Part shown: positions 1-64,000 of the stretch, in pieces
Numbering within the stretch: the first letter of the stretch is position 1
Layout: each line of letters begins with the position of its first letter
Assembly (NCBI GenBank): GCA_022824805.1
Contig: JAJDZE010000200.1
Coordinates: 1 to 64,000 of the forward strand
Length of the DNA: 64,000 nucleotides
Direction: 5' to 3'
From: Acidimicrobiia bacterium
GTDB lineage: Bacteria; Actinomycetota; Acidimicrobiia; Acidimicrobiales; Poriferisodalaceae
Made by a program: the position numbers and the translations under genes
Notes under the pieces: generated by a model
The model's database searches: none
Told to the model about the DNA's origin: nothing
The model's input: only the letters and a program-made list of their open reading frames with translations

Positions 1-39
1 GTTGGGCGCTGCGTACACGATGTGATCGATAGCTGCCAT
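1..39 (-). CDS. 5' end of a gene running off the left edge, possibly VOC/glyoxalase-like (MAAIDHIVYAAPN...)
   Basis: ATG on minus strand at 39-37, preceded by TAACGT and a 6-nt spacer; N-terminus resembles glyoxalase-like proteins, but only 13 codons are visible. Confidence 0.35.
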   Translation of the reverse strand, partial: MAAIDHIVYAAPN

Positions 40-85
40 GCGGGCACGTTAGCCACGGGCGGCAGGCCCGTCAGCGCCCGGCGTG

Positions 86-2485
86 CTAGTCGAAGGCTTC
101 CGCTGCGGCCAGCTCGGCGACCTTGTCGGCGTCGTAGCCCAAGTGCGCGGTGAGCACCTCGTAGAGGTGCTCACCGAGTGCGGGTGCGGCTCGTTCGGGC
201 CACACACGGCTGCGGGACATGGTGAATCGGGGCGCCTCGATGATCGTGGTGCCGTGAGTGGCGTGGGGGACGTCGACCCAGTGGCTTCGGTGCGCAAGCT
301 GCGGATCGACTGCCAGCTCGGGGCTGTTCTGCACCCGGTGAGCGGCGACGCCTGCCGCTTGGCACTGTGCCTCGACGTCGGCTTCGTCGAGCTGGCTGGT
401 CCACGCCGACACTGCGGCTTCGATCTCCTCCCGGCGGGCGAGGCGGTCGGCGAGCGGCAGCGCCGCAAGATTCGGGTGCCCGATCAGCCCGGCCAGCACA
501 GCCCATGCGCTGTCGTCCTGGGCTACGACGGCCACCCAGCAATCATCTCCGGCGGCCGGGAACACGCCGTGGGGGCAGTGGTGCTCGCTCTGGTTGCCCC
601 GCCCGCCCACGACGTTGCCGTTGCGCAGGTACTCCAGCACCACCGGGGCGATGAAGTGCACCGACGCCTCTGCCTGGGAGAAGTCGAGGTAGCGGCCCTC
701 GCCGGTACGCCGCTGATGGTCGATGGCGGCGAGCAGGCTGGCCGTGGCCGGATGGGGCGAGGTGTAATCGGTGATGGCGCCGTAAGGGCCGACCGGGGCA
801 CGGTCGGGCCAGCCGGTGATGTTGTAGAAGCCGACCATGGCGCCCGACAGGTTGCCGTACCCGCCGAAGTTGGCGAGCGGGCCCGACTGGCCGTAGAGGC
901 AGCTCGACAGCATCACCACCGAGGGGTTGATCTTGCGCACGCTGTCGTAGTCGAGGCCCCAGGAGCGCATGATGCGCGGCGTGTACGACTCGCACACCAC
1001 ATCGGCCCAGCGCACGAGGTCGTGTGCGACCTCGCGGCCTGCGTCGGTGGCGGGATTCAGGGTGATTCCGAGCTTGCCGGCGTTCATGTTGTTGAAGGTG
1101 GCGCCGTTCTCGGGACCGGGGTCGTTGTCGATGAAGGGAAGGAATGTGCGGACGGCGTCGAGCTTCACCGACGACTCCACCCGGATCACGGTCGCGCCCG
1201 CATCGGCCAGCAGGCGAGACACGGTGGGCCCGGCCACTGCCCACATGAAGTCGAGCACCTTGAGCCCCTCGAGCGGCCGCTCGGGCATCGACGGCTCTGG
1301 CAGCGTGGACACTGCGGGCTGGCGCGTGCGGTCCAGGACCTCGGCGGTGTGCTCGCCGACGGTCGGCACCCGGTGGGCCGAGCCGTCGCCGGGTTCGGGT
1401 TTCATCCAGTGCCCCGGGAAGCGCTCGCCGTCGACGACGTCCCAGTAGTCACGTGAAGCGAGCTGCTCGGAGGCGACAAGGTCGGCCGTGGTCGCGACCG
1501 GTGCGAGCAGCAGGCGACGCTCGAGGGCGAGGGCGAACAGCTCGTCCTTGGTGCGCGACGCCGTGAACGCAGCCACGCAGTCCTTGACCCGCTCGAACTC
1601 GTCGAGTGTCTCGCTGCCGTCGCCGAGCGCCATCCCGTATTGCACCCAGTCTTTGTTGGCTGTGGCCTCATCGCAGAAGCCCGCTTCGTGCACCAGCGAC
1701 ATCATCCGGCCCGTTGCCGGCCCGATCGCCGCGCCGAAGACGTGCGTGAACGAGACGTACCCGTCCTTGGCTGGGTACACCACCCGCAGCCGGATGGGTC
1801 CGCTGCGGATGCCGCCGCCGCCCCGCAGGGTCAGCGGGGCGTTGACTAGCGAGCACAGCACCGACGACATAGTCGAGTTCATCGCCACGGCCTGGGCCGA
1901 CACGTCGATGTGCTGGCCGAACCCGGACCGGTTGCGCTCGAGGAGAGCAAGCACCGTCGCTGCCGCGGCTTGGCCTGCGGCGTGCAGGAATGCCTGCGGC
2001 ACGCCGACGCCCAGGGGCGCCCGGTCCTCGTCGCCGCACATGTGCATCGGGCCGCCCGATGCCCACACGGTCAGATCGGTCGCCTCCCAACCAGCCTTGG
2101 GACCGGTCTGGCCGAACGGCGAGATCGAAGCGACAACGAGTGCCGGGTTGATCTCGGCGAGCGTTTCGGGCCCGAGGCCGAGTGAGGTCATGTGGCCCGG
2201 CGGGGCAGATTCGATGAGCACATCGGCACCAGCCGCGAGCTGCCGCAGCGCATCGGCACCGCTCGCAGCGGTGATGTCGACCTCGACAGACTTCTTGCCG
2301 CGTGCGTAGGAGGCGTGAGTGAGCGAGGTGCCGCTCGCATCGAACGGCCCCAGCCGCCGAACGGGGGCGCCTCCCGGCGGCTCGACGGCAATCACCTCGG
2401 CGCCGAGCCTCGCCAGGATGAACCCGGCCAGGTGCCCGCGGTCGTCAGTCAGGTCGAGCACCCGGTACGGCGACAGCAGCGTCAT
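86..2485 (-). CDS. Double-length CaiB/BaiF (family III) CoA-transferase, two tandem domains
   Basis: 799-aa ORF; both halves start with family III-like motifs (YRVLDLTDDRGHLAGFILARLGAEVIAVEPP; LEGLKVLDFMWAVAGPTVSRLLADAGATVIRVES). Confidence 0.85.
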   Translation of the reverse strand: MTLLSPYRVLDLTDDRGHLAGFILARLGAEVIAVEPPGGAPVRRLGPFDASGTSLTHASYARGKKSVEVDITAASGADALRQLAAGADVLIESAPPGHMTSLGLGPETLAEINPALVVASISPFGQTGPKAGWEATDLTVWASGGPMHMCGDEDRAPLGVGVPQAFLHAAGQAAAATVLALLERNRSGFGQHIDVSAQAVAMNSTMSSVLCSLVNAPLTLRGGGGIRSGPIRLRVVYPAKDGYVSFTHVFGAAIGPATGRMMSLVHEAGFCDEATANKDWVQYGMALGDGSETLDEFERVKDCVAAFTASRTKDELFALALERRLLLAPVATTADLVASEQLASRDYWDVVDGERFPGHWMKPEPGDGSAHRVPTVGEHTAEVLDRTRQPAVSTLPEPSMPERPLEGLKVLDFMWAVAGPTVSRLLADAGATVIRVESSVKLDAVRTFLPFIDNDPGPENGATFNNMNAGKLGITLNPATDAGREVAHDLVRWADVVCESYTPRIMRSWGLDYDSVRKINPSVVMLSSCLYGQSGPLANFGGYGNLSGAMVGFYNITGWPDRAPVGPYGAITDYTSPHPATASLLAAIDHQRRTGEGRYLDFSQAEASVHFIAPVVLEYLRNGNVVGGRGNQSEHHCPHGVFPAAGDDCWVAVVAQDDSAWAVLAGLIGHPNLAALPLADRLARREEIEAAVSAWTSQLDEADVEAQCQAAGVAAHRVQNSPELAVDPQLAHRSHWVDVPHATHGTTIIEAPRFTMSRSRVWPERAAPALGEHLYEVLTAHLGYDADKVAELAAAEAFD

Positions 2486-4236
2486 GAGTCGTCGTCGCTG
2501 GCTTTATCGGGGCGGAGCTCGGAGTGGAGCACTGCGTGGGTGACTGCTTCGGTGTCGGGCTCGGGCAGCTCGAAGTGGCCGAGCGCATGGGCGATGAGCG
2601 CGTCGTGAGCGGCTTGGCGCTCGGCAACGACGTGATCGACGAGGCCGTCGCGCTCGAGGTCGGCTGCGTCGGCCGGATCAGCGGCCCAAGCGAGCACTGC
2701 GATATCGGGGTTGTGCTCGCGGGCGATACGCGCGAACTGCTCGACCGCTGAGGGCGGGCTGTCGACCGCCAGCGCGATGCGGGCGTCGCGCAGACCGGCG
2801 CGGTCGGCGATCACGTGACGTGACACATCGCCGACGAGCACCCTGCGTCCGGTGGATGCGGCCCATCGCTGCGCCTCGGGGTCGAGTGACACGATGGTGT
2901 ACGGGATGTGTGCCAGTTCGAGCGCGGAGACGATGCGCTGTGCCCGGGGGCCGAAGCCGTTGACGACGGCATGGTCCTGCAGGGGTTCATAGCTGCCGAG
3001 GTCTTGCTGCTCGGACGGCCTGACGGCGTCGCTGTCGTGTGGCCGTCCACGCCGGTCGGCGTCGGATCGTGCTGCGAGCGACTGGCCCCAGCGGGCGCCG
3101 AACGGGCTGAATGCCATCAGCAGCACGGTGACAGCGATGAATGCGTCGGTGCCGTCGGCCAGTCCCGCCGGAACGAGCCCGACGTCTTGGCCGGCTCGCT
3201 CCAGCACGAAGGAGAACTCGCCGATCTGTGCCAGCACGATCGCCCCGGAGATCGCCACCGCTCGCCGCTGGCGCACCAGCAGCGCTGCCGTGGTGGTCGC
3301 GACCATCTTCACCACGACCACGGCTGCGGCCAGGCCGATGACGAGCGGCAGGTTGCGCACCAGGTAACCGACGTCGAGCAGCATGCCGATCGAGACGAAG
3401 AACGTCGCCGAGAAAAGGATCTGCAGCGGCATCACCTCGCCGAGTGCCCGCGCGGCCACCCGGCTCTCGCTGACCATCAGCCCGGCGAGAAACGCCCCGA
3501 GCGAGATCGACACATCGAGCAGGCTGGTGGCGTACGCCGTGCCGAAGCAGATCGCCAGCACGGTCAGCAGGAACACCTCGGCCGACTGGATCCGCGAAAC
3601 GTACCTGAGCACGGCCGGCACCAGCGTGCGGGCAACCACGATCACCGCCACCACGATGCCGGCCGCCTTGGCGAACGCGATCAGCACGTCAGTCGGACCC
3701 GTGATCTCGCCGCCGAGCAACGGCACCGCCAGCACCATGGCCACAATCGCCAAGTCCTGGAAGATGAGCAGCGCGACAGAGACGTTGCCCACCGGCGATG
3801 TGGTGGTCCGCCGTTCAGCCAGCACTTTCAGCACGATCGCCGTGCTGCTGAGCGACACGAGCAGGCCGGTGAACACCGCCGTGCGCCACTCCACGCCGAA
3901 TGCGGCCACCACCCCGGCCACGATGCCGGTGGTGAGGCCCACCTGCACCGCCCCGCCCACCAGGAACAGCGATGCCAGTCGCCGCACCCGTTCGAGGCTG
4001 AACTCGATGCCGAGGGTGAACAGCAGCAGCATCACGCCGATATCGGCCGACTGGTTGACGAGGTCGATGTCGCTGATGAGGCCGGTGCCGCTGGGCCCGA
4101 TGATCGTGCCGGCGGCGAGGAAGCCGACGATCGGCACCACACCCAGACGCGTCGACACGAAGGCGATCAGCGTCCCCGCAACCAGCAGGATCGCCAGCTC
4201 GGTGAACAACGGCGGTGCCGACGCAGCCAACAGCAC
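2482..4236 (-). CDS. Kef-type cation:proton antiporter with C-terminal TrkA-N-like domain
   Basis: Multi-TM CPA2-like N-terminus plus soluble Rossmann-like C-terminus (HAVVNGFGPRAQRIVSALE); stop overlaps next ATG by ATGA. Confidence 0.8.
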   Translation of the reverse strand: MLLAASAPPLFTELAILLVAGTLIAFVSTRLGVVPIVGFLAAGTIIGPSGTGLISDIDLVNQSADIGVMLLLFTLGIEFSLERVRRLASLFLVGGAVQVGLTTGIVAGVVAAFGVEWRTAVFTGLLVSLSSTAIVLKVLAERRTTTSPVGNVSVALLIFQDLAIVAMVLAVPLLGGEITGPTDVLIAFAKAAGIVVAVIVVARTLVPAVLRYVSRIQSAEVFLLTVLAICFGTAYATSLLDVSISLGAFLAGLMVSESRVAARALGEVMPLQILFSATFFVSIGMLLDVGYLVRNLPLVIGLAAAVVVVKMVATTTAALLVRQRRAVAISGAIVLAQIGEFSFVLERAGQDVGLVPAGLADGTDAFIAVTVLLMAFSPFGARWGQSLAARSDADRRGRPHDSDAVRPSEQQDLGSYEPLQDHAVVNGFGPRAQRIVSALELAHIPYTIVSLDPEAQRWAASTGRRVLVGDVSRHVIADRAGLRDARIALAVDSPPSAVEQFARIAREHNPDIAVLAWAADPADAADLERDGLVDHVVAERQAAHDALIAHALGHFELPEPDTEAVTHAVLHSELRPDKASDDDS

Positions 4237-4296
4237 TTGGGTCCGAGACTATTGGCGCGGACGCCTCACGGGACCTGCAGGTCTGCATCGCCGGCG

Positions 4297-5748
4297 TCAG
4301 CGCACCTCGAACGCATCGAGGTGAAGGTCGCGCATCTCGCGACGGAAGCGAGTCCAGCTGCCGGGGAAGAACGGCAGGATGCGACCGTTGCGGTTGCGGT
4401 ACCAGCCGGGGCAGTCGCCCGCCCAGCTCATCTGTTGCAGCTCCGCTTGGGTGGCCTCGGCCCACTCGTGGGTGGCGTCTCGGCGGGCCTCGATGGCGCT
4501 TGCGCCGCGGGCGAGCAGGTGTTGGATCCAGCGGCCGATGTAGTTGGTGGCGACCTCGGCCGTCATGAACACCGGAGCATGGCCTGGGGATCCGTTGACA
4601 CCAGCGACGGTGAACCAATTCGGGAAGCCCGGGATGGCGACGCCCCGGAATGCTTCGGGCGCCCGAGCGAAGGCTGTCCGCAGGTCGAGGCCGTCGCGCC
4701 CGTAGATCTCCAGGGCAGGCCCGCCGTCGGCCCGGCCGCCCAGCTTGTACCCGGTGCAGAAGATGACGACGTCGACATCGACCTCGGCGCCGTCGGCGCT
4801 GACCACGCCGCTCGGGGTCAGCGCGGTGACGCCGTGCGGAACGAGCGTCACGTGATCCAGCGCCAAGGCAGGGTAGTAGTCGTCGGAGACCAGGATGCGT
4901 TTGCACCCCGGGTCGAACGAGGGCGTCAGTGCGGCGATCGTGTCCGGATCGGAGATCGCAGCGCGCATCTGGTCCATGACCTCAGCGCGCAGCGCCTCGA
5001 TGGCGTCGGCCTTCTTCTCGAACGCCCGTTGCCACAGCATGGTGTCGCGGTACTGCTGGCGCCGAGCGCGGCGCCAGCCCTCGTCGGTGGCCAGCTCCGC
5101 CTTCTCCTCATCGGTGTAGAAGCGGTTGCGGCGAGGGCGAACCCAGTTGGGCGTGCGCGAGTACACGAAGACCTCGGCCGCGTCCTTCGCCACTTCGGGA
5201 ACGACCTGAACCGCGGCCGCTGCGCTGCCCACCACCGCGACCCGACGCCCGGCCAGCTCGACATCGTGGCGCCACGACCCGGCGTGCCACACCAGGCCTT
5301 CGAAGGAGTCGAAGCCGTCGAGGGTGGGGTAGTGGGGTTCGGTGAGGCCACCAGTGGCTGAGACGACGAAGCGGTGGCGGCGCCGTTCGCCCTCTGCCAG
5401 CTCGAGTTCCCAGCAGGTGTCGTCGGGCTGCCACGATGCCCGGTCGACGGTGGTGTCGAGCCGGATGTGGTCGGCGATGCCGTACTTCTCGGCGCACGAC
5501 CTGATGTAGGCCTGGATCTCGGATTGGCCGGAGAACACCATCGAGAAGTCGGGGTTGGGCTCGAAGCTGTAGCAGTAGATGTGCGACGGGATGTCGCAGT
5601 GCAGTCCGGGATACGTGTTGCGCAGCCACGTCCCGCCGACATCGGACTGCTTCTCGTAGACGACGAAGTCGTCGATGCCCAGACGCTTGAGCTGGATGCC
5701 CATCACCACGCCGCTGAGGCCTGCGCCCAAGATCCCGACCAACGCCAT
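4297..5748 (-). CDS. Flavin-containing/Baeyer-Villiger-type monooxygenase
   Basis: GILGAGLSGVVMGIQLKRLG dinucleotide-binding motif, NTYPGLHCDIPSHIYCYSFEPNPDFS and GRRVAVVGSAAAAVQ second Rossmann motif. Confidence 0.85.
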   Translation of the reverse strand: MALVGILGAGLSGVVMGIQLKRLGIDDFVVYEKQSDVGGTWLRNTYPGLHCDIPSHIYCYSFEPNPDFSMVFSGQSEIQAYIRSCAEKYGIADHIRLDTTVDRASWQPDDTCWELELAEGERRRHRFVVSATGGLTEPHYPTLDGFDSFEGLVWHAGSWRHDVELAGRRVAVVGSAAAAVQVVPEVAKDAAEVFVYSRTPNWVRPRRNRFYTDEEKAELATDEGWRRARRQQYRDTMLWQRAFEKKADAIEALRAEVMDQMRAAISDPDTIAALTPSFDPGCKRILVSDDYYPALALDHVTLVPHGVTALTPSGVVSADGAEVDVDVVIFCTGYKLGGRADGGPALEIYGRDGLDLRTAFARAPEAFRGVAIPGFPNWFTVAGVNGSPGHAPVFMTAEVATNYIGRWIQHLLARGASAIEARRDATHEWAEATQAELQQMSWAGDCPGWYRNRNGRILPFFPGSWTRFRREMRDLHLDAFEVR

Positions 5749-5794
5749 GGCACTAGTGTCTCAGCGGAGGCCGCGGGAACGGGCAGGCTCGAAC

Positions 5795-7000
5795 ATGACG
5801 GTCTACGACGAGGCGCACGAGTGGTACTCGGCTCACTGGCATGCCGAGATGCCCGTGGGGGACTGGTGGCGGCTCATCGCCGAGTCCGGATGGGGCTATC
5901 CGTTCTGGCCGGCCGATCGGTTCGGCCGCGGCCTCAGCCACATCGAAGCCGCCGAGGCCGATCGCGCCCGAGATGCCGTCGGGGCGTTCGGGCCTCCGAA
6001 CGGGGTGTCGGTGACGCTGGTGGCGCCCACACTGTTTGCACACGGTCCCGACCTGCTCCTCGATCGCTACCTGGGAAAGATCGCCACCGGTGAAGAGCTC
6101 TGGTGTCAGCTCTTCTCCGAGCCGGGCGCCGGATCGGACCTGGCAGGGCTGCGAACCACCGCCGAAAGAGACGGCGACGAGTGGATCATCAACGGCCAGA
6201 AGGTCTGGACCACTGCCGCTCACACGGCCGATCGGGCCGTCGTGATGGCGCGCACCGACCCCGGCGTGACCAAGCACCAGGGCATCTCGTTCTTCTGCAT
6301 CGACATGGGCCAGCCCAGCGTCGAGGTTCGCCCCTTGCGGGACATGACCGGCGATTGCGAGTTCAACGAGGTCTTCATGGACAACGCCCGCGTGCGTCAC
6401 GACGATGCGATCGGCGGGCTGAACAACGGCTGGCGGGCGGCCATGACGATGCTGGCCGTCGAGCGCGAGCTCGATGCGGTGGGCCACGACGGTGGCGGCG
6501 ACGTGGTCAACAACGTCGACCTCTCGGCGCCTGTGGGAGTGGTCCAGCATGAGCAGGCCACCAGCACCGGCATCTCGGGTTTCAGCTACACCACAGGCGC
6601 CACGAAAGATCAGGTCGTCCGATCGTTGCTCGATGACGAAGATCGAACCGATCCGCTGCTGCGACAGGCGCTGGCTAACGCACACATCGAACGAGCTGTC
6701 CTGGACTGGAACGGCGCTCGGCAGGTGAATCCGTCGCTCGGCAAGCTCGGCAACTCGCTGTTGTGCCGCACCCTGCGCGATCTGGGCTTCTCCGGCAAGG
6801 GCATGCCCGCACAGCTCGGCCGCGACGATCAGCCCGACGGCGGCCACTTCCTGAAGACGGCACTGTTCGCCCAGGGCATGGCCATCGCCGGCGGTACCGA
6901 CGAGATCCAGCGCAACCTCATCGGTGAGCGCGAGCTCGGTCTTCCCAAAGAGCCTGACCCGACGCGGGGTCTGGCGTTCAGCGAACTCCCCGACCCCTAG
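5795..7000 (+). CDS. Acyl-CoA dehydrogenase
   Basis: QLFSEPGAGSDLAGLRTTAERDGDEWIINGQKVWTT and GGTDEIQRNLIGERELGLP family motifs; internal ATG start chosen. Confidence 0.9.
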   Translation: MTVYDEAHEWYSAHWHAEMPVGDWWRLIAESGWGYPFWPADRFGRGLSHIEAAEADRARDAVGAFGPPNGVSVTLVAPTLFAHGPDLLLDRYLGKIATGEELWCQLFSEPGAGSDLAGLRTTAERDGDEWIINGQKVWTTAAHTADRAVVMARTDPGVTKHQGISFFCIDMGQPSVEVRPLRDMTGDCEFNEVFMDNARVRHDDAIGGLNNGWRAAMTMLAVERELDAVGHDGGGDVVNNVDLSAPVGVVQHEQATSTGISGFSYTTGATKDQVVRSLLDDEDRTDPLLRQALANAHIERAVLDWNGARQVNPSLGKLGNSLLCRTLRDLGFSGKGMPAQLGRDDQPDGGHFLKTALFAQGMAIAGGTDEIQRNLIGERELGLPKEPDPTRGLAFSELPDP

Positions 7001-7039
7001 GACGTGATCGCCACGCCGTTGGGGGCCGCCGCCTCGCCG

Positions 7040-8263
7040 TCAGCTGACGCCCGGCGGCACGCCGTCGATCATCACGCCGGTGTCGTGCAGCTTGTCGATC
7101 TGTTCGTCGGACAGCCCCAGCTCCGCCAGGACCTCGCGGTTGTGCTCGCCCTGGAACGGTGCCAAGCCTGCGGGGGGAAGCTCGCCCGCGCTGAACTTCC
7201 AGGGCGGCGATGGGACGCGAGTGGTGCCCCCGGCACGGTCGCCGACCTCGCGGATGGCGCCACGCTCGGCGGCCCACTCGGACTCGGCGATCTCCGACAC
7301 CGTGCGGATGGTGCCCACCGCTAGCCCAGCCTCACTGACCTGGGCCTCGAGCTCTTCGATGGTGCGGAACGTCAGCACCCAATCGCGGATCTCGGCATGC
7401 AGCTCGGCCCAGTTCTCGCGCCGGAATTCGGGGGTGACGAACCGGATGTCGAGCAGCAGGTCGTTGCGGCGCATCATGGCGCAATAGCGCAGGAACACGA
7501 ACGTGGCGACGGGGCTGGCCGCAATGGTGATGAGCTGACCGTCGGGGAGCTCGAACACCGGCGATTCAGGCGCGCTGAGGGCCAGCGGCTCGCCTTCGAC
7601 GTCGATGCCCGATAACTCGTAGCTCACGCGGTCATTGACAGCGAGCATCGAGTGCACCATGGCCACGTCGACGTGCTGCCCTTCGCCGGTGCGGTCGCGG
7701 TGCGCCAGCGCAGCCAGCGTGGCGATCACGCCCTGGAGGCCGGTGTAGACGTCGGCGTGGTTGTACGCGTCGTTCTCGACCGAGGTCAACGTGTCGCCAT
7801 AGTGGCGCGAGATGATCTCGGTGAACCCCGACTCGGCCTGCACCGTCGGGGCGAACGCCGGCCGGTTGCGCCACGGACCGGTCTGGCCGTATCCGCTGAT
7901 CGACACCATGATCAGCGTCGGGTTGACGGCGAGAAGATCCTGGTATCCGAGGCCGAAGCCGTCGAGCGTGCCGGGCCGGAAGTTCTCCACCACGATGTCG
8001 GCCTCGGCCACCAGCTGGCGCACGATGTCCTGGGCTTCGACGAAGTTGAGATCGAGGCTGATGGCGCGCTTGCCGCTGTTCTGCTGGGCGAAGTAGAGCG
8101 ACATCGGTCCGACGTGGGGCTGGCCGCTTCGGCCCGTGTCCGGTGCGGGGGGCTCGATCTTGACCACCGCCGCACCCAGGTCGCGCAGTTGCTTGGTGCA
8201 ATGGGGGCCGGCGAGCACCCGGGTGAAGTCGACGATCTTGACGCCGTCTAGTGGGGCGGTCAT
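7040..8263 (-). CDS. CaiB/BaiF CoA-transferase family III
   Basis: MTAPLDGVKIVDFTRVLAGPHCTKQLRDLGAAVVKIEPP; ATGA overlap with upstream gene. Confidence 0.9.
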   Translation of the reverse strand: MTAPLDGVKIVDFTRVLAGPHCTKQLRDLGAAVVKIEPPAPDTGRSGQPHVGPMSLYFAQQNSGKRAISLDLNFVEAQDIVRQLVAEADIVVENFRPGTLDGFGLGYQDLLAVNPTLIMVSISGYGQTGPWRNRPAFAPTVQAESGFTEIISRHYGDTLTSVENDAYNHADVYTGLQGVIATLAALAHRDRTGEGQHVDVAMVHSMLAVNDRVSYELSGIDVEGEPLALSAPESPVFELPDGQLITIAASPVATFVFLRYCAMMRRNDLLLDIRFVTPEFRRENWAELHAEIRDWVLTFRTIEELEAQVSEAGLAVGTIRTVSEIAESEWAAERGAIREVGDRAGGTTRVPSPPWKFSAGELPPAGLAPFQGEHNREVLAELGLSDEQIDKLHDTGVMIDGVPPGVS

Positions 8264-9021
8264 CGGCCCTGGAAGATCGCGGTGCCGGGACCGGTCTCGG
8301 CGAAGGCGGTCATACCGGTCTGGAGGTCTTGCGAGGCCCACACGGGCTTCGCGGCCTCGTCCTGAACCGCATCAGCGGCTCGCACACCCTCGCTGGTGGT
8401 GACAGCAGCCAGGCGCTTGATGGCTGCGTAGGAGACGTTCGGGCCCGTCGCCAACTGGCGGGCCCACGACAGTGACGCATTCTCCAGTTCGTCGTCCTCC
8501 ACCACGACGTTCACGATGCCCCACCTCTCGAGCAGCACGGGATCGTGGCGGCGAGCGAACATTGCGATCTCTTTGCCGCGGCTCGCGCCGGCTCGATCCA
8601 CGACGCGTTGCACTCCGCCGAGCAACGGCATCAGGCCCAGGGTGGCTTCCACGAGTCCGAGCCGGGCCGAGGCCCCACAGATGATGAAATCGCAGGCCAA
8701 GGCGATCTCGAATCCGCCGCCGAGCGCGAGGCCCCCGACGGCGGCGATGGTGGGAAGCGGCACGCCCTCGAGTCGTTCGAGGACGGCGGCCGCGTCCTGG
8801 GAGCGGCCCTCTTCCGATCCGAAGCCGTCGACGTCGGCGCCGGCCGAGAAGTGCTTCATCTCGCTGCGGAGCAGGATTGCGCGGCCGCCGGCGTCTGCTG
8901 CGCTCTCGAAGGCCCCGATCAGCTGGTCGATGAAGGCGCCGTTGAGCAGGTTGTGCGGTGGCTTGGCCATCGTGACCACGGCGACGGCGCCGTCAATCTC
9001 GAGCCGGACATGTTCGGACAT
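8260..9021 (-). CDS. Enoyl-CoA hydratase/isomerase (crotonase) family
   Basis: MSEHVRLEIDGAVAVVTMAKPPHNLLN; FSAGADVDGF; ALGGGFEIALACDFIICG. Confidence 0.9.
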   Translation of the reverse strand: MSEHVRLEIDGAVAVVTMAKPPHNLLNGAFIDQLIGAFESAADAGGRAILLRSEMKHFSAGADVDGFGSEEGRSQDAAAVLERLEGVPLPTIAAVGGLALGGGFEIALACDFIICGASARLGLVEATLGLMPLLGGVQRVVDRAGASRGKEIAMFARRHDPVLLERWGIVNVVVEDDELENASLSWARQLATGPNVSYAAIKRLAAVTTSEGVRAADAVQDEAAKPVWASQDLQTGMTAFAETGPGTAIFQGR

Positions 9022-9085
9022 GAGCCAAGTCTGCCCGACGCCCGGCTGTCCCCGCAGAACTTCGAAGACCATCCGGAACTGGGAG

Positions 9086-9158
9086 TGGAGCTAAGGGGAA
9101 TTGAACCCCTGACCTCTTCCATGCCATGGAAGCGCTCTACCAACTGAGCTATAGCCCC
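9086..9158 (-). tRNA. tRNA-Ala(GGC)
   Basis: Cloverleaf from reverse complement GGGGCTATAGCTCAGTTGGTAGAGCGCTTCCATGGCATGGAAGAGGTCAGGGGTTCAATTCCCCTTAGCTCCA; anticodon loop ATGGCAT. Confidence 0.95.
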
Positions 9159-9258
9159 GAGGTCCCACGACGATACCAGCGCGCTGCTCGGAACTGAGGG
9201 GGGATTGTGGGGGCGATCCGGTGCGCAAGCGGTGCGCGGCGGGCATATCGTCGGGCAC

Positions 9259-9645
9259 ATGAGCATCCCCGTGGAGCCCGGCGACATCGGCAAGCAGATG
9301 GAGCAGTTCGGCAACGCCGCCTACGTGCTGACGGTGCGCGACGACGCCACGCCGCACATCGCCCACCTGGCGATGCGGCTCGACGGCGACGTGCTGCGCT
9401 GCGGCGCCAGCCGTTCCGCTGCGGCCAACGTGGCACAGCGTCCGACGATCTCGGTGCTGTGGCCGCCATACGAGCCGGGCGGCTACTCGATGATCGTGGA
9501 TGCCGTGGCCAGCACGGTCGACGGGGCCGACGGGCTCGAACTGGAACTGCGGCCGACCAACGGCGTCCTGCACCGGCCTGCAACGCCGGCCACCCCGGCG
9601 ACCAGTCCCAACTGCAGCTCCGATTGCGCCCCGCTCAGCGCCTGA
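9259..9645 (+). CDS. Pyridoxamine 5'-phosphate oxidase-like (flavin/F420-binding split-barrel) protein
   Basis: 127-aa ORF resembling small split-barrel proteins; leaderless-type TATCGT-N7-ATG. Confidence 0.6.
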   Translation: MSIPVEPGDIGKQMEQFGNAAYVLTVRDDATPHIAHLAMRLDGDVLRCGASRSAAANVAQRPTISVLWPPYEPGGYSMIVDAVASTVDGADGLELELRPTNGVLHRPATPATPATSPNCSSDCAPLSA

Positions 9646-9716
9646 GCCAGCGGGCGCTCGCTCTCCAGGTCCGTTGCTACGCCTGATGCTTCAACGACGC
9701 TTCGAGCCGGCTGGGG

Positions 9717-10730
9717 CTAGCTCTTCAGGTCGTCGAAGATGGTCTGCCAGCGCTGGCGGTCGCCCTTGTAGGGGGCGTAGAAGCTGACCCGGTCGACGAC
9801 GTCGTCGAATCGGCGCTTCAGCTCGGTGGCCACCTGCTCGGGCTCGGCCACCACCGCGAACGCATCGAGGATGTCGTCATCGACCAGGTTGGCCATCTCG
9901 ACCCAGCGGCCTTCCTTGGACATGGCGTTCAGCTCGGTCTGCATGTCGCCCCAGCCATGGCAGTCGAGCACCGGTCGGTACGCCGGCGTGGAGCCGTAGA
10001 ACGCCACTTGCTGCTTGGTGGCCTGGCGCGCCTTCTCCATGTCCTCTTCGGTGTTGCCGGTGACGATGAACGACGGCCCCGAGATCGTGATCTCGCTGGG
10101 GTCACGCCCGGCTCTGGCAGCACCCCGCTCGAGCGCCGGGATCGTCTCCTCGCGCAGGTACTTCTCGGTGGTGAAGCCGTGGCAGAGGAAGATGTCGCAG
10201 GTCTCGCCCGCCACAGCCGTCATCAGCGGGCCGACTCCCGCCAGCGCCAGTCGCGGCGTGCCGTAGGGATTCGGCCCAGGATCGAAGAACGGCGTCATCA
10301 GCGTGTGCTCGTAGAAGTCACCTCGGAAGTTCAGCTTCTCGCCGTTGTTCCAGCAGTCCCAGATGGCCTTGATCGCCATGATCATCTCGCGCATGCGGGC
10401 CGCCGGCTTGGACCACTCCATCGAGAAACGCCGAGTGATGTGCGGACGGATCTGGCTGCCCAGCCCCAGGATGAACCGCCCTTGCGACAGCGTCTGGATG
10501 TCATTGGCGCTGTAGGCCAACGTCATCGGGTTGCGGGCGAAGCCCACGGCGATGTTCGTGCCGAGGTCCACCGTCTCGGTCGCATGTGCGATGAGCGGGA
10601 GCATCGTGAACGGATCGTGGCTGGTCTCTGGCACCCACAAGCCGTCGTACCCCAACGCTTCCTGCTCTCGACTCGACTCCATCAGGTTGTCGAATCCGCT
10701 TGTGACTCCGAGGCCGCCGTCTACCTTCAT
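9717..10730 (-). CDS. LLM-class F420-dependent oxidoreductase
   Basis: LTQGRF-like LSQGRFILGLGSQIRPHITRRFSMEW and luciferase-like TIM-barrel pattern. Confidence 0.85.
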   Translation of the reverse strand: MKVDGGLGVTSGFDNLMESSREQEALGYDGLWVPETSHDPFTMLPLIAHATETVDLGTNIAVGFARNPMTLAYSANDIQTLSQGRFILGLGSQIRPHITRRFSMEWSKPAARMREMIMAIKAIWDCWNNGEKLNFRGDFYEHTLMTPFFDPGPNPYGTPRLALAGVGPLMTAVAGETCDIFLCHGFTTEKYLREETIPALERGAARAGRDPSEITISGPSFIVTGNTEEDMEKARQATKQQVAFYGSTPAYRPVLDCHGWGDMQTELNAMSKEGRWVEMANLVDDDILDAFAVVAEPEQVATELKRRFDDVVDRVSFYAPYKGDRQRWQTIFDDLKS

Positions 10731-10747
10731 GGCCGGGACGATAGCGG

Positions 10748-11794
10748 CTAGAGGTTTGCCAGCACCGACTCGGCCCGCTCGGCCAGCGACACGATGCTCT
10801 GCGGAAACTCGTGGACCTCAGGGGGAATCTCGGGGATCGCACCGCCCACATAGCGGGCATGCACACCCTCGAGAATGCATGCCAACCGCCAGCTCGCGAA
10901 AGCGAAGTGCCACTCGATGCTGCTGATGTCGCGGCCGGTCAGCTCCGCGTAGGCACGGGCGAGCTGGTTGCGGGTCCAGAAGCCCTCGGCCGTGGTGGCG
11001 TCGTGGCCGAGCGGGTTGAAGCCGTCGTCTGGCTCGACCCAGTAGCCGAGCAGGAATCCCAGCTCCGCGACCGGGTCGCCGAGCGTGGAGATCTCCCAAT
11101 CCAGCACGGCCGCTAGGTCTCCGCCGGTGGTGGAGAGGCAGTTGTCGAGGCGGTAGTCGCCGTGCACCAGCGTGGCCTCGGTCTGCGGCGGGATCGAGGC
11201 CACCAGCACATCGTGGACGCGTTCGATGATCGGCAGATCCCGTGACGTCATAGCCTTGAACTGGCGCCGCCAGACATGGAGCTGGCGAGCCACGTAGTCG
11301 TCCGGCCGGCCGAGCGTGGCGAGTCCCGTGGCTTCCAAGTCGGTGCTGTGGATGGCGGCGAGCACCTCGACCATCCGCCGGCTCAGCTCCCCACGGGCCT
11401 CGGGGGTCAGCGCCTCGACATCGTCGAGCAAGCGCAGCACGGTGCCGTCGACGAAGTCGGTCACGTAGAAGTCGGCGCCGTTCACCTCGTCGTCGGTGCA
11501 CAGGCCTACCACTGGCGGCGTAGGGACCTCGGTGGGCTCCAACGATGACAGCAAGCGGTGCTCGCGCACCATGTCGTGCGCCCCGGCCAGCAGGTGCGCC
11601 AGCGGCGGGCGGCGCAGCACCCACCGGCGCCCCGCTGCGTCGCTGACGCGGTAGGTGAGGTTGGAATGCCCGCCGGCGATGATCTCGAACAGCAGCGGCG
11701 GGCTGAGCTCGACTCGTTCGGCCATCCACGCCGTGACCGGCCCGATGTCAATGCCGGCGACGGCCTCGATGGCAGTGTTGGCAGAGTTCGTCAC
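10748..11794 (-). CDS. Phosphotransferase (APH/choline kinase-like) family protein
   Basis: GGHSNLTYRV, VHGDYRLDNCL and VLDWEISTLGDPVAELG motifs; GTG start with SD-like GGAGGG upstream. Confidence 0.9.
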   Translation of the reverse strand: MTNSANTAIEAVAGIDIGPVTAWMAERVELSPPLLFEIIAGGHSNLTYRVSDAAGRRWVLRRPPLAHLLAGAHDMVREHRLLSSLEPTEVPTPPVVGLCTDDEVNGADFYVTDFVDGTVLRLLDDVEALTPEARGELSRRMVEVLAAIHSTDLEATGLATLGRPDDYVARQLHVWRRQFKAMTSRDLPIIERVHDVLVASIPPQTEATLVHGDYRLDNCLSTTGGDLAAVLDWEISTLGDPVAELGFLLGYWVEPDDGFNPLGHDATTAEGFWTRNQLARAYAELTGRDISSIEWHFAFASWRLACILEGVHARYVGGAIPEIPPEVHEFPQSIVSLAERAESVLANL

Positions 11795-11935
11795 CGTCGG
11801 TCCCTCCTGCGGTCGGCGCCAGCCAGCACCATCATGACCGCGCAGGCGGCGGGGTGTCTCACCGACAGCTGCATCCGGCAACGCTGCGCACGACGCCAAC
11901 GGCCCGGTACCGGCCCACACCAATACGCTTCGCCG

Positions 11936-13093
11936 GTGCTGTTCGTGACGATCTACACCACGCAGTTCCTCGTCACGGCCTCGATGGGTGTCATCTTCGC
12001 CTACTTGGCGGACCTGCAAGATCGCTACGGCCTCTCCCACCTGGAGCTAGGCATGGTCGCCGCCGCCGGTTTCGTCGCCGGCCTATTGGCGCAGTTGCTG
12101 CTCTCGCCGCTGGTCGACCGGGGCCGCCACCGTTTCGTGGCATGGACCTCGGTGACAGCAGCAGTGTTCGGCGCTTTCGGCTTCGTATTCGCAGAGGAGA
12201 CTTGGTCGCTCGTGACGAGCCGGGCCTTGGCCGGCCTCTCCTTCGGACTGTTCGGCCTCGTGGCTCGCAAGGCGCTGATCGGCCGGGACATCAGCGGCAG
12301 CGGCGCCAAGGTGGGCGGCCTGCTGTCGTGCGCAGTGGCGGGGTTCATCAGCGGTCCAGCGATCGGGGCTGCGCTCAGCGGTGTCTCGTTCGAGGCCCCG
12401 TTCCTCCTCACCGGCACGCTGATGCTGTTGCTCGGACCGGTCTCCGCAGTGCTCATCTCGAAGTCGCCGATCGCTGCGGCTGCGGTGGACTACTCCGACC
12501 TCTCGAACCTGCTCCGCCGTCCTCGGGTCCAGGCGGCCATCTGCGTGCACGTCGGCATCTGGGGCTTGATCGGCATCTTCGACGCGACCGTCGACCGCTA
12601 CCTCACCGACGTGGGATTGTCGTCGGCAGAGCTGGCGGTCGGGCTGCTCATCATCGGCATCCCGCTGATGGCGTTGCCGCCATACACCGGCGCCCTGGCA
12701 GAACGCCTCGGCGGAGGTCGCGTCGGCGTCCCTGCTCTGCTGCTCTTCGTTCCGGCAGTGCTGCTGTATGGCTGGATTGGGGGACTGGCGAGCTTCATCG
12801 CCGTCGGCCTCGCCGAAGCGGTCACTGAGTCCTATGGCGTGATGGGTGCTCAAGTGCTCGTGCTCGAGGCCACGGGCGCTGAACAGGCGGCGATGGGGAC
12901 CGGAGTGTTGGAAGCTGTCGGCCTGCTCGTCGCGGCCGGCGCCGCATTCGGCGGCCCGCCGCTGTACGGCCATCTCGGGCCGCGTTGGCTGTTCGGTAGC
13001 TGGGCGGCGATCTGCCTGATCCTCGCGGCGCTCGCGATGCTGAGATTGAAAGCAGTGAAAATTCAACCAAAGGTAATCACACGGTCTCACTAA
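11936..13093 (+). CDS. MFS transporter
   Basis: About 12 hydrophobic segments; TACGCT-N6-GTG start. Confidence 0.75.
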   Translation: MLFVTIYTTQFLVTASMGVIFAYLADLQDRYGLSHLELGMVAAAGFVAGLLAQLLLSPLVDRGRHRFVAWTSVTAAVFGAFGFVFAEETWSLVTSRALAGLSFGLFGLVARKALIGRDISGSGAKVGGLLSCAVAGFISGPAIGAALSGVSFEAPFLLTGTLMLLLGPVSAVLISKSPIAAAAVDYSDLSNLLRRPRVQAAICVHVGIWGLIGIFDATVDRYLTDVGLSSAELAVGLLIIGIPLMALPPYTGALAERLGGGRVGVPALLLFVPAVLLYGWIGGLASFIAVGLAEAVTESYGVMGAQVLVLEATGAEQAAMGTGVLEAVGLLVAAGAAFGGPPLYGHLGPRWLFGSWAAICLILAALAMLRLKAVKIQPKVITRSH

Positions 13094-13103
13094 GATCGCG
13101 TGT

Positions 13104-13763
13104 ATGCGGGCGTCGGGCCCAGGGCCGTCAGCACACGGGCGCGCTGCCGACTGGCGTTCCGTAGCGAGGGAGGCAGCGGGATTCGCACGGCGGGTCGGCA
13201 TGGTGCCGGTCCTGGTGCTGCTGGGTGCCGTCGGCGCAGTCGTGGCTGCGGGATTTCTGGCCGGGGTCCGCCATGGCTCGCCCGAGCCCATCGAGCTGCC
13301 GCTCGCATCGGCCGAGGCACCGCTCCCGGTGGCGACCACGCAGCCGTCGTTGCTGAAGGTGCACCTCGCCGGAGCGGTACGGCAGCCGGGGCTCTACGAC
13401 GTTCCGGCTGGCGCCCGGGTCGGCGACCTCGTCGAGGCAGCCGGCGGGCTGGCCGCCGATGCCGACGAAGCAGCAGTCAACCTGGCGGAGCGGCTGCGCG
13501 ATGAGCAGCAGATCTATGTGCCGGTCGAGGGCGAATTGCCTGCTGCGGGGGCGCTGGGATCGGATTCGGCCGGACCGATCGATGTCAACACCGCCTCGGC
13601 ATCACAGCTTGACGAGCTGCCGGGTATCGGCCCGTCCCTGGCGGCGGCGATCATCGCCTTCAGGACCGAGCACGGACCGTTCGCGACCCTGGATGCACTT
13701 GAGCAGGTGCCCGGGATCGGGCCCTCCAAGCTGTCCCGGCTGCGGTCCCATGCAACCGTTTGA
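13104..13763 (+). CDS. comEA: ComEA helix-hairpin-helix DNA-binding competence protein
   Basis: N-terminal TM, SLBB-like domain (VHLAGAVRQPGLYDVPAGARVGDLVEAAGG) and C-terminal HhH (IDVNTASASQLDELPGIGPSLAAAIIAFR). Confidence 0.9.
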   Translation: MRASGPGPSAHGRAADWRSVAREAAGFARRVGMVPVLVLLGAVGAVVAAGFLAGVRHGSPEPIELPLASAEAPLPVATTQPSLLKVHLAGAVRQPGLYDVPAGARVGDLVEAAGGLAADADEAAVNLAERLRDEQQIYVPVEGELPAAGALGSDSAGPIDVNTASASQLDELPGIGPSLAAAIIAFRTEHGPFATLDALEQVPGIGPSKLSRLRSHATV

Positions 13764-15696
13764 ATCGCCCGAGCAGGCCGAGGCGCTCCGGCCGTCGATT
13801 GCATCGATCCATGCGGGCGCACTCGACCCGGCTATCCCGCCACGGGCGGCGCCTCGCCGGTTCGGAGGTCTCAGCGCTGTTGCCGACCGGTGGCTGGTGG
13901 CGGGTGCCATCGCCACCGCGGCCGGCGCCCTGTGGGCACCCCCGGTGTCGCTGTGGCGGGGCTCGTGGTGGTGGGGCATTGCACTGGGCCTCGGGCTCGG
14001 CGCCGCCGGCCTAGCGAGCCGTGCGCGGGTGCTCATCCCGGCTGGCCTGCTGGTGCTCGCAGCGGTCGCCATGGGAACCCAGATCGCCCAGCTCAGCTCC
14101 GTGACGGGAGGCGAGTTCGAAGGCGACGTGCAACTGGTCGGCGACCCTCGATGGCGCTCTGGCGCCCTGGTCGTGCCGTTCAGCGCCGAGATCGACGGTG
14201 CCCAGCACCGGTGGGAGGGCTGGGCACGGGGCCCGGCCGCATGGCGGCTGGAAGACGCAGCCATGGGGGAGCGCTGGCGCCTGAGCGTGAGCGCAGAACC
14301 GGCCGAGCCCGCCGACCGTCCCTTCCTGTGGCCCCGGCATCTCGCGGGGACCGCAGAGATTCGAACGGCGCACCGTCTCGACGGCGGCAGCGCGCCGTTC
14401 CGCATCGCGAACTCGCTGCGCGGGCTCGTGGAGGCATCGGGCGAGTCGCTGTCGCAGCGCGATGCAGCGCTGCTGGCCGGCTTCGTGTACGGCGACGACC
14501 GGGGCCAGCTTCCCGAAGTCGTTCACGATTTCCGGGAGACGTCGCTCACCCACCTGCTTGCGGTGTCGGGTTCGAATGTGGCGTTCGTGCTGCTGCTGTT
14601 CGCACCCTTGCTGGCCGGGCTTCGACCGCGGGCCCGGCTGGTCGCCGTGGCAGCCCTGCTCATCCAGTTCGCCGTGCTCACCAGGGGCGAGCCCTCGGTG
14701 CTGCGGGCGTGCGTACTCGCCACTCTCGCCGTTGGCGCGCATGCAGTCGGCAGACGGGCATCGGCGACGCGGCTGTTGGCGCTGGCGGTCATCGTGCTGC
14801 TGCTCGTCGACCCGTTGCTTGTCCGCTCGGTGGGCTTCCAGCTCTCAGTTGCCGCGACCGCCGCCATCGTGATCGGTGCCCGCCGCATCTCCCGCCTGCT
14901 GTGGGGGCCGCAATGGCTGCGCTTGGCGCTTGCCGCCACCCTGTGCGCCCAGGCGGGAGTGCTGCCGGTTCAGCTCGCCGTCTTCGGCTCGCTGCCGCTC
15001 GTGAGCATTCCGGCCAACGTCCTGGCTGGACCGGTCGCAGGCCCCGCGATGGTCTGGGGCCTCGTCGGCGGCCTCACGGGCGGCCTCGCCGGCGATGCGG
15101 TCGCATCGGTGCTGCACCTGCCGACCAAGCTGATGATGGGGTGGGTGGCGGGGGTGGCGCATCGGGGCGCATCGCTGGGATGGCCGCAGATCGAGGCTGC
15201 TGAATTGACTGCCGCGGCCGCGGTAGCCGGATGCTGTGCTGGGTTCTTTGTGGCCGCACCGCGCCTATTCGGGAACCTGGCCGTGCTGCGCAACCTGGCG
15301 GTGGTCGCGGCTGGCGTCGGGGTCTGGGCAGCGGCCAGCACCCACCGACCTGCGCCTCCGGCAGGGCCGCATCTTGGCGTGCATCACATCGATCCGGTTG
15401 TCGTGGTGGTGGATCGCCCTGATGCCGCACGTGCACTCGGCCAGCTCGCTGCCGCGGGAATCGACCGCATCGACATCCTCGTGGCCCGCTCGGCCAGCCG
15501 CGCCGGCCGCGAGGCGGTTCGTGCCCTGCACGCCCGACACGAGGTAGGCCAAGTGCTCGCGCCGGCGGGTCTCGGCGGCCGGATCGCCTACGAGACAGTG
15601 ACCGAACCCGTCGTCATCGCCGGGCTCACCGTCGAGCCGTCTGCAGAACGCCTGCACGTCTCCGCACCTGAAACGGCCGGCCCACAGGTGCCGTAG
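13750..15696 (+). CDS. comEC: ComEC/Rec2-type DNA uptake channel with degenerate C-terminal domain
   Basis: Multi-TM competence domain with GDDRGQLPEVVHDFRETSLTHLLAVSGSNVAF; overlaps comEA. Confidence 0.85.
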   Translation: MQPFESPEQAEALRPSIASIHAGALDPAIPPRAAPRRFGGLSAVADRWLVAGAIATAAGALWAPPVSLWRGSWWWGIALGLGLGAAGLASRARVLIPAGLLVLAAVAMGTQIAQLSSVTGGEFEGDVQLVGDPRWRSGALVVPFSAEIDGAQHRWEGWARGPAAWRLEDAAMGERWRLSVSAEPAEPADRPFLWPRHLAGTAEIRTAHRLDGGSAPFRIANSLRGLVEASGESLSQRDAALLAGFVYGDDRGQLPEVVHDFRETSLTHLLAVSGSNVAFVLLLFAPLLAGLRPRARLVAVAALLIQFAVLTRGEPSVLRACVLATLAVGAHAVGRRASATRLLALAVIVLLLVDPLLVRSVGFQLSVAATAAIVIGARRISRLLWGPQWLRLALAATLCAQAGVLPVQLAVFGSLPLVSIPANVLAGPVAGPAMVWGLVGGLTGGLAGDAVASVLHLPTKLMMGWVAGVAHRGASLGWPQIEAAELTAAAAVAGCCAGFFVAAPRLFGNLAVLRNLAVVAAGVGVWAAASTHRPAPPAGPHLGVHHIDPVVVVVDRPDAARALGQLAAAGIDRIDILVARSASRAGREAVRALHARHEVGQVLAPAGLGGRIAYETVTEPVVIAGLTVEPSAERLHVSAPETAGPQVP

Positions 15697-15744
15697 CGGG
15701 CCCACCTTCCCGCGTCTCGTCTCAGCAGAACTAGCGTCGACCGA

Positions 15745-16716
15745 ATGGCAGGCGGTGCCGTGAGGCTGGTCAGCGGCGCCGATGAGATTCTCACAGCCGA
15801 GGCGGTGCGAACTGCCGTCACCGAGCTCGTGGGCGATGCCGACCGGGCAGAGGTGCTCGACGAGTTCGCCGGCGATGAATACACGCTGGCAGATGTCGTC
15901 ATCTCGGCATCGACGCCGCCGATGCTGGCAACCCACCGGGTCGTCGTGGCCCGGGGGCTCAGCCGATTCGGCACGGCCGAGCTTGCCCCGTTGATCGCGT
16001 GGCTGGACGATCCCTGCCCCACCACCGATCTGGTGCTCGAGTGGGACTCCGGCCGCGTGCCGCGCCCGCTGGCCGAGGCCGTCGAGGCCGGCGGCGGCCA
16101 CCGGATCGCATCAGACGTGCCCGGCGGGGCGCGCAATCGCCGGACATGGCTCGAGGAGCGCCTCGCGCAGGCACCGGTCCAGCTCGATGGCCGAGCCCGA
16201 GCGAGCGTGGCCGACCACCTCGGCGCCGAGCTCAGCCGCCTCGGAGCGCTGCTCGACACGCTGGCAGCGGTCTTCGGCGAAGGCGCCCGCCTCGATGCCG
16301 ACGACGTGCTGCCCTACCTCGGCGCCGAGGGCGATGTGCCGCCGTGGGATCTGACCGACGCGATCGACCGGGGAAACGTGAATGCGACCCTCGCAGTGCT
16401 GCAGCGGATGTGGGGTGCAGGCCGGCACCCCCTCGCAGTCACGGCCGCCATCGCCAACCACATCACGCGGATGGCCCGCCTGGACGGCGCCGGCGCCGCC
16501 AACGAGAAGGAGGCCGCTGCTGTGCTGGGCTTGCGCGGTTCCACGTTTCCGGCCCGCAAGGCGATGGATGGATGCCGACGGCGGGGCAGCGAAGGCATTG
16601 CCCGAGCTGTCGAGCTGCTCGCAGCGGCCGACATGGACATGCGCGGACGGTCCGGACTCGACGCTCGCTGCGTAGCCGAGATCCTGTGCGCGCGGCTCGC
16701 CGCCGGCGCCCACTGA
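15745..16716 (+). CDS. holA: DNA polymerase III delta subunit
   Basis: LVSGADEILTAEAVR; AVFGEGARLDADDVLPYLG; conserved comEC-holA-rpsT context. Confidence 0.85.
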   Translation: MAGGAVRLVSGADEILTAEAVRTAVTELVGDADRAEVLDEFAGDEYTLADVVISASTPPMLATHRVVVARGLSRFGTAELAPLIAWLDDPCPTTDLVLEWDSGRVPRPLAEAVEAGGGHRIASDVPGGARNRRTWLEERLAQAPVQLDGRARASVADHLGAELSRLGALLDTLAAVFGEGARLDADDVLPYLGAEGDVPPWDLTDAIDRGNVNATLAVLQRMWGAGRHPLAVTAAIANHITRMARLDGAGAANEKEAAAVLGLRGSTFPARKAMDGCRRRGSEGIARAVELLAAADMDMRGRSGLDARCVAEILCARLAAGAH

Positions 16717-16724
16717 AGGCGGCG

Positions 16725-16988
16725 CTACGCCCCGTTGCGCGATGCCGAGCGAGTGACGAGGCGCGACTTGCGCCGGCCGGCCTCGTTCCGGTGTATGACA
16801 CCCTTGGCAGCAGCCTTGTCGAGCCGCTTCTGAGCCAGCCGGATGAGCTCGTCGGTGGGCTCGCCGGCCTCGGCGGCTGCGATCACCGCCTTCTCGCGCG
16901 TCCGCAGTTCTGAGCGCACGGCACGGTTGCGCACCCGCCGCGCCTCGTTCTGACGATTGCGCTTGATCTGGCTCTTGATGTTGGCCAC
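16725..16988 (-). CDS. rpsT: 30S ribosomal protein S20
   Basis: (M)ANIKSQIKRNRQNEARRVRNRAVRSELRT...; GTG start, 87 aa. Confidence 0.95.
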   Translation of the reverse strand: MANIKSQIKRNRQNEARRVRNRAVRSELRTREKAVIAAAEAGEPTDELIRLAQKRLDKAAAKGVIHRNEAGRRKSRLVTRSASRNGA

Positions 16989-17062
16989 GAAGGTGTGCTC
17001 TCCGTCTCGAAACCGGCCCCGCAGGGTACCGTGCGGCCTGCGATGCCCCACGTGCCCCCGAG

Positions 17063-17145
17063 GAGGCTGAGCCGAACGGCGAAGCCGTGGCCCGGGCGGC
17101 CCGTGAGCCCAATCGCATAAGCAAGGGGAACAAGAGCGGGAAACA

Positions 17146-17149
<4 letters not shown>
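17063..17149 (+). repeat. Dispersed repeat copy 1, ending on the lepA start codon
   Basis: GAGGCTGAGCCGAACGGCGAAGCCGTGGCCCGGGCGGCCCGTGAGC...GAACAAGAGCGGGAAACAATGG; aligns to 34737-34809 (40/46 and 19/22 identical by hand). Confidence 0.75.
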
Positions 17150-18942
<1,793 letters not shown>

Positions 18943-19045
18943 GTGCGTCCGCTGCGGAGGCGGCGAACTCTGCTGGCCAGAAAGGCATCGGTAGCATCGC
19001 GAGGCAGGCTGCCAGGGTCCGCAAAGGACTGGCTGCGGAGGAGTG

Positions 19046-20122
19046 ATGGACGAGCGCAGAGCCACCGTGCTGCAGGCGGTAGTCGAGAACTTCATCGAGA
19101 GCGCGCAGCCGGTCGGATCGGCCGCAGTGCTCGAGATGACCCGCCTCGATGTGTCGCCCGCGACCGTTCGCAATGATCTCGCTGCACTGGAGGCGGGCGG
19201 CTTTTTGATGCAGCCCCATACCAGCGCCGGTCGGGTGCCGACTGAAGCGGGCTACCGGTACTTCGTGGACGGCCTCGGGCCGGGCTCGCTGGACAACACG
19301 GAGGTCCGCCAGGTGCGGGCCTTCTTCGCGCATGCCCAAGGGCAGATCGAGGAACTGCTCGCCGACACCAGCCGGCTGCTGTCGGACCTGACCGAGTACG
19401 CGGCGATGGTGGTCGCCCCCCGGCACGATCGAGACAGCATCCGGTCGGCCCAGCTGGTGGACCTCGGAGGCGGCCGGCTGCTCGTGGTGCTGGTGATGTC
19501 GTCGGGCGTCGTGGAGCGCACCTACCTCGACGTGTACAACAACCGCGAACTGGCCGACGCGGCTCAAGGGCCCGCCGCAGGGGCTGCCTCCGCGATCCTG
19601 GCCGAGGCGCTGGTGGGGCGCACCCGATCGCAGCCGCCGCCCGTTCCTGAAACCGGCGATGCGGCGACAGATGCGCTGGTGGCGGCCGCGCTGGCCGCGC
19701 TGGCCGACGATCAATCGCACCCCGACGAGCTCTACGTGGGCGGAAGATCCAAGATCACCGAGCAGTTCGAGGCCGTGTCGTCGCTTCGCTCGGTGCTGTC
19801 GGTGCTCGAGGAGCAGCTGATGGTGGTGACGCTGCTGCGCAGCCTGGTCGATCGCGGCCTCAGCGTGGCCATCGGGTCCGAGACGGGCATGAAGCCGCTG
19901 GCGGACTGCTCGGTGGTGGTCGCGCCCTACGAGGTCGACGGCCGCACCGTCGGCAGCGTGGGATTGCTGGGCCCCACCCGGATGGACTACTCCAAAGCAC
20001 TGGCGGCGGTGCACACGGTGAGCCGGCGGCTGTCAGCCTCGCTCGGCGACGGCGACGTCGCGCATGCCCTCGGCGACGTCGCGCATGCATCGTCGGGCAA
20101 CTCGGCTTCGGTCCCGCACTAG
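19046..20122 (+). CDS. hrcA: Heat-inducible transcription repressor HrcA
   Basis: DERRATVLQAVVENFIESAQPVGSAAVLEMTRLDVSPATVRNDLAALE; adjacent to dnaJ. Confidence 0.95.
   Translation: MDERRATVLQAVVENFIESAQPVGSAAVLEMTRLDVSPATVRNDLAALEAGGFLMQPHTSAGRVPTEAGYRYFVDGLGPGSLDNTEVRQVRAFFAHAQGQIEELLADTSRLLSDLTEYAAMVVAPRHDRDSIRSAQLVDLGGGRLLVVLVMSSGVVERTYLDVYNNRELADAAQGPAAGAASAILAEALVGRTRSQPPPVPETGDAATDALVAAALAALADDQSHPDELYVGGRSKITEQFEAVSSLRSVLSVLEEQLMVVTLLRSLVDRGLSVAIGSETGMKPLADCSVVVAPYEVDGRTVGSVGLLGPTRMDYSKALAAVHTVSRRLSASLGDGDVAHALGDVAHASSGNSASVPH
20051..20088 (+). repeat. In-frame 21-bp-period direct repeat at the hrcA 3' end
   Basis: GGCGACGTCGCGCATGC at 20051-20067 and 20072-20088, encoding GDVAHAL/GDVAHAS. 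Confidence 0.9.
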
Positions 20123-20133
20123 ACCTGCCACAG

Positions 20134-21339
20134 ATGCCTGCCGACTACTACGAGCTGCTCGACGTGAGCCGCGACGTCAGCGAGGGCGACCTCAAGCGCG
20201 CCTACCGGCGCAAAGCCCGTGAGCACCATCCCGATGCGAACCCGGGCGACGCGCAGGCCGAGGCCCGCTTCAAGGAGATCAGCGAGGCCTATGCCGTGCT
20301 CTCCGACCCGCAAGCTCGCGCCCGCTACGACCGCTTCGGGCATGAGGGCTTGCGAGGCGGGATGGGCGGTCCCGCATTCGACTTCGATCTCAGCGACATC
20401 TTCGAGTCGTTCTTCGGGGGGAACCCATTCGGCGGCGGCCGATCCCGGCGAGCGTCAGGCCCGCCGCGCGGCGACGATCACGAGTCGGTGGTCGATCTCG
20501 ATTTTGCCGAGGCCGTCTTCGGCGTCGACCGGCCGATCGAAGTGCGGACGCTGGTGTCGTGTGACGATTGCGGCGGTTCTGGCGCCGCGCAGGGCACGTC
20601 GCCGACGGTGTGCAGCGTCTGCGGGGGCGCGGGGCAGGTTCGCCAGGTGCGCCAGAGCCTGCTGGGCCAGATGGTCACCACTGCGCCGTGCGGCCAGTGC
20701 CGCGGGACCGGCATGGAGATCATCGACCCGTGCAGATCCTGCCGGGGCGAAGGCCGCCGGGCCGAGCACGTCTCGCTCGTCGTGCGGGTGCCGCCCGGTG
20801 TCGAGGGGGGCGCCACGCTGCGCCTGAGCGGCCGCGGATCTGTGGGGCCCCGCGGCGGCCCCGCAGGCGATCTGTACGTGCACCTGCGCGTCGCCGAATC
20901 TGACGCATTCGTGCGCCAGGGCGACAGCCTCGTGGCCGAGCTGCCGGTGACCATGCTGCAAGCTGCCCTGGGAGCGACGGTGACGTTCGAGACGCTGGAC
21001 GGGCCGCAGGATCTGGCGGTCAAGGCCGGCACCCAGCCGAATGACACCATCCGGCTGAACGGGCTCGGCGTGCCGCGTGCCAACGGGCGCGGGCGCGGCG
21101 ACCTGCATGTGGTGGTGCGGGTGGACATCCCCAAGAAGCTCTCGAAGGCCGAGGCGGCCAAGCTGAGAGAAGTCGCCAGCGCGCGTGGCGAGCAGGTGGA
21201 CGGGATCGTTGTCGATCAGGCCGCGCCCGCCGAATCGCATGACCGTGATAGAGCACGCGGTGAGGCCCAGGCTGAGCGATCCAAGGCCCGGGGCAGCACG
21301 GAAGCCCGACAACGGCGCGTGCGTCGCAGCAAGAGTTGA
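20134..21339 (+). CDS. dnaJ: Molecular chaperone DnaJ
   Basis: J-domain YYELLDVSRDVSEGDLKRAYRRKAREHHPDANPG and four CxxCxGxG-type zinc motifs. Confidence 0.96.
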   Translation: MPADYYELLDVSRDVSEGDLKRAYRRKAREHHPDANPGDAQAEARFKEISEAYAVLSDPQARARYDRFGHEGLRGGMGGPAFDFDLSDIFESFFGGNPFGGGRSRRASGPPRGDDHESVVDLDFAEAVFGVDRPIEVRTLVSCDDCGGSGAAQGTSPTVCSVCGGAGQVRQVRQSLLGQMVTTAPCGQCRGTGMEIIDPCRSCRGEGRRAEHVSLVVRVPPGVEGGATLRLSGRGSVGPRGGPAGDLYVHLRVAESDAFVRQGDSLVAELPVTMLQAALGATVTFETLDGPQDLAVKAGTQPNDTIRLNGLGVPRANGRGRGDLHVVVRVDIPKKLSKAEAAKLREVASARGEQVDGIVVDQAAPAESHDRDRARGEAQAERSKARGSTEARQRRVRRSKS

Positions 21340-21340
21340 G

Positions 21341-21631
21341 ATGCCTGTCGACCGCCGGCACCTTGATGCGCTGGTGGGGGAGCAGCTGCGGGCCGTGCGC
21401 AAACGTCGGCGCGTGACGCTGGCGCAGGTCGAGGAGACCTCCCGCGGCGAGTTCCGAACGTCGGTGCTCGGCGCCTATGAGCGCGGCGAGCGGGGGTTGG
21501 CCGTGCATCGGCTGCTGCGCTTGGCCGAGTTCTATGGCGTGCCGGCTGCCGAGCTGCTGCCTGAGGGCGATCACGACTGCGAACGCGACCATGGCCCAGC
21601 GCAGCGCTACCCGCCCGACTCGGTGTTGTGA
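21341..21631 (+). CDS. Short XRE/Cro-type HTH regulator, BldD N-terminal-domain-like
   Basis: LVGEQLRAVRKRRRVTLAQVEETSRGEFRTSVLGAYERGERGLAVHRLLRLAEFYGVP. Confidence 0.75.
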   Translation: MPVDRRHLDALVGEQLRAVRKRRRVTLAQVEETSRGEFRTSVLGAYERGERGLAVHRLLRLAEFYGVPAAELLPEGDHDCERDHGPAQRYPPDSVL

Positions 21632-21637
21632 CTGGCT

Positions 21638-22729
21638 GTGACTGACACCGGCGGCACATCGCCCCCATTCGGCGTCTATTGCCACGTCCCGTTCTGCACG
21701 CACCGCTGCGATTACTGCGCTTTCGCCACCTGGACCGATCGCAGCCACCTCATCGGCGACTACATGGCGAGCTGCCGGCAGCAGGCTCGCGAGCTTGCGG
21801 CCGGCATGCCGCCGGTGACCTCGGTGTTCTTCGGCGGCGGCACGCCGAACCTGGTGCAGCCCTCGTTGCTCGGCGACGTGCTGGCAGAGCTGCCCCTGGC
21901 ACGGGGCGCCGAGATCACGGTGGAGTGCAACCCCGACCTGGTCACGCCCGAGCAGATGCAGGCCTACCGGGCCTTGGGCGTGAACCGCATCAGCCTCGGC
22001 GTGCAGTCGGCAGTTCCTCATGTTCTCGACGCGCTGGGCCGTCGCCATGACCCGCCGATGGTGGCTGGCGCGGTCGACGCAGTCCGCCTGGCCGGCATCG
22101 GCCAGCTCAACCTCGACCTGATCTACGGCTCGCCGGCCGAGTCGTTGCCGGACTGGGAGCGCACCCTGGTCGAGGCGGTCGATCTCGGGCCCGACCACCT
22201 GAGCGCGTACGGCCTGACGCCCGAACCCGGAACACCGCTCGGCGACGACCCGTCACGACATCCCGACGAGGACGAGATGGCCGACAAGTACCTGCTCGCC
22301 GACGAGCGGCTCGCTGGGGCGGGCTATGAGACCTACGAGATCTCCAACTGGGCTCGGCCCGGTGCGCAATGCCGGCACAACCTGCTGTATTGGCAGCAGG
22401 GCGCCTATGCGGGCATCGGCTGCGCTGCGCACAGCCACCGCGACGGGCGCCGCTTCTGGAGCGTTCGCACCCCCGAGCGGTTCATTGCGGCGATCTCGGC
22501 CGACGCCTCACCTGTGGCAGGCAGCGAGGAATTGGGACCTGACGAGCGCCGTGCGGAGGCCCTGCAGCTTGCGCTGCGCACGTCGGACGGCGTCCCTGCC
22601 GACGCAGTGCCCGACGACGTGGTGCACTTGCTGGAACCTGCTGGCGGGGGGCGCCTGAAGCTGACTGCTCGCGGGCGTCTGCTCGCCAACGAGGTGGCGG
22701 TGCGGCTCGGCCTTCCCTCCGAGCAGTAG
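21638..22729 (+). CDS. hemW: Radical SAM HemW (coproporphyrinogen III oxidase-like heme chaperone)
   Basis: GVYCHVPFCTHRCDYCAFATW (CxxxCxxC), FFGGGTPNLV, LNLDLIYGSP. Confidence 0.9.
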   Translation: MTDTGGTSPPFGVYCHVPFCTHRCDYCAFATWTDRSHLIGDYMASCRQQARELAAGMPPVTSVFFGGGTPNLVQPSLLGDVLAELPLARGAEITVECNPDLVTPEQMQAYRALGVNRISLGVQSAVPHVLDALGRRHDPPMVAGAVDAVRLAGIGQLNLDLIYGSPAESLPDWERTLVEAVDLGPDHLSAYGLTPEPGTPLGDDPSRHPDEDEMADKYLLADERLAGAGYETYEISNWARPGAQCRHNLLYWQQGAYAGIGCAAHSHRDGRRFWSVRTPERFIAAISADASPVAGSEELGPDERRAEALQLALRTSDGVPADAVPDDVVHLLEPAGGGRLKLTARGRLLANEVAVRLGLPSEQ

Positions 22730-22790
22730 CAGGCACACCGGAAAGGCGGGCGCTCTGCGGTCGCGGCGCGCGGCCGGGCCCCCGATGCGC

Positions 22791-23234
22791 TCAGCCCGAC
22801 AGTCGGACACGCCCGATCGCCTCTGCGGCGACGGGCCGGCTCACTCGCCCGCTGACGTTCCCGATCAAGCCGATGACCCGCCGCGCCGAGCCTTCCACCG
22901 ACACGCGGACGGCCGCCGGGCCCGCCGGGCTGATCGCCACCGAGACGGATCCGGGCTCGAACACCGCGGACAATCGCTCCTGTGCCGTCCGCTGGCTCCA
23001 CGGACCCAGCCGCCGGAGCCGGGAAGGGGAGACCCGGTACGACCCGTGATGCCGGAGCGAGGTTTCGTCGAGGGCGAGCGAGACGAGGTCGTTCGCGAGC
23101 GACGACGCTGCTGCATGTGCCTCGCGCTGCGCCAGGAAGGCAGCCGTGCTGTCGACGGCGATGCTGCCCAGCAGTGCCACGATCAGCACCCCGGCGGGCA
23201 CCAGCAGCAGCGCCGAGCCCCGCTCACTGCGCAC
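22791..23234 (-). CDS. TadE/G-like pilus assembly protein
   Basis: N-terminal RSERGSALLLVPAGVLIVALLGSIAVD hydrophobic segment; position in Tad cluster. Confidence 0.55.
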   Translation of the reverse strand: MRSERGSALLLVPAGVLIVALLGSIAVDSTAAFLAQREAHAAASSLANDLVSLALDETSLRHHGSYRVSPSRLRRLGPWSQRTAQERLSAVFEPGSVSVAISPAGPAAVRVSVEGSARRVIGLIGNVSGRVSRPVAAEAIGRVRLSG

Positions 23235-23688
23235 AGGGCGCCCTCCCGCGGAGTCCGTGCCGGAAGGGATCGACGATCTCGCTGGCGCGAGCGCCCACGG
23301 TCACAGGCGACCATCGGCCGCCGAGCAGCGCCAGGCGGGGGACCTCCCGCGTGGCTTCGAACGTCACGCGGTCGCAGCGGCGCAACCGGGCCGTGCCGAT
23401 CGGGCGAACCGATGCCTCGCCGCTCAGTCGGTAGCCCGACATCGCCTGCATGCCGGCGGCAATGGCGCCCTCGGCGGCATCGCCGACGCGAGGCCCGCGA
23501 TGCTCGACGAATGTCCGCGCTGCCTCCCGGGCACCGGCGACTGCGGCGATCTTGGCGTCTAATGCCGCCCACGCCTGGGCGAACACCAACGTGCCCCCGA
23601 TGAAGACGAGCACGACGAAGGGCAGCACTTCGGCCCCCACGACGCCGGCGGCGTCATGGCGGGTGCGCTTCATGGCGTCGCGGTTCAT
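23224..23688 (-). CDS. TadE-like pseudopilin
   Basis: Start at 23688 gives ATGA overlap with upstream gene; GVVGAEVLPFVVLVFIGGTLVFAQAW hydrophobic N-terminus. Confidence 0.55.
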   Translation of the reverse strand: MNRDAMKRTRHDAAGVVGAEVLPFVVLVFIGGTLVFAQAWAALDAKIAAVAGAREAARTFVEHRGPRVGDAAEGAIAAGMQAMSGYRLSGEASVRPIGTARLRRCDRVTFEATREVPRLALLGGRWSPVTVGARASEIVDPFRHGLRGRAPCAQ

Positions 23689-24101
23689 GGTGAGCCGGCG
23701 AAGCGAGCCAGCTCGCGTCGCACCTCGAACCGGCGCTCCACCGTGTGCAGGCCGATCAGTGCAGAGGCATCGATGAGCACCGTCGGCGGTCGCGCTGCCA
23801 GCTCCAGCGCGACGGTCTCGCCGGTGGTGCTCCAGCGGAGCCGCTCGATGTCCACCGACGGACCGATGCTCGAGCGCAGCCATCGTTCAGCGTCGGCGAT
23901 TGCTGCAGAGCTGCCGCCGCCGAACGCTGCGCGGCGCGTCGCGTCGTGGCCGACCGCTGTGAGCACCGACGCGCTGTAGAAGTGCACGCCAGCCTGGACC
24001 GCGAGCGTGAGAAACGTCAGGAATGCGAGCACCGCCCACGGCAGGGCGACGAGGCCGGCGCCGCGCTCATTGCGGCACTGGTTCGATTGCGGGCGGGTCA
24101 C
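23685..24101 (-). CDS. TadE-like pseudopilin
   Basis: RNERGAGLVALPWAVLAFLTFLTLAVQAGVHFYSA; overlapping Tad operon. Confidence 0.55.
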   Translation of the reverse strand: MTRPQSNQCRNERGAGLVALPWAVLAFLTFLTLAVQAGVHFYSASVLTAVGHDATRRAAFGGGSSAAIADAERWLRSSIGPSVDIERLRWSTTGETVALELAARPPTVLIDASALIGLHTVERRFEVRRELARFAGSP

Positions 24102-24370
24102 CTGCCGATCTTCGCGATCTCAGAATTCGTCGTTTCCTCGGCGTTCTCCCAGAGCGCCCTGAAGCCGACCCACATGAGTGCGCCGAGTGAGGCGATGATC
24201 AGCACGGCGATGGCTGCCGATATGACCCCCTCGCCGCGCTCGTTGCGTCTCGTGCTCTGCCGTGGGTCCCTCTGGGCGGCTGCCGCAGGGGCGAGCGCGG
24301 CGGCACATGCCGTGCGGATCACAGCGATCGCAGCCGCTATCGGGACGACGTAGATGAGGCTGTCGTACAT
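24098..24370 (-). CDS. Small pilin-like protein with an extra N-terminal TM
   Basis: MYDSLIYVVPIAAAIAVIRTACAAA... then RRNERGEGVISAAIAVLIIASLGALMWVGFRALW. Confidence 0.5.
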   Translation of the reverse strand: MYDSLIYVVPIAAAIAVIRTACAAALAPAAAAQRDPRQSTRRNERGEGVISAAIAVLIIASLGALMWVGFRALWENAEETTNSEIAKIGR

Positions 24371-24411
24371 GAGGTTGTCCTTTCATTTCATTGCGGGCTC
24401 TCGTTGCTGCC

Positions 24412-25137
24412 TCACAGCGCCGCATACCCGCTGAGGGCGTCGCTGAACGGGATCGCCAGCAACACGCATCCGGGCACCAGCGCCGCGACGGTGACGGGAA
24501 TCCACACCTGCTCGCTTCGACGCTCGATATGGGCGATGAGGCGCCGGTGCGCCTCCATACGCGCCGAACGGGCCTCGTCCGATACCAGTGCGGCCACGTC
24601 GGTCGTGTCCTCGTGCAGGGTGAGAACGCCGACGAACCTGCGGATCTCCGCCGATCCGGCCTCGTCGGCCCACTCGGCCAGCGCCACCTCGACGGCGGCG
24701 CCGCCGGCGACGCGGGCGCCCACCCGCTCCATTCCCTCGGCGCAGACGCCGTGCCCACGCCGGGCAACGGCATCGAGCGCGCTGGTCAGCGACATGCCGC
24801 TCGCGAGCAGCATGCCGATCTGTTCGGCCACAATCGGCAGTTCCTCGGTGATCTGCGTCCGCCGCAACGCCGTCGACCTGGCGAGAATGTGCTCCCAGGC
24901 GCCGTAGGCAGCGGCGGCCACGCCCAGTGCCCCGGCGAGCGCAAGCAGCGGCCTGACGCCGGCCCCAGCGAGTGCCGCGCCCGAAGCGGCGAGCCCGGCG
25001 GCTGCGCCGCCGACCTGTCGTGCACGGAACTCGAACGGGGACCGGGCGATGCCGGCTTCGCGCAACCGCGCAGCGAGCTCGGCATCGGCATCGGCCAGCG
25101 CGGCTATTCGCTGCACGAAGGCGGACGCAGCGATCAC
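24412..25137 (-). CDS. Type II secretion system F / TadC-like membrane protein
   Basis: EHILARSTALRRTQITEELPIVAEQIGMLLASGMSLTSALDAVARRG; GTG start overlapping upstream stop. Confidence 0.75.
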   Translation of the reverse strand: MIAASAFVQRIAALADADAELAARLREAGIARSPFEFRARQVGGAAAGLAASGAALAGAGVRPLLALAGALGVAAAAYGAWEHILARSTALRRTQITEELPIVAEQIGMLLASGMSLTSALDAVARRGHGVCAEGMERVGARVAGGAAVEVALAEWADEAGSAEIRRFVGVLTLHEDTTDVAALVSDEARSARMEAHRRLIAHIERRSEQVWIPVTVAALVPGCVLLAIPFSDALSGYAAL

Positions 25138-25988
25138 CGCAGGAACACTCGCTTGCGCGCGGGGATCGCCATGATCCGGCCGGCCCACAGCCAGCAGCCC
25201 GCGACGGCGAGCACGCTCAACGCCACGAGCAGCTGGCCGTTGCTCGACTCGTAGGCCTGCCGCCCGCGCCCGATGCTCAGGCCGATCACGGCCATGAACG
25301 CGGGCACCGACGCGACGAAGCTGCGTGCGAACCGGGCGCCGGCCTGCTTTGCCCGGGCGTCGGAGCGAGCGGCAACCTCAGCTTGGGCCGCCTCGGCCAG
25401 CGCACGCAGGCGAGCATCGATCCGCACTCCGCCGATCTGGTGCGCTGCCAGCAGCGTCTCGCACACGGCGTCCGCGGTCGGGTCGGCGAGCGATGTCTTG
25501 AGAACACGGAGCGAGACTTCGAAGTCGGTGCTCAACGACCACGTGCGCGCCGCTTCGGAGAACGCGTGACGCATGCCATCAGGGGCGTGCATCCCCGCGG
25601 CGAACAGTGCGGCGGGGATCGACTGGCCCCGGTGAGCCACCAGGATCCGGATCTCCGCGAGCAGACGCGGCCACGCCTGCCAGGTGCCGGCCGCGCGGCG
25701 ACGGCGGCGTTGTGCCGCGGCACACGGAGGGATCGCCGCGCCGAGCACGGCCACGAGCGCCGGTGCGACGACGCCGCCGAACAGCGTCCACGCGCCGACC
25801 CACCCCACGATCGCCGCGGCAGCGCCGGCCAGCGCATCACGAAGAAGGGGCGCCGTCGCCCGGGGCGCCGTCGGTTCCGCTCGCCGCAGCGATGAGCCCA
25901 ACCACCGGGCCCCGATGCCTGCGCCGCCGGGGGTGGAAAGCAGCCACGCTCCCGCCGCGCCGGCGGCGATGAACGCCAGGGCAGTCAC
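25134..25988 (-). CDS. Type II secretion system F / TadB-like membrane protein
   Basis: TM segments and GTWQAWPRLLAEIRILVAHRGQSIPAALF; Tad context. Confidence 0.7.
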   Translation of the reverse strand: MTALAFIAAGAAGAWLLSTPGGAGIGARWLGSSLRRAEPTAPRATAPLLRDALAGAAAAIVGWVGAWTLFGGVVAPALVAVLGAAIPPCAAAQRRRRRAAGTWQAWPRLLAEIRILVAHRGQSIPAALFAAGMHAPDGMRHAFSEAARTWSLSTDFEVSLRVLKTSLADPTADAVCETLLAAHQIGGVRIDARLRALAEAAQAEVAARSDARAKQAGARFARSFVASVPAFMAVIGLSIGRGRQAYESSNGQLLVALSVLAVAGCWLWAGRIMAIPARKRVFLR

Positions 25989-27337
25989 GCTGGCGCTCCC
26001 GCTGCGCAGTCGGCCGCCGACACCGCGCCCCTCGACACGCCGTCGGCACCGCCGTCAGGGGTCTCACGCTCGCCGGGTGCGGGCATCTCGATTCCGGCAG
26101 CGGCGAGCAGCGAGCTCACCCGCCCCGAAACGTGCGGAGTCCTCTCGGGCGGATGGCCGTGGCGTGTGGGCGCATACAGCGGCGTCGTGTCGAACGAGAT
26201 GCTGCCGTCACCGTCGGGCTCTTCCACCGCGACGACCTCGGTGACCTCGACACCAGCGGGACCGCGCCGCAGATGCACCACGATGTCGATCGACTCGGCC
26301 ACGAGCTGGGTGATCGCCTCAACGGGCATCTCACGCACATCAGGGGAGAGCTGGCACATGAGCCGCAGCCGGCCGAGCGCCTGGCGTGCGGATCCCGCGT
26401 GGATGGTGGCGTAGCCGGTGACGCCGCTGGACAGCGTCAGCAGCAAGGGGACCGCCTCGCGGTCTCGCACCTCGCCCACGATGGCCACATCGGGCGCCAT
26501 CCTCAAGAAACCGGCCACCAGGCGCCGCAAGTCCACAGGCGCCCGCTCGGTCCGGCCCGGCCGGGTCTGCATCCCAGCGACGTTGGGCAGCGAGATGTCG
26601 AGTTCGAATACTTCCTCGGCGGTGACCACCCGCAGGCGCGGGTCGAGTTCGGCGGCGCAACATCCCAGCAGCGTCGTCTTGCCGCTGCCGGGCGCGCCTG
26701 CGAACAGGATCGACAGTTGGGCACGCACAGCACTGCGCAGGAAATCGGCGATCTCACCGGTCAGCGTCCCGACCGCCACCACGTCGCTCAGGCTCGAGAA
26801 CACGATCCCGGTGAACTTGCGGATGTTGAAGATCAGGTGGCCGTTGCGGCCGATGTCGGGATGGACGATGTGCAGGCGGGCGCCGTTGTCGAGTTGTGCG
26901 TCCTGCAGTCCCTCGCTGGGATCCAGCTTGCGATGGGATGCCGTCGCGTCATCGATGATTCTCGTCAGCGTGCGGCGGACGTGCTCGTCGTCGTGGAACG
27001 ATTCGTCGTGCCGACCGCTCGGACCGCGGTGGCGCTTGACGAATATCTCATGGGGCGCATTGACCATGATCTCCCAGACATCGGTGTCGGCCAGCGGGGC
27101 TTCGAGCGGTCCGTAGCCGAGCAGGTTGCGCACGACCCGGTCGGCCAGGGCGTCGGCGTCGTCGATCGCATGGTCGTGGATTCCGCTCTTGAAGCCGAGA
27201 TTCCAGCGCCGGATCTCCTCGTAGGCGAGTCCGGTGACTGCCAGATCCGCGCCCGCTGCACGCGGATCCAGTCCGCTGCGGCGGGCGCGCTCCGATACCG
27301 ACTGCTCGATCTCGGCGAGGGTGGCCGAATCGGTCAT
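25985..27337 (-). CDS. CpaF/TadA-type secretion ATPase
   Basis: ILFAGAPGSGKTTLLGCCAAELDPRLRVVTAEEVFELDISLPNVAGMQTRPG; MAPDVAIVGEVRDREAVPLL. Confidence 0.92.
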   Translation of the reverse strand: MTDSATLAEIEQSVSERARRSGLDPRAAGADLAVTGLAYEEIRRWNLGFKSGIHDHAIDDADALADRVVRNLLGYGPLEAPLADTDVWEIMVNAPHEIFVKRHRGPSGRHDESFHDDEHVRRTLTRIIDDATASHRKLDPSEGLQDAQLDNGARLHIVHPDIGRNGHLIFNIRKFTGIVFSSLSDVVAVGTLTGEIADFLRSAVRAQLSILFAGAPGSGKTTLLGCCAAELDPRLRVVTAEEVFELDISLPNVAGMQTRPGRTERAPVDLRRLVAGFLRMAPDVAIVGEVRDREAVPLLLTLSSGVTGYATIHAGSARQALGRLRLMCQLSPDVREMPVEAITQLVAESIDIVVHLRRGPAGVEVTEVVAVEEPDGDGSISFDTTPLYAPTRHGHPPERTPHVSGRVSSLLAAAGIEMPAPGERETPDGGADGVSRGAVSAADCAAGAPA

Positions 27338-28062
27338 GACGCCGCCCGCGGCGGGGCACCCCAGGGCCGGATCAGCGCAATGGCACCGGCATCGGCAGCC
27401 GCAGCGATCGAGACGGCAGCGGCGCGGTCGTGTACCTGCAGGGTGACGGTGACGATGTCCGACGGATGCTCTGCGACGGAGGGGTCGTCCACGTCGAGCA
27501 CCACTGCGTCGGTTGCCGCCAGTCCTGGTGCATCCGCACCGGCGCCATCGGCGAAGCTGCGATCGATGACCACGACGTCGACTCGCTCGCCGGCCGCGAT
27601 CAGCCCGTTGAGGGCCCCGGGACGATCCAGCTCGACCGCGACGGCATATCCCGCGTCCGGACCGGCCGTTGATCGGCGCGGACCGACATCGCCCCGGGCG
27701 AGCAATTCCCCGGCGTGAATGGCTTCGAGCACCACGCTGCCCACCACCTCATTGCCGTCGCCCTCGCCGAAGACGGTCGCTTCTATCTCGGCTGGCAGGC
27801 GGACGGAAACCAAGGCAACGTCGGCCGGCTCGATCACCCTGCCCGGAGCGAGCCGCGTCCGCGCGACCACGTAGCTGGTTTCGGGCGCAGCCGCTGACTG
27901 CTCGAACGCCCACCACAGTCCCAGCGCTGCAGCACCGCACAAGACCCCGCCAGCGATGACGCGTGGGCGACGCGACGACCGGGCGCCGCCGCTGGGGCGG
28001 CTTGCAGCATGTGCGGGCGGCAGAGCCCGATGATCGGTCGGCGGCAGCGGATCTGCGGACAC
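27334..28062 (-). CDS. CpaB-like SAF-domain protein
   Basis: Single TM, SAF-like RTRLAPGRVIEPADVALVSVRLP; upstream of cpaF-like gene. Confidence 0.7.
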   Translation of the reverse strand: MSADPLPPTDHRALPPAHAASRPSGGARSSRRPRVIAGGVLCGAAALGLWWAFEQSAAAPETSYVVARTRLAPGRVIEPADVALVSVRLPAEIEATVFGEGDGNEVVGSVVLEAIHAGELLARGDVGPRRSTAGPDAGYAVAVELDRPGALNGLIAAGERVDVVVIDRSFADGAGADAPGLAATDAVVLDVDDPSVAEHPSDIVTVTLQVHDRAAAVSIAAAADAGAIALIRPWGAPPRAAS

Positions 28063-28162
28063 GTCACAGACTTAACCATGTTGACTTGAAATCACCAAAT
28101 AATTATTGAAACATCAACAGACTGACTCAGTAGGTTGCATAGATATGGCGGTATAGCGCGTA

Positions 28163-28179
28163 ATATCAATGGTTGATAT
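28163..28179. promoter_or_regulatory. Perfect inverted repeat ATATCAA-TGG-TTGATAT in an AT-rich divergent intergenic region
   Basis: Read directly; lies between cpaB-like (minus) and HTH gene (plus). Confidence 0.55.
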
Positions 28180-28278
28180 CGAAATGCACGTTGGCCGCCG
28201 ATTCGCGCACTAACGTTGGCCCGCAGGGACCGATCAGGTCCCCCGAGCGCCAACAGCCGACCGACTGCGAGGTGCGAG

Positions 28279-28593
28279 ATGGCTGAGGAGCCAACCGAAT
28301 CAGGCGACGCTGGTTCAGCGGGCGAAGAACAGCACCAGATTCCCTACGAAGAGATCGTCTGGCTGTCCACGCTGAAGGCCGCGGACCGCATGGGCATCAC
28401 CACCCGGACGCTCTACCGCTTCATCGACCGGGGTGACCTGCCGGCATACCGGTTCGGACGTGTCATCCGATTGCGGCTGAGCGATGTGGACATGTTCATC
28501 GAGGAATGCAGGGTCGAGCCGGGAAGCCTCGAGCACCTCTATCCCGAAGCCCGCCCAGACGATCCCGACGAGGACGACGAAGAAGCCGGGTAG
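28279..28593 (+). CDS. Excisionase/BldC-like (HTH_17/MerR-type) DNA-binding protein
   Basis: LSTLKAADRMGITTRTLYRFIDRGDLPAYRFGRVIRLRLSDVDMFIEECRVEPGSLEHLYPE; ATG preceded by GAGGTG. Confidence 0.8.
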   Translation: MAEEPTESGDAGSAGEEQHQIPYEEIVWLSTLKAADRMGITTRTLYRFIDRGDLPAYRFGRVIRLRLSDVDMFIEECRVEPGSLEHLYPEARPDDPDEDDEEAG

Positions 28594-28604
28594 GTCGACG
28601 GCGC

Positions 28605-29399
28605 TTGAGCAACGAGAGCACCCCACCCGCGGACGCCGACGCGCCGGCGGGCGTATGGAACACGATCAGTCCGCGCTTCGGCGCGTCGCCGGATTGGCGC
28701 ATGGCGGCGAATCGGAGGCACTGGCCCGGGGGCCTCGCCCTGTTGTTCGTCACCGGCCTCGGCGGCGCGCTCGCGTTGCTCGTGGTGTTGCTGCTCGCAG
28801 CGCGAACCGGCTACGTGAACACGATGGAGGCCGAGTTGCTGGAACTGCCCATAGTCGAGCAACTGCTGCGCGTCGTGCTGATCGCGCCCGTGATCGAGGA
28901 GCTCGTGTTCCGGCTCCCGCTGGCCGGCCGTCTGCGTCTGGGCGCGCTCGCGGCCACCGCAGCAGTGGGGGTGCTGATCTTTGCGGGAGGCGACGGTCCC
29001 GTCATCGTCGTCGCGGCCGTCTTCGCCCTGATCGTGCTGCTGTCGGGCGCCCTGTGGATCCAATCGCTCGCCGCCGGGGTGGCGCGGCCCGATGCCGGGG
29101 GGGAGATCACCTCGGCGCCTCGCACCTGGCGTGACAGCGTTGCCCGCTGGTGGGAGGCTCACCCGCGCTGGCCGGTGTGGTGCTCGGTCGCCGTGTTCGG
29201 CGTCGTGCATCTCGCCAATTTCGACGTGGGCTGGACCGTCGCCACGGTTGTCGTGGCGCCGCTGGTGGTGAGCCCGCAGATCTGGCTGGGGCTCATGTTC
29301 ACCATTGCACGCGTGCGGTACGGCTGGTGGGCGGGCTTGGTGCTGCACGCGTTCCACAACCTCGCGGTGTGGAGCGCGACCATCGCCGTCGGCTCATAA
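28605..29399 (+). CDS. CPBP-family intramembrane (CAAX-like) protease
   Basis: EELVFRLPL, FGVVHLANFD and LHAFHNLAV motifs with several TMs; likely TTG start. Confidence 0.75.
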   Translation: MSNESTPPADADAPAGVWNTISPRFGASPDWRMAANRRHWPGGLALLFVTGLGGALALLVVLLLAARTGYVNTMEAELLELPIVEQLLRVVLIAPVIEELVFRLPLAGRLRLGALAATAAVGVLIFAGGDGPVIVVAAVFALIVLLSGALWIQSLAAGVARPDAGGEITSAPRTWRDSVARWWEAHPRWPVWCSVAVFGVVHLANFDVGWTVATVVVAPLVVSPQIWLGLMFTIARVRYGWWAGLVLHAFHNLAVWSATIAVGS

Positions 29400-29461
29400 A
29401 TCCCAGGGTTCGTTCGGCGGCGCATCGGTACCCTTGCAGCCCGATCGGGACTCCGGCATCA

Positions 29462-30901
29462 GTGAGCTTGCAGATCTTCGACACGATGACGCGGCGCAAG
29501 ACCGCCTTCGTCCCGCGAACGCCGGGCGAGATCTCGATGTATGTCTGCGGGCCGACGGTCTATGACGTGCCGCACCTCGGCCACGGCCGCACAGCGCTGA
29601 CCTACGACGTCATCCGGCGCTACCTGGAGTGGTCCGGATATGAGGTGACGATGGCATCGAATGTCACCGACATCGACGACAAGATCGTGGCGCGCGCCCT
29701 GCGCGAGCAGCGCTCCGAGGCCGATGTCTCCGCGGAGTTCACCGTCGCGTATGACCAGCAGATGGACCGGCTCGGCGTGCTGCGGGCACATTCGCGGCCC
29801 CATGCCACGCACTTCATCTCGCAGATGATCGACGTGATCGCTGAACTGCTCTCGCTCGGCGCCGCGTACGACGTGCCGGGCAAGGGCGTGTACTTCGCTG
29901 TCGACGCTGCCCCCCGATACGGCGAGCTGGCGGGCCGGACCATCGAACAGCTCACAGCGGATGCCGGTGCGCGCATCGACGTCGACCCCGACAAGCGCTC
30001 GCCGCTGGACTTCGCGCTCTGGAAGGCCGCGCAACCCGGAGAGCCGCGCTGGGAGACGCCGTGGGGGCAAGGCCGGCCCGGCTGGCACACCGAGTGCGTG
30101 GCGATGTCGCTCAGCGCTCTCGGGCCCGGCTTCGACATCCACGGCGGGGGAGACGACCTGGTCTTTCCTCATCACCAGAACGAGTGCGCCCAGGTCACCG
30201 CCATGGGCGAGCCGTTCGCCCGCTATTGGGTGCACAGCGCCATGGTGAACGTCGGCAGCCAGAAAATGGCCAAGTCGCTGGGCAACTACACCCAGCTCGC
30301 CGATGCGATCGACGCTGCCGGCGCGCGCGCTGTGCGTCTGCTGGTGCTGCAGACCCACTACCGCAAGACGATGGAGATGGGGTCCGGCTCGCTCGAGGCC
30401 GCCCGCAGTGCCGTCGGCCGGCTCGATGCGTTCGCCCGCCGGGCCGCAGCCGCGGGCATCTCGCTCGAGGCCGATGCCGCAGCACGGCGGCCTGATCTCG
30501 AACGCGGGATCGTTCCCGATCTCGATGTCGAGGCCGTGACGGCATTCACAGCGTCCATGGACGACGACTTCTCCACGCCGACAGCGATCGACGTGATCTT
30601 CCGGCTCGTACGCCGCGCGAACGCTTCGCTCGACGGAGCAGCGCCTGTCGAGGCTTCCCGATCAGCTCGCACCGCACTGCACCTGCTCGGCGTGGTGGGA
30701 CTCAGCTGCGGTGGCGATGAGGGCGAAGATCACCTCGACGGCGGGCTCTCCGATGCCGAGGTGGATGCACTGCTGGCACAGCGGGCAGCGGCGCGATCCG
30801 CCCGCGACTTCGACACCGCCGACCGCATCCGGGACGATCTGGCGGCTGGGGGCATCGTCGTGTCCGACGGACCCGCGGGCGCCGCCTGGCATCGGGGCTG
30901 A
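29462..30901 (+). CDS. cysS: Cysteinyl-tRNA synthetase
   Basis: MYVCGPTVYDVPHLGHGRTALTYDVIRRYLEWSGYEV; KMAKSLGN; DIHGGGDDLVFPHHQNE. Confidence 0.93.
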   Translation: MSLQIFDTMTRRKTAFVPRTPGEISMYVCGPTVYDVPHLGHGRTALTYDVIRRYLEWSGYEVTMASNVTDIDDKIVARALREQRSEADVSAEFTVAYDQQMDRLGVLRAHSRPHATHFISQMIDVIAELLSLGAAYDVPGKGVYFAVDAAPRYGELAGRTIEQLTADAGARIDVDPDKRSPLDFALWKAAQPGEPRWETPWGQGRPGWHTECVAMSLSALGPGFDIHGGGDDLVFPHHQNECAQVTAMGEPFARYWVHSAMVNVGSQKMAKSLGNYTQLADAIDAAGARAVRLLVLQTHYRKTMEMGSGSLEAARSAVGRLDAFARRAAAAGISLEADAAARRPDLERGIVPDLDVEAVTAFTASMDDDFSTPTAIDVIFRLVRRANASLDGAAPVEASRSARTALHLLGVVGLSCGGDEGEDHLDGGLSDAEVDALLAQRAAARSARDFDTADRIRDDLAAGGIVVSDGPAGAAWHRG

Positions 30902-31723
30902 TCAGCCGGCGCCGGTTCGCTTCAGCCAGTCGTCGATGAGCCAGCCGGCGATCGACATCCCGCCACGCGGGCACGGGGGCAGGCTGTCCGCGGTGTACCA
31001 GCCGGCTTCGACGATCTCTTCGGGGTCGATCTCGATCTCGCCGGCCCGCCACTCGCAGGTAAAGCCGCACATCAGCGAGTGCGGGAAGGGCCACGGCTGG
31101 CTTCCGAAGTAGCGGACGTTGCCCACCGTGACCTGGACTTCCTCGTACACCTCACGGGCAACGGCGTCCTCGAGGCTCTCGCCGGGCTCGACGAAGCCGG
31201 CGAGAGCGCTGTAGAAGCGGCCGGGGAACTGCCGTCCCCATGCGAGCAGCACCTCGGGGCCGCGCTCGACGAGAACGATCATGGCGGGGCTGAGCCTCGG
31301 GAACGCCATGTGCCCGCATTCGCTGCAGACCCGGGCCCGATCGGATGCGTTGGTGTGCGTCGGGCGCCCGCAACGTCCGCAGTAGCGATGGGTTCGCTCG
31401 AACTCCACGATCTGTGCGGCCCGCCCCGCGACCTGCCAGTGCTCGTCGGGAATGCGGCCGTAGAGCTTGCGCAGCGGCACGGGTTCCAGATCGCCCGCCT
31501 CCAGCGGCGGCCCCTCGGCGGGGTCCATGTCGACGGCCCAGACGCCGAGGCCATCGAGCACGCCGAGGAATGAGGCGGGGGGCGAGCCGTCCCCGACGGG
31601 GGCGGCGCGGCCGGCGCACAGGCCGCCGCCGGGCTCGGCGAAGACCGTGCCAGAACGGATGGGAATCCACACCCGCGAGGTGTCGTCGAGGCCTTCAGGC
31701 GGCTGGGTCAGAACCGTGAACAC
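30902..31723 (-). CDS. nudC: NAD(+)/NADH pyrophosphatase, Nudix family with zinc ribbon
   Basis: YCGRCGRPTHTNASDRARVCSECGH and GFVEPGESLEDAVAREVYEEVQV; SQPWPFPHSLM. Confidence 0.93.
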   Translation of the reverse strand: MFTVLTQPPEGLDDTSRVWIPIRSGTVFAEPGGGLCAGRAAPVGDGSPPASFLGVLDGLGVWAVDMDPAEGPPLEAGDLEPVPLRKLYGRIPDEHWQVAGRAAQIVEFERTHRYCGRCGRPTHTNASDRARVCSECGHMAFPRLSPAMIVLVERGPEVLLAWGRQFPGRFYSALAGFVEPGESLEDAVAREVYEEVQVTVGNVRYFGSQPWPFPHSLMCGFTCEWRAGEIEIDPEEIVEAGWYTADSLPPCPRGGMSIAGWLIDDWLKRTGAG

Positions 31724-31811
31724 CGCTCAAGTTGACCACATGGCGCCTGCAACCGGCGATGCATCTGATGCAGCGCCGCCTAGCGGCGCCGCAGTGTCGA
31801 ATTGTCCGCCG

Positions 31812-32468
31812 CTACAGGCGGCGGATCACCGTCACGACCTTGCCGTAGATGGTGACTTCGTCGGCGGGGCGGACGATCGGCCTGTGGTCTTGATTTGCCG
31901 GTTCGAGGACGACATTGTCGCCTTCGCGCCGGTAGCGCTTGACGGTGCCCTCTTCGCCGTCGATGCCGGCGACGACGATGTCGCCGACCTCCGCGTCGGG
32001 CTGGTGGCGCGCCACCACGTAGTCGCGATCCCAGATGCCGACATCGGTCATCGAGTCGCCCCGCACTCGCAGCATGAAGAGCTCGCCGCTGCCGGTGAAG
32101 TCGGCAGGCAGCGGCAGCAGCTCCTCGACGTTTTGTTGAGCGAGCACGTCGGTGCCTGCCGCGACCTCTCCGACGAGCGCCACGTGACGGGCCGGCCGCC
32201 GCTCACCCTTCACCCCTGTCTGCCAGTCGCAGTTGATGATGAGCGCCCTGGGACGTGACGGATCGCGGCGGATCCATCCGTCGGCCTCGAGTGCTCGCAG
32301 GTGCCGGTGCACGGTTGCAGGCGAGTTGAGATTGACCTGGTCGCCGATCTCGCGCACGGACGGGGGATAACCGCGCTCGCGCTGCATCACGTCGATGAAT
32401 TCGAGCATGGCGCGCTGGCGCTCGTTGAGATGTGCGACCCGCTGGTCGGCGGCGCTGACTGCTTTCAT
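31812..32468 (-). CDS. lexA: SOS repressor LexA
   Basis: LNERQRAMLEFIDVMQRERGYPPSVREIGDQVNLNSPATVHRHL; AAG cleavage site; GDSMTDVGIWDRDYVVAR. Confidence 0.96.
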   Translation of the reverse strand: MKAVSAADQRVAHLNERQRAMLEFIDVMQRERGYPPSVREIGDQVNLNSPATVHRHLRALEADGWIRRDPSRPRALIINCDWQTGVKGERRPARHVALVGEVAAGTDVLAQQNVEELLPLPADFTGSGELFMLRVRGDSMTDVGIWDRDYVVARHQPDAEVGDIVVAGIDGEEGTVKRYRREGDNVVLEPANQDHRPIVRPADEVTIYGKVVTVIRRL

Positions 32469-32544
32469 GGTGAACCTCTCAAGCCGGGCACTGCATGCCT
32501 GGCGTCAGTCGCCCGGCCTGCTGCGGTGACCCTGTCGTCGGGAA

Positions 32545-32558
32545 GGAACTCTCGTTCC
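32545..32558. promoter_or_regulatory. Candidate SOS box GGAAC-TCTC-GTTCC upstream of lexA
   Basis: Perfect inverted repeat matching the actinobacterial/Gram-positive GAAC-N4-GTTC LexA consensus. Confidence 0.8.
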
Positions 32559-32565
32559 GACGAGT

Positions 32566-32571
32566 ACACTA
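32566..32571 (-). promoter_or_regulatory. Candidate -10 element (TAGTGT) of the lexA promoter
   Basis: TANNNT hexamer on minus strand, 7 nt upstream of the SOS-box inverted repeat. Confidence 0.5.
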
Positions 32572-32610
32572 GCAACGAATGTTCCAAACAGCGCGCATAT
32601 GTTCGAAGCT

Positions 32611-33339
32611 TCAGTGCCCCGAGCGCACCCAACGCACGAAGAGCACGTCGCGCTGGGCGATCACCTGCTCCAGCGCGAATGCACGGGGCGCAGCAGCCGG
32701 CGAACCGCTGCTGGGCGCGGAGGCGATGCGTGGGGCGTCAGTCCCCACAGCCAGCGGTGCGTGTGTCACGTTCACCTCGTCGACGAGGTCGGCCCCCAGC
32801 AGGCCGGCGTTGAGTGCCGGCCCTCCCTCGCAGAGCACGACGCGAGCGCCCAGCGAACCCAGGTGCCTCAAGAGCGCAGGCAGATCCACTGATTGGGTGC
32901 CGACGCGGACGAGTTCCGCGCGATCCGCCAACCGTTCTGCGGCGTCGCAGTCCGCGCCGAAGGTGGTCACCACCAGCGGCAACGGGGCTGAGGGCGGATC
33001 GGGCGGCTGGCTGAACAGCGGCAAGTCCGGGTCGACGCTGAGCGATCCGCTGACCACGGCAATGCGGGCCCCGGATCGCCGCGCCGGGCGGTATCGCTCC
33101 GCATTTGCCGTGCGCGCACCCACCAAGATCGTGTCGGCCTGCGCGCGCAGCGCCCCGAACATCGTCTTGTCGGGCTCGCTCGAGAGTCCTCCCGACACGC
33201 CGTCGATCGCTGCGGCGCCGTCAATGCTCGCAACCATGTTGAGCATCACCCAGGGACGGTCGGCGCGCGGTGCGCGCGGCGGGCCGGCAGCGTGCGCGGC
33301 GTCGACGGACTCGGGGGGCAGCGGGTACAGCCGGTGCAC
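32611..33339 (-). CDS. RibD C-terminal-type pyrimidine reductase
   Basis: RPWVMLNMVASIDGAAAIDGVSGGLSSEPDKTMFGALRAQADTILVGARTANAERY. Confidence 0.85.
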   Translation of the reverse strand: MHRLYPLPPESVDAAHAAGPPRAPRADRPWVMLNMVASIDGAAAIDGVSGGLSSEPDKTMFGALRAQADTILVGARTANAERYRPARRSGARIAVVSGSLSVDPDLPLFSQPPDPPSAPLPLVVTTFGADCDAAERLADRAELVRVGTQSVDLPALLRHLGSLGARVVLCEGGPALNAGLLGADLVDEVNVTHAPLAVGTDAPRIASAPSSGSPAAAPRAFALEQVIAQRDVLFVRWVRSGH

Positions 33340-33569
33340 GCGGCGAGTCTGCCACCCGGTGCCGCCGGCGGGGGCTGTCGTGGCGGTTGTCCACAGCACC
33401 ATGCAGTTGTGCACAGGAAAGTCCCCATGAAGGCCCGTTCATTGCCCACTTTCGTTCCACAAGGGAGCAGTCGTAGCGTGCGCCTGTCGCTGGCGACCGC
33501 AGGGCGCCGCAGGCGCGTCCCAGCGCGCCCACTTCGGTTTGCGACACTGGTGCAGGAGGTCAGCGGTAC

Positions 33570-36482
33570 ATGGCGATGACCGAGGAGCAGCGGGTGCGAG
33601 GCGATGAACCCAGGCGCCGGCCTGCTGGCGCGCCGCTGCGCCTGCAACGGCATTTCACGGCTGCCGGCACCCATCCCTATGACACCGTGCGGTGGGAGCG
33701 CTTCGATGCGTCCATCACGAACGCAGTCGACGGGACAGTTGCGTTCGCGCAGTCCGACGTCGAATTCCCCGCCGACTGGAGCCCCACGGCGGTCAACATC
33801 GTTGCCCAGAAGTACTTCCGCGGCACCCTCGGCACGCCCGAGCGGGAGCAGTCGCTGCGCCAGGTCATCGACCGCGTTGCGGGCACCATCACCCGGTGGG
33901 CGGCCGGCGACGGCTATTTCGCATCGCCGGACGAGGAGGCGACATTCGAGGCCGAACTGGCGTGGCTGCTGGTTCACCAGCGGGTGGCGTTCAACAGCCC
34001 GGTCTGGTTCAACATCGGCGTGAAGGGTGTGCCCCAGCAGGCGTCGGCGTGCTTCATCCTCGCTGTCGACGACGAGATGGAATCGATCCTCGACTGGTAC
34101 GTCACCGAGGGCCGGATCTTCAAGGGCGGCTCGGGCGCCGGAGTGAACCTGTCGGCGCTGCGGGCGTCGTGCGAGCTGCTGTCGGGCGGCGGCACGGCGA
34201 GCGGCCCGGTCAGCTTCATGCGCGGCGCCGACGCGTCGGCGGGCACGATCCGCAGCGGCGGCAAGACCCGGCGCGCCGCCAAGATGGTGCTGCTCGACGC
34301 CGATCATCCCGATGTCGAGGCCTTCGTGTGGTGCAAGGCACGCGAAGAGCGCAAGGCACGCGCCTTGGCCGCCGCCGGTTTCGACATGGATGTCGACGGC
34401 GCCGACTCGTTCTCGGTGCAGTACCAGAATGCGAACAACTCTGTCCGGCTGTCCGACGAGTTCATGGAGGCAGTCGCGGCCGACGGCACGTGGGTGCTGC
34501 GGGCTCGCACGACCGGCGAGGTCACTGCCGTCATGCGTGCGAGAGACCTGCTCGGCCAGATCGCTCAGGCGGCCTGGGAATGCGCCGACCCTGGCGTGCA
34601 GTTCTCCACCACGATCAACAGCTGGCATACGGCGCCGGCCCACGGCGCGATCAGCGCCAGCAACCCATGCAGCGAGTACGTCCACCTCGACAACTCGGCC
34701 TGCAACCTGGCGAGCGTGAACCTGCTGCCTTTTCTGGAGGCTGAGCCGGCAGGCGAAGCCGCGGCCCGAGCGGCCGGTGAGCGCAGCGAACAAGAACGCG
34801 AAGCAATGGGAGGCGTCACTCGTCGCGACTTCGACATCGAGGGCTTCCGTCAGGCGGTGCGCATCACGTTCATCGCCCAGGACGTGCTGGTGAGCCACGC
34901 CGACTACCCGACGGAGCTGATCGGCGAGACCTCCCGGCGCTTCCGTCAGCTCGGGCTGGGCTTCACGAATCTGGGGGCGCTGCTGATGGCAGCGGGCGTT
35001 CCCTACGACGCTCCGCAGGCGAGAGCGCTCGCGGCATCGCTCACGGCGCTCATGTGCGGGGAGGCGTACGCCACCTCAGCCGACTTGGCCGAGCGGCTCG
35101 GGGCCTTCGACGGCTTCGGCGCGAATGCCGACGCGATGCGCGGCGTTCTGGGCCGCCATTGCGACTCGCTCGACAGCATCGAGGTGTGCCCAGACCCGCC
35201 AGGCGCCGGTGCGGGAATGGCGGCGCTCACCGACGATCTGCGTGCCGCCGCGCGTGATCGCTGGCGCCATGCCGTCTCGGGCTGCGAGTCGCGTGGGGTT
35301 CGCAACTCTCAGGCCACGGTGATCGCCCCCACCGGGACGATCTCGTTCATGATGGACTGCGACACCACCGGGATCGAACCCGATCTGGGCTTGGTGAAGC
35401 ACAAGAAGCTGGTGGGCGGCGGCGATCTGCGCATCGTGAACTCGACGGTGCCTGTCGCCCTCAACCGGCTCGGCTACTCGCTCTCGCAGATCGCCGACAT
35501 CGAGGCACACATCCTCGCGACGGGCCACATCGCCGGCGCGCCGCACCTGGCGGATGCTCACCTGGCGGTGTTCGCCTGCTCGATCGGCAGCGATGCCATC
35601 TCGCCGCAGGGCCACGTGGCCATGATGGCTGCCTGCCAGCCCTTCGTCTCGGGTGCAATCTCCAAGACCGTCAACCTGCCCGAGTCGGCATCCGTGGGCG
35701 ACATTGCCGACCTCATCGTCGAATCGTGGCGGCTGGGGCTCAAGGCGGTGGCGATCTATCGCGACAACTGCAAGGTGAGCCAGCCCTTGTCGGTCGGGCC
35801 GGCGTCCCCCTCCGCAGCGACATCGCCCGCGGGTGCATCGGCCCAGGGGGCCGCGGCATCCGCTGCCGCCGCGCTGGCGGGAGCGGTGGTGCCGCCGCGC
35901 AACCGGCTGCCGCGCAGCCGCCGATCGCGCACGTTCTCCTTCCGGGTCACCGACTGCCACGGCTACATGACCGTCGGCGAGTACGACGACGGCCGGCCCG
36001 GCGAGATCTTCCTCACTGTGGCGAAGCAGGGTTCCACGCTGGCCGGGATCATGGACGCATTCGCCATCTCGGTCAGCCACGGCTTGCAGTACGGGGTGCC
36101 GCTGCGCTCCTACGTGGAAGCCTTCACCAACATGCGGTTCGAGCCTGCGGGGCTCACCGACGACCCCGAGCTGCGGATCGCCACCAGCATCGTCGACTAC
36201 ATCTTCCGCCGCCTGGCGCTCGAGTACCTGTCGTTCGAAGAGCGCTCCGAGCTGGGCGTGCTGAGCGTCAACGAACGCACCGATCCGCCGCTGCCCGGGC
36301 TCGAGAGCGCAACGGTCGAGAGCGCGATCGGCGCCGAGCCTGCGCCAGACCCGCCGTCGCACCGCACTGCGGTCTACGGGTACGCCGATGCGCCGCTGTG
36401 CATGACCTGCGGCGACCGGATGGTGCGCGCCGGCTCGTGCTTCGCCTGCCGCTCCTGCGGCGCAACCAGCGGCTGCGGCTGA
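33570..36482 (+). CDS. nrdJ: Adenosylcobalamin-dependent ribonucleotide reductase
   Basis: FNSPVWFNIGVKGVPQQASACFILAVDDEMESI, SACNLASVNLLPF, APTGTISFMMDCDTTGIEPDLGLVKHKKLVGGG, C-terminal TSCPD-like region and Cys motif. Confidence 0.95.
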   Translation: MAMTEEQRVRGDEPRRRPAGAPLRLQRHFTAAGTHPYDTVRWERFDASITNAVDGTVAFAQSDVEFPADWSPTAVNIVAQKYFRGTLGTPEREQSLRQVIDRVAGTITRWAAGDGYFASPDEEATFEAELAWLLVHQRVAFNSPVWFNIGVKGVPQQASACFILAVDDEMESILDWYVTEGRIFKGGSGAGVNLSALRASCELLSGGGTASGPVSFMRGADASAGTIRSGGKTRRAAKMVLLDADHPDVEAFVWCKAREERKARALAAAGFDMDVDGADSFSVQYQNANNSVRLSDEFMEAVAADGTWVLRARTTGEVTAVMRARDLLGQIAQAAWECADPGVQFSTTINSWHTAPAHGAISASNPCSEYVHLDNSACNLASVNLLPFLEAEPAGEAAARAAGERSEQEREAMGGVTRRDFDIEGFRQAVRITFIAQDVLVSHADYPTELIGETSRRFRQLGLGFTNLGALLMAAGVPYDAPQARALAASLTALMCGEAYATSADLAERLGAFDGFGANADAMRGVLGRHCDSLDSIEVCPDPPGAGAGMAALTDDLRAAARDRWRHAVSGCESRGVRNSQATVIAPTGTISFMMDCDTTGIEPDLGLVKHKKLVGGGDLRIVNSTVPVALNRLGYSLSQIADIEAHILATGHIAGAPHLADAHLAVFACSIGSDAISPQGHVAMMAACQPFVSGAISKTVNLPESASVGDIADLIVESWRLGLKAVAIYRDNCKVSQPLSVGPASPSAATSPAGASAQGAAASAAAALAGAVVPPRNRLPRSRRSRTFSFRVTDCHGYMTVGEYDDGRPGEIFLTVAKQGSTLAGIMDAFAISVSHGLQYGVPLRSYVEAFTNMRFEPAGLTDDPELRIATSIVDYIFRRLALEYLSFEERSELGVLSVNERTDPPLPGLESATVESAIGAEPAPDPPSHRTAVYGYADAPLCMTCGDRMVRAGSCFACRSCGATSGCG
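34737..34809 (+). repeat. Dispersed repeat copy 2, in frame within nrdJ
   Basis: GAGGCTGAGCCGGCAGGCGAAGCCGCGGCCCGAGCGGCCGGTGAGC...GAACAAGAACGCGAAGCAATGG; matches 17063-17149. Confidence 0.75.
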
Positions 36483-36498
36483 GAGGCTGAGTCGGCCC

Positions 36499-38823
36499 TC
36501 AGGCGCCTCGCCCGAGCGGGCAGCATCCCGGAGCGCAGCTGTCCGGATGCGGCCCGAGACGTCCGACCGCGGGCCGCTCGGCTCGCAGTCCTGCTGACTC
36601 TCCAACGAGATCCACCAGCGCCTCGACGAACAACCGATGCGTGCCGACCGACGGGGCTCGCACCATGGTGATGCCGGCGCGGGCGGCAGTGGCGCGTGCT
36701 GTGGTGTCGAGGTCGACCAGCACTTCCATGTGGTCGGAGACGAAGCCGAGCGGCACGACGAGGGCGGCACGGCAGCCCTCCTTGCCGAGTTGGGCGAGCC
36801 GGTCGTTGATGTCGGGTTCCAGCCACGGCACGTGCGGCGGCCCGCTGCGCGACTGGTAGACCACCTCGATCTCGCCGGTCAGTCCTGCCATGCCGGCAAC
36901 GGTCTCGGCGGCATCGCGAAGCTGTGCCTCGTAGTCGCACGATGCGGCCATCGGGCTCGGCAGGCTGTGCGCGGTGAACAGGGTGCGCACATCGCTGCGC
37001 AGGCGAGCGCCGTGGAGTGCCTCGCGGATGCATTCGGCCATGGCGCCGGCGAAGCCCGGGTGATTGCCATAGACGCGCACGCGTGACATACGCGGCGCAC
37101 CCCGCACCCCCTCGGCAGCTCGTGCAAGGTCTTCGTGGTACTGGCGACAGCCCGAATACGAGCTGAACGCGGAGGTCACGATCACCGCAGCGTGGCGGCG
37201 GCCTTCATCGGCCATCTGGCTGACGGTGTCACCCAGGTAGGGATGCCAGTTGCGATTGCCCCAGTAGCACGGCAATGGCGTGCCACGGCGAGCCAGCTCG
37301 CCCGAGAGGGCCGCCAGCAATGAGCGATTCTGCTCATTGATCGGGCTCACGCCGCCATGACGCAGGTACTGCTGGGAAACTCGAGCCAGTCGCTCGGCCG
37401 GCACATCGCGTCCCCGGGTGACGTTCTGCAAGAACGGCATCACGTCGTCAGGACCTTCGGGCCCCCCGAACGACAGCAGCAGCACCGAGTCGATCGACGC
37501 GGGCCCGAGTGCGGCTTGGGCCGGTGCAGCCCGGAAGGACTGCACCGTCACCGGCCGGCGGTGTTCGACCGCAGCGATTGAGGTCGTCTCGCCGGTGTCG
37601 GCGCCGGCGCCGACGGTGGCGAGGGGTACGGCGCGGGCTCGACCGGAGGCGACCAGCAGCGGTACAGACGTGAGCGCGACGATCATCGCCGCCACGATGG
37701 CCACGCGGTAGCCGGCGCCGTCGATCAGCAGCCCGGCCAGCGGCGGCCCGGCCAGCCCGCCGATGCCTGCAGCGGTGTACAGCGCGCCCAGAATGCCGCC
37801 GAGGCCGGCAAGCCCGAAGAGCTCGGCGGCAACCGCGGGGGACAGGGCGATGAACCCGCCGTAGCTGCAGCCCATCACCAGCGCGTAGATCACGAGGACC
37901 GTGTAGTTGTCGCCGGCGCAGAGCCAGATCAGGTAGCTCAGCCCCATGATCGTGAAGGCGAGCTGGTACAGGCGCATCAGCGGCAGCACGGTGCCGAGTG
38001 CCCCGAGCACCAGCCGTCCGAGCAGCGATGCAAGGCCGATGATGCTGATCAGCCACTGACCGCCCGGCTTGCCGAGGTCGTCGAGGTAGTCCTTGATGTA
38101 GATGATCGGGACGAACAGGCTGGCGCTCAGCAGCATCATCGAGAAATAGAGCAGCGTGAACCGCCGGTTGTGCATGAGCCCGCGCAGCGACGGCATCTCG
38201 CTCGGCGGCGCCACATGGGGCGGCCGCCGAGCGGCGACCGCGGCCAGCAGGAGCAGTCCCGTCGACACGACGGCCAGCACCCGGTAGGTGTCCCGCCAGC
38301 CGTAGAGCTCGATGAGCCATTCCGCTCCCCAGGCGCCGGCGAATTGACCCAGTCCGATCCCGGCCACAGCGACGCCCAGCGCTGCGGTGCGGTGGCGCTC
38401 GAACCAGCCGCCGACCACCGAGACCATCGGGACGTACGCACATGCCACGCTGATCCCCACGCCGAGCACGTAGGACGTCATCGCCACCCACAGGCTCTGA
38501 GCCAGGCTGGTCGCCCACAGGCCGAGCCCGAGGGCGACGGCGCCGGCGACGAGCACACGTCGGGGTCCGTAGCGGTCGCCGAGGCGGCCGGTGAACACGC
38601 CGATGACGAAGTAGAGGAATGTCGGAATCGCGAACAGCAGCGAGGCGAGGCCGGTGCCGATGCCGAACTCGCCGCGGATGGAGTCGAGCACGACCCCGAA
38701 GCTGTAGGCCACGCCGAACACGGCGAAGGTGGCGAGCGAGGCCGACAGCGCGACCGTCCAGCCGGCAGCCGAGTCCAGCTGGGAGCTTCGGGCGGTGACG
38801 CCCTCGTCGGCGGTTGTGCTCAA
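36499..38823 (-). CDS. hemH: MFS transporter-ferrochelatase fusion (C-terminal [2Fe-2S]-type coproporphyrin/protoporphyrin ferrochelatase)
   Basis: 774-aa ORF: MFS-like multi-TM residues ~20-395; ferrochelatase ~444-774 with LLSFGGPEGPDDVMPFLQNV, GGVSPINEQNR, FTAHSLP, YQSRSGPPHVPWLEPDI, VVPLGFVSDHMEVLVDLD, terminal DSCAPGCCP. Confidence 0.9.
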   Translation of the reverse strand: MSTTADEGVTARSSQLDSAAGWTVALSASLATFAVFGVAYSFGVVLDSIRGEFGIGTGLASLLFAIPTFLYFVIGVFTGRLGDRYGPRRVLVAGAVALGLGLWATSLAQSLWVAMTSYVLGVGISVACAYVPMVSVVGGWFERHRTAALGVAVAGIGLGQFAGAWGAEWLIELYGWRDTYRVLAVVSTGLLLLAAVAARRPPHVAPPSEMPSLRGLMHNRRFTLLYFSMMLLSASLFVPIIYIKDYLDDLGKPGGQWLISIIGLASLLGRLVLGALGTVLPLMRLYQLAFTIMGLSYLIWLCAGDNYTVLVIYALVMGCSYGGFIALSPAVAAELFGLAGLGGILGALYTAAGIGGLAGPPLAGLLIDGAGYRVAIVAAMIVALTSVPLLVASGRARAVPLATVGAGADTGETTSIAAVEHRRPVTVQSFRAAPAQAALGPASIDSVLLLSFGGPEGPDDVMPFLQNVTRGRDVPAERLARVSQQYLRHGGVSPINEQNRSLLAALSGELARRGTPLPCYWGNRNWHPYLGDTVSQMADEGRRHAAVIVTSAFSSYSGCRQYHEDLARAAEGVRGAPRMSRVRVYGNHPGFAGAMAECIREALHGARLRSDVRTLFTAHSLPSPMAASCDYEAQLRDAAETVAGMAGLTGEIEVVYQSRSGPPHVPWLEPDINDRLAQLGKEGCRAALVVPLGFVSDHMEVLVDLDTTARATAARAGITMVRAPSVGTHRLFVEALVDLVGESAGLRAERPAVGRLGPHPDSCAPGCCPLGRGA

Positions 38824-38966
38824 GGTCGTACGCCCGGTGCCGTGCAGTCAGCGCCACCGCTGTCAACTCACCAGCGGCGCGAACGGGCACATTACTGCCG
38901 TACCGTTGGCGGAGACTGAGACCAGACACCGCCGTCGCACAGAGCACGACCATCGGGAGCAGCGCA

Positions 38967-39218
38967 GTGGCCACCCAGACCGTCCCCAGCACCAGCGCGG
39001 GCAGTCCCGACGTCATCGAGCGCCCCGACACCCGCACGACAGACGGCGATCACGACCGCTTCTCTCACTACGTCAACAAGACGGCGCTGACCCGCTCGGC
39101 CGTCAGCGGCGAGGCGGTTGTGGCGCTGTGCGGCAAGAAGTGGGTGCCGACGCGAGACGGCGAGCGCTACCCGGTGTGCCCGGCCTGCAAAGAGATCTAT
39201 GCCGGCCTTCATTCGTGA
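38967..39218 (+). CDS. DUF3039 family protein
   Basis: TDGDHDRFSHYVNKTALTRSAVSGEAVVALCGKKWVPTRDGERYPVCPACKEIY; GTG start inferred. Confidence 0.8.
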   Translation: MATQTVPSTSAGSPDVIERPDTRTTDGDHDRFSHYVNKTALTRSAVSGEAVVALCGKKWVPTRDGERYPVCPACKEIYAGLHS

Positions 39219-39272
39219 CCCAAGAAATTGGACAATGGCAGATCGCGGGACGCGACTAGCCTTCCGCGCACA

Positions 39273-40235
39273 GTGACAGACACACAGGTCCGGGTACACG
39301 TGCCGGGCAATCACCTCATGGTCGGGGTGCTGGGACAGCGCGACGAGCACCTGCGCCTCGTCGCGGATCACTTCGCCGATGCCGACATCCACGTGCGCGG
39401 CAACGAGATCACCGTGGCAGGGCCGAGTGCGGCGCTCGTCGGGCAGGTCTTCGAGGAGATGGTGCACGTGCTCGAAGCCGGCCAGCGCATCGAACCCGAG
39501 GTGCTCGACCGCGTCATCGACATGGTCGAGGCCGACGAGAGCCCGAGCGACGTGCTGTCTGCTGCGATCTTGCGCGCCCCCAACGGCAGGGTGGTGCGGG
39601 CCAAGAGCGCCGGCCAGAAGCGCTACGTGGAGATGATCCGCTCCAACATCGTGACGTTCGCCGTCGGGCCGGCCGGCACCGGCAAGACGTGGCTGGCGGT
39701 GGCGCTGGCCGTCGATGCGCTGATGTCGAAGTCGGTGCGGCGCATCGTGCTCACCCGCCCGGCAGTGGAAGCGGGCGAGCGGCTCGGCTTCCTGCCCGGG
39801 GACCTCATGGCCAAGATCGACCCGTACCTGGCCCCGCTGTACGACTCGCTGTACGACATGCTCGACGTGGAGACCGCCGCCAAGCTGCTCGAGCGCAAGA
39901 CCATCGACGTGGCGCCGCTGGCGTTCATGCGGGGCCGCACGCTCAACGACAGCTTCATCATCCTCGACGAGGCCCAGAACACCACGCCCGAGCAGATGAA
40001 GATGTTCCTGACCCGCATCGGATTCGGCTCCAAGGTGGTGGTGACCGGCGACCGCACGCAGATCGACGTGCCCGGCGGCAAGAGCGGGCTGATCGATGTG
40101 GAGCAGGCGCTGGACGGCATCGGCGGGCTTGCGTTCGCTCGCCTCGGCAGACGAGACATCACCCGGCATCGCATCGTCGGCGACATCGTGGCGGCATATG
40201 ACCGGCGTGACGCGAAACGCAACGGCAGCGAGTGA
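39273..40235 (+). CDS. phoH: PhoH-like ATPase
   Basis: VTFAVGPAGTGKTWLAVALAVDALMSKSVRRIVLTRPAVEAGERLGFLPGDL; IILDEAQNTTPEQMKMFLTRIG. Confidence 0.93.
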   Translation: MTDTQVRVHVPGNHLMVGVLGQRDEHLRLVADHFADADIHVRGNEITVAGPSAALVGQVFEEMVHVLEAGQRIEPEVLDRVIDMVEADESPSDVLSAAILRAPNGRVVRAKSAGQKRYVEMIRSNIVTFAVGPAGTGKTWLAVALAVDALMSKSVRRIVLTRPAVEAGERLGFLPGDLMAKIDPYLAPLYDSLYDMLDVETAAKLLERKTIDVAPLAFMRGRTLNDSFIILDEAQNTTPEQMKMFLTRIGFGSKVVVTGDRTQIDVPGGKSGLIDVEQALDGIGGLAFARLGRRDITRHRIVGDIVAAYDRRDAKRNGSE

Positions 40236-40239
40236 ACGA

Positions 40240-40746
40240 GTGGCTGGTGGCTGCGCCGGCGCCGACGGCGTGCTGATCGCAGATCGTCAGAGCGACGTGC
40301 AGATCGATCCCCGGCGCTACCGCGTGCTGGTGCGGCAGGTGCTCGAGGCCGAGGGTGCGCCGACGGGCGCCGAGACCGCGGTGACGTTCGTGGGCCGTGC
40401 CGAGATGGCCGAGCTGAACGAAACCCACATGGGTCACGCCGGGCCGACTGACGTGCTCGCCTTCCCGCTGGATCTCGTGCCCGGCGACCCGGCGATCGGC
40501 TCGGATCCGGCCGGTCCGGCGCTGGCCGGCGACATCGTCGTGTGCCCGGCCGTCGCTGCTGGGAACGCAGCGGCAGGCAAGGATTCTCGCCCGGGCCACG
40601 ACGGCAGCGTCACCGCGGAAATCGATGTGCTCGTCGTGCACGGCGTGCTGCACTTGCTCGGCATGGATCACGCGGCGCCCGCCGAAGCCGCTGCCATGCG
40701 CGCCCGCGAGGCTGAGCACTTGCGCAGCTTGTGGAGCCGTTCGTGA
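40240..40746 (+). CDS. ybeY: Endoribonuclease YbeY
   Basis: ELNETHMGHAGPTDVLAFPL and VVHGVLHLLGMDHA metal motif. Confidence 0.92.
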   Translation: MAGGCAGADGVLIADRQSDVQIDPRRYRVLVRQVLEAEGAPTGAETAVTFVGRAEMAELNETHMGHAGPTDVLAFPLDLVPGDPAIGSDPAGPALAGDIVVCPAVAAGNAAAGKDSRPGHDGSVTAEIDVLVVHGVLHLLGMDHAAPAEAAAMRAREAEHLRSLWSRS

Positions 40747-42062
40747 ACTGGGTGCTGGGCGCTGTGGCGGCGGCGATCCTGCTCGCGGCGGCCATGTTCC
40801 TGCGACTGGTCGAGGCGACGTTCGTGCGCCTCGGCCGTGCCCGTGCCTCAGGCCTCGACGAGTCCAATGGCAGCGGCGAGCGCCACAACGGCGATCGCGA
40901 CAACGGGCACCTGAGCGCCCCGCCGAAAGCCTCCCTGGAGCAGCTCGTGGAAGACCGCGAGGTGGTGCTGGGCCCCGTCTCGCTTCTGCGAGTGCTGGCC
41001 CAGGTGACGCTGGTGGGCGGTGTCACCTGGGCAGCCGCGAGCCGAACGGGCGCAGCGGGCATCGTGGCCGCGATGGCCGTGACCGCCATCGTGCTGTTCT
41101 GCGTGACCGAGGCGATGCCCCGGCGCTGGGGAGTCGAGGCCAACGACCGCATGGCACGAGCGCTCGCGCCGGTTGCCCGGGTGCTGAGTCGCACCGGGCC
41201 GCTTGCCTGGGTGGCGCGGCTGCTGGCGTTCCCGGCGAGGGCGGTGGGGCCTGCTGCGACACAGGGCGACAGCGGCGAGATCACCGAGGACGAGCTGGTG
41301 GCACTGGCATCGGCTGCGGCCCAGGCCAGCCTCATCGAGGACAGCGAGGCGGCGCTGATCGGCCAGATCATGGAGCTCGGCGACACCATCGTGCGGGAGG
41401 TGATGGTGCCACGCCCCGACATGGTCACCGTGAGTCTCGATGACAGCGTCGCCGAAGCGCTCGAAACGATCATCGCATCCGGATTCACACGATTGCCGGT
41501 GACGGCCGCCAGCGTCGACGACCTCCAAGGAATCGTGCTGGCGAAGGATCTTGTCGCGGCCTACCTGCACGGCGCCCCGGCGGAGGAGTCGGGCCCCCAC
41601 GGCGTGGCCACCTGCGCACAGGTTCTGCGGCCGGCCACGTTTGTGCCCGAGACCAAGCGGGTCAGCGATCTCATGCGCGAGATGCAGGAGTCCAAGTCTC
41701 ACCTGGCCATAGCCGTCGACGAGTACGGCGGCGTGGCGGGGCTGGTCACGCTCGAGGACATCATCGAGGAACTGGTAGGCGAGATCGCCGACGAGTACGA
41801 CGCCGACGAGGCGCTCGTCGAGGAAGTGGGCGACGGTGCGTTCATGTTCTCCGGCCGCCTGCCGGCGTCGCGGCTGGCCGAGGTGCTGGAGCTTCGACTG
41901 CCCGAAGGCGACTGGGACACGGTCGGCGGCCTGGTGCTCGACCGCATGGGCCACGTGCCCGAGACGGGCGAGACCACCGAACTCGACGGCTGGTGCTTGT
42001 CGGCGCTTGAAGTCGAGGGCCGGCGCATCAACCTCGTCGGCGCCCGCCGCGGCGTCAGCTAG
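40743..42062 (+). CDS. Hemolysin C/CorC-like CBS-domain membrane protein
   Basis: N-terminal TMs, VREVMVPRPDMVTVSLDDSVAEALETIIASGFTRLPV, CorC_HlyC C-terminus; GTGA overlap with ybeY. Confidence 0.88.
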   Translation: MNWVLGAVAAAILLAAAMFLRLVEATFVRLGRARASGLDESNGSGERHNGDRDNGHLSAPPKASLEQLVEDREVVLGPVSLLRVLAQVTLVGGVTWAAASRTGAAGIVAAMAVTAIVLFCVTEAMPRRWGVEANDRMARALAPVARVLSRTGPLAWVARLLAFPARAVGPAATQGDSGEITEDELVALASAAAQASLIEDSEAALIGQIMELGDTIVREVMVPRPDMVTVSLDDSVAEALETIIASGFTRLPVTAASVDDLQGIVLAKDLVAAYLHGAPAEESGPHGVATCAQVLRPATFVPETKRVSDLMREMQESKSHLAIAVDEYGGVAGLVTLEDIIEELVGEIADEYDADEALVEEVGDGAFMFSGRLPASRLAEVLELRLPEGDWDTVGGLVLDRMGHVPETGETTELDGWCLSALEVEGRRINLVGARRGVS

Positions 42063-42076
42063 CCGCCCCTGCTGCG

Positions 42077-42958
42077 ATGCGCTCGGGATTCGTGACGTTG
42101 GTCGGCAGGCCGAATGCAGGCAAGTCGACGTTGCTGAACTGCCTCGTGCGCAGCAAGGTCAGCATCACATCTGACAAGCCCCAGACCACACGCCTGCGCG
42201 TCATGGGCGTGCGACACCTGCACGACGCGCAGATCGTCTTCGTCGACACGCCCGGCATCGCCAAGCCGGTTACCCCGCTGGGGGAGCAGCTCAACGAGAG
42301 TGCCCGCACGGCCATGGCCGAGCTGGAGCCGGTGGATGTGATCTGCATGGTGCTCGACGCGACGGCGCCGCTGGGCCGCGGCGACCGCTTGATCTGGGAA
42401 TCGGTGCCGTCGGGCGTCTCCACCGTCGTCGCAGTCACGAAGTGCGACCGGGCGTCGAGAGCCCGAGTGCTGGCACAGCTCGCCGCCGCGGCGGAGTTCG
42501 ACGCCGACGCGTACTTCCCCGTGTCGGGAGTGACCGGTGAGGGCACCGATGCCCTGCTCGATCACCTTGCGGCCGGCCTGGGCGAGGGCCCTGCCTACTT
42601 TCCTCCCGAGAGCATCACCGATCTGCCCGATGCCTGGCGCATCTCCGAGGCCGTGCGCGAGCAGTTGCTGGCCCGGCTGGCCGATGAGCTGCCCTACAGC
42701 ATCGCGGTCCGCGTCACCGAGTGGGAACCCGACCGCATCCGTTGCGACATCGCCGTGGAGCGGCCCTCGCAGAAGGGCATCGTGATCGGCAAGGGCGGGC
42801 GGATGCTGCGTGAGGTGGGCACGGCGGCACGCGGAGAACTCGGCCTCGACGGCGTCTACCTGGAACTGCGGGTGCGGGTGGCGCCGGACTGGCAGCGCAC
42901 CCCCGACGCGGTCGCCCGCATGCTCGCTCCGAACGCCCCCTCCGCGCCCCCCGATTGA
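42077..42958 (+). CDS. era: GTPase Era
   Basis: GFVTLVGRPNAGKSTLLNCLVRSKVSITSDKPQTTR; KH domain GIVIGKGGRMLREVGTAAR. Confidence 0.95.
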   Translation: MRSGFVTLVGRPNAGKSTLLNCLVRSKVSITSDKPQTTRLRVMGVRHLHDAQIVFVDTPGIAKPVTPLGEQLNESARTAMAELEPVDVICMVLDATAPLGRGDRLIWESVPSGVSTVVAVTKCDRASRARVLAQLAAAAEFDADAYFPVSGVTGEGTDALLDHLAAGLGEGPAYFPPESITDLPDAWRISEAVREQLLARLADELPYSIAVRVTEWEPDRIRCDIAVERPSQKGIVIGKGGRMLREVGTAARGELGLDGVYLELRVRVAPDWQRTPDAVARMLAPNAPSAPPD

Positions 42959-42975
42959 CGACCTCCGCAGCGGGC

Positions 42976-44979
42976 TCAGGCGTGCCGGCTGCGGATGGCG
43001 CCGAGGAACTCGACTGCTTCGGCCTGATCGACGCTGCGGCGCATGGGCGGCAGCGGATCGAGCAGGCGCCCCCGGTAGCGGGCAGTGGCAAGCCGCGAGT
43101 CGAGCACCGCCACTACTCCCCGGTCAGCGGTCGTGCGAATCAGCCGGCCCGCTCCCTGGGCCAGCATGTCTGCCGCGTTCGGCACGTCGACGGTCATGAA
43201 TGCATCGCTGCCGGCCGCCTCGCGCCGGGCTGCCGCGAGCGGCTCGTTGGGCCGGGTGAACGGGAGACGGTCGATCACCAACAGCGACAGGGCCGGCCCG
43301 GCCACGTCCACGCCCTGCCAGAAGCTCATCGTGCCGCACACCACCGTGGCGGGGTCGTCGCCGAGCGCGTCGAGCAGAGCGGTGTTCGACAGATCGCCTC
43401 CCTGGCGCAACACCCGGATGCCGCTGAGACGTTCAGCGAGCGCATCAGCGGTGTCGTTGAGTGCGCGCCAGCTCGTGAACAGCGCCAGCGTGCGCCCGCC
43501 CACTGCGGCGACGAGTTCCGCCAGCTCGTCGATGGCTGCTGCCCGGTACGCATCGCTGGTGGGAGCGGGCAGGTGCCGGGCGCAGTACAGCAGCGCATTG
43601 GCCCGGTAGTCGAACGGGCTGTCCACTGCGAGATAGCTGTGGTCGGCGGAGGGAACGCCGAGTCGCCCGACGAAGTGCGGGCCGAGTGTCGCACTGGTGA
43701 GCACGCTTGCTTGACGGCCCCACAGCCGGCCGGCGAGCAGGTCTCCCACGTCGAGCGGCGCGAGGCGCAGCCGGCCTCGGCCTTCCACCAGGATCACCGT
43801 TCCCTGCGGGGGATCGAGCGCTGCACGCAGCGCAGTGAGCGACTCGGCTGCCAGCCGGCCCACGCGCAGGCGCTCCAACTCACTCCTGCCGTCGCCGTTT
43901 CCGCCGGCCACATCGTGTGCCGTCGGGCTGTCCGCTCCGAGCGCGCTCGGTGCTGGGTTGCCAGACGGCCGCAGCTCGGCGGCGAGCTGGGTGACGCGGC
44001 CGTCGATGAGTTCCAGCAGGCTCTCGAGGTCGCCGGTGATCGCGCCCAGGCGGGTGTCGCGCAGGGGCGCAAGCTCGTTGGCGAGTCGTTCGGCCACCTC
44101 TGCCACGGCATCTGCCGCAGCACCTCCTGCGCCCACCGCACGCGCTTCGGTGGCCAGCCGCGTGAAACCGGCGGGCGTGATCTCCAGTCCGGCCACTTGG
44201 GTGACAACCGGCTCGAGCTGATGTGCCTCGTCGAACACGACAGCATCGTGGGGACCGAACAGGTAGCCGTCGCCGAACAGGTCGATGCAGTACAGGTGCT
44301 GGTTGGTCACCACGATTCCGGCCCTCGCGGAGCGGGCCCGGGCTTCCTCGGCGAAGCAGCGGTGGCCCTCGGGGCAGCGCTCGGCGCCTACGCACTCGGT
44401 GCTGGTCACCGACACCGACGACCACACGCGCCCGTCGGGCGCAGGCGCCAGCTCCGAACGGTCGCCGGTGCGCGTTCGGGGCACCCACTGCTCGATCTCG
44501 GCGAGCTGCCGCTGTCGGGCCAGTTCTGCCGGCGTGGCCGGCCCTCCGGCCAGATCCATCTGCTGCTGTGCGTGCTCGCCGAAACGGTGGCGGCAGAGGT
44601 AGTTGTTGCGCCCCTTGAGCACTTCCCAGCGCACGGGGCGCCCGAGCCGCTGGGCCATCCCCGCAGCCACCAGCGGGAGGTCCTTGCCGACGAGCTGGTC
44701 CTGCAGCGCCAGTGTCGCGGTGGCGATCACCACTCGCTTGCCCGCAGCCGCAGCGAGTGCGGCAGGCACGAGGTAGGCGAGCGACTTGCCCACGCCGGTG
44801 CCCGCCTGGCACAGCAGCGTGCCGCCGTCGGCGATGGCCTCGGCGACAGCAGCCGCCATCTCGGCCTGGCCGTCGCGCCGCTCGCCGTGGTGGCCCAGCG
44901 CCGCGATCACCTCGTCGAGTGCAGCAGCGACATCGAGCTCATCGGTCGGCGGGGCAAGATCCCAAGGTTCGTCGGACAT
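42976..44979 (-). CDS. DinG/XPD-type ATP-dependent DNA helicase
   Basis: CQAGTGVGKSLAYLVPA, VVFDEAHQL, four-Cys Fe-S region, C-terminal GRLIRTTADRGVVAVLDSR. Confidence 0.88.
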   Translation of the reverse strand: MSDEPWDLAPPTDELDVAAALDEVIAALGHHGERRDGQAEMAAAVAEAIADGGTLLCQAGTGVGKSLAYLVPAALAAAAGKRVVIATATLALQDQLVGKDLPLVAAGMAQRLGRPVRWEVLKGRNNYLCRHRFGEHAQQQMDLAGGPATPAELARQRQLAEIEQWVPRTRTGDRSELAPAPDGRVWSSVSVTSTECVGAERCPEGHRCFAEEARARSARAGIVVTNQHLYCIDLFGDGYLFGPHDAVVFDEAHQLEPVVTQVAGLEITPAGFTRLATEARAVGAGGAAADAVAEVAERLANELAPLRDTRLGAITGDLESLLELIDGRVTQLAAELRPSGNPAPSALGADSPTAHDVAGGNGDGRSELERLRVGRLAAESLTALRAALDPPQGTVILVEGRGRLRLAPLDVGDLLAGRLWGRQASVLTSATLGPHFVGRLGVPSADHSYLAVDSPFDYRANALLYCARHLPAPTSDAYRAAAIDELAELVAAVGGRTLALFTSWRALNDTADALAERLSGIRVLRQGGDLSNTALLDALGDDPATVVCGTMSFWQGVDVAGPALSLLVIDRLPFTRPNEPLAAARREAAGSDAFMTVDVPNAADMLAQGAGRLIRTTADRGVVAVLDSRLATARYRGRLLDPLPPMRRSVDQAEAVEFLGAIRSRHA

Positions 44980-45099
44980 CGGCCCTCACGTCGGTCTGCT
45001 GCTGGGGAGGTTCGCTGCGAACCGCAACGGTACGACAGCGGCATCGCTGTCATGGGGGGCGCAACGATCTGCGGCAGTGAGGGTTCTACCCTGCGCAGT

Positions 45100-45822
45100 G
45101 TGAACCGAGGTGCGGGAGTCGACGTGTCGCGCCTGCCGACTCACGTGGCCTGTGTGATGGACGGCAACGGCCGCTGGGCCCAGGCGCGCGGGCTGCCGCG
45201 TACCGAAGGTCACGCAGCCGGCGAAGAGGCCCTCATTGACACCGTCGAGGGCGCGGCCGAGATCGGCCTGCGGTGGCTCACCGTGTATGCGTTCAGCACG
45301 GAGAACTGGCGCCGCCCGCCGGCGGAGGTGCGCTTCCTCATGGGCTTCAATGAGTCGCTGCTGGTGCGGCGCAGCCATGAGCTGCACGAGCAGAACGTGC
45401 GGATCCGCTTTGTGGGGCGGCCCGATGCCCGCATCCCGCGACGGGTCCGGGCCCGCATCGACGAGGCCGTCGAGCTGACAGCGGCCAACACGGGCCTCAC
45501 GTTCACGGTGGCGTTCAACTACGGCGGCAGGGCCGAGATCGTCGACGCTGCCGCCGGTCTGGTGCGCTCGGGCGTGCCCGCAGACGAAGTCGACGAGGCG
45601 GCGCTCGCCAAGCATCTCTACGACGCCGAGATGCCCGAGGTCGACCTCATGATCCGGACCTCAGGAGAGAACCGGCTGTCGAACTTCCTGCTGTGGCAGA
45701 TGGCCTACAGCGAGCTGGTGTTCACCGACACGCTCTGGCCCGACTTCCGCCGGAGCGACCTGTTCGACGCCATCTGCATCTACCAGGCCCGTGACCGGCG
45801 CTTCGGCGGCCTGAACCGCTGA
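45100..45822 (+). CDS. uppS: Isoprenyl (undecaprenyl) diphosphate synthase
   Basis: HVACVMDGNGRWAQARGLPRTEGHAAG; DLMIRTSGENRLSNFLLWQMAYSELVFTDTLWPDF; TACCCT-N7-GTG. Confidence 0.93.
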   Translation: MNRGAGVDVSRLPTHVACVMDGNGRWAQARGLPRTEGHAAGEEALIDTVEGAAEIGLRWLTVYAFSTENWRRPPAEVRFLMGFNESLLVRRSHELHEQNVRIRFVGRPDARIPRRVRARIDEAVELTAANTGLTFTVAFNYGGRAEIVDAAAGLVRSGVPADEVDEAALAKHLYDAEMPEVDLMIRTSGENRLSNFLLWQMAYSELVFTDTLWPDFRRSDLFDAICIYQARDRRFGGLNR

Positions 45823-45923
45823 GGCCGCACGCCACCGCGCTGCGCAGGAGTCGCCGCAGCGCCCGCCGGCTCGAACGAATCTGGCACAGCGAATCCGACA
45901 CAGCGAAGGGGAAGCCCCGGCAG

Positions 45924-46640
45924 ATGCAGTACCGGGACCGGGGAGTGGTGCTGCGCACCACCAAGCTCGGCGAGGCCGACCGGATCATCACGATCATCAC
46001 CTCCGGGCACGGCAAGGTGCGCGCGGTGGCGAAGGGCGCGAGGCGCACTCGCAGCAAGCTGGCCGGTCACGTCGAGCCGCTCCGGCATGTCGATCTGCAG
46101 CTCTACCGGGGACGCGGCGAGCTCGACATCGTGACCGGCGCAGTGACGCTCGACCGTTGGCCGGCGCTGCGCTCCGACCTCGACCGGCTGGGCACGGCCA
46201 TGACGCTCGCGGAGGCGGTGGATCAGTCGGTGCACGACCGGGGCGACGACCCTGTGCCCTACCAGATGCTCATCGGTGCGCTGGGCCGCCTGGACAGGGC
46301 CCATTCCGGGATGCTGCTGCCCGCGTTCTTGCTGCGATTGCTGGCACATGAAGGCACTGCGCCGATGCTCGATGCGTGCGTGGTGGGCAGCGGCTGCGAC
46401 GATGCGCCCATCGTGGCGTTCGACCCCGCCGGCGGCGGTGTGACCTGCGCCACCCACCGTCGAGGCCGTTCCCTGTCTGGCGGGGCGCTCGAGATGCTGC
46501 GCTCGATCATCGACGGGCGGGTGAATGCCGTGCTCGACGTCGAGTCGTCCTCCGACACGCACGAGGCAGCCGCGGCCGTCACTCGCATGTGGGAGTACCA
46601 CATGGACCGGCGCCTCCGAAGCGCCGACTTGCTCGGCTGA
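45924..46640 (+). CDS. recO: DNA repair protein RecO
   Basis: YRDRGVVLRTTKLGEADRIITIITSGHGKVRAVAKGARRTRSKLAGHVEP. Confidence 0.92.
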   Translation: MQYRDRGVVLRTTKLGEADRIITIITSGHGKVRAVAKGARRTRSKLAGHVEPLRHVDLQLYRGRGELDIVTGAVTLDRWPALRSDLDRLGTAMTLAEAVDQSVHDRGDDPVPYQMLIGALGRLDRAHSGMLLPAFLLRLLAHEGTAPMLDACVVGSGCDDAPIVAFDPAGGGVTCATHRRGRSLSGGALEMLRSIIDGRVNAVLDVESSSDTHEAAAAVTRMWEYHMDRRLRSADLLG

Positions 46641-46709
46641 GCAACCGGTCAGCGCCGGTCCCGGATGGCACCGCCGGCGTCCCCGAAGCGCCGATCTGCT
46701 CAGTTGAGC
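46608..46709 (+). repeat. Degenerate 67-bp-period direct repeat spanning the recO 3' end
   Basis: CCGGCGCCTCCGAAGCGCCGACTTGCTCGGCTGAGC versus CCGGCGTCCCCGAAGCGCCGATCTGCTCAGTTGAGC. Confidence 0.85.
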
Positions 46710-46720
46710 GACCTGCTCGG

Positions 46721-47155
46721 CTAGCGGAAGATGCGGCTGCGGCTGTTGGGGTTCTCGACGCTCTCGTGGAGCCGCTTGAAGCGCTTTTCCGCCCGTACGT
46801 CTGCGGTTGAGCGCCACCACCTGCGGCCGCGCCAGAAGGCGCCGGCGAATGCCAGCAGTGCCAGCACTACCTGGGTGCGGGCCAAGCCGCCGCACAGCGG
46901 ATGCCGGCTCTCGGGCCGCACATAGTCCTGCCCGGTGGTCCGCATCTCGGCAATTGCGTCGTCGACTGCGTTGCGCACCTCGTCAAGGTCGACGTCGGGC
47001 GGGGCCAGACCCAGCAGCGGCATCGAGCAGGTCCAGTCGACCTGACCCTCTTGAATGTCCTCGTAGGGGCCGCCGAAGACCGGCAGCGGCAACAACAGCA
47101 CCATGATGCCGAGGAATGCACACAGGAAGACCACGGTGGTGTCACGCAGGCGCAC
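46721..47155 (-). CDS. Small two-TM membrane protein of unknown function
   Basis: VRLRDTTVVFLCAFLGIMVLLLPLPVF...; start chosen from TAGGCT-N7-GTG signature. Confidence 0.6.
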   Translation of the reverse strand: MRLRDTTVVFLCAFLGIMVLLLPLPVFGGPYEDIQEGQVDWTCSMPLLGLAPPDVDLDEVRNAVDDAIAEMRTTGQDYVRPESRHPLCGGLARTQVVLALLAFAGAFWRGRRWWRSTADVRAEKRFKRLHESVENPNSRSRIFR

Positions 47156-47250
47156 GGCCGCGAGCCTAATGACCGGCGCCCGGCGGGTGAGGCGCCGCCT
47201 GCCGAAAATCACCCCGACGCCTCCGCAGGCCCTCAGTACCCTTGCCGCCC

Positions 47251-48600
47251 GTGACGAGTACCGCTGGCGCCGAATCCGAACAGCCAGGCCCCGATCCCGC
47301 GCTGTTCGACAAGATCGTCAATCTCTGCAAGCGCCGCGGCATCGTGTTCGGCTCGGCCGAGATCTACGGCGGATTCCGCAGCGCGTACGACTATGGCCCG
47401 ATCGGGGCCCAGTTGCTGCGCAACGTCAAGGACGCCTGGTGGCGCTCGATGGTGCAGATGCGCAGCGACGTGGTGGGTCTCGACGCATCCATCCTGGGCC
47501 CGCCCCAGATCTGGGAGGCCTCGGGGCACCTCAAGAACTTCACCGACCCGCTGGTCGATTGCACCTATTGCAAGACCCGCCACCGCCAGGACCAGCTCGA
47601 CGACCCCGACGTGTGCCCGAACTGCGGCCGGCGTGGCACCTTCACCGAGGCCCGGGCGTTCAACCTCATGTTCCGCACCCAGGCGGGCCCCGTCCAGGGC
47701 GCGGGCGCCGAGGTGTACCTGCGGCCCGAGACGGCCCAGGGCATGTTCGTCAACTTCAAGAACATCCTCGAGACGAGCCGCAAGCGCCCGCCGTTCGGCA
47801 TCGCCCAGGTGGGCAAGTCGTTCCGCAATGAGATCACGCCGGGCAACTTCGTGTTCCGCACCCGCGAGTTCGAGCAGATGGAGCTCGAGTTCTTCGTGCC
47901 CCCCGGCGAGGCCCAACGGTGGTACGAGTACTGGCTTGCCGAGCGGTTCCAGTGGTATGCCGACCTGGGCATCCCGGCGGGTCAGCTTCGCCTGCGAGCC
48001 CATGACGCCGACGAGCTCAGCCATTACTCAAGCGGCACCAGCGACGTCGAGTTCCTGTTCCCTTGGGGCTGGGGCGAGCTCGAAGGCATCGCCAACCGCG
48101 GCGATTACGACCTGCGCCAGCACGCCGAGCACTCGGGCCAGAAGCTGGAGTACTTCGACCAGGCCAGCGGCGAGCGGTACGTGCCGCACGTGATCGAGCC
48201 CGCAGCCGGGGCGACGCGTGCGCTGATGGCGTTCCTGCTGGCTGCGTACCGAACCGAGACCGTCAACGACGAACTGCGCACGGTGCTGGCGCTGCACCCG
48301 CGGCTGGCGCCGTACAAGGTGGCGGTGCTGCCGCTGTCACGCAAGGCGCCGCTGCCCGCGTTGGCCGGCGAGGTGCTCGGGCTGTGCCAGCCGCACTGGA
48401 TGTGCGACTACGACGAGACCCAGGCCATCGGGCGCCGCTACCGCCGCCAGGACGAGATCGGCACGCCGCTGTGCGTGACGGTCGACTTCGAGTCGGTCGA
48501 CGACCGCAGCGTGACCGTGCGCGACCGCGACACGATGGCCCAGGACCGGGTGCCGATCGACGCGCTGGTAGACCATCTGCGCCGTCGGCTGGGTCTCTGA
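47251..48600 (+). CDS. glyS: Glycyl-tRNA synthetase (single-chain alpha2 type)
   Basis: KIVNLCKRRGIVFGSAEIYGGFRSAYDYGPIGAQLLRNVKDAWW; LRPETAQGMFVNFKN; FVFRTREFEQMELEFF. Confidence 0.95.
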   Translation: MTSTAGAESEQPGPDPALFDKIVNLCKRRGIVFGSAEIYGGFRSAYDYGPIGAQLLRNVKDAWWRSMVQMRSDVVGLDASILGPPQIWEASGHLKNFTDPLVDCTYCKTRHRQDQLDDPDVCPNCGRRGTFTEARAFNLMFRTQAGPVQGAGAEVYLRPETAQGMFVNFKNILETSRKRPPFGIAQVGKSFRNEITPGNFVFRTREFEQMELEFFVPPGEAQRWYEYWLAERFQWYADLGIPAGQLRLRAHDADELSHYSSGTSDVEFLFPWGWGELEGIANRGDYDLRQHAEHSGQKLEYFDQASGERYVPHVIEPAAGATRALMAFLLAAYRTETVNDELRTVLALHPRLAPYKVAVLPLSRKAPLPALAGEVLGLCQPHWMCDYDETQAIGRRYRRQDEIGTPLCVTVDFESVDDRSVTVRDRDTMAQDRVPIDALVDHLRRRLGL

Positions 48601-48688
48601 GGGCACCGCCTTGGCGGGGACGGCCGGCGCCGGCACCATGCCGAATGGCACAGGGGGACCGCATGGGCCAGCACCGCCGGGTGCCGCG

Positions 48689-48766
48689 ATGAGCGATTCG
48701 AACGCTGCGGCTGGCCTGAGCGACCGGCAGCGCCGAGCAATCGCCGACCTGCGGGTGCCGCGATGA
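48689..48766 (+). CDS. Mini-ORF 1 (25 aa, MSDSNAAAGLSDRQRRAIADLRVPR), repeat-derived
   Basis: Terminates TGA overlapping the next ATG (ATGA); expression unproven. Confidence 0.3.
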   Translation: MSDSNAAAGLSDRQRRAIADLRVPR

Positions 48767-48840
48767 GCGATTCGAACGCTGCGTCCGAGTTGAGGGACCG
48801 CCGACGCCGAGCAGTTGCCGACCTGCGGGTGCTGCGATGA
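48763..48840 (+). CDS. Mini-ORF 2 (25 aa, MSDSNAASELRDRRRRAVADLRVLR), repeat-derived
   Basis: Terminates TGA overlapping the PPDK-like ATG at 48837 (ATGA); expression unproven. Confidence 0.3.
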   Translation: MSDSNAASELRDRRRRAVADLRVLR

Positions 48841-50390
48841 GCGATTCGAATGCTGCGGCTAGTCTGAGCGACCGGCAGCGCCGGGCAGTTGCCGAGTTGA
48901 GCATCGACGAGCTGGTAGAGGTGTTGCACCCCACGTTCGAACCCGCGTCGGGCGCTGATGATGTGACCGTGCTGACGACCGGACTGGCGGCGTCACCGGG
49001 TGCGGCGTCGGGGCTGGTGGCAGTGGGCTCCGACGCGGCGCTGGATCTGGCGTCCGCGGGCAGCACGGTGATCCTGGTAGCCACCGAGACCACTCCCGCC
49101 GACGTGGCGGCGATGGGCCTGTCGGCGGGAATCCTGACCGCACGGGGCGGGCTGGCGAGCCATGCAGCGGTGGTGGCCCGGGGCTGGGGCATTCCCGCCG
49201 TGTGCGACGCCCGCGAGATCACGGTGGAGGCTGACAGCTTCACGGTCGGCGACCGGCGCATTTCCAACGGCACGCTGGTCTCGATCGACGGGTCGACCGG
49301 CGAGGTGACGCTCGGCGGCCGTGAGATTGCCGGGTCGAACGTCGGCGGTGATGGTGCGGGTGCGGCGCCGGGTTCGGCGCTGCCGGCGGAGATTGCTGAG
49401 GTGCTCGACTGGGCAGATCGGTTCGCGACAGGGCGGTTCGCAGTGCTCGCCAATGCGGACACCGCGGCCGACGCAGCGACGGCCCGCGAGCTCGGGGCGC
49501 AGGGCATCGGATTGTGCCGCACCGAGCACATGTTCTTGGCGCCCGACCGGCTGGAGATCGTGCAGCACGTCGTGCTGCGTGGCCACGACGAGCACATCGA
49601 CGATCTCGCAGCAGCCCAGCTAACAGATTTTCGTGAGCTGCTCGCAGCCATGGACGGGCTGCCAGTCACCGTCCGGCTGCTCGATGCGCCCATGCACGAG
49701 TTCCTTGCCGACGCAGATCCGGACGTAGCCGCCCAATGGCACGAGCACAACCCGATGCTCGGTCTGCGCGGAGTGCGGCTCGGCCTGCTGCGCCCCGAGC
49801 TCTATGCCGCGCAGACCGAAGCGCTCGCAGGCGCCGTGGCAGACCGTCGTGCGGCAGGCGGCAACCCTCGTGTGGAGATCATGGTGCCCCTCGTGTCCAC
49901 CGCCGGCGAGCTGGCCGCCGCCATGGGTGCCGTGCGTTCGGCGTGGGAGAGCGCAGATGCCGGTGCTGCGCCGCCGATCGGAACCATGATCGAGACGCCC
50001 CGCGCCTGCCTCGTCGCCGGTGAGCTGGCGAGCGGCGTGGAGTTCGCGAGCTTCGGCACCAACGACCTCACCCAGATGGTGTTCGGCTTCAGCCGCGACG
50101 ACACCGCGGCACAGGTCATCGCGCCCTATGTCGCCGACGGACTGCTGGAGACCGATCCGTTCGCCACGCTCGACCGAGCCGGCGTCGGCGAGCTCGTGAG
50201 CACCGCACTGGAGCGCGGGCGCGCCGCCAATCCCAGGCTGCGCGCCGGCATCTGCGGCGAGCACGGCGGCGACCCAACCAGCATCGAATTCGCCGTGCAC
50301 GCAGGGCTCGACTACGTCTCATGCTCGCCCTACCGCGTCCCGATAGCCCGCCTAGCCGCCGCCCAAGCCCTCCTCACTACGTCCCGTTAG
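48837..50390 (+). CDS. PPDK-like protein with phosphohistidine and PEP/pyruvate domains but no ATP-grasp domain
   Basis: GILTARGGLASHAAVVARGWGIPAVC, LCRTEHMF, RLLDAPMHEFL, GICGEHGGDPTSIEFAVHAGLDYVSCSPYRVPIARLAAAQA. Confidence 0.88.
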   Translation: MSDSNAAASLSDRQRRAVAELSIDELVEVLHPTFEPASGADDVTVLTTGLAASPGAASGLVAVGSDAALDLASAGSTVILVATETTPADVAAMGLSAGILTARGGLASHAAVVARGWGIPAVCDAREITVEADSFTVGDRRISNGTLVSIDGSTGEVTLGGREIAGSNVGGDGAGAAPGSALPAEIAEVLDWADRFATGRFAVLANADTAADAATARELGAQGIGLCRTEHMFLAPDRLEIVQHVVLRGHDEHIDDLAAAQLTDFRELLAAMDGLPVTVRLLDAPMHEFLADADPDVAAQWHEHNPMLGLRGVRLGLLRPELYAAQTEALAGAVADRRAAGGNPRVEIMVPLVSTAGELAAAMGAVRSAWESADAGAAPPIGTMIETPRACLVAGELASGVEFASFGTNDLTQMVFGFSRDDTAAQVIAPYVADGLLETDPFATLDRAGVGELVSTALERGRAANPRLRAGICGEHGGDPTSIEFAVHAGLDYVSCSPYRVPIARLAAAQALLTTSR

Positions 50391-50452
50391 GCAACCGGCA
50401 GGCTTGCAGTCGACGAGCTGCTCTCCCGGTCGACGAATAGCTGGTGCTGGTA

Positions 50453-50462
50453 CCATATATGG
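50453..50462. promoter_or_regulatory. Palindrome CCATATATGG overlapping the vapB-like promoter/start region
   Basis: Perfect 10-bp palindrome ending 1 nt before the ATG; overlaps TACCAT -10-like hexamer. Confidence 0.5.
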
Positions 50463-50463
50463 C

Positions 50464-50670
50464 ATGCACAAGACCACCGTCTACCTGCCCGAGAAGATCA
50501 AGGCAGGCGTGGAGCGCGAGGCCCGGCTGCGGTCGTGCTCCGAGGCCGAGGTGATCCGCCAAGCCATCGCCGACGCCGTGTCGAGGCCCGCCCCCAGGTC
50601 AGCCATCATCCCCGGCGACAGCGCATGGGCGCTCGATGCTGACGAACTGCTAGCGGGCTTCGGCGAGTGA
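50464..50670 (+). CDS. Ribbon-helix-helix antitoxin (VapB-like)
   Basis: MHKTTVYLPEKIKAGVEREARLRSCSEAEVIRQAIADAVSR; overlaps a PIN gene. Confidence 0.8.
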   Translation: MHKTTVYLPEKIKAGVEREARLRSCSEAEVIRQAIADAVSRPAPRSAIIPGDSAWALDADELLAGFGE

Positions 50671-51083
50671 CTGTCGTGGCCGACACGAGCGCGCTGATCG
50701 CGTTCTACAGCGAGTCGGGAACCGAGCATGACGATGTGAGTGCATGGCTAGCAGCCCATGATGAGCCGATCGTCGTCTCCCCCTTTGTTGTCGCCGAGCT
50801 CGATTACCTCGTCGCCACCCGCAAAGGCGTTGATGCCGAGCTGGCTGTGCTGGCCGAACTGGCCGGGGGTGCGTACGAGCTCGCTGCGATGACCGCTGCC
50901 GACATGACGCAGGCTTCGGAAGTCATTGCGCGCTACCGGGATCTCGGCATCGGCATCACGGATGCCTCGTTGGTCGTGCTCGCTGCGCGATATGAAACCG
51001 ACACGATCCTCACACTCGACCGTCGGCACTTCGGCGTACTGCGCTCCCTCGCTGGCGAAGCGCTGCACATCGTCCCGCACTAG
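50667..51083 (+). CDS. PIN-domain toxin (VapC-like)
   Basis: VVADTSALIAFYSESGTEHDDV; GIGITDASLVVLAARYETDTILTLDRRHFGVLR. Confidence 0.85.
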   Translation: MTVVADTSALIAFYSESGTEHDDVSAWLAAHDEPIVVSPFVVAELDYLVATRKGVDAELAVLAELAGGAYELAAMTAADMTQASEVIARYRDLGIGITDASLVVLAARYETDTILTLDRRHFGVLRSLAGEALHIVPH

Positions 51084-51162
51084 CCCTGACGGGCCACCCG
51101 GCTGGGCAGTGAGGTTGTCTGGGCGGAGGTGTGTTGCAGCCAGTTACTAGCGTCATCGGCAG

Positions 51163-53337
51163 ATGAGCATTCGGGATTCCGACGTGCAGCGTGTGCGCGA
51201 GGCGACCGATCTTGTCGCGCTCATCGGTCGCAGGGTGAGCCTGAAGCGTGTCGGCAGCCGTCACGTGGGGCTGTGCCCGTTCCACACAGAGAAGACACCG
51301 TCGTTCAGCGTCAACGGCGCGGAAGGCTTCTATCACTGCTTCGGCTGCAAGGCCTCGGGCGATGCCATCACGTTCCTGCGTGAGACCGAGCATCTCGACT
51401 TCACCGACGCCGTGGAGCAGCTCGCGGCAGCGGCGAACATCGAGCTCATCTACGGCGCGCCCGGCGCACAGCGCGCCAACCGGCACCGCAAAGAGCTGAT
51501 GGACCTGCTCGAGCGCGCCGCCCGCTATTACCACGAGCGCCTGATGAGCAGCCCCGACGCGGGCGAGGCGCGGAAGTATGTGCGACGGCGTGGTTACGAC
51601 CGCGCCACGGTCATGAAGTGGCGTCTTGGCTACGCACCACCGCTGTGGGATGCGCTGCGCCAGCACCTCGACGCTCCGGTGGACCTGCTCAGGAAGGCCG
51701 GCCTGGCGTCCCAGGTTTCCCGACGTGCAAACAGCACGGGCGTCGAAGCCGAGTCGCCAAACAGCAGTCGAGCGGAACAGGCACCTGATTTCTTTCGCGA
51801 CCGTGTCATGTTCCCGATCTGTGATGCCAGCGGTCGGGTGGTCAGCTTCGCCGGGCGCGTTCTGCCCCGATCTGGTGAGCCCCCGCCGAAGGGCCCCAAG
51901 TACAAGAACACCGCTGGCACGGCGGTCTACGACAAGAGCAAGGTGCTCTACGGGCTGCATCTGGCCAAGCAGGCGGCACGCAGCACGGAGCGAATCGTTG
52001 TCTGCGAAGGCCATACCGACGTCATCGGCTGCGATCTCGCCGGCATCTCCGAGGCAGTCGCGACGTGCGGTACGGCGCTGACCAAGCAACACGCAGAGCT
52101 GCTGTCGCGCTCGGCCAAGCGCGTCGTGCTCGCGTTCGACGCGGACGCCGCAGGCCAATCCGCTGCCGAGCGGGTACACCAGTGGGAGCGGGAGTTCGGC
52201 CTCGACATCTTCGTGGCAGCGTTCCCGCCCGGGACCGATCCAGGCGATCTTGCAGCGACCGACCCGCCGGCACTGCGCAGGGCGCTCGACGAAGCCCAAC
52301 CGCTGCACACCTTCCGGGCCGAGCAGATCCTGCAGCGCGCCGACCTCGACAGTCCCTCAGGCCGCGACCGCGCTGCAGATGAGGCGGCCGGGGTGTTCGC
52401 GGTCTACCCGCCAGAGATCCTGCTCGACCGCGACCTGGCGCCGATCGCCGACCGCATTCCCATGGATGTCGAGCAGTTCCGCAAACGAGTCGACGCAGCC
52501 CGTCAGCGTCTCGACGACCGCCCAGCCCCCTCAGCGCCCGACCCATACGACGAAGCGCCGCCCCCGCCCGATCCCGGCGAGGACTACTTGGACAACTTCG
52601 GCGATGGGTACCCAGACGGCGACTTCGGCGACGCTGGCTATCCAGATGATGATCCGCTCCTTGGCGGGGATTGGAGGGCTCCGGGCGCCGGCGGCGACTC
52701 GAGCGCCGCTCTCGCGCAGCGCTCACGGCGGCGTACTGCAGGCCGACGCGCACCAGATGCTCGCAAGCAAGCCGACGTTGACTTGGCACTGCTAGCGGCG
52801 GCGGCCTCTCCCCACAGCGATGTACTTGGCCTGATGGTGCCAGAGATCCTCGCAACACCCGCGGGGCGCGAGGCATTCGCACAGATGACGAGCGACGAGG
52901 GCTGGCGCGACCATGCATCTCCGGCAAGCCGTTCATCCCATGGCGACTCATCAGGAGATGATCTGGAACATGACGACCGGCCGACTGCCGATGGCGATCC
53001 CGTGGCCGAGATGCTGCTCGCTGCTGATGCCGCTGGGCCGCACGTGAGCGAAGAGGACGCCAAAGACCGCGTGGCGATGGCCATGCGGCACTTCGTCCGT
53101 GCAACGATCAACAGCGTCAGCGCCGGCGGCGACATCCCGAGGACCCAGCTTGACCCGAACCTCTCTGCACACGCGCAAATGGAATTTCGCGACCAATGCC
53201 TGAGGTGGTTGCGCGAGCGCGAGCCGGAATTGCTGGATCTCGACAAGCGCATCGGTGCGGTCCAGAACGTGCGGGACTGGCTGTGCTCACTCGGCGGAGC
53301 AGAGCAGGTTGCTTCAGAGCGCCAAGGTGCCGAGTAG
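51163..53337 (+). CDS. dnaG: DNA primase
   Basis: GLCPFHTEKTPSFSVNGAEGFYHCFGCKASGDAITF; VCEGHTDVIGCDLAGISEAVATCGTALTKQHAELL. Confidence 0.95.
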   Translation: MSIRDSDVQRVREATDLVALIGRRVSLKRVGSRHVGLCPFHTEKTPSFSVNGAEGFYHCFGCKASGDAITFLRETEHLDFTDAVEQLAAAANIELIYGAPGAQRANRHRKELMDLLERAARYYHERLMSSPDAGEARKYVRRRGYDRATVMKWRLGYAPPLWDALRQHLDAPVDLLRKAGLASQVSRRANSTGVEAESPNSSRAEQAPDFFRDRVMFPICDASGRVVSFAGRVLPRSGEPPPKGPKYKNTAGTAVYDKSKVLYGLHLAKQAARSTERIVVCEGHTDVIGCDLAGISEAVATCGTALTKQHAELLSRSAKRVVLAFDADAAGQSAAERVHQWEREFGLDIFVAAFPPGTDPGDLAATDPPALRRALDEAQPLHTFRAEQILQRADLDSPSGRDRAADEAAGVFAVYPPEILLDRDLAPIADRIPMDVEQFRKRVDAARQRLDDRPAPSAPDPYDEAPPPPDPGEDYLDNFGDGYPDGDFGDAGYPDDDPLLGGDWRAPGAGGDSSAALAQRSRRRTAGRRAPDARKQADVDLALLAAAASPHSDVLGLMVPEILATPAGREAFAQMTSDEGWRDHASPASRSSHGDSSGDDLEHDDRPTADGDPVAEMLLAADAAGPHVSEEDAKDRVAMAMRHFVRATINSVSAGGDIPRTQLDPNLSAHAQMEFRDQCLRWLREREPELLDLDKRIGAVQNVRDWLCSLGGAEQVASERQGAE

Positions 53338-53351
53338 TCGGTAGCCGAGTG

Positions 53352-53424
53352 CTCCGGGGGTGGGGCTCGAACCCACGACAAACGGATTAACAGTCCGCTG
53401 CTCTGCCAACTGAGCTACCCCGGA
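53352..53424 (-). tRNA. tRNA-Asn(GTT)
   Basis: TCCGGGGTAGCTCAGTTGGCAGAGCAGCGGACTGTTAATCCGTTTGTCGTGGGTTCGAGCCCCACCCCCGGAG cloverleaf. Confidence 0.95.
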
Positions 53425-53521
53425 CCGAACGGGCCGCGTCGCGCCCCGAACGTGCGGAGCAACGATACTGAATTGCTGCGCGCCGCCGACGGAGCGGTCA
53501 TTGTTCACGTCGCACAGTGGG

Positions 53522-53594
53522 TGGGCCGGGTGGGGATCGAACCCACGACCCAGCGATTATGAGTCGCCTGCTCTGACCACTGAGCTACCGGCCC
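53522..53594 (-). tRNA. tRNA with CAT anticodon, most likely tRNA-Ile2 (lysidine-modified)
   Basis: GGGCCGGTAGCTCAGTGGTCAGAGCAGGCGACTCATAATCGCTGGGTCGTGGGTTCGATCCCCACCCGGCCCA; D/anticodon-arm block resembles bacterial tRNA-Ile2. Confidence 0.85.
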
Positions 53595-53708
53595 AGCTGA
53601 ACCGTACCGGCCCTGAGCATCCGTGCGGGATAGGTCAATGGTGTGCTCGGGGGCTAGTAGGTTTCGCGCAAAGCGCCGCGGCGGCGCAGTGGGGGAGGAG
53701 TATCCACG

Positions 53709-55757
53709 ATGCACACAGGTCAATCGCGGCGCCATGCCGACCAACTCACGAGCAGGCGTCGCCGAAGGTCGCGGCGCTCGTTCGGCATTCGGCTGGGCGT
53801 GGTGCTCGCCGCCTTCGCCCTGATCGCGGTCGCCTGCGGCGGCGGCGATGACGGCGGCGACACCGGAGACGGTGCCGCACCGGCCGAGCCCGACACCACC
53901 GAGGCTGCCGTCGAAGCGCCGTCCACCACCATGTCCGAGCAGGAAGAAGAGGTGGTCGAGGCCCGCGAGGCCGGCGAAGCCACCGGCGAGGACGTCCGCG
54001 AGACCGAGACCGGCCCGGTCCACGGCGGCAAGCTCGTCTACGGCATCGAGGCCGATTCGGCCAACCCGTTCGTGCACTACGCCACGTCGTGCGCGATCAG
54101 CTGCCGCATGATCTTCCGCGCCATCACCGACTCGCTGTACATCACCGACAGCGACGGCGAGATCGTTCCCTATCTGGTGGAGTCCGAGGAGCCCAGCGAC
54201 GACTACATGACCTGGACGCTGACGATCCGCGACGGCATCAAGTTCCACGATGGCACGCCGCTGGACGGCGAGGCAGTGGCGTACAACATCAATCTGTGCC
54301 GACTCAGCCAACTCACCGGTCCGGCATGGCTCGGCGTCGACAGCGTCACCGGCGAAGGCCAGACCGTCACCGTCACCGCAAGCCCAGGCCAGCCGCTGGC
54401 GGTCGGCGTCGGCCCAGCAGGCCGCGCAGAGGTGTGCGGTCAGATGTTCTCGCCCGCGTGGATGCAGACGCTGCCCAACAACCCGCTGTATGTCTCGCCG
54501 GCATCTCCGCTGCCTGAGGCCGCTCGCGAGCAGGCCCTCGCGAACGCCACCGGCGATCCATCGGCGCCGGTCGGGCTGGGCGCCTTCAGGTACGTGAGCT
54601 ACACGCCGGGCAACGGCAACAGCTTCATCGCCGAGCGCAACCCCGACTACTGGCGTGGCGAAAACGGCATCACGGGCGAGAACCTGCCGTATCTCGACGA
54701 GATCGAATTCGTTGTGGCCGTGGACATCCAGGGCCGCTCGAACGGTCTGAAGGCCGGCCAGTTCGACATCATCCACACTGCGAATGCCGATGAGATCTCC
54801 AAGTACGAGGGCGACCCCGACTTCGTGCTGCTGCAAGCCAATGACTACGGCGAGACCAGCCACAACCTCATCAACGTGGCGTCGGGAGTGAACCCGGTGC
54901 TCACGTTCGTGCGCGGCGGCGATCCCACCGATGCGTCCCAGCTCATCCAGATGGACCCGCTTGGGCTCAACGCAACCAACCCGCTGGTGCATCTGAGCTG
55001 CCGCAAGGCGATGGCGCACGCATTCGACGGCGAGCGCTTCGCCAACGAACGCCACCAAGGCTTGGTGCAGGTGGCGAACGGTCCGTTCCCGCCGGGCAGC
55101 GTGGGCTACCTGGATGACACCGGCTTCCCGACCTATGACGTCGATGCTGCACAGGCAGAGTTCGAGCAGTGCAAGGCCGACAGCGGCCAGAACCCGGTGA
55201 CGTTCTCGTTCAACACCACCAACGACGCGTTCAACGTGGAGTCCAACGAGCTCATCGCCTCGATGTGGACTGAGGCCTTCGGCGACGAGCTGGCAGTGAC
55301 GATCGCGCCGATCGAGCAGGGCCAGTACATCGGGCTTGCACTGGCAGGCGTGTTCCAGATGCAGGGCTGGCGCAACCACGGCGGCGTGGACCCGGCCGAG
55401 CAGTGGTACTGGTGGAACTCGGCAACGGCGAGCCCGGTGAACCCCGGAGTGCCTGAGCTGGCGCTGAACTTCGGGCGCTTCCAGGATCCCGAGATCGACG
55501 CTGCCTTCCAGGTCATCCGTCACAATCCCGACCCCGAGGCCCGGCGAGAGGCGGCTGAGGCCGTCAACCGGGCGTTCGGCAAGAACGTCTGGAACCTGTG
55601 GACCTACTGGACGCTGTGGGGCGTCATCGCCAGCCCGCGGGTGCAGAACATCACCGACCTGCCGATTCCCGACAACGCTGAGGGCGCCTTCCCGGTGATC
55701 TCGGGCAAGCACCACTTGGCGCAGGTCTGGTGCACAGACGGGAACTGCCAAGGCTGA
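53709..55757 (+). CDS. Peptide/nickel-type ABC transporter substrate-binding lipoprotein (copy 1)
   Basis: Lipobox LIAVAC-GGG; SBP_bac_5-like KLVYGIEADSANPF, RDGIKFHDGTPLDGEAVAYNI. Confidence 0.9.
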   Translation: MHTGQSRRHADQLTSRRRRRSRRSFGIRLGVVLAAFALIAVACGGGDDGGDTGDGAAPAEPDTTEAAVEAPSTTMSEQEEEVVEAREAGEATGEDVRETETGPVHGGKLVYGIEADSANPFVHYATSCAISCRMIFRAITDSLYITDSDGEIVPYLVESEEPSDDYMTWTLTIRDGIKFHDGTPLDGEAVAYNINLCRLSQLTGPAWLGVDSVTGEGQTVTVTASPGQPLAVGVGPAGRAEVCGQMFSPAWMQTLPNNPLYVSPASPLPEAAREQALANATGDPSAPVGLGAFRYVSYTPGNGNSFIAERNPDYWRGENGITGENLPYLDEIEFVVAVDIQGRSNGLKAGQFDIIHTANADEISKYEGDPDFVLLQANDYGETSHNLINVASGVNPVLTFVRGGDPTDASQLIQMDPLGLNATNPLVHLSCRKAMAHAFDGERFANERHQGLVQVANGPFPPGSVGYLDDTGFPTYDVDAAQAEFEQCKADSGQNPVTFSFNTTNDAFNVESNELIASMWTEAFGDELAVTIAPIEQGQYIGLALAGVFQMQGWRNHGGVDPAEQWYWWNSATASPVNPGVPELALNFGRFQDPEIDAAFQVIRHNPDPEARREAAEAVNRAFGKNVWNLWTYWTLWGVIASPRVQNITDLPIPDNAEGAFPVISGKHHLAQVWCTDGNCQG

Positions 55758-55787
55758 GCCCCACCAGAACGAACGAGGAGACGGCAA

Positions 55788-57755
55788 TTGGCGCGAGCGC
55801 GCTCGCTGGCAGCAGCGGCAGCGTTCGCGCTGATTGCCGTCGCCTGTTCGGCTGGAGACGGCGGCGGGGTCTCGGGTGCCTCACCCGACCCAGTCGGCGC
55901 CGCGGCCGATGACGCGGCGAGCGACACAGCCGTCGAAGACGCGACCACGCCCCAGGAGTCGCAGGCGGAGGTCGTCGAGGCACGCGAGGCCGGCGAGGCC
56001 GCGGGCGAGGACACCCGGGAGGTCTCGGGCGGCCCCACCCACGGCGGCCGGCTGGTGTACGGCATCGAGGCCGACACGGCCAACCCGTTCGCGCCCTACG
56101 CAGCGCTGTGCGCGATCAGCTGCCGCATGATCATGCGTGCGGTCACCGAGTCGATGTATGTCACCGACGCGAACGGCGACATCGTGCCGTACCTGGTGGA
56201 GACCGAGACGGCCAGCGACGACTTCCTGACGTGGACGCTGCGGATCCGCGACGGCATCACGTTCCACGACGGCACGCCGCTGACCGGCGAGGCCGTGGCC
56301 TACAACATCAACCTGTGCCGCTTCAGCCAGCAGACCGGGCCCGGCTATCTGGGCATCGAGAACGTCTGGGGCGAAGGCCAGTACGTCTATTACGAGACGT
56401 CCATCCCGTTCGCGACGGGGCCCGGTCCCGCTTCGAGGGAGCAGGGCTGCGGCTTCATGTTCTCCCCGGCATGGCTCCGGACGCTGCCCAACAACCCGAT
56501 GTACACGTCGCCGTTCTCGCCCCTGTCGTCTGAGGAGCGGGCGGCAGGGCTCGCCGACGCCACCGGCGACCCTTCGGCGCCGGTGGGCCTGGGGGCGTTC
56601 AAGCACGTGGAGTACACGCCGGGCAACGGCAACAGCTTCATCGCCGAGCGCAACCCCGACTACTGGCGCGGCCCCGACGGCATCACCGGCGAGAACCTGC
56701 CGTACCTCGACGAGATCGAGTTCGTGGTGGCCGTGGACATCGTGGGCCGCTCCAACGGCCTGAGAGCGGGCCAGTTCGACGTCATCCACACCTCGAACGC
56801 CGACGAGATCGCCAAGTACGAAGGCGACCCCGACTTCGTGCTGCTGCAAGCCAACGACTTCGGCGAGACCAACTTCAGCCTCATGAACGTGGCCTCCGGC
56901 GTGAACCCGGTGCTCGCCGAGCTGCGCGGCGCCGAGGGGCCGATCCCGATGGACCCGCACGGGCTCAACGCGGCCAACCCGCTGGTACACCTGAGCTGCC
57001 GCACGGCACTGGCGCACGCGTTCGACAGCGAGCGGTTCGTCAGCGAACGGTTCCAGGGCTTGGTGCGGGCGGCCAATGGGCCGTTCCCGCCCGGCAGCAT
57101 GGGCTATCTGGACGACTCGGGCTACCCGGCCTTCGATCTCGACGCCGCGCGGGCCTCCTTCGAGCAGTGCAAGGCCGACAGCGGCCAGAACCCGGTGACG
57201 TTCGGGTTCAACTCCACCAACGACCCGTTCAACGTCGAGTCGAACGAGCTCATCGTGTCGATGTGGCGGGCTGCCTTCGGCGACGAGATCGCGGCGACGA
57301 TCCAGCCCATCGAGCAGGGCCAGTACTTCGGCCTGGCGCTGGCCGGGCTGTACGAGATGATGGGGCTGCGCGCCCACGGCGGGGTCGACCCCATCGAGCA
57401 GTGGCTCTGGTGGAATTCGTCTACCTCGCTCCCGATCGACCCGACGGTGCCCGAGCTGGCCTCCAACCTCGGGCGCTTCCAGGACCCCGCCATCGATGCC
57501 GCGTACGACGTCATCCGCCACAATCCCGACCCCGCGGCTCGCCGTGAGGCAGCAGAGGAGGTGAACCGGGCCTTCGGGCGCAACGTCTGGAACCTGTGGA
57601 CCCACTGGACGCTGTGGGGCGTCATCGCCAACCCACGGGTGCAGAACATCACCGATCTGCCGATCCCGGGCAGCGACGTCGGCGCGTTCGCCGTGAACGC
57701 CGGAGCACACCATGTCGCCCAGATCTGGTGCGATAACGGCGATTGTCAGGGTTGA
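55788..57755 (+). CDS. Peptide/nickel-type ABC transporter substrate-binding lipoprotein (copy 2, paralogue of preceding gene)
   Basis: TTG start with GAGGAG upstream; lipobox LIAVAC; long stretches near-identical to copy 1. Confidence 0.9.
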   Translation: MARARSLAAAAAFALIAVACSAGDGGGVSGASPDPVGAAADDAASDTAVEDATTPQESQAEVVEAREAGEAAGEDTREVSGGPTHGGRLVYGIEADTANPFAPYAALCAISCRMIMRAVTESMYVTDANGDIVPYLVETETASDDFLTWTLRIRDGITFHDGTPLTGEAVAYNINLCRFSQQTGPGYLGIENVWGEGQYVYYETSIPFATGPGPASREQGCGFMFSPAWLRTLPNNPMYTSPFSPLSSEERAAGLADATGDPSAPVGLGAFKHVEYTPGNGNSFIAERNPDYWRGPDGITGENLPYLDEIEFVVAVDIVGRSNGLRAGQFDVIHTSNADEIAKYEGDPDFVLLQANDFGETNFSLMNVASGVNPVLAELRGAEGPIPMDPHGLNAANPLVHLSCRTALAHAFDSERFVSERFQGLVRAANGPFPPGSMGYLDDSGYPAFDLDAARASFEQCKADSGQNPVTFGFNSTNDPFNVESNELIVSMWRAAFGDEIAATIQPIEQGQYFGLALAGLYEMMGLRAHGGVDPIEQWLWWNSSTSLPIDPTVPELASNLGRFQDPAIDAAYDVIRHNPDPAARREAAEEVNRAFGRNVWNLWTHWTLWGVIANPRVQNITDLPIPGSDVGAFAVNAGAHHVAQIWCDNGDCQG

Positions 57756-57803
57756 AGCAGTGAATTGGTGTATCAACGGCAGTCGGGGGGAGGCGCGTCA
57801 GGC

Positions 57804-58943
57804 ATGAAGCAGGCTGTTCGCGATCAGCTCGGGCCCATCGTCGCCGCGGCGCTGCTGGCCACGATCGTGTGGGCGTGGTTCTGGCGGCCTCCGTTCAGCT
57901 GGACCTTCGGCGTGCTCGTCGTCATCGGCACCGTCGGGGCCGGCATCGCAGACGGCCGCTACGCATTGCGTCGCCTCGCCGGCGTGATCCCGGTGCTGGT
58001 AGGGGTGTCGTTCGTGGTGTTCGCGCTGATGGCGAGCCTGCCGGGCGACCCCGCGATCAACATCTTGGGGCCCGCCGCCACTGCCGACCAGATCGCGATC
58101 GTCCGCACCGAGCTGGGCCTCGACGAGCCGTTCTTCAACCGCTACGGCAACTGGCTGGGCGGCGTGCTGACCGGTGACCTCGGAACGTCGATCGTTCTGC
58201 GCGAAGACGTCGCCGACGGCATCTCGCGCTCGATGACCCCGACGCTGCAGATCATGGCCTACTCGGTCGTGATCGCCCTGGGCTTCGCCATCCCGCTGGG
58301 CATCTGGGCCGGCTACCGGCAGGGAACCAAGACCGACGGCACGATCAACAACGTGATGCTGGGGTTTCTGGCCACGCCGAACTTCGTGCTCGCCGTGATG
58401 CTCGTGCTCTTCTTGTCGATCGGCGGGCTCAGCGTGGCAGGCAACGAGATCGGATTCCGCGTGCTGCCGGCCGCGCGCTATGTGCCGCTCGGCGAGGATG
58501 TCGTTCTGCACTTCAAGCACATGCTGCTGCCGTCGCTGGCTCTGGCGATGGGCCAAGCGGCCGTGTTCATGCGCTTGCTGCGGTCGGACATGATCGCCAC
58601 GCTGCGCCTGCCGTTCATCGATCTGGCGCGCAGCAAAGGGCTGCCGACGCGACGGATCCTGTGGCGGCACGCGCTGCGGCCATCGAGCTTCACGCTGCTG
58701 ACCGTGGTGGGGCTGACAGTCGGCCTGCTCATCGGTGGCGCGCTGATCGTCGAGTTCATCTTCACGATCCCGGGCGTGGGGGCGTACATCTTCCTGGGCG
58801 TGACCCAACGCGACTTCATCGCCGTGCAGGGCGGCGTGCTGGTGATCTCGACGCTCTACATCGTGGTGCTCACCATGTCCGACTTCTTGTACCTGGCCTT
58901 GGATCCGAGGCTGCGCGGCCGGGAGGTGGGCGCTCGTGCGTAA
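57804..58943 (+). CDS. DppB-like ABC permease with extra N-terminal hydrophobic region
   Basis: LRRLAGVIPVLVGVSFVVFALMASLPGDPA plus EAA-like ARSKGLPTRRILWRHALRP; residues 10-50 form additional hydrophobic segments. Confidence 0.9.
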   Translation: MKQAVRDQLGPIVAAALLATIVWAWFWRPPFSWTFGVLVVIGTVGAGIADGRYALRRLAGVIPVLVGVSFVVFALMASLPGDPAINILGPAATADQIAIVRTELGLDEPFFNRYGNWLGGVLTGDLGTSIVLREDVADGISRSMTPTLQIMAYSVVIALGFAIPLGIWAGYRQGTKTDGTINNVMLGFLATPNFVLAVMLVLFLSIGGLSVAGNEIGFRVLPAARYVPLGEDVVLHFKHMLLPSLALAMGQAAVFMRLLRSDMIATLRLPFIDLARSKGLPTRRILWRHALRPSSFTLLTVVGLTVGLLIGGALIVEFIFTIPGVGAYIFLGVTQRDFIAVQGGVLVISTLYIVVLTMSDFLYLALDPRLRGREVGARA

Positions 58944-59766
58944 GCGGCTGGGAATCCTCTTCTGGCTGGCGGTGGCATACCTCGTCGTGCTCGCCGTAGC
59001 GGCCGTGTTCGCCGACGTGCTGCCCATCAAAGACCCTGCCGAGACCTTCGCGGGCACCTCGAAACAGGGGCCCAGCCTGACGCACTGGTTCGGCAACGAC
59101 GGCGTGGGCCGCGACGTCTTCAGCCGCGTCATCTACGGGGCGCAGGTGAGCCTGGTGATCTCGACCGTGGGCACCGTGCTGGCGCTGGTGATCGGCGGCC
59201 TGCTGGGCATGGTGTCGGGCTATTACGGCGGCCGGGTCGACCGATGGCTCACGGCTGCGATGAACGCCTCGCTGGTGATCCCGTCGCTGATCCTGTTCCT
59301 GGCGCTGGTGCTGTTCCTCGACTCGGAGGCCAAGCGCCGCATCTTCATCCTGGTGTTCACCTTCGTGCTGCTGTCGATCGCGCCGATAGCGCGCGTGGTG
59401 CGTGCCGCCACTCTGAGCTGGGCCGGGCAAGACTTCGTGCTCGCCGCCCGCACGCTCGGGGCCCGAGACGGCAGGGTGCTGTTCCGTGAGATCCTGCCGA
59501 ACGTGGCGCCCTCATTCGTCAGCTACTCGCTCATCATCATGGCGGGTCTGATCGTGGTGGAGGGCTCGGTGGCGTTCCTGGGCCTGAGCGTCCCGCCGCC
59601 GACGCCCACCTGGGGCGACATGATCAACAAGGGGCGCACCAATCTCGATGTGGCCGCGCACATCAGCCTGATGCCCGCAATCGTCATGTTCGTGACGGTG
59701 CTGGCGCTCAACTTCGTGGGCGACAAGCTGCAGCAGTACTTCGAGCCGAGGGAATCGGTCTTGTGA
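58936..59766 (+). CDS. DppC-like ABC permease
   Basis: HWFGNDGVGRDVFSRVIYGAQVSLVIS; FVLAARTLGARDGRVLFREILPN. Confidence 0.92.
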   Translation: MRKRLGILFWLAVAYLVVLAVAAVFADVLPIKDPAETFAGTSKQGPSLTHWFGNDGVGRDVFSRVIYGAQVSLVISTVGTVLALVIGGLLGMVSGYYGGRVDRWLTAAMNASLVIPSLILFLALVLFLDSEAKRRIFILVFTFVLLSIAPIARVVRAATLSWAGQDFVLAARTLGARDGRVLFREILPNVAPSFVSYSLIIMAGLIVVEGSVAFLGLSVPPPTPTWGDMINKGRTNLDVAAHISLMPAIVMFVTVLALNFVGDKLQQYFEPRESVL

Positions 59767-59779
59767 GGGCGGGTCTCTG

Positions 59780-61488
59780 ATGGCAGGCAGCGGAAGCGCC
59801 CATCTGCGCCCCGATGCGCTCCTGAGCGCGCAGGATCTGGTGGTCGAGTTCCCCGCGGCGGGCGGCCGGACGGTGCACGCGGTCTCGGGTGTGTCGCTGG
59901 ACTTGGTGGAGGGCGAGACCCTCGGGCTGGTCGGCGAGTCGGGCTGCGGCAAGAGCACGACGGGGCGGGCGATCCTGCAGCTGCCACGGCCCACCTCGGG
60001 CAACGTGCAGCTCGCCGGCCAAGAGCTGACCGAACTCGACGAGGACGCCATACGCGAGGTGCGGCCGCGGCTGCAGATGATCTACCAGGATCCGATCTCG
60101 TCGCTGAACCCGCGTCGCCGCGTGCGCGACATCGTGGCCGAGCCGCTGTTCATCGCCTTGGAGAACCTGTCGCGGCGCACCGCCATGGCGGTGTGGCAGG
60201 ACCGCATCGGCGAGCTGTTGCAGAACCTGTTGCGGCGCGGCGCAACCCCGCTGCGCATCGTGGGCCGGCTGGCCTCGGTGGCGTTCGTGCTGTGGATCCT
60301 CTCCGAGACCGTCGAGGAGCGCGCGGCGGAGGGGTGGCTGGGCTGGACGCAGGTGCCCGCAGCGATCATCGGCTTCCCGACGCTCGCGCTGTTGCTGCTG
60401 GCCGGCGCGATTGCCCTGGTGCTCGGCTTGACCTGGGTGCTGCTCGCAGTGATGCTGCCCTTTGGCCTGATGTCGCGCCAGTTCGGAGAGGTGCCCAGTG
60501 CTGTGGGGCTCGCGGGCGTGGTCGTCACCACGGCCGCCAGCGCCTTCATGCTGTGGCGCACCTGGTCGAGTTTCGGGGGCTGGGCGAAATGGCTGAATTC
60601 CGGCGGGCTGATCCTGCTCACCGCGGTCCTGGCGGTGTGGCTCGCGCTGTCGATTGCGAAGCCCGAGCGAGCGGGCGCCAGCGGAGTCGCAACAACGTTG
60701 AGCGCCATGGTGGTCTTTCAGGTCTTCTACGTCGCCGGTCTGGACGGAGGCATCAAGCTGGCCGTGCTGGTGGCCTCGGCGGTCGTCGACACCCTCCTGT
60801 TCCGCTGGGTGCTGCGGTATTACCGGGCGAACCGCGATGCCGAGCGCGAGCAGGCTGAGCCGCGCGTCCGCGAGGTGCTCGACTACGTCGGCATCAACCC
60901 CGACGACGCCATGGACCGCCGGCCGTGGGAGTTCTCGGGCGGGCAGGCGCAGCGGCTCTCGATCGCCCGTGCGCTGGTGAGCGTGCCCCAGGTGATCATC
61001 TGCGACGAGCCGGTGTCGTCGCTGGACGTCTCGGTGCAGGCGCAGATTCTCAACCTGCTCGAAGACCTCAAGAACCTCATGGGCCTGACGCTGGTGTTCA
61101 TCGCGCACGACTTGGCGGTGGTCAAGAACGTGAGCGACCGGGTGGCGGTCATGTACCTGGGCAAGCTCTGCGAGGTCAGCGAGCCCGACGCGATGTTCGA
61201 TGAGCCCGCCCATCCCTACACGCAGTTGCTGCTTGGGGCGATCCCGCAGCCTGATCCGGAGGCGGAGCTGGGGTCGGGGCGCATCACCGGCGAGCTGCCT
61301 TCGCCGATGGCGCCTCCCTCGGGCTGCCGGTTCCGCACCCGCTGCCCGCACGCTGCGCAGCGCTGCATCGACGAAGAGCCCGAGATGCGACAGATCGCAC
61401 CCGGGCGGTTCGTGGCCTGCCACACGCCGCTCGTCGGCGACTCGGCGCCTGAGCGCGTCGAGATGGCATCGGCCTCGCGGGGCGAGTC

Positions 61489-61492
<4 letters not shown>
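59780..61492 (+). CDS. Opp/Dpp-type ABC ATPase with a multi-TM domain inserted between Q-loop and signature motif
   Basis: Walker A VGESGCGKST, Q-loop QMIYQDPISSLNPR, then ~235-aa hydrophobic insertion, then WEFSGGQAQRLSIARAL, Walker B VIICDEPVSSLDVS, H-loop FIAHDLAVV and oligo-HPY-like C-terminus, all in one frame. Confidence 0.9.
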
Positions 61493-62643
<1,151 letters not shown>

Positions 62644-62660
62644 CCGCAGCGCCGAAGCGG

Positions 62661-63230
62661 TCAGGAGGGGAGATCTTCGTACCAGTCGTGCGCGTGGTGC
62701 AGCAGGTAGTCGCAGATCTTGGTGCAGCGGTCGAAGGGCTCGCACATGTCGTCCTCGCCGCGCAGCAGTGCCTGCAGCGACAGGTCCTTGCGCGCCACGA
62801 TCATCAGCGTCCGCTTGGCTGCGTCGGTCACCGATGTCAGCGAATCGATGGCGGATACCTCCACCGGCAAGGCGGTGCCGCCGAGGCCGGCGAGGTCGGT
62901 CGCCAGCACGAGCATGTCGGGGCTGCGGTCCAGCGGCGGCAGCGCCCAGGTGAACATCAGGGGCAGCCAGAACTCGTCGGGAGGCAGTTCGTCTTCGGGG
63001 GTCGCCCACAGCACCTCCTCGAACGACAGCATCGTGCGCGGGTCGGCTTCCAGCGTGAGATGCAGGTCGAGCGGCCCGCCGCACGCCTCAGCGGGGTGCA
63101 GGTCGACCTCCCAGGTCTGGCGCAGGCTGTAGGTCTCGATGAACTGCCGCTCGTCGTGAATGTGAAAGCCGTGCGCGTGCGCATGGTCTTTCAGGCTCGC
63201 CATGTAGCCGGAGATGTCGATCGCTGCCAT
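62661..63230 (-). CDS. Hypothetical protein
   Basis: 189-aa ORF with coherent codon pattern; no family recognised; SD-like GGGGGGAA upstream. Confidence 0.5.
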   Translation of the reverse strand: MAAIDISGYMASLKDHAHAHGFHIHDERQFIETYSLRQTWEVDLHPAEACGGPLDLHLTLEADPRTMLSFEEVLWATPEDELPPDEFWLPLMFTWALPPLDRSPDMLVLATDLAGLGGTALPVEVSAIDSLTSVTDAAKRTLMIVARKDLSLQALLRGEDDMCEPFDRCTKICDYLLHHAHDWYEDLPS

Positions 63231-63299
63231 CGGGATTCCCCCCACGCGGCGCTGTGCTGATGCGCGGAGGTTATAGCGCCGGGTGGCAGCATTCGACGA

Positions 63300-64000
63300 A
63301 TGAATTCTGAGAACGACGACTGGCTGGGCCTGCTTCGGTGCACTGCCGATGCGGTGGAGGCGGCGCTGGCCGGCTTCGACCGTTGGCAGGACGGCGGGGA
63401 GCGGCCCGACCAGTACGCGCTCGATCAGGTGGCCGACGCTGCGGCGCTCGGTGTGCTCGATGCAGCAGGCGTGGGCGTGCTGAGCGAGGAGTCCGGGCTG
63501 CGGGCCGGATCAGGCAGCGAGACCGTCATCGTCGACCCGGTGGACGGCTCCACCAATGCGTCACGCCGCATCCCGCACTTCTGCATCAGCCTGTGCGTCG
63601 TGCACCACGGCACTGCCGACGCTGATGCGGCCGGCCCCGGCGCCACCGATGTCACGCCGGTCGCCGGGCTGGTCCGCCACCTCGTCTCGGGTGAGGAATT
63701 CACGGCCGCAGCCGGAGGGGGCGCCCATCTCGACGGTCAGCCGATAGCGCCGAGCGGGTGCGAGCATGGCGCCCGCGCGGTGATCGGCGTGTCGGGCCGG
63801 CCCGGCGCTGACCTGCCGGTCTGGCAGGTGCGGGTGCTCGGCTCTGCCGCGCTCGACCTCTGCGCGGTTGCCTGCGGGCGTCTCGACGCGTACCTCGACC
63901 TCAATTCGAATCACGGCGTCTGGGACTACGCCGCAGGCATCCTGATCTGCAGCGAGGCAGGCGCATGGACCGGCGAGGCGGGCGGCAGCGCGCTCTTTCA
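63300..64000 (+). CDS. Inositol monophosphatase-family protein, truncated by window edge
   Basis: ATG at 63300; LSEESG, IVDPVDGSTNASRRIPHFCISL and GVWDYAAGILICSEAGA motifs; open at the right edge. Confidence 0.85.
   Translation, partial: MNSENDDWLGLLRCTADAVEAALAGFDRWQDGGERPDQYALDQVADAAALGVLDAAGVGVLSEESGLRAGSGSETVIVDPVDGSTNASRRIPHFCISLCVVHHGTADADAAGPGATDVTPVAGLVRHLVSGEEFTAAAGGGAHLDGQPIAPSGCEHGARAVIGVSGRPGADLPVWQVRVLGSAALDLCAVACGRLDAYLDLNSNHGVWDYAAGILICSEAGAWTGEAGGSALF

Follow-up and report, generated by a model that had tools for sequence, protein, structure and literature searches.

A segment of nrdJ, the gene for an adenosylcobalamin-dependent (class II) ribonucleotide reductase, in an Acidimicrobiia genome of the Poriferisodalaceae (G000) is very probably a non-autonomous IS5-family MITE that is spreading in the genus, with an IS5-family transposase encoded elsewhere as its mover. 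We describe the element as an IS5-family MITE with a structured core that is RPE-like in behaviour, RPE standing for the Rickettsia palindromic elements. An earlier note, made from the letters of the window alone (the whole analysed stretch of 64,000 nt), had pointed to a 73-nt block in nrdJ and read it as a short proliferating element tolerated as protein sequence. Its start at 34737, like that of the second copy at 17063, holds, and the reading itself is borne out by many copies, species-specific insertions, insert-free NrdJ orthologues and the use of a single frame; the small inverted repeats that it had picked out prove to be parts of conserved hairpins. The block is real but falls short of the full element, which measures about 111 nt, or about 125 nt with a long hairpin, and whose 3' part is decayed in nrdJ. 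The analogy with Rickettsia palindromic elements applies to behaviour, but IS5-family MITE is the better name because the ends and the target-site habit match those of an IS5-family IS in congeners.

In nrdJ, GAGGCTGAGCC begins at window position 34737 and the HMM match spans 34733–34831. The 5' end is sharp, falling between CTG and GAGG, and the 3' end is decayed, its boundary being uncertain between about 34809 and 34831. The features of both window copies are collected in Table 1.

Table 1. Coordinates of the nrdJ and lepA copies and their parts, in window positions.
Feature	Position	Strand	Evidence
nrdJ, adenosylcobalamin-dependent (class II) ribonucleotide reductase, 970 aa, insertion host	33570..36482	+	NCBIfam NF005122, 1316 bits (cut-off 859); open frame
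MITE copy in nrdJ, in-frame reading EAEPAGEAAARAAGERSEQEREAMGGVTRR	34737..34831	+	pattern, HMM, frame and orthologue evidence
5' terminal inverted repeat, also hairpin 1, GGCT-GA-GCC-GGCA-GGC-GA-AGCC	34737..34760	+	TIR match to IS ends; hairpin 1 covariation across the class
Conserved core, nrdJ version GCGGCCCGAGCGGCCGG (consensus GTGGCCCGAGCGGCCCG)	34761..34777	+	hardly varies, in A1 or across Acidimicrobiia
Hairpin 2, short form GTGAGC-GCA-GCGAAC	34777..34791	+	stem varies, with covariation between copies and between genomes
Second MITE copy, with hairpin 2 in its long form, within the coding region for the LepA N terminus	17063..17186	+	HMM 17062–17186; congener comparison
Native lepA start, ATG 17043–17045, now a 25-codon frame closed in the MITE by TAA 17118–17120	17043..17120	+	sequence; G009, without the element, reads MPHVPPADGGAGTGSIRNF from the same ATG
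Putative MITE-borne restart site AAGAGCGGGAAACA-ATG; ATG 17146–17148 opens the present lepA frame	17132..17148	+	sequence; congeners; same layout before full-length sucC and tpiA elsewhere

Across the whole genome (3.69 Mb in 211 contigs, an assembly 92.5% complete), a 36-nt pattern with a tolerance of three mismatches occurs 67 times (36 + 31) against 0 + 0 for the reversed-pattern control, so the two places first noticed are not the only matches. BLAST returns at least 42 copies, and an HMM derived from the copies aligns 73, some of them partial, when applied to the retrieved loci. The window holds two copies only, those in nrdJ and lepA, and none of 100 shuffles gave two matches. The consensus, GAGGCTGAGCCGNNNGGCGAAGCCGTGGCCCGAGCGGCCCGTGAGC and GAACAAGAGCGGGAAACAACAGGTGCGACAACGAGAAGGTTCACCTATCGGCGCAGCCTC joined by a hairpin loop, is 111 nt long in its short form; the long hairpin-2 variant reaches about 125 nt, full-length copies range from 110 to 125 nt, and the copies encode no transposase gene of their own. 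Their placement is mostly intergenic, the intergenic and intragenic counts being approximate and the gene calls outside the window coming from a codon-usage script. The family is present in all ten congeners, with 19 copies within 800 kb of one of them (G004), and is missing from most other sampled genera of the family. In a comparison based on those 800 kb of a single congener, at least 15 of about 22 comparable sites are empty in G004 and two carry truncated remnants. Insertions of the element differ between species; that is, the element is mobile.

The ends of the MITE tie it to a named transposase family. GAGGCTGAGCCGATAGGCG and GAGGCTGCGCCGATAGGTG match the ends of congener IS5-family IS at 17–18 of 19 nt, that is, with one or two differences per 19 positions. 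G002 holds the partner IS and MITE copies together: its IS is 966 bp long, ends in GAGGATGAGCGGATAGGCG and GAGGCCGCGCGGATAGGCG with TAA on either side, and encodes a transposase of 279 aa that matches NF033580 (transpos_IS5_3; 137.5 bits, cut-off 110) as well as the Pfam families DUF4096 (PF13340) and DDE_Tnp_1 (PF01609), both above cut-off. The IS ends of other congeners are GAGGATGCGCCGATAGGTG, mostly adjoining TAA or TTA. The IS1031 group of IS5 uses TNA targets and leaves 3-bp repeats (PMC12016507). For the MITE, YNR precedes GAGG in 50 of 62 copies, compared with 12.8% of other GAGG sites. In related families, with the flanks of full copies read by eye, 3-bp duplications accompany 7 of 15 copies in G133 (shuffled mean 1.8, p 0.001) and 7 of 13 in G074 (shuffled mean 3.4, p 0.003). 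Many copies in G000 have decayed 3' ends and some junctions show small losses, with duplications readable at few sites. The core and interior of the MITE, looked for inside the IS, are absent from it, and the MITE is thus no simple deletion derivative.

We suggest that the GAGGCTGNGCCGATAGG terminal repeats are what the IS5-family transposase recognises, and that it inserts the MITE at YNR (TNA-like) 3-bp sites. The interior is a structured core with covarying hairpins and not an IS remnant. The copies in G000 were presumably moved by the IS5-family transposase identified in the congeners. That the element is a MITE served by some transposase other than this one is unlikely: searches for the partner IS gave nothing in G000, whose 211-contig assembly can lose IS copies, or in G074 and G170, and terminal sequences vary among families, but within the genus the ends of MITE and IS share 17–18 of 19 nt and the same TNA/YNR flanks. 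Many contigs of five congeners (G001, G003, G007, G008 and G009; L397–L419) begin or end inside the partner IS, which is therefore multi-copy and assembly-breaking. Three DUF4096 matches of more than 100 bits (L380–L382) had no MITE-like inverted repeats and were discounted as belonging to other IS5 elements.

The interior extends well beyond the genus. Relatives retain GTGGCCCGAGCGGCCCG and AAGAGCGGGAA, with the two hairpins around the core varying, and a covariance model detects the core in 31 of the 198 Acidimicrobiia genomes sampled, with up to 95 copies in one. Among 41 core sequences, aligned by fitting to the covariance model, which favours structure, 94.8% of cells pair and both sides change in 10 of 15 pairs, a level that none of 500 shuffles reaches; when the partner is slid, pairing falls to 30–46%. 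Single-copy RNA folding gives z-scores of −3.3, −2.6 and −1.8 for three well-preserved copies and values around zero or above for the others, including both window copies, and with scores so mixed the support for a core structure comes from covariation and not from energy. Some genomes that have the core gave no partner IS when searched, and in part of them the core copies lack clear terminal repeats. Copies at three loci (L319, L321 and L327, in G091 and G130) lack clear IS-like ends and are preceded by a palindrome around GCAGGTA(T/C)CCTGC; at three others (L127, L131 and L132, in G017, G012 and G019), the core copies are tandem or flanked by direct repeats of about 20–35 nt, for which 3-bp duplications do not account.

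Covariation across a whole class would also be expected of a conserved cis-acting RNA, leader or riboswitch-like, lying upstream of genes, with the nrdJ copy as a stray. Of 54 intergenic copies, 36 have a downstream gene in the same orientation, and in other genomes a start codon follows directly after AGGAGCGGGAAA in sucC and tpiA, both of which speak for such an RNA. Nevertheless, we consider it improbable, as site occupancy differs between close species and most orthologous sites do not keep the element, the downstream gene lies on the opposite strand for the remaining 18 of the 54 copies, intragenic copies exist, and the neighbouring genes are unrelated. Rfam scans at the element loci gave no element match at the gathering score or at E ≤ 1; what hits there were are unrelated or attributable to chance. 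Imperfect hairpins, high copy number and a mainly intergenic placement are shared with REP/BIME-type elements moved by a Y1 (RAYT) transposase, but this origin is highly improbable given that Y1_Tnp (PF01797) was detected in none of 22 genomes, carriers included, by a search that was positive in 5 of 14 control genomes, and that the element exceeds REP length, has terminal inverted repeats and prefers YNR.

Within NrdJ, the MITE is read as about 27 additional amino acids, in a region that includes the stretch EAEPAGEAAARAAGER. The proteins of five congeners (G004, G007, G008, G009 and G010; 92–94% identical) read NLLPFFGD...FDIEGF without the insert, the link is similarly short in other genera, and the insert is lacking from all of 19 further homologues; the closest named NrdJ relatives are Acidimicrobiia. 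The comparison of orthologues agrees with the earlier note, which had stated that other NrdJ proteins pass directly from one flank to the other. A solved NrdJ structure (chain 7b9p) has just two residues between the flanks, and in the AlphaFold model residues 392–418 have a pLDDT below 50, with neighbouring blocks at 82 and 93. We give almost no credence to the idea that the segment is a conserved functional part of this lineage's fold and no insertion at all, since, although G001 and G002 also have an insert at the same point, the segment is missing from the five closest congeners and the 19 other homologues, has only two residues in its place in the solved structure, is modelled with low confidence and recurs about 67 times in the genome.

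The inserts of G001 and G002 (L144 and L143) represent another version of the element, located at the identical nrdJ point. In trees of the nrdJ flanks, these two genomes group with the insert-free G003 and G006, apart from G000. The simpler reading of these trees, and the probable one, is that the inserts of G000 and of G001/G002 go back to two independent insertions at one spot; one old insertion followed by several losses is less likely. The NrdJ that carries the insert presumably stays active.

In one phase, the MITE consensus is an open frame of 37 codons, and its 111 nt, or 114 nt with the 3-bp duplication, is a multiple of three. All eight copies inside genes lie on the gene's strand and the intragenic copies share one reading frame; nrdJ, polA and uppP/BacA are firm cases, whereas the glycosyl-hydrolase-like C98 and the molybdopterin-binding C116 are intragenic by gene models alone, and the N-terminal cases C131, C143 and C165 may be start-site artefacts. 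The polA copy is absent from G004. The uppP/BacA gene of G000 (L114:713-1801, C111) holds two tandem in-frame copies, with a third just past the gene. Copy length varies between 110 and 125 nt, which means that some insertions do not preserve the frame. We propose that the MITE is nearly neutral to translation, being read through as an Ala/Glu/Arg-rich segment in nrdJ, polA and uppP, and in another phase imposing an early stop followed by a restart of the next gene from its SD-like AAGAGCGGGAAA and nearby start codons, as in lepA. Insertions may survive because of this near neutrality.

Elements of this kind are known; what is new, within the literature searched, is the lineage in which this one occurs, its link to a transposase, its core and its restart behaviour, and searches limited to open-access papers found the element unreported. 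Like IS5-family MITEs of the IS1031-like, TNA-targeting type, it is short and non-autonomous, with IS5-matching TIRs and a 3-bp TNA-like target, but its interior is unrelated to the IS and it has a covarying core common to a bacterial class. RPEs are palindromic elements of about 100–150 nt, dispersed and found in frame in housekeeping genes (PMC2229807, PMC10969869). The present element is like them in size, palindromes, dispersal and single-frame insertion into genes, a likeness of behaviour and not a claim of RPE membership; it differs in its phylum, in a nameable transposase family and in its mostly intergenic copies, where nearly half of the Rickettsia conorii RPEs lie in genes. ERIC and RU-1 of enterobacteria and QMITE1/2 of Coxiella are likewise intergenic MITE-like repeats with open frames able to fuse to genes, but they differ in ends, size and hosts, and a class-wide core is not described for them in the literature examined. 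Among actinobacteria, the MIRUs of mycobacteria are repeats at gene junctions with stop and start signals, and they are mostly tandem minisatellites; compared by description only, the present element differs in being dispersed and in having TIRs and a transposase partner.

Rickettsia and Wolbachia have been the main known sources of protein-coding palindromic repeats, whose means of spread has so far been unclear. In the present case, from Actinobacteria, a similar element can be linked to a family of transposases, to preferred sites and to one reading frame, and its insertions into essential genes (nrdJ, polA, uppP and lepA) can be positioned between sister species. The covarying core, found in many Acidimicrobiia and not in Rfam, offers a concrete object for asking whether mobile elements can evolve to be harmless to translation.

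The second window copy illustrates the other phase. It does lie at lepA, as the earlier note had it, but within the native lepA coding start and not upstream of the gene. In G000, G007 and G008, the first lepA codons are followed by the element; the native frame ends within it, and the open lepA frame starts again from an ATG or GTG in its 3' part. G004 has only an in-frame 3' remnant, and in G007 a 3-bp target duplication, CAA...CAA, flanks the element. The MITE carries AAGAGCGGG, and elsewhere sucC and tpiA start directly after AGGAGCGGGAAA. Judging from this layout, translation of LepA probably restarts at the element-borne start codon. More tentatively, and with the odds against it, the core may have been selected as an RNA module for translation neutrality, giving read-through in one frame and, in the others, a stop and a restart with its own SD and start codon; if true, this would account for the presence of one structured core on MITEs with different ends across Acidimicrobiia. 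Where copies go unrecognised, the gene starts and protein annotation of these genomes will be distorted, and gene starts near copies in the genus are likely to be mis-called. The start codon of a called gene lies just after AGAGCGG in about 10 of 57 copies, an upper bound in which an internal ATG of nrdJ is counted. The annotated-looking lepA ATG at 17146 sits inside the element.
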